From Streptosporangiaceae bacterium (GTDB lineage: Bacteria > Actinomycetota > Actinomycetes > Streptosporangiales > Streptosporangiaceae): a stretch of DNA of 6,978 bases. The translations under genes and the position numbers were made by a program. Positions 1-6,978 of the stretch are shown one piece after another. Position 1 is the first letter of the stretch. Every line of letters starts with the position of its first letter. A model generated the notes under the pieces. It did no database searches and was not told where the DNA came from. It saw only the letters and a program-made list of their open reading frames with translations. The stretch is from assembly GCA_030050125.1 (NCBI GenBank), contig JASIJN010000425.1, forward strand, positions 1-6,978, written 5' to 3'.

Positions 1-4
1 GGAG

Positions 5-35
5 CCGCCCGGACTGACGCCACCGCTCCGGGCGG
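5..35 (+). terminator. Possible hairpin terminator of the upstream gene
   Basis: A 9-bp perfect stem (5-13 with 27-35, CCGCCCGGA / TCCGGGCGG) encloses a 13-nt loop. An alternative 6-bp stem (21-26 with 32-37) overlaps it, so only one can form at a time. There is no following T-tract, which is common for actinobacterial terminators. In related genomes gcvH lies upstream of garA, so this may close that transcript, but no upstream coding end can be assigned here. Confidence 0.3.
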
Positions 36-61
36 TGCCTGGAGGCGGCGTGCGTGGCGCA

Positions 62-91
62 TGGACCGGCCCGGCACGGCGCGGGTAGCGT
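62..91 (+). promoter_or_regulatory. Candidate promoter for the garA-ftsR pair
   Basis: A -35-like TGGACC (62-67) is followed after 18 bp by a -10-like TAGCGT (86-91) that fits the TAnnnT pattern. A start site near 98 would give a leader of about 97 nt. That leader contains a 7-bp inverted repeat (91-97 TGGTCCT with 128-134 AGGACCA). The match to consensus is moderate and there is no experimental support. Confidence 0.3.
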
Positions 92-195
92 GGTCCTCAC
101 CAGCGGAATTCTCCCGGCGAACCACCCAGGACCAGCGGGCTGACATGATTCCCGCCCAGGCGGCATGGCCGGCGAAGGGGAGGCTTGGCAGGGAC

Positions 196-744
196 ATGGC
201 CAGCGTGTACTGCATCAGATGCGGTCAGGAAAACCCTGAGGGGGCCCGCTTCTGCTCGCAGTGCGGCAACCCGCTTGCCCGTGGTGCCGGCGAGGGGACG
301 ACGGAGACCACGTCTATCATCTCCCTCGGCGGCGGCGAGGCCCCCGACGCGGAGTTCGGCGATGACTCGTACGCGGACGCCGGGACCGTCGACACGCTGC
401 CGGCCGGGACGGCCCTGCTCGTCGTGCGGCGCGGCCCGAACGCCGGCAGCCGGTTCCTCCTGGACAGCGACCTGACGCTGGTCGGCCGGCATCCGGACAG
501 CGACATCTTCCTTGACGACGTGACCGTCTCGCGGCGGCACGCCGAGTTCTACCGGTCCGGCAACCGGTTCACGGTCCGCGACGTGGGCAGCCTCAACGGC
601 ACCTACGTCAACCGGGAGCGGATCGAGGAAACCGACCTGACCGGCGGCGACGAGGTGCAGGTGGGCAAGTTCCGCCTGGTCTTCCTGCTCGGCCCGCGCT
701 CGGGGGCGGAGCTTGACGGCGGAGGCGCGCAGGTCGGCGGATGA
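196..744 (+). CDS. garA: GarA-type FHA protein with N-terminal zinc ribbon
   Basis: 182-residue regulator. GarA proteins are small FHA proteins that, when unphosphorylated, bind and inhibit 2-oxoglutarate-using enzymes (2-oxoglutarate dehydrogenase, NAD-glutamate dehydrogenase) and activate glutamate synthase; kinases PknB/PknG switch them off. Seen here: a CxxC...CxxC zinc ribbon (Cys6, Cys9, Cys20, Cys23), then the ETTS phospho-acceptor motif at 37-40, an acidic linker, and a C-terminal FHA domain (about 74-172) with GRHPDSDIFLDD (97-108), SRRH (112-115) and SLNGTYVN (132-139). From residue 74 on it closely follows M. tuberculosis GarA, which as I recall it lacks the zinc ribbon. The start at 196 was chosen because it leads straight into the ribbon; an in-frame ATG at 145 and one at 61 would add residues without recognisable features. 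No ideal ribosome site is visible (GGGGAGG at 177-183 is 12 nt away). Its stop overlaps the ftsR start. Confidence 0.88.
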   Translation: MASVYCIRCGQENPEGARFCSQCGNPLARGAGEGTTETTSIISLGGGEAPDAEFGDDSYADAGTVDTLPAGTALLVVRRGPNAGSRFLLDSDLTLVGRHPDSDIFLDDVTVSRRHAEFYRSGNRFTVRDVGSLNGTYVNRERIEETDLTGGDEVQVGKFRLVFLLGPRSGAELDGGGAQVGG

Positions 745-1460
745 GCGCACAGCCTGCTCGCGCGTATCTCGGCATCGGCGAGGTACTGATCCGCCTCCAG
801 GACGAGTTCCCTGACGTGAGCCTGTCCAAGATCCGGTTCCTGGAGTCCGAGGGGCTGATCGAGCCCGCGCGCTCGCCGTCCGGGTACCGCCGGTTCGACG
901 AGGCCGACGTCGAGCGGCTGCGCTACATCCTGACCGCGCAGCGGGACCAGTACCTGCCGCTGCGAGTGATCAAGGAACGGCTGCTTCCTGCGACGGCCTC
1001 GCCGGGCGGCGCCGGCGACCATGGCGCCGTGGCCGGGCCGCTGACCCGCCGGCAGCTGCTGGCCGCGGCCGGGATCGAGGAGAGGCAGCTGGCCGAGCTG
1101 GAGGCGTTCGGGCTGATCCGCCGGGTGGGCCGGGTGTACGGCCAGGACGCGCTGCAGGTGGCATCCGCCGCCGCGGTGCTGGCCGGCTTCGGCGTGGAGC
1201 CGCGGCACCTGCGGGCGGTCCGGGCGGCGGTGGAACGTGAGATGTCGTTCATCGAGCAGGTGGTCGCGCCGACGCTGCGGCAGCGCAATCCGGAGGCCAG
1301 GGAGCGGGCGGACCGCACGGCGCGGGAGATCGCCGCGCTGACCATGCGGCTGCACGGCGCGCTCATGGATTCCGCGCTGGCCGAGGCCGGATTTCCGGGC
1401 GAGGGCCTTGGGTCGCCCAGAGCTGGGTATGGCACTTCAGCAGGAGGGGCCAGTGCCTGA
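741..1460 (+). CDS. ftsR: MerR-type cell-division regulator FtsR
   Basis: 239-residue DNA-binding regulator, homolog of M. tuberculosis Rv1828 and of corynebacterial FtsR, which activates ftsZ transcription. The MerR-type winged helix-turn-helix occupies about 9-81, with SLSKIRFLESEGLIEP (27-42), SGYRRF (47-52) and LTAQRDQYLPLRVIKERL (64-81). A linker rich in Gly/Ala/Pro (82-99) leads to a second, degenerate winged-helix-like part (about 100-150: LTRRQLLAAAGIEERQL, then LEAFGLIRR) and a helical C-terminal part that probably dimerises. The tail after 215 is low complexity. The length matches the family (about 240-250). The ATG at 741 overlaps the garA stop (ATGA, 741-744), so the two genes are probably translationally coupled. 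The effector is unknown and no metal-binding cysteines are present. Confidence 0.9.
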   Translation: MSAQPARAYLGIGEVLIRLQDEFPDVSLSKIRFLESEGLIEPARSPSGYRRFDEADVERLRYILTAQRDQYLPLRVIKERLLPATASPGGAGDHGAVAGPLTRRQLLAAAGIEERQLAELEAFGLIRRVGRVYGQDALQVASAAAVLAGFGVEPRHLRAVRAAVEREMSFIEQVVAPTLRQRNPEARERADRTAREIAALTMRLHGALMDSALAEAGFPGEGLGSPRAGYGTSAGGASA

Positions 1461-1489
1461 TGCGGGCACGTCCCGATAGCGGGTGTACG

Positions 1490-1509
1490 TTGACAAAGGG
1501 AGTGCCCTT
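1490..1509 (+). promoter_or_regulatory. TTGACA element fused to a small palindrome, upstream of the DUF151 gene
   Basis: In the 105-bp gap between ftsR and the DUF151 gene a perfect -35 hexamer TTGACA (1490-1495) is followed at once by the inverted repeat AAGGG-AGTG-CCCTT (1496-1509). No good -10 box stands 16-19 bp downstream; TAGACC at 1509-1514 is only 13 bp away. This suggests either an activator-dependent promoter or an operator. FtsR itself is a candidate binder, by inference only. Confidence 0.35.
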
Positions 1510-1565
1510 AGACCGGGGTCCAGAAGTAAGGCAGCGCGTCAGGCGCACGTGAGGACGGAGCCGCC

Positions 1566-2036
1566 GTGAGGCAGATGGAGGTCGTAGGCGTCCGGGTCGA
1601 GATGCCCACGAACCAGCCCATCGTCCTGCTCAAAGAGACGCAGGGGGAAAGGTACTTGCCGATTTGGATCGGCCCGATGGAGGCGACCGCCATCGCCTAC
1701 GCCCAGCAGGGCCTGGTGCCGGTCCGGCCGCTGACCCATGACCTGATGCGGGACATCCTCGAGGCGCTGGACGTTCAGCTGCGGACGGTGAACATCACCG
1801 CGCTGCGGAACGGCACGTTCTTCGCCGACCTGGTCTTCTCGAACGGCAAAGAGGTCAGCGCGAGGCCGTCGGACTCGATTGCGCTGGCGCTGCGGACTGG
1901 CGCCACGATCTTCGCGGCCGACGAGATCCTCGAGGAGGCCGGGATCGCGATCCCGGACGAGCAGGAGGACGAGGTAGAGAAGTTCCGTGAGTTCCTCGAC
2001 ACGATCACTCCCGAGGACTTCGGCCGGGCCACCTGA
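1566..2036 (+). CDS. DUF151 / bifunctional nuclease family protein
   Basis: 156-residue cytoplasmic protein of the DUF151 family (PF02577), homolog of M. tuberculosis Rv1829. Plant members have DNase and RNase activity, so bacterial members are often named bifunctional nuclease; the activity in actinobacteria is not settled. Family landmarks visible: MEVVGVRVEMPTNQPIVLLK (4-23), RYLPIWIGPMEA (29-40), RPLTHDL (54-60), ARPSDSIALALR (99-110), and the C-terminal DEVEKFREFLDTITPEDF (135-152), which resembles UVR-type tails. The GTG at 1566 is preferred because GGAG (1557-1560) lies 5 nt upstream; the in-frame ATG at 1575 would leave a 14-nt gap. Length is near that of Rv1829 (about 164). It probably has its own promoter in the preceding gap. 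Confidence 0.88.
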   Translation: MRQMEVVGVRVEMPTNQPIVLLKETQGERYLPIWIGPMEATAIAYAQQGLVPVRPLTHDLMRDILEALDVQLRTVNITALRNGTFFADLVFSNGKEVSARPSDSIALALRTGATIFAADEILEEAGIAIPDEQEDEVEKFREFLDTITPEDFGRAT

Positions 2037-2039
2037 GCG

Positions 2040-2056
2040 GCCGGCGGCAGGCCGGC
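2040..2056 (+). terminator. GC-rich hairpin just after the DUF151 stop
   Basis: Two copies of the self-complementary hexamer GCCGGC (2040-2045 and 2051-2056) flank a 5-nt loop and can form a 6-bp stem only 3 nt after the stop codon. No T-tract follows directly (TTTGT at 2066-2070 is weak). It is a plausible weak terminator, or chance in GC-rich DNA. Confidence 0.3.
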
Positions 2057-2111
2057 GGGTGACGGTTTGTCGTGACTCATGACTGTAACCGCGACGCGCC
2101 GCGGCAGATCG

Positions 2112-2141
2112 TTGACGACCTCGGCGCGCCCGGCCTACGGT
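2112..2141 (+). promoter_or_regulatory. Housekeeping-type promoter for the Rv1830-type MerR gene
   Basis: TTGACG (2112-2117), an 18-bp spacer and TACGGT (2136-2141) form the best sigma-A/HrdB-like promoter in the conserved part of the window. The predicted start near 2148 leaves a leader of about 40 nt before the GTG at 2188. Confidence 0.5.
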
Positions 2142-2187
2142 TCGAGACGAGTACCCAGGGACTCCTGGTCCCGGGCCGGAGGTGCGC

Positions 2188-2826
2188 GTGGCGGTGATCA
2201 AGGGCAAGGGCCAGTCGGCGGGGGTGCGCGGCGAGGCGGCCCGCAGCCGGACGAGCATCTCCCGCGCCGACGAGCAGGGCCTGCTGTTCGGTGAGGAGCT
2301 GAGCGGGACGCCCGAAGACCTCGGCTACCGGGGCCCGACCGCCTGCACCGCGGCCGGGATCACCTACCGTCAGCTGGACTACTGGGCCAGGACCGGGCTG
2401 GTCGAGCCGAGCGTGCGCCCGGCCAGCGGCTCCGGGTCGCAGCGGCTCTATGGATTCAGGGACATCCTGGCGCTCAAGATCGTGAAGCGGCTGCTGGACA
2501 CCGGCATCTCGCTGCAGCAGATCAGGACCGCGGTCGGCTACCTGCGCGAGCACGGGGCCAGCGACCTGGCCCAGGTCACGCTGATGAGCGACGGCGTGAC
2601 CGTCTACGCGTGCACGTCGCCGGACGAGGTGGTGGACCTGCTGCAGGGCGGCCAGGGCGTGTTCGGCATCGCGCTGGGCCGCGTCTGGCAGGAGGTCGAG
2701 GGCACCCTGGCCGACCTCCCGTCGGAACGGGCCGAGGACGCGGGGACGGCGGCGCCGGATGAGGAGGGCGCCGCGAGACCGGGACCGGACGAACTGGCCC
2801 GCCGCCGGGCGCGCAAGACCGGCTAG
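2188..2826 (+). CDS. MerR-family regulator, Rv1830 type
   Basis: 212-residue DNA-binding protein homologous to M. tuberculosis Rv1830 (called McdR in mycobacteria and tied to cell division). A variable N-terminus (1-45, with DEQGLLFGEEL at 28-38) precedes the MerR helix-turn-helix: GYRGPTACTAAGITYRQLDY (46-65), ARTGLVEPSV (67-76), GSGSQRLYGFRDILALKIV (81-99), then LLDTGISLQQIRTAVGYL (102-119). The C-terminal part carries the conserved VVDLLQGGQGVFGIAL (148-163), followed by an acidic/Pro-rich tail and a basic end (RRRARK, 205-210). Start choice: GGAGG (2178-2182) is 5 nt before GTG 2188; GTG 2182 overlaps that site and is unlikely. Its TAG stop (2824-2826) overlaps the stop of the convergent tetR gene in the tetranucleotide CTAG. 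Confidence 0.88.
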   Translation: MAVIKGKGQSAGVRGEAARSRTSISRADEQGLLFGEELSGTPEDLGYRGPTACTAAGITYRQLDYWARTGLVEPSVRPASGSGSQRLYGFRDILALKIVKRLLDTGISLQQIRTAVGYLREHGASDLAQVTLMSDGVTVYACTSPDEVVDLLQGGQGVFGIALGRVWQEVEGTLADLPSERAEDAGTAAPDEEGAARPGPDELARRRARKTG

Positions 2827-3599
2827 CCGGCCGCGGACCGCGCCGCGGTCTGCCCGTTCTCGGCCCGCCCCGTCTCGGCCTGCTCCCTCTCGGCCTGCGC
2901 CGCCCTGGCCTCCGCCGCCTCGGCCTGGACCCCGGCCATGAACAGGTCGATCCCGAACCGGTAGTGGAACTCCTGGTCGTCGGGGCCGCAGGCCGTCATC
3001 GGGCCCGCGGCCTCGACCAGGCGCGGGTACCGGCTCGGCGGCAGCATGGCCAGCCGGACCTGGTTGCGGCGCTGCACCTCGGCCCGTTCGCCCTGGCTGA
3101 GCCCGGAATCGTAGTCCGGCGCGCTCATCACCAGCATGAGGCCGGTCCACAGCCCGTTGCGCGCGATCTCGCTCGCGTGCACGGGATCGAATCCGGCCCG
3201 CCGCAGCACGTCGAGAGCGGTCTCGGTAACGCGGAGCGCGGCCTCGCTGTGCAGCTTCTCGCTCGGGACCAGGACCTGGGACGCGCACCGGTGCGTTCGC
3301 AGCACCCGCACCAGCGACTCGATCAGGCCGCGCAGCTGCCGCGGCCAGTCCGCGGCCGGGTCGACGTCGGCGTCGATCTCGCCCCAGAGCCGCTCGGCCA
3401 GGCCGCCGAGCAGGGCCTCTTTGCTGCGGAAATGCCAGTAGAACGCCATCGGGGTGACGCTCAGCTCGTTGGCCAGCCGCCTGATCGTCAGTGCCTCGAG
3501 CCCGTCCGCGTCGGCGATGGCCAGCGCCTGGTCGACCACCGTCTCCTTGCTCAGCCGGGGGCGTTCGGGGTCGCCGTCGCTTGCCTGTGTGGATGCCAT
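2823..3599 (-). CDS. TetR-family repressor of the divergent MFS pump
   Basis: 258-residue repressor, expected to bind the shared intergenic region and release it when a small ligand binds. Seen: N-terminal helix-turn-helix (about 19-64), with ALTIRRLANELSVTPMAFYW at 36-55 and HFRSKEALL at 56-64; then an all-helical ligand/dimer domain of the TetR_C_1 (PF02909) kind, ending in FHYRFGIDLFMAGVQA (211-226). The last 35 residues (224-258) are a charged Ala/Gln/Glu-rich tail with repeated QAE-like units, beyond the usual end of the fold. The ATG at 3599 is preferred over one at 3638, which would place the start inside the regulatory region; GTG at 3602 is an equal possibility. No ribosome site is visible, and a -10 box sits 10 bp away, so the mRNA is probably leaderless. 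The ligand cannot be predicted. Confidence 0.87.
   Translation of the reverse strand: MASTQASDGDPERPRLSKETVVDQALAIADADGLEALTIRRLANELSVTPMAFYWHFRSKEALLGGLAERLWGEIDADVDPAADWPRQLRGLIESLVRVLRTHRCASQVLVPSEKLHSEAALRVTETALDVLRRAGFDPVHASEIARNGLWTGLMLVMSAPDYDSGLSQGERAEVQRRNQVRLAMLPPSRYPRLVEAAGPMTACGPDDQEFHYRFGIDLFMAGVQAEAAEARAAQAEREQAETGRAENGQTAARSAAG
2834..2852 (+). terminator. Hairpin after the MerR gene, inside the tetR 3' end
   Basis: An 8-bp stem (2834-2841 with 2845-2852, one G-T pair) closes a 3-nt loop 7 nt after the MerR stop. It lies wholly within the codons for the last residues of the convergent TetR protein. A second palindrome, CCGGCTAGCCGG (2819-2830), spans both stop codons. With no intergenic space, these are the only candidates for ending the MerR transcript. 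No T-tract is present. Confidence 0.35.
2847..2931. repeat. Imperfect CTCGGCCTG-like repeats encoding the TetR tail
   Basis: Copies of CTCGGCC recur between 2859 and 2927, spaced irregularly. On the minus strand they encode the QAE/ARA-rich C-terminal tail of the TetR protein. This looks like slippage expansion of a GC-rich coding end rather than a separate element. Confidence 0.4.
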
Positions 3600-3608
3600 C
3601 ACTTGACA

Positions 3609-3638
3609 ACTATACGCCGTACAAGGCACGATGCTCAA
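3609..3638 (-). promoter_or_regulatory. tetR promoter, probably leaderless
   Basis: On the minus strand TTGAGC (3638-3633), 18 bp and TATAGT (3614-3609) make a good sigma-A-type promoter. Transcription would begin at about 3602, on the GTG/ATG pair that starts tetR, leaving no leader. The isolated operator-like copy at 3611-3623 overlaps the -10 box and spacer, so autorepression is likely. Confidence 0.5.
3611..3623. promoter_or_regulatory. Isolated operator-like site, TATAC-GCC-GTACA
   Basis: A near-perfect inverted repeat of 5-3-5 geometry (arms TATAC and GTACA, of the form TRTAC/GTAYA). It has the same layout as the unit at 3642-3654 (TGTAC-AAC-GTATA). It overlaps the tetR promoter. Centre-to-centre distance to the first unit of the tandem array is 31 bp, about three helical turns. 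Confidence 0.55.
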
Positions 3639-3641
3639 GGA

Positions 3642-3669
3642 TGTACAACGTATAGGAGCGACGTATAGG
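3642..3669 (+). promoter_or_regulatory. Candidate promoter of the MFS pump, inside the repeat array
   Basis: TGTACA (3642-3647), 16 bp and TATAGG (3664-3669) form a weak sigma-A-like pair whose start would be near 3676, about 40 nt before the ATG. A perfect TTGACA at 3603-3608 is an alternative -35, but the hexamer 18 bp further (CACGAT, 3627-3632) is poor. Either way the promoter or leader lies under the 13-bp repeats, consistent with repression. Confidence 0.35.
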
Positions 3670-3693
3670 TACGCCGTATGGGAACGACGTACA
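3642..3693. repeat. Four contiguous 13-bp repeats in the tetR/MFS divergent region
   Basis: Four head-to-tail 13-bp units occupy 3642-3654, 3655-3667, 3668-3680 and 3681-3693. Each has the frame xxxxC-(A/G)(A/C)C-GTAYR, with centres at 3648, 3661, 3674 and 3687, exactly 13 bp apart. The first unit is a near-perfect inverted repeat (TGTAC-AAC-GTATA); the third is weaker (GGTAC-GCC-GTATG); the second and fourth keep the right arm (GTATA, GTACA) but have degenerate left arms. The right arm is the most conserved part. Probable binding array for the TetR protein, covering the MFS promoter and leader. Confidence 0.6.
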
Positions 3694-3715
3694 TGACGAC
3701 TCTGAGGAGAGCCAG

Positions 3716-5167
3716 ATGTCCAGACGCTGGTGGAGCCTGGTGGCCGTTGGGCTCGCCACCTTCATGACCTATCTCGACAACAACGTGACCAACGTCGCGA
3801 TCCCCACCATCCAGCGCAGCCTGCACCTGTCGATCGCGGGCCTGGAGTGGGTGGTCAGCAGCTACATCCTGGTCTTTGCCGCGCTGCTGCTGGTCGGGGG
3901 CAGGCTGGCCGACGTGTTCGGGCGGCGCCGGCTGTTCCTCATCGGGCTGACGATCTTCACCGCCGCCTCGCTGGGCGCCGGGCTGGCCGGCAGCGGCGCC
4001 GTCCTGATCGGGATGCGGCTGGTCCAGGGCCTGGGCGCCGCGCTGCTGGTGCCGACCACGCTGGCGATCATCGTGGCCACCTTCCACGACGCCAGGGAAC
4101 GGACCACCGCCGTCGGGGTGTGGACCGCGATCGGCGCGATGGCGCTGGCGTTCGGGCCCCTGATCGGCGGGCTGATCAGCCAGCACCTGCACTGGGGCTG
4201 GATCTTCTTCATCAACGTGCCGGTCGGCGCGATCACGTTCGCCATCGCGCTGCTCGCGGTCGGGGAGTCGCGGGACGCCTCGGCGACCCGCCATCTGGAC
4301 GTGCCCGGCCTGACCGCGTCGGTCGTCGCGCTGTTCTCGCTGGTCTACGCGCTGATCGAGGGCCACGACAAGGGCTGGACCTCGGGCCTGATCCTCGGCG
4401 CGTTCGCGCTGGCCGCCCTGGCGGGCGCGGTGTTCATGCTGATCGAGGTCCGCTCGGCGCGGCCGATGATCCCGCTCGGGCTGCTGCGCTCCCGGGTGTT
4501 CGGCGGCGGCACCGGCACCATGATGCTGTGGGCGTTCGGGATCTTCGGTATCTACTTCTTCACCTCGATCTACCTGCAAGACGTGCTCGGGTTCTCGCCG
4601 ACCATGGCCGGGCTGGCGTTCCTGCCCATGGCGCTGTGCATGGCGCTGTTCGCCGGGCTCGCCGGGCCGCTGGCCGCGCGGGCCGGGGCGCACCGGGTGG
4701 TCGCGCTCGGGCTGGTGCTCGAGGCGATCGGCCTGTACCTGTTCTGGCGGCTGGGCGCGGGCGCGACGTTCGCCAGCCTCATGCCGGGCTTCCTTTTCTT
4801 CGGCGCCGGGTCGGGGCTGATGAACGTGCCGCTGACCACCGCGGTGCTCGCAAGCATGCCGCAGGAGCGCTCCGGCATCGCCTCGGCCCTGCTGAACAAC
4901 TCGCGGGAGGTCGCCGGGCTGCTCGGCATCACGGTGATCGGCGCCGTGCTGCGGTCCGCCCAGGGCGCCGAGCTCCGGCGGGGGGATAGCCCGGGGCTGG
5001 CGTTCATCGACGGCTACCACACGGGGCTGGTCGTCACGATCGCGCTGGTCGCGGTCGGCGTGGTCGTCAGCTACGTGACGCTGCGCCGCGCCCGCCCGGT
5101 CGATGACAACCCGGTCCCGGTTCCCGTCGCCGAGATCCGCCCCGCGCCCGTCCGGCTCCGCGGCTAG
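3716..5167 (+). CDS. MFS drug:H+ antiporter, DHA2 / EmrB-QacA type
   Basis: 483-residue inner-membrane exporter of the 14-helix DHA2 family, which uses the proton gradient to expel drugs or other amphipathic compounds. Motifs in order: motif D1 LDNNVTNVAIPTI (20-32, with the acidic Asp21 of helix 1), motif A GGRLADVFGRRR (61-72) in the loop between helices 2 and 3, motif B RLVQGLGAA (101-109), antiporter motif C AFGPLIGG (145-152) followed by WGWIFFINVPVG (160-171), and the DHA2 C-half signature GSGLMNVPLTTAVLAS (365-380) with ERSGIASALLNNSREVAG (384-401). Hydrophobic segments continue to about 455, followed by a short Pro/Val-rich cytoplasmic tail. Length is typical (about 450-520). The start is well supported: AGGAGA (3705-3710) lies 5 nt before the ATG. 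It is divergent from tetR and probably induced by the pump's substrate. The substrate cannot be read from sequence. Confidence 0.9.
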   Translation: MSRRWWSLVAVGLATFMTYLDNNVTNVAIPTIQRSLHLSIAGLEWVVSSYILVFAALLLVGGRLADVFGRRRLFLIGLTIFTAASLGAGLAGSGAVLIGMRLVQGLGAALLVPTTLAIIVATFHDARERTTAVGVWTAIGAMALAFGPLIGGLISQHLHWGWIFFINVPVGAITFAIALLAVGESRDASATRHLDVPGLTASVVALFSLVYALIEGHDKGWTSGLILGAFALAALAGAVFMLIEVRSARPMIPLGLLRSRVFGGGTGTMMLWAFGIFGIYFFTSIYLQDVLGFSPTMAGLAFLPMALCMALFAGLAGPLAARAGAHRVVALGLVLEAIGLYLFWRLGAGATFASLMPGFLFFGAGSGLMNVPLTTAVLASMPQERSGIASALLNNSREVAGLLGITVIGAVLRSAQGAELRRGDSPGLAFIDGYHTGLVVTIALVAVGVVVSYVTLRRARPVDDNPVPVPVAEIRPAPVRLRG

Positions 5168-5178
5168 GCATGATCGAG

Positions 5179-6102
5179 TTAGCGGGGAGGATTCTCAGTT
5201 CTATTCACTGAGAATCCTCCCCGCTCATGGATTGGGGTCGTGGCGTCGGCCGGGTACGCGGGCGGGTAGGGCTCGGCGTAGTCGGCCGACCGGCTGACGT
5301 TCTCCCAGGCGGTCGCCTCGGCCAGCTGCCGCCTCGAGTACCTCAGCGCCATCTCGACCGCGGTCACTCCCAGCAGCAGATGCGAGGGCGGGTTATCGCG
5401 CTTGACGGTGGTCACGATGATCTCGGCGGCGCGCGCCGGGTCGCCTGCGGGACCGGCAGGGCTGCGGCGCATCATCCGGTCCATCGCCCCGATCGTGGCG
5501 TCGTAGTCGGCGGGAATCTCGCGCACCGTCATGGAGGAACCGGCCCAGTCGGTCGCGAAGCCGCTGGGCTCTACGACGATGACCTTGACGCCGAACGGCG
5601 CGGTCTCGGCCGCGAGCACGCGGCTGAAACCGTCGACCGCGAACTTGGCGGCCTGATAGCTGGCAATGCCCGGCGAGCCGCCCACCCGCCCGCCGACCGA
5701 GGAGAACTGCACGATGGTGCCGCCGCCCTGCTCCCGCAGGTGCGGGATCGCCGCTGTGGATACGTGGTACACGCCCCAGAAGTTGGTCTCGAACTGGGCG
5801 CGGAAATCAGCCTCGTCGCCGGTCTCGATGGGCGCCACGTTCGCGTACCCGGCGTTGTTCACAACGACGTCCAGCCGGCCGAAGCGTCCGATACCCGCCG
5901 CGACGGCGGCGCGCGCCGCCTCCGCGTCGGTGACGTCGAGGGCGAGCGGCAGCACGCTGTCGCCGTACCGCTCCGCGATCTCGCCGAGCTGTCCGGGCTG
6001 GCGCGCCGTGGCGACGACGCGGTCACCAGCGTCGAGGGCGGCGCGGACGAGGGCGCGTCCGAAGCCGCGGGACGAACCGGTGATGAACCAGGTCTGCCTC
6101 AT
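5179..6102 (-). CDS. Classical short-chain dehydrogenase/reductase (SDR)
   Basis: 307-residue NAD(P)-dependent oxidoreductase with a Rossmann fold. Seen: cofactor motif TGSSRGFG (8-15), an Arg after the second strand (VVATAR, 29-34) that favours NADP(H), LDV (55-57), NNAG (82-85), and the catalytic set Asn107, Ser135 (FSSVGG), Tyr149 and Lys153 (YQAAK). A PSGFATDW motif (179-186) follows, then a substrate-cap region and a C-terminal extension. It resembles the 17beta-HSD-like classical SDR subgroup (cd05374); the substrate is unknown. The ATG at 6102 is chosen because MRQTWFITG begins the fold at once; the open frame continues to 6345 but that part would cover the gcvP leader and riboswitch. 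Only a weak GAAG precedes the ATG. The last 13 or so residues (GGFSVNRTENPPR) come from the terminator palindrome and use AT-rich codons (AGA, AAT, ACT) unlike the rest, so the true ancestral C-terminus was probably shorter. Confidence 0.87.
   Translation of the reverse strand: MRQTWFITGSSRGFGRALVRAALDAGDRVVATARQPGQLGEIAERYGDSVLPLALDVTDAEAARAAVAAGIGRFGRLDVVVNNAGYANVAPIETGDEADFRAQFETNFWGVYHVSTAAIPHLREQGGGTIVQFSSVGGRVGGSPGIASYQAAKFAVDGFSRVLAAETAPFGVKVIVVEPSGFATDWAGSSMTVREIPADYDATIGAMDRMMRRSPAGPAGDPARAAEIIVTTVKRDNPPSHLLLGVTAVEMALRYSRRQLAEATAWENVSRSADYAEPYPPAYPADATTPIHERGGFSVNRTENPPR
5181..5225. terminator. Perfect 19-bp palindrome, bidirectional terminator between MFS and SDR
   Basis: The arms 5181-5199 and 5207-5225 are exactly complementary over 19 bp around a 7-nt loop (5200-5206, TCTATTC). 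It begins 14 nt after the MFS stop and has no T-tract on either side, as is usual for actinobacterial I-shaped terminators. It serves the two convergent genes. On the minus strand it is also coding: it contains the last 14 or so codons of the SDR gene, which stops at 5181-5179, exactly at the palindrome's edge. Confidence 0.85.
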
Positions 6103-6112
6103 GAGCTTCAGT

Positions 6113-6141
6113 AAAACAGCGCTGCCCGGCTCGGGTAGGCT
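6113..6141 (+). promoter_or_regulatory. Candidate promoter for the riboswitch-gcvP transcript
   Basis: AAAACA (6113-6118), a 17-bp spacer and TAGGCT (6136-6141, TAnnnT) would start transcription near 6148, about 11 nt before the riboswitch P1 stem. The -35 match is poor (3 of 6); the position is the main argument. Confidence 0.35.
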
Positions 6142-6146
6142 CGGGT
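6128..6146. repeat. Two tandem 10-bp repeats GGCTCGGGTR upstream of the riboswitch
   Basis: GGCTCGGGT occurs at 6128-6136 and again at 6138-6146, one helical turn apart, in the 56-bp stretch between the SDR start and the riboswitch. The copies overlap the candidate gcvP -10 box. They could be a regulator site on one face of the helix, or chance duplication. Confidence 0.4.
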
Positions 6147-6158
6147 GCGCTGATGACA

Positions 6159-6262
6159 CCGCCCGGGAGAGTCCCCGCGCAGCCAGCGGCGGGGCGCCGA
6201 AGGGGCAACATCCCCGGAACCTCTCAGGCATCAGGGACCGGGCGGGACAAGCGGCTCTGGAC
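6159..6262 (+). promoter_or_regulatory. Glycine riboswitch (single aptamer) upstream of gcvP
   Basis: Matches the glycine aptamer (Rfam RF00504) in order: P1 CCGCCC (6159-6164) pairing with GGGCGG (6240-6245); the conserved GGGAGAG (6165-6171); a stem CCCCGC/GCGGGG (6173-6178 with 6189-6194); the invariant GCCGAAGGGGCAA (6196-6208), whose GGGG (6202-6205) pairs with CCCC (6212-6215); CTCTCAGGCA (6221-6230) pairing with the first GAGAG; and AGGGACCG (6233-6240). Downstream, CGGCTCTGGA (6252-6261) resembles the ghost-aptamer segment of single-aptamer switches. There is no second CGCCGAAGG core, so this is not the tandem form. Glycine aptamers before gcv genes normally turn expression on when glycine is high; the mechanism here (transcription or translation) is not obvious. 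Confidence 0.9.
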
Positions 6263-6343
6263 TCGCGCCCGCGGGGACAGAGGGGGACTCCGGCTAACAG
6301 CAGCACCGGCGCCCGGTGACGGGCCCAGGCCGAGGAGGCTCCC

Positions 6344-6978
6344 ATGAACTTCGCGCAGCGTCATATCGGGCCGTCCGAGGACGATCAGGCCCAGATGCTC
6401 AAGACCATCGGCTACGGCTCGCTGGACGAGCTCGTCTCGGCGGCGCTGCCCGGGGGCCTGGCCGCCGACCGCGAGCTGAGCCTGCCCGGGCCGCTGACCG
6501 AGGAGCAGGCCCAGGCCGAGCTGCGCCGGATGGCCGCCGGCAACCAGGTGCTGACCTCGATGATCGGCCTGGGCTACTACGGCACGGTGACGCCCGCGGT
6601 GATCCGCCGCAACCTGCTGGAGAACCCGGCCTGGTACACCGCGTACACGCCGTACCAGCCGGAGATCTCACAGGGCCGCCTCGAGGCGCTGCTCAACTTC
6701 CAGACCATGGTCGAGGACCTGACCGGGCTGCCGGTGGCGGGCGCGTCGATGCTGGACGAGGCGACCGCGGCGGCCGAGGCCATGACGCTGGCCCGGCGGG
6801 CGGCCGGGAAGGGCCGGGTGTTCCTGGCCGACGCGGACTGCCTGCCGCAGACCCTGGCCGTGCTGGCCACCCGGGCCGAGCCGCTCGGCATCGAGCTGGT
6901 CACCGGCGAGGTCACGCCCGGGCTGATCGCGGCGCAGCCGGACGGCGAGCTGTTCGGGGTGCTGCTGCCGTACCCGGG
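6344..6978 (+). CDS. gcvP: Glycine dehydrogenase (decarboxylating) P protein, 5' part
   Basis: First 211 codons of the PLP enzyme that decarboxylates glycine and passes the aminomethyl group to the lipoyl arm of GcvH (glycine cleavage system). Seen: RHIGP (6-10), [19 protein letters not shown] (72-90), [18 protein letters not shown] (94-111), [19 protein letters not shown] (112-130) and [14 protein letters not shown] (134-147), all hallmarks of the N-terminal P-protein domain. The frame is open to the window edge, where it is cut inside the conserved LPYPG segment; the PLP lysine of the usual 940-960-residue protein lies outside. The start is firm: GAGGAGG (6332-6338) is 5 nt before the ATG. 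Homolog of Rv1832 (gcvB) in the same neighbourhood. Expression is likely controlled by the glycine riboswitch in its leader. Confidence 0.95.

Follow-up and report, generated by a model that had tools for sequence, protein, structure and literature searches.

A 13-bp-phased row of Pip-type sites as the probable operator array of an actinobacterial TetR-family repressor

TetR-type repressors are common drug-sensing switches of actinobacteria and serve as parts of many synthetic gene circuits. In the Tn10-type TetR/tetO system, tetR and the efflux gene are divergent and the operators lie within overlapping promoters, as at the locus described here; however, the operator sequence is a different one and only two operators are present. 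QacR-type paired dimers provide a precedent for TetR-family dimers sharing a stretch of DNA, which resembles our proposal for the array described below, but the two QacR dimers occupy one overlapping site rather than a row of separate 13-bp sites. Pip of Streptomyces pristinaespiralis and S. coelicolor is, like the repressor studied here, a TetR_C_1 protein encoded beside an MFS efflux gene. According to PMC5743821, the Pip operator spans 11 bp, of which 3 bp separate two 4-bp palindromes, and several operators are distributed over the -35, the -10 and past the start. On that account, multi-operator TetR promoters built of the GTAC-N3-GTAC unit are already known from ptr/Pip. A plasmid with SCO4025 is named in PMC6585502. 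A narrow search of the open-access literature recognised neither a 13-bp TetR array nor dimers assembling on such a row, and the matches listed for the operator strings were apparently all unrelated papers.

The window, which is the whole 6,978-nt stretch of Streptosporangiaceae DNA analysed here, is actinobacterial and carries a TetR-family gene and an MFS gene that diverge from a 116-bp intergenic region (Table 1). The ATG form of the window TetR scores 47.7 bits against TetR_N (cut-off 24) and 37.8 bits against TetR_C_1 (cut-off 21) in Pfam. The MFS protein is assigned to the DHA2 efflux transporters by its score of 259.1 bits against TIGR00711, which is above the cut-off of 230.2. The repressor is not the tetracycline repressor TetR itself (NF010319), against which it reaches 73.1 bits compared with an NCBIfam cut-off of 265. 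Among the named relatives reached, the nearest are proteins of a Trebonia MAG (64% identity) and of Trebonia kvetii (59%), and its best match by sequence among solved structures is ActR of S. coelicolor (PDB 2opt; E 4.7e-18).

Table 1. Positions of the genes, sites and promoter elements at the TetR/MFS locus. Site scores are matches to the eight fixed bases of the consensus.
Feature	Position	Strand	Remarks
TetR repressor gene	2823-3602	-	TetR_N + TetR_C_1; GTG start at 3602 (probable, leaderless), alternative ATG at 3599
MFS -35 (predicted)	3603-3608	+	TTGACA; in 35/40 anchored loci, selected partly on that stretch
tetR -10	3609-3614	-	TATAGT; in 31/40 anchored loci, TAnnnT in 40/40
Outlier, putative core operator	3612-3622		ATACGCCGTAC, minus strand GTACGGCGTAT; 7/8
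MFS -10 (predicted)	3627-3632	+	CACGAT; spacer 18 bp
tetR -35 (predicted)	3633-3638	-	TTGAGC; TTGnnn at such spacing in only 6/40, hence weak
Array unit 1	3643-3653		GTACAACGTAT; 7/8
Array unit 2	3656-3666		GAGCGACGTAT; 5/8, left half degenerate, exact 13-bp phase
Array unit 3	3669-3679		GTACGCCGTAT; 7/8
Array unit 4	3682-3692		GAACGACGTAC; 7/8
MFS ribosome-binding site (likely)	3704-3710	+	GAGGAGA, read directly from the sequence
DHA2-type MFS efflux gene, EmrB subfamily	3716-5167	+	TIGR00711, PF07690; divergent from the TetR gene

Five 11-bp sites in the intergenic region share the form GTAC-N3-GTAY, four of them in an array with a pitch of exactly 13 bp and the fifth, the outlier, standing apart. 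Sites were scored by their matches to the eight fixed bases of GTACNNNGTAC, and those with at least 7/8 were considered good. The best 30-base self-match in the intergenic region is 24/30 at a lag of 13, a value reached by none of 5000 dinucleotide shuffles (lags 5 to 30). Five sites of at least 7/8 are found compared with a shuffle mean of 0.23, and 0/5000 shuffles attain five, although one of the five (at 3619) arises artificially by overlap with the outlier; elsewhere in the window, the single further site of this quality is at 5760. Tandem Repeats Finder independently calls the array (3648-3691, period 13, score 60). Chance is excluded as the origin of the array. The first-pass annotation had described four head-to-tail 13-bp units centred at 3648, 3661, 3674 and 3687 with a fifth related copy centred at 3617; the self-match, the shuffles and Tandem Repeats Finder confirm this description, and its coordinates match the 11-mers found here. 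Its further remark that the later units keep mainly the right half applies to unit 2, while units 3 and 4 retain both half-sites. What it had missed is the nature of the unit, for which an 11-bp GTAC-N3-GTAC site of Pip type is the best reading, and the existence of earlier multi-operator TetR promoters made of this unit. By the Pip-type operator definition in PMC5743821, the sites of the window are imperfect copies, four with 7/8 and one with 5/8.

The comparison with Pip started from a Pip sequence that has a 100% match over 97% to a database protein and a 93% match to the Streptomyces protein P0122; P0122 is thereby taken to be a Pip relative. Pip relatives were found in 34 of the 394 genomes searched; 30 of these loci were covered, and 20 regions upstream were compared. 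The 11-bp unit is common to both systems, with at least two GTAC-N3-GTAC sites present in 17/20 of these regions. Fewer than two good sites were found in the other 3/20, which may be misplaced because no MFS gene, or only part of one, was detected in those genomes. The spacing is different. Pip sites are separated by 20–25 bp, mostly 21 bp (12 regions) or 24 bp (5 regions), with pairs at 20, 22 or 25 bp in a few, whereas the window has a 13-bp array and 31 bp to the outlier; a 13-bp pair occurs in 0/20 regions upstream of the MFS genes of Pip relatives. A spacing of 21 bp is nevertheless shared, since it separates Pip sites in those 12 regions and the array from the outlier in 26/42 loci of the window's clade, by a loose distance rule that mis-set at least two rows (L005, given as 23 bp but 36 bp by good sites, and L049, 42 bp). 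The gene order also differs: the window TetR gene is divergent from the MFS gene, whereas Pip relatives lie behind the MFS gene in the same direction wherever an MFS match was found. Orthology of the window TetR with Pip is rejected, as it shares 29% identity with P0122 and the two fall into separate clades. In the TetR tree, which left out L011, L012, L013, L016 and L018 and contains long branches, the Pip-like proteins (five rows) and the window's clade (45 rows) form separate groups with support of 100/100 and 100/99, respectively. The array looks like a real and conserved variation on the multi-operator Pip-type TetR switch.

The 13-bp period, on whose conservation in relatives the first-pass annotation had staked its reading, recurs across the clade. 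The clade sample consists of 45 loci: the window and 2 loci from a first search, 29 from a search of 100 genomes (of which 44 gave 45 places at clade level, E ~1e-35 or better; the best 34 of 45 were read) and 13 from a search of 296 genomes (18 places at clade level, all 18 read). The pair count left out the duplicates L001, L002 and L050-L056 and also L003 and L007, and L015, L017, L019, L020 and L081 are absent from its rows, having no tblastn match. A pair of sites 13 bp apart is present in 44/45 clade loci compared with 2/21 loci of other TetR genes; with 20 mononucleotide shuffles of the region per locus, it arises in a fraction of 0.003. The one clade locus lacking the pair is L068. The pair is kept in 35/36 clade loci whose TetR is less than 50% identical to that of the window. 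The 13-bp array is a mark of the window's clade, though the 2/21 other loci also have a pair. A divergent MFS gene was detected in 39/45 clade loci and was not detected in six within the stretch examined.

In 20 clade genomes, all chosen as known carriers of the locus, which makes the figure likely, the doubled pattern is found at the TetR/MFS locus in 20/20. It occurs at just 10 other places, 8 of which belong to a different, palindromic family. A regulon of many arrays is not supported by these counts, and the TetR looks like a local regulator. Three of these loci, L085, L094 and L101, carry near 1507 ATACTGAGTATGCATACTCAGTAT or a near form, with two 11-mers 13 bp apart and a different core. 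This type of site is at a gene start in L085 and L101, as seen from the listed reading frames, and was read from flanking letters only in L094; the gene in L085 and L101 is, by appearance, presumably a PadR-type regulator.

The clade association, the near-confinement to the locus in 20 genomes and the fit to a Pip-type unit together provide good support for the assignment of the array to the adjacent TetR, which agrees with the first-pass annotation of a probable TetR operator array. The same evidence bears on the idea that a regulator other than the adjacent TetR reads the array. That idea draws on the fact that TetR binding to the array is deduced from sequence comparison, but the array accompanies the TetR clade, is rare at other TetR loci and is nearly confined to the TetR/MFS locus, and we regard another reader as very improbable.

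The recognition helix reads VTPMALYWHF or close forms in the window's clade and VTPMAFYWHF in the window; the helix pattern missed five clade rows, including the window, whose helix was read directly. Pairs of GTACTTAGTAC type accompany four other TetRs, whose helices are of the form VKPMxxYHH/HY, and no good site was found for five TetRs with a VEAMSLYxH helix. Across the TetRs read, the recognition helix seems to go with the site type, in loci that are few and related.

The units differ in number and quality among the clade loci. By a loose count in 42 loci, arrays of 3 units are the commonest (25 loci); 5 loci have 2 units, 11 have 4 to 6 and one has a single unit. In both Trebonia loci the 4+1 layout is retained, at a distance of 36 bp from array to outlier, and the Nonomuraea gerenzanensis locus has, by eye, the outlier and two units. 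When only sites of at least 7/8 are considered, a 13-bp pair is present in 39/45 loci and a pair at 12 or 14 bp in 0/45. Once sites of 6/8 are admitted, a 14-bp pair appears in 17/45 loci and a 12-bp pair in 3/45, which are mostly overlaps beside the outlier as read from the site lists. Such variation could mean that only the outlier, perhaps with one strong unit, is functional, and that the other units are decaying copies of a tandem duplication that are rarely bound. The degenerate unit 2, the unit number of 2 to 6 in 41/42 loci and the outlier-side half of the nearest unit, which is often GCAT or GGAT (mean 2.71/4 compared with 3.71 on the other side), are consistent with decay. However, the 13-bp pitch is exact even where TetRs share less than 50% identity, sites of at least 7/8 form no pair at 12 or 14 bp, and the second unit from the outlier keeps its phase and both halves (means 3.61 and 3.73 of 4, n=41), which is unexpected under plain decay. 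We consider decaying copies improbable, if the least improbable of the alternatives.

The outlier looks like the main operator, positioned in the core of two overlapping promoters, a role that the first-pass annotation had missed. It overlaps the tetR -10 and also sits between the predicted -35 and -10 of the MFS gene. A scan of 3560-3760 gives a single promoter-like match, TTGAGC-18-TATAGT. The counterpart of the outlier followed by a AGTTGTCAA-like stretch could be anchored in 40/45 clade loci, by a rule that itself requires part of AGTTGTCAA. An in-frame GTG of tetR begins exactly 6 nt past its -10, so tetR is probably leaderless; the six bases between the -10 and this start are TTGACA on the opposite strand. 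In 30/40 anchored loci, 20-25 bases separate the first base of the outlier from an in-frame start codon; the distance is 29-37 bases in 4, and no such codon was found in 6/40. For the MFS promoter, xAnnnT at a spacer of 18 is present in 9/9 rows of the window's subclade and in 4/31 others (13/40 in total), and the predicted MFS -10 appears convincing only in that subclade and weak outside. The same motif is commoner at a spacer of 13 (25/40 anchored loci), for which no promoter explanation fits.

On this reading, the array begins about 4 bases past the predicted MFS start (~3639) and would span the MFS leader. Palindromic units within a predicted leader could also act as RNA, as an attenuator or in a riboswitch-like manner. 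The fold of 3639-3720 is ordinary, however (z -1.10, with 26/200 shuffles as good), no Rfam family reaches its gathering score in the MFS leader, and Pip-type promoters contain the GTAC-N3-GTAC unit as well, at spacings other than 13 bp. An action as RNA is the least probable explanation that we weighed, with hardly any weight left to it.

Our preferred reading, to which we give a probability of roughly 80%, is that the TetR is autorepressing, that the outlier is the core operator which also represses the pump, and that the array is an accessory tandem platform. Each site would be an 11-bp GTAC-N3-GTAC dimer site for the adjacent TetR. A dimer on the outlier would obstruct both the -10 of tetR (TATAGT) and the spacer within the MFS promoter (TTGACA-18-CACGAT), so that this one event would shut both promoters, giving autoregulation together with repression. 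The four 13-bp-phased units are likely to take extra dimers, which would strengthen pump repression by a road-block or by cooperative occupancy, and a ligand, probably a substrate of the pump, would release the dimers. The sites, their conservation alongside the TetR clade and their placement over promoter-like elements are seen directly, whereas binding by the TetR, the points where transcription begins, the ligand and cooperation between dimers are what we infer from them.

At 10.5 bp per turn, adjacent 13-bp units differ by 86 degrees and alternate units by 171 degrees; dimers may occupy neighbouring units together or only every other one. A tentative and rather doubtful extension is that the array forms a track for side-by-side TetR dimers, each rotated by ~86 degrees along a right-handed spiral that covers ~257 degrees between units 1 and 4, and thereby makes the pump promoter respond in a sharp, switch-like way. 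The outlier and the nearest unit of the window are nearly in phase (31 bp, 343 degrees), and the common 21-bp layout is exactly in phase. The subclade relatives of the window have 33, 35 and 36 bp, which correspond to 51, 120 and 154 degrees, and the phase is not kept. Phase-locked looping between outlier and array is rejected as a general rule because these 33-36 bp layouts in close relatives fall out of phase. A strictly phased array of usually 2-5 Pip-type operators, present clade-wide and with its core site embedded in a pair of overlapping promoters, is a natural setting in which to ask how many dimers can fit into neighbouring grooves, and whether a switch owes its sharpness to the number and phase of its sites.

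Several arrangements of related sites were seen at other loci. Other TetR_C_1 genes (L075, L076, L077 and L080) have paired GTACTTAGTAC-type sites that are 13 bp (L077) or 21-23 bp apart. In L084 (Embleya sp., ~1870-1930), two GTACGCCGTAC sites, read by eye, lie upstream of a TetR gene whose product is 32% identical to that of the window, with no 13-bp row at these sites by eye. Upstream of a distant TetR in the Trebonia kvetii genome (L014), GTAC recurs every 7 bp to form overlapping 11-mers, an alternative packing of the half-site.

Elsewhere in the window, 196-2826 on the plus strand encodes in succession an FHA protein, a MerR regulator, a bifunctional nuclease domain and a second MerR, which looks like an ordinary actinobacterial cluster. 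A strong inverted repeat (AGCGGGGAGGATTCTCAG and its complement), found by eye at ~5180-5225 between the convergent MFS and SDR genes, is probably a bidirectional terminator. Further downstream, a glycine riboswitch aptamer (Rfam RF00504, 61.8 bits) at 6154-6250 on the plus strand precedes a glycine cleavage P-protein gene that starts at 6344.
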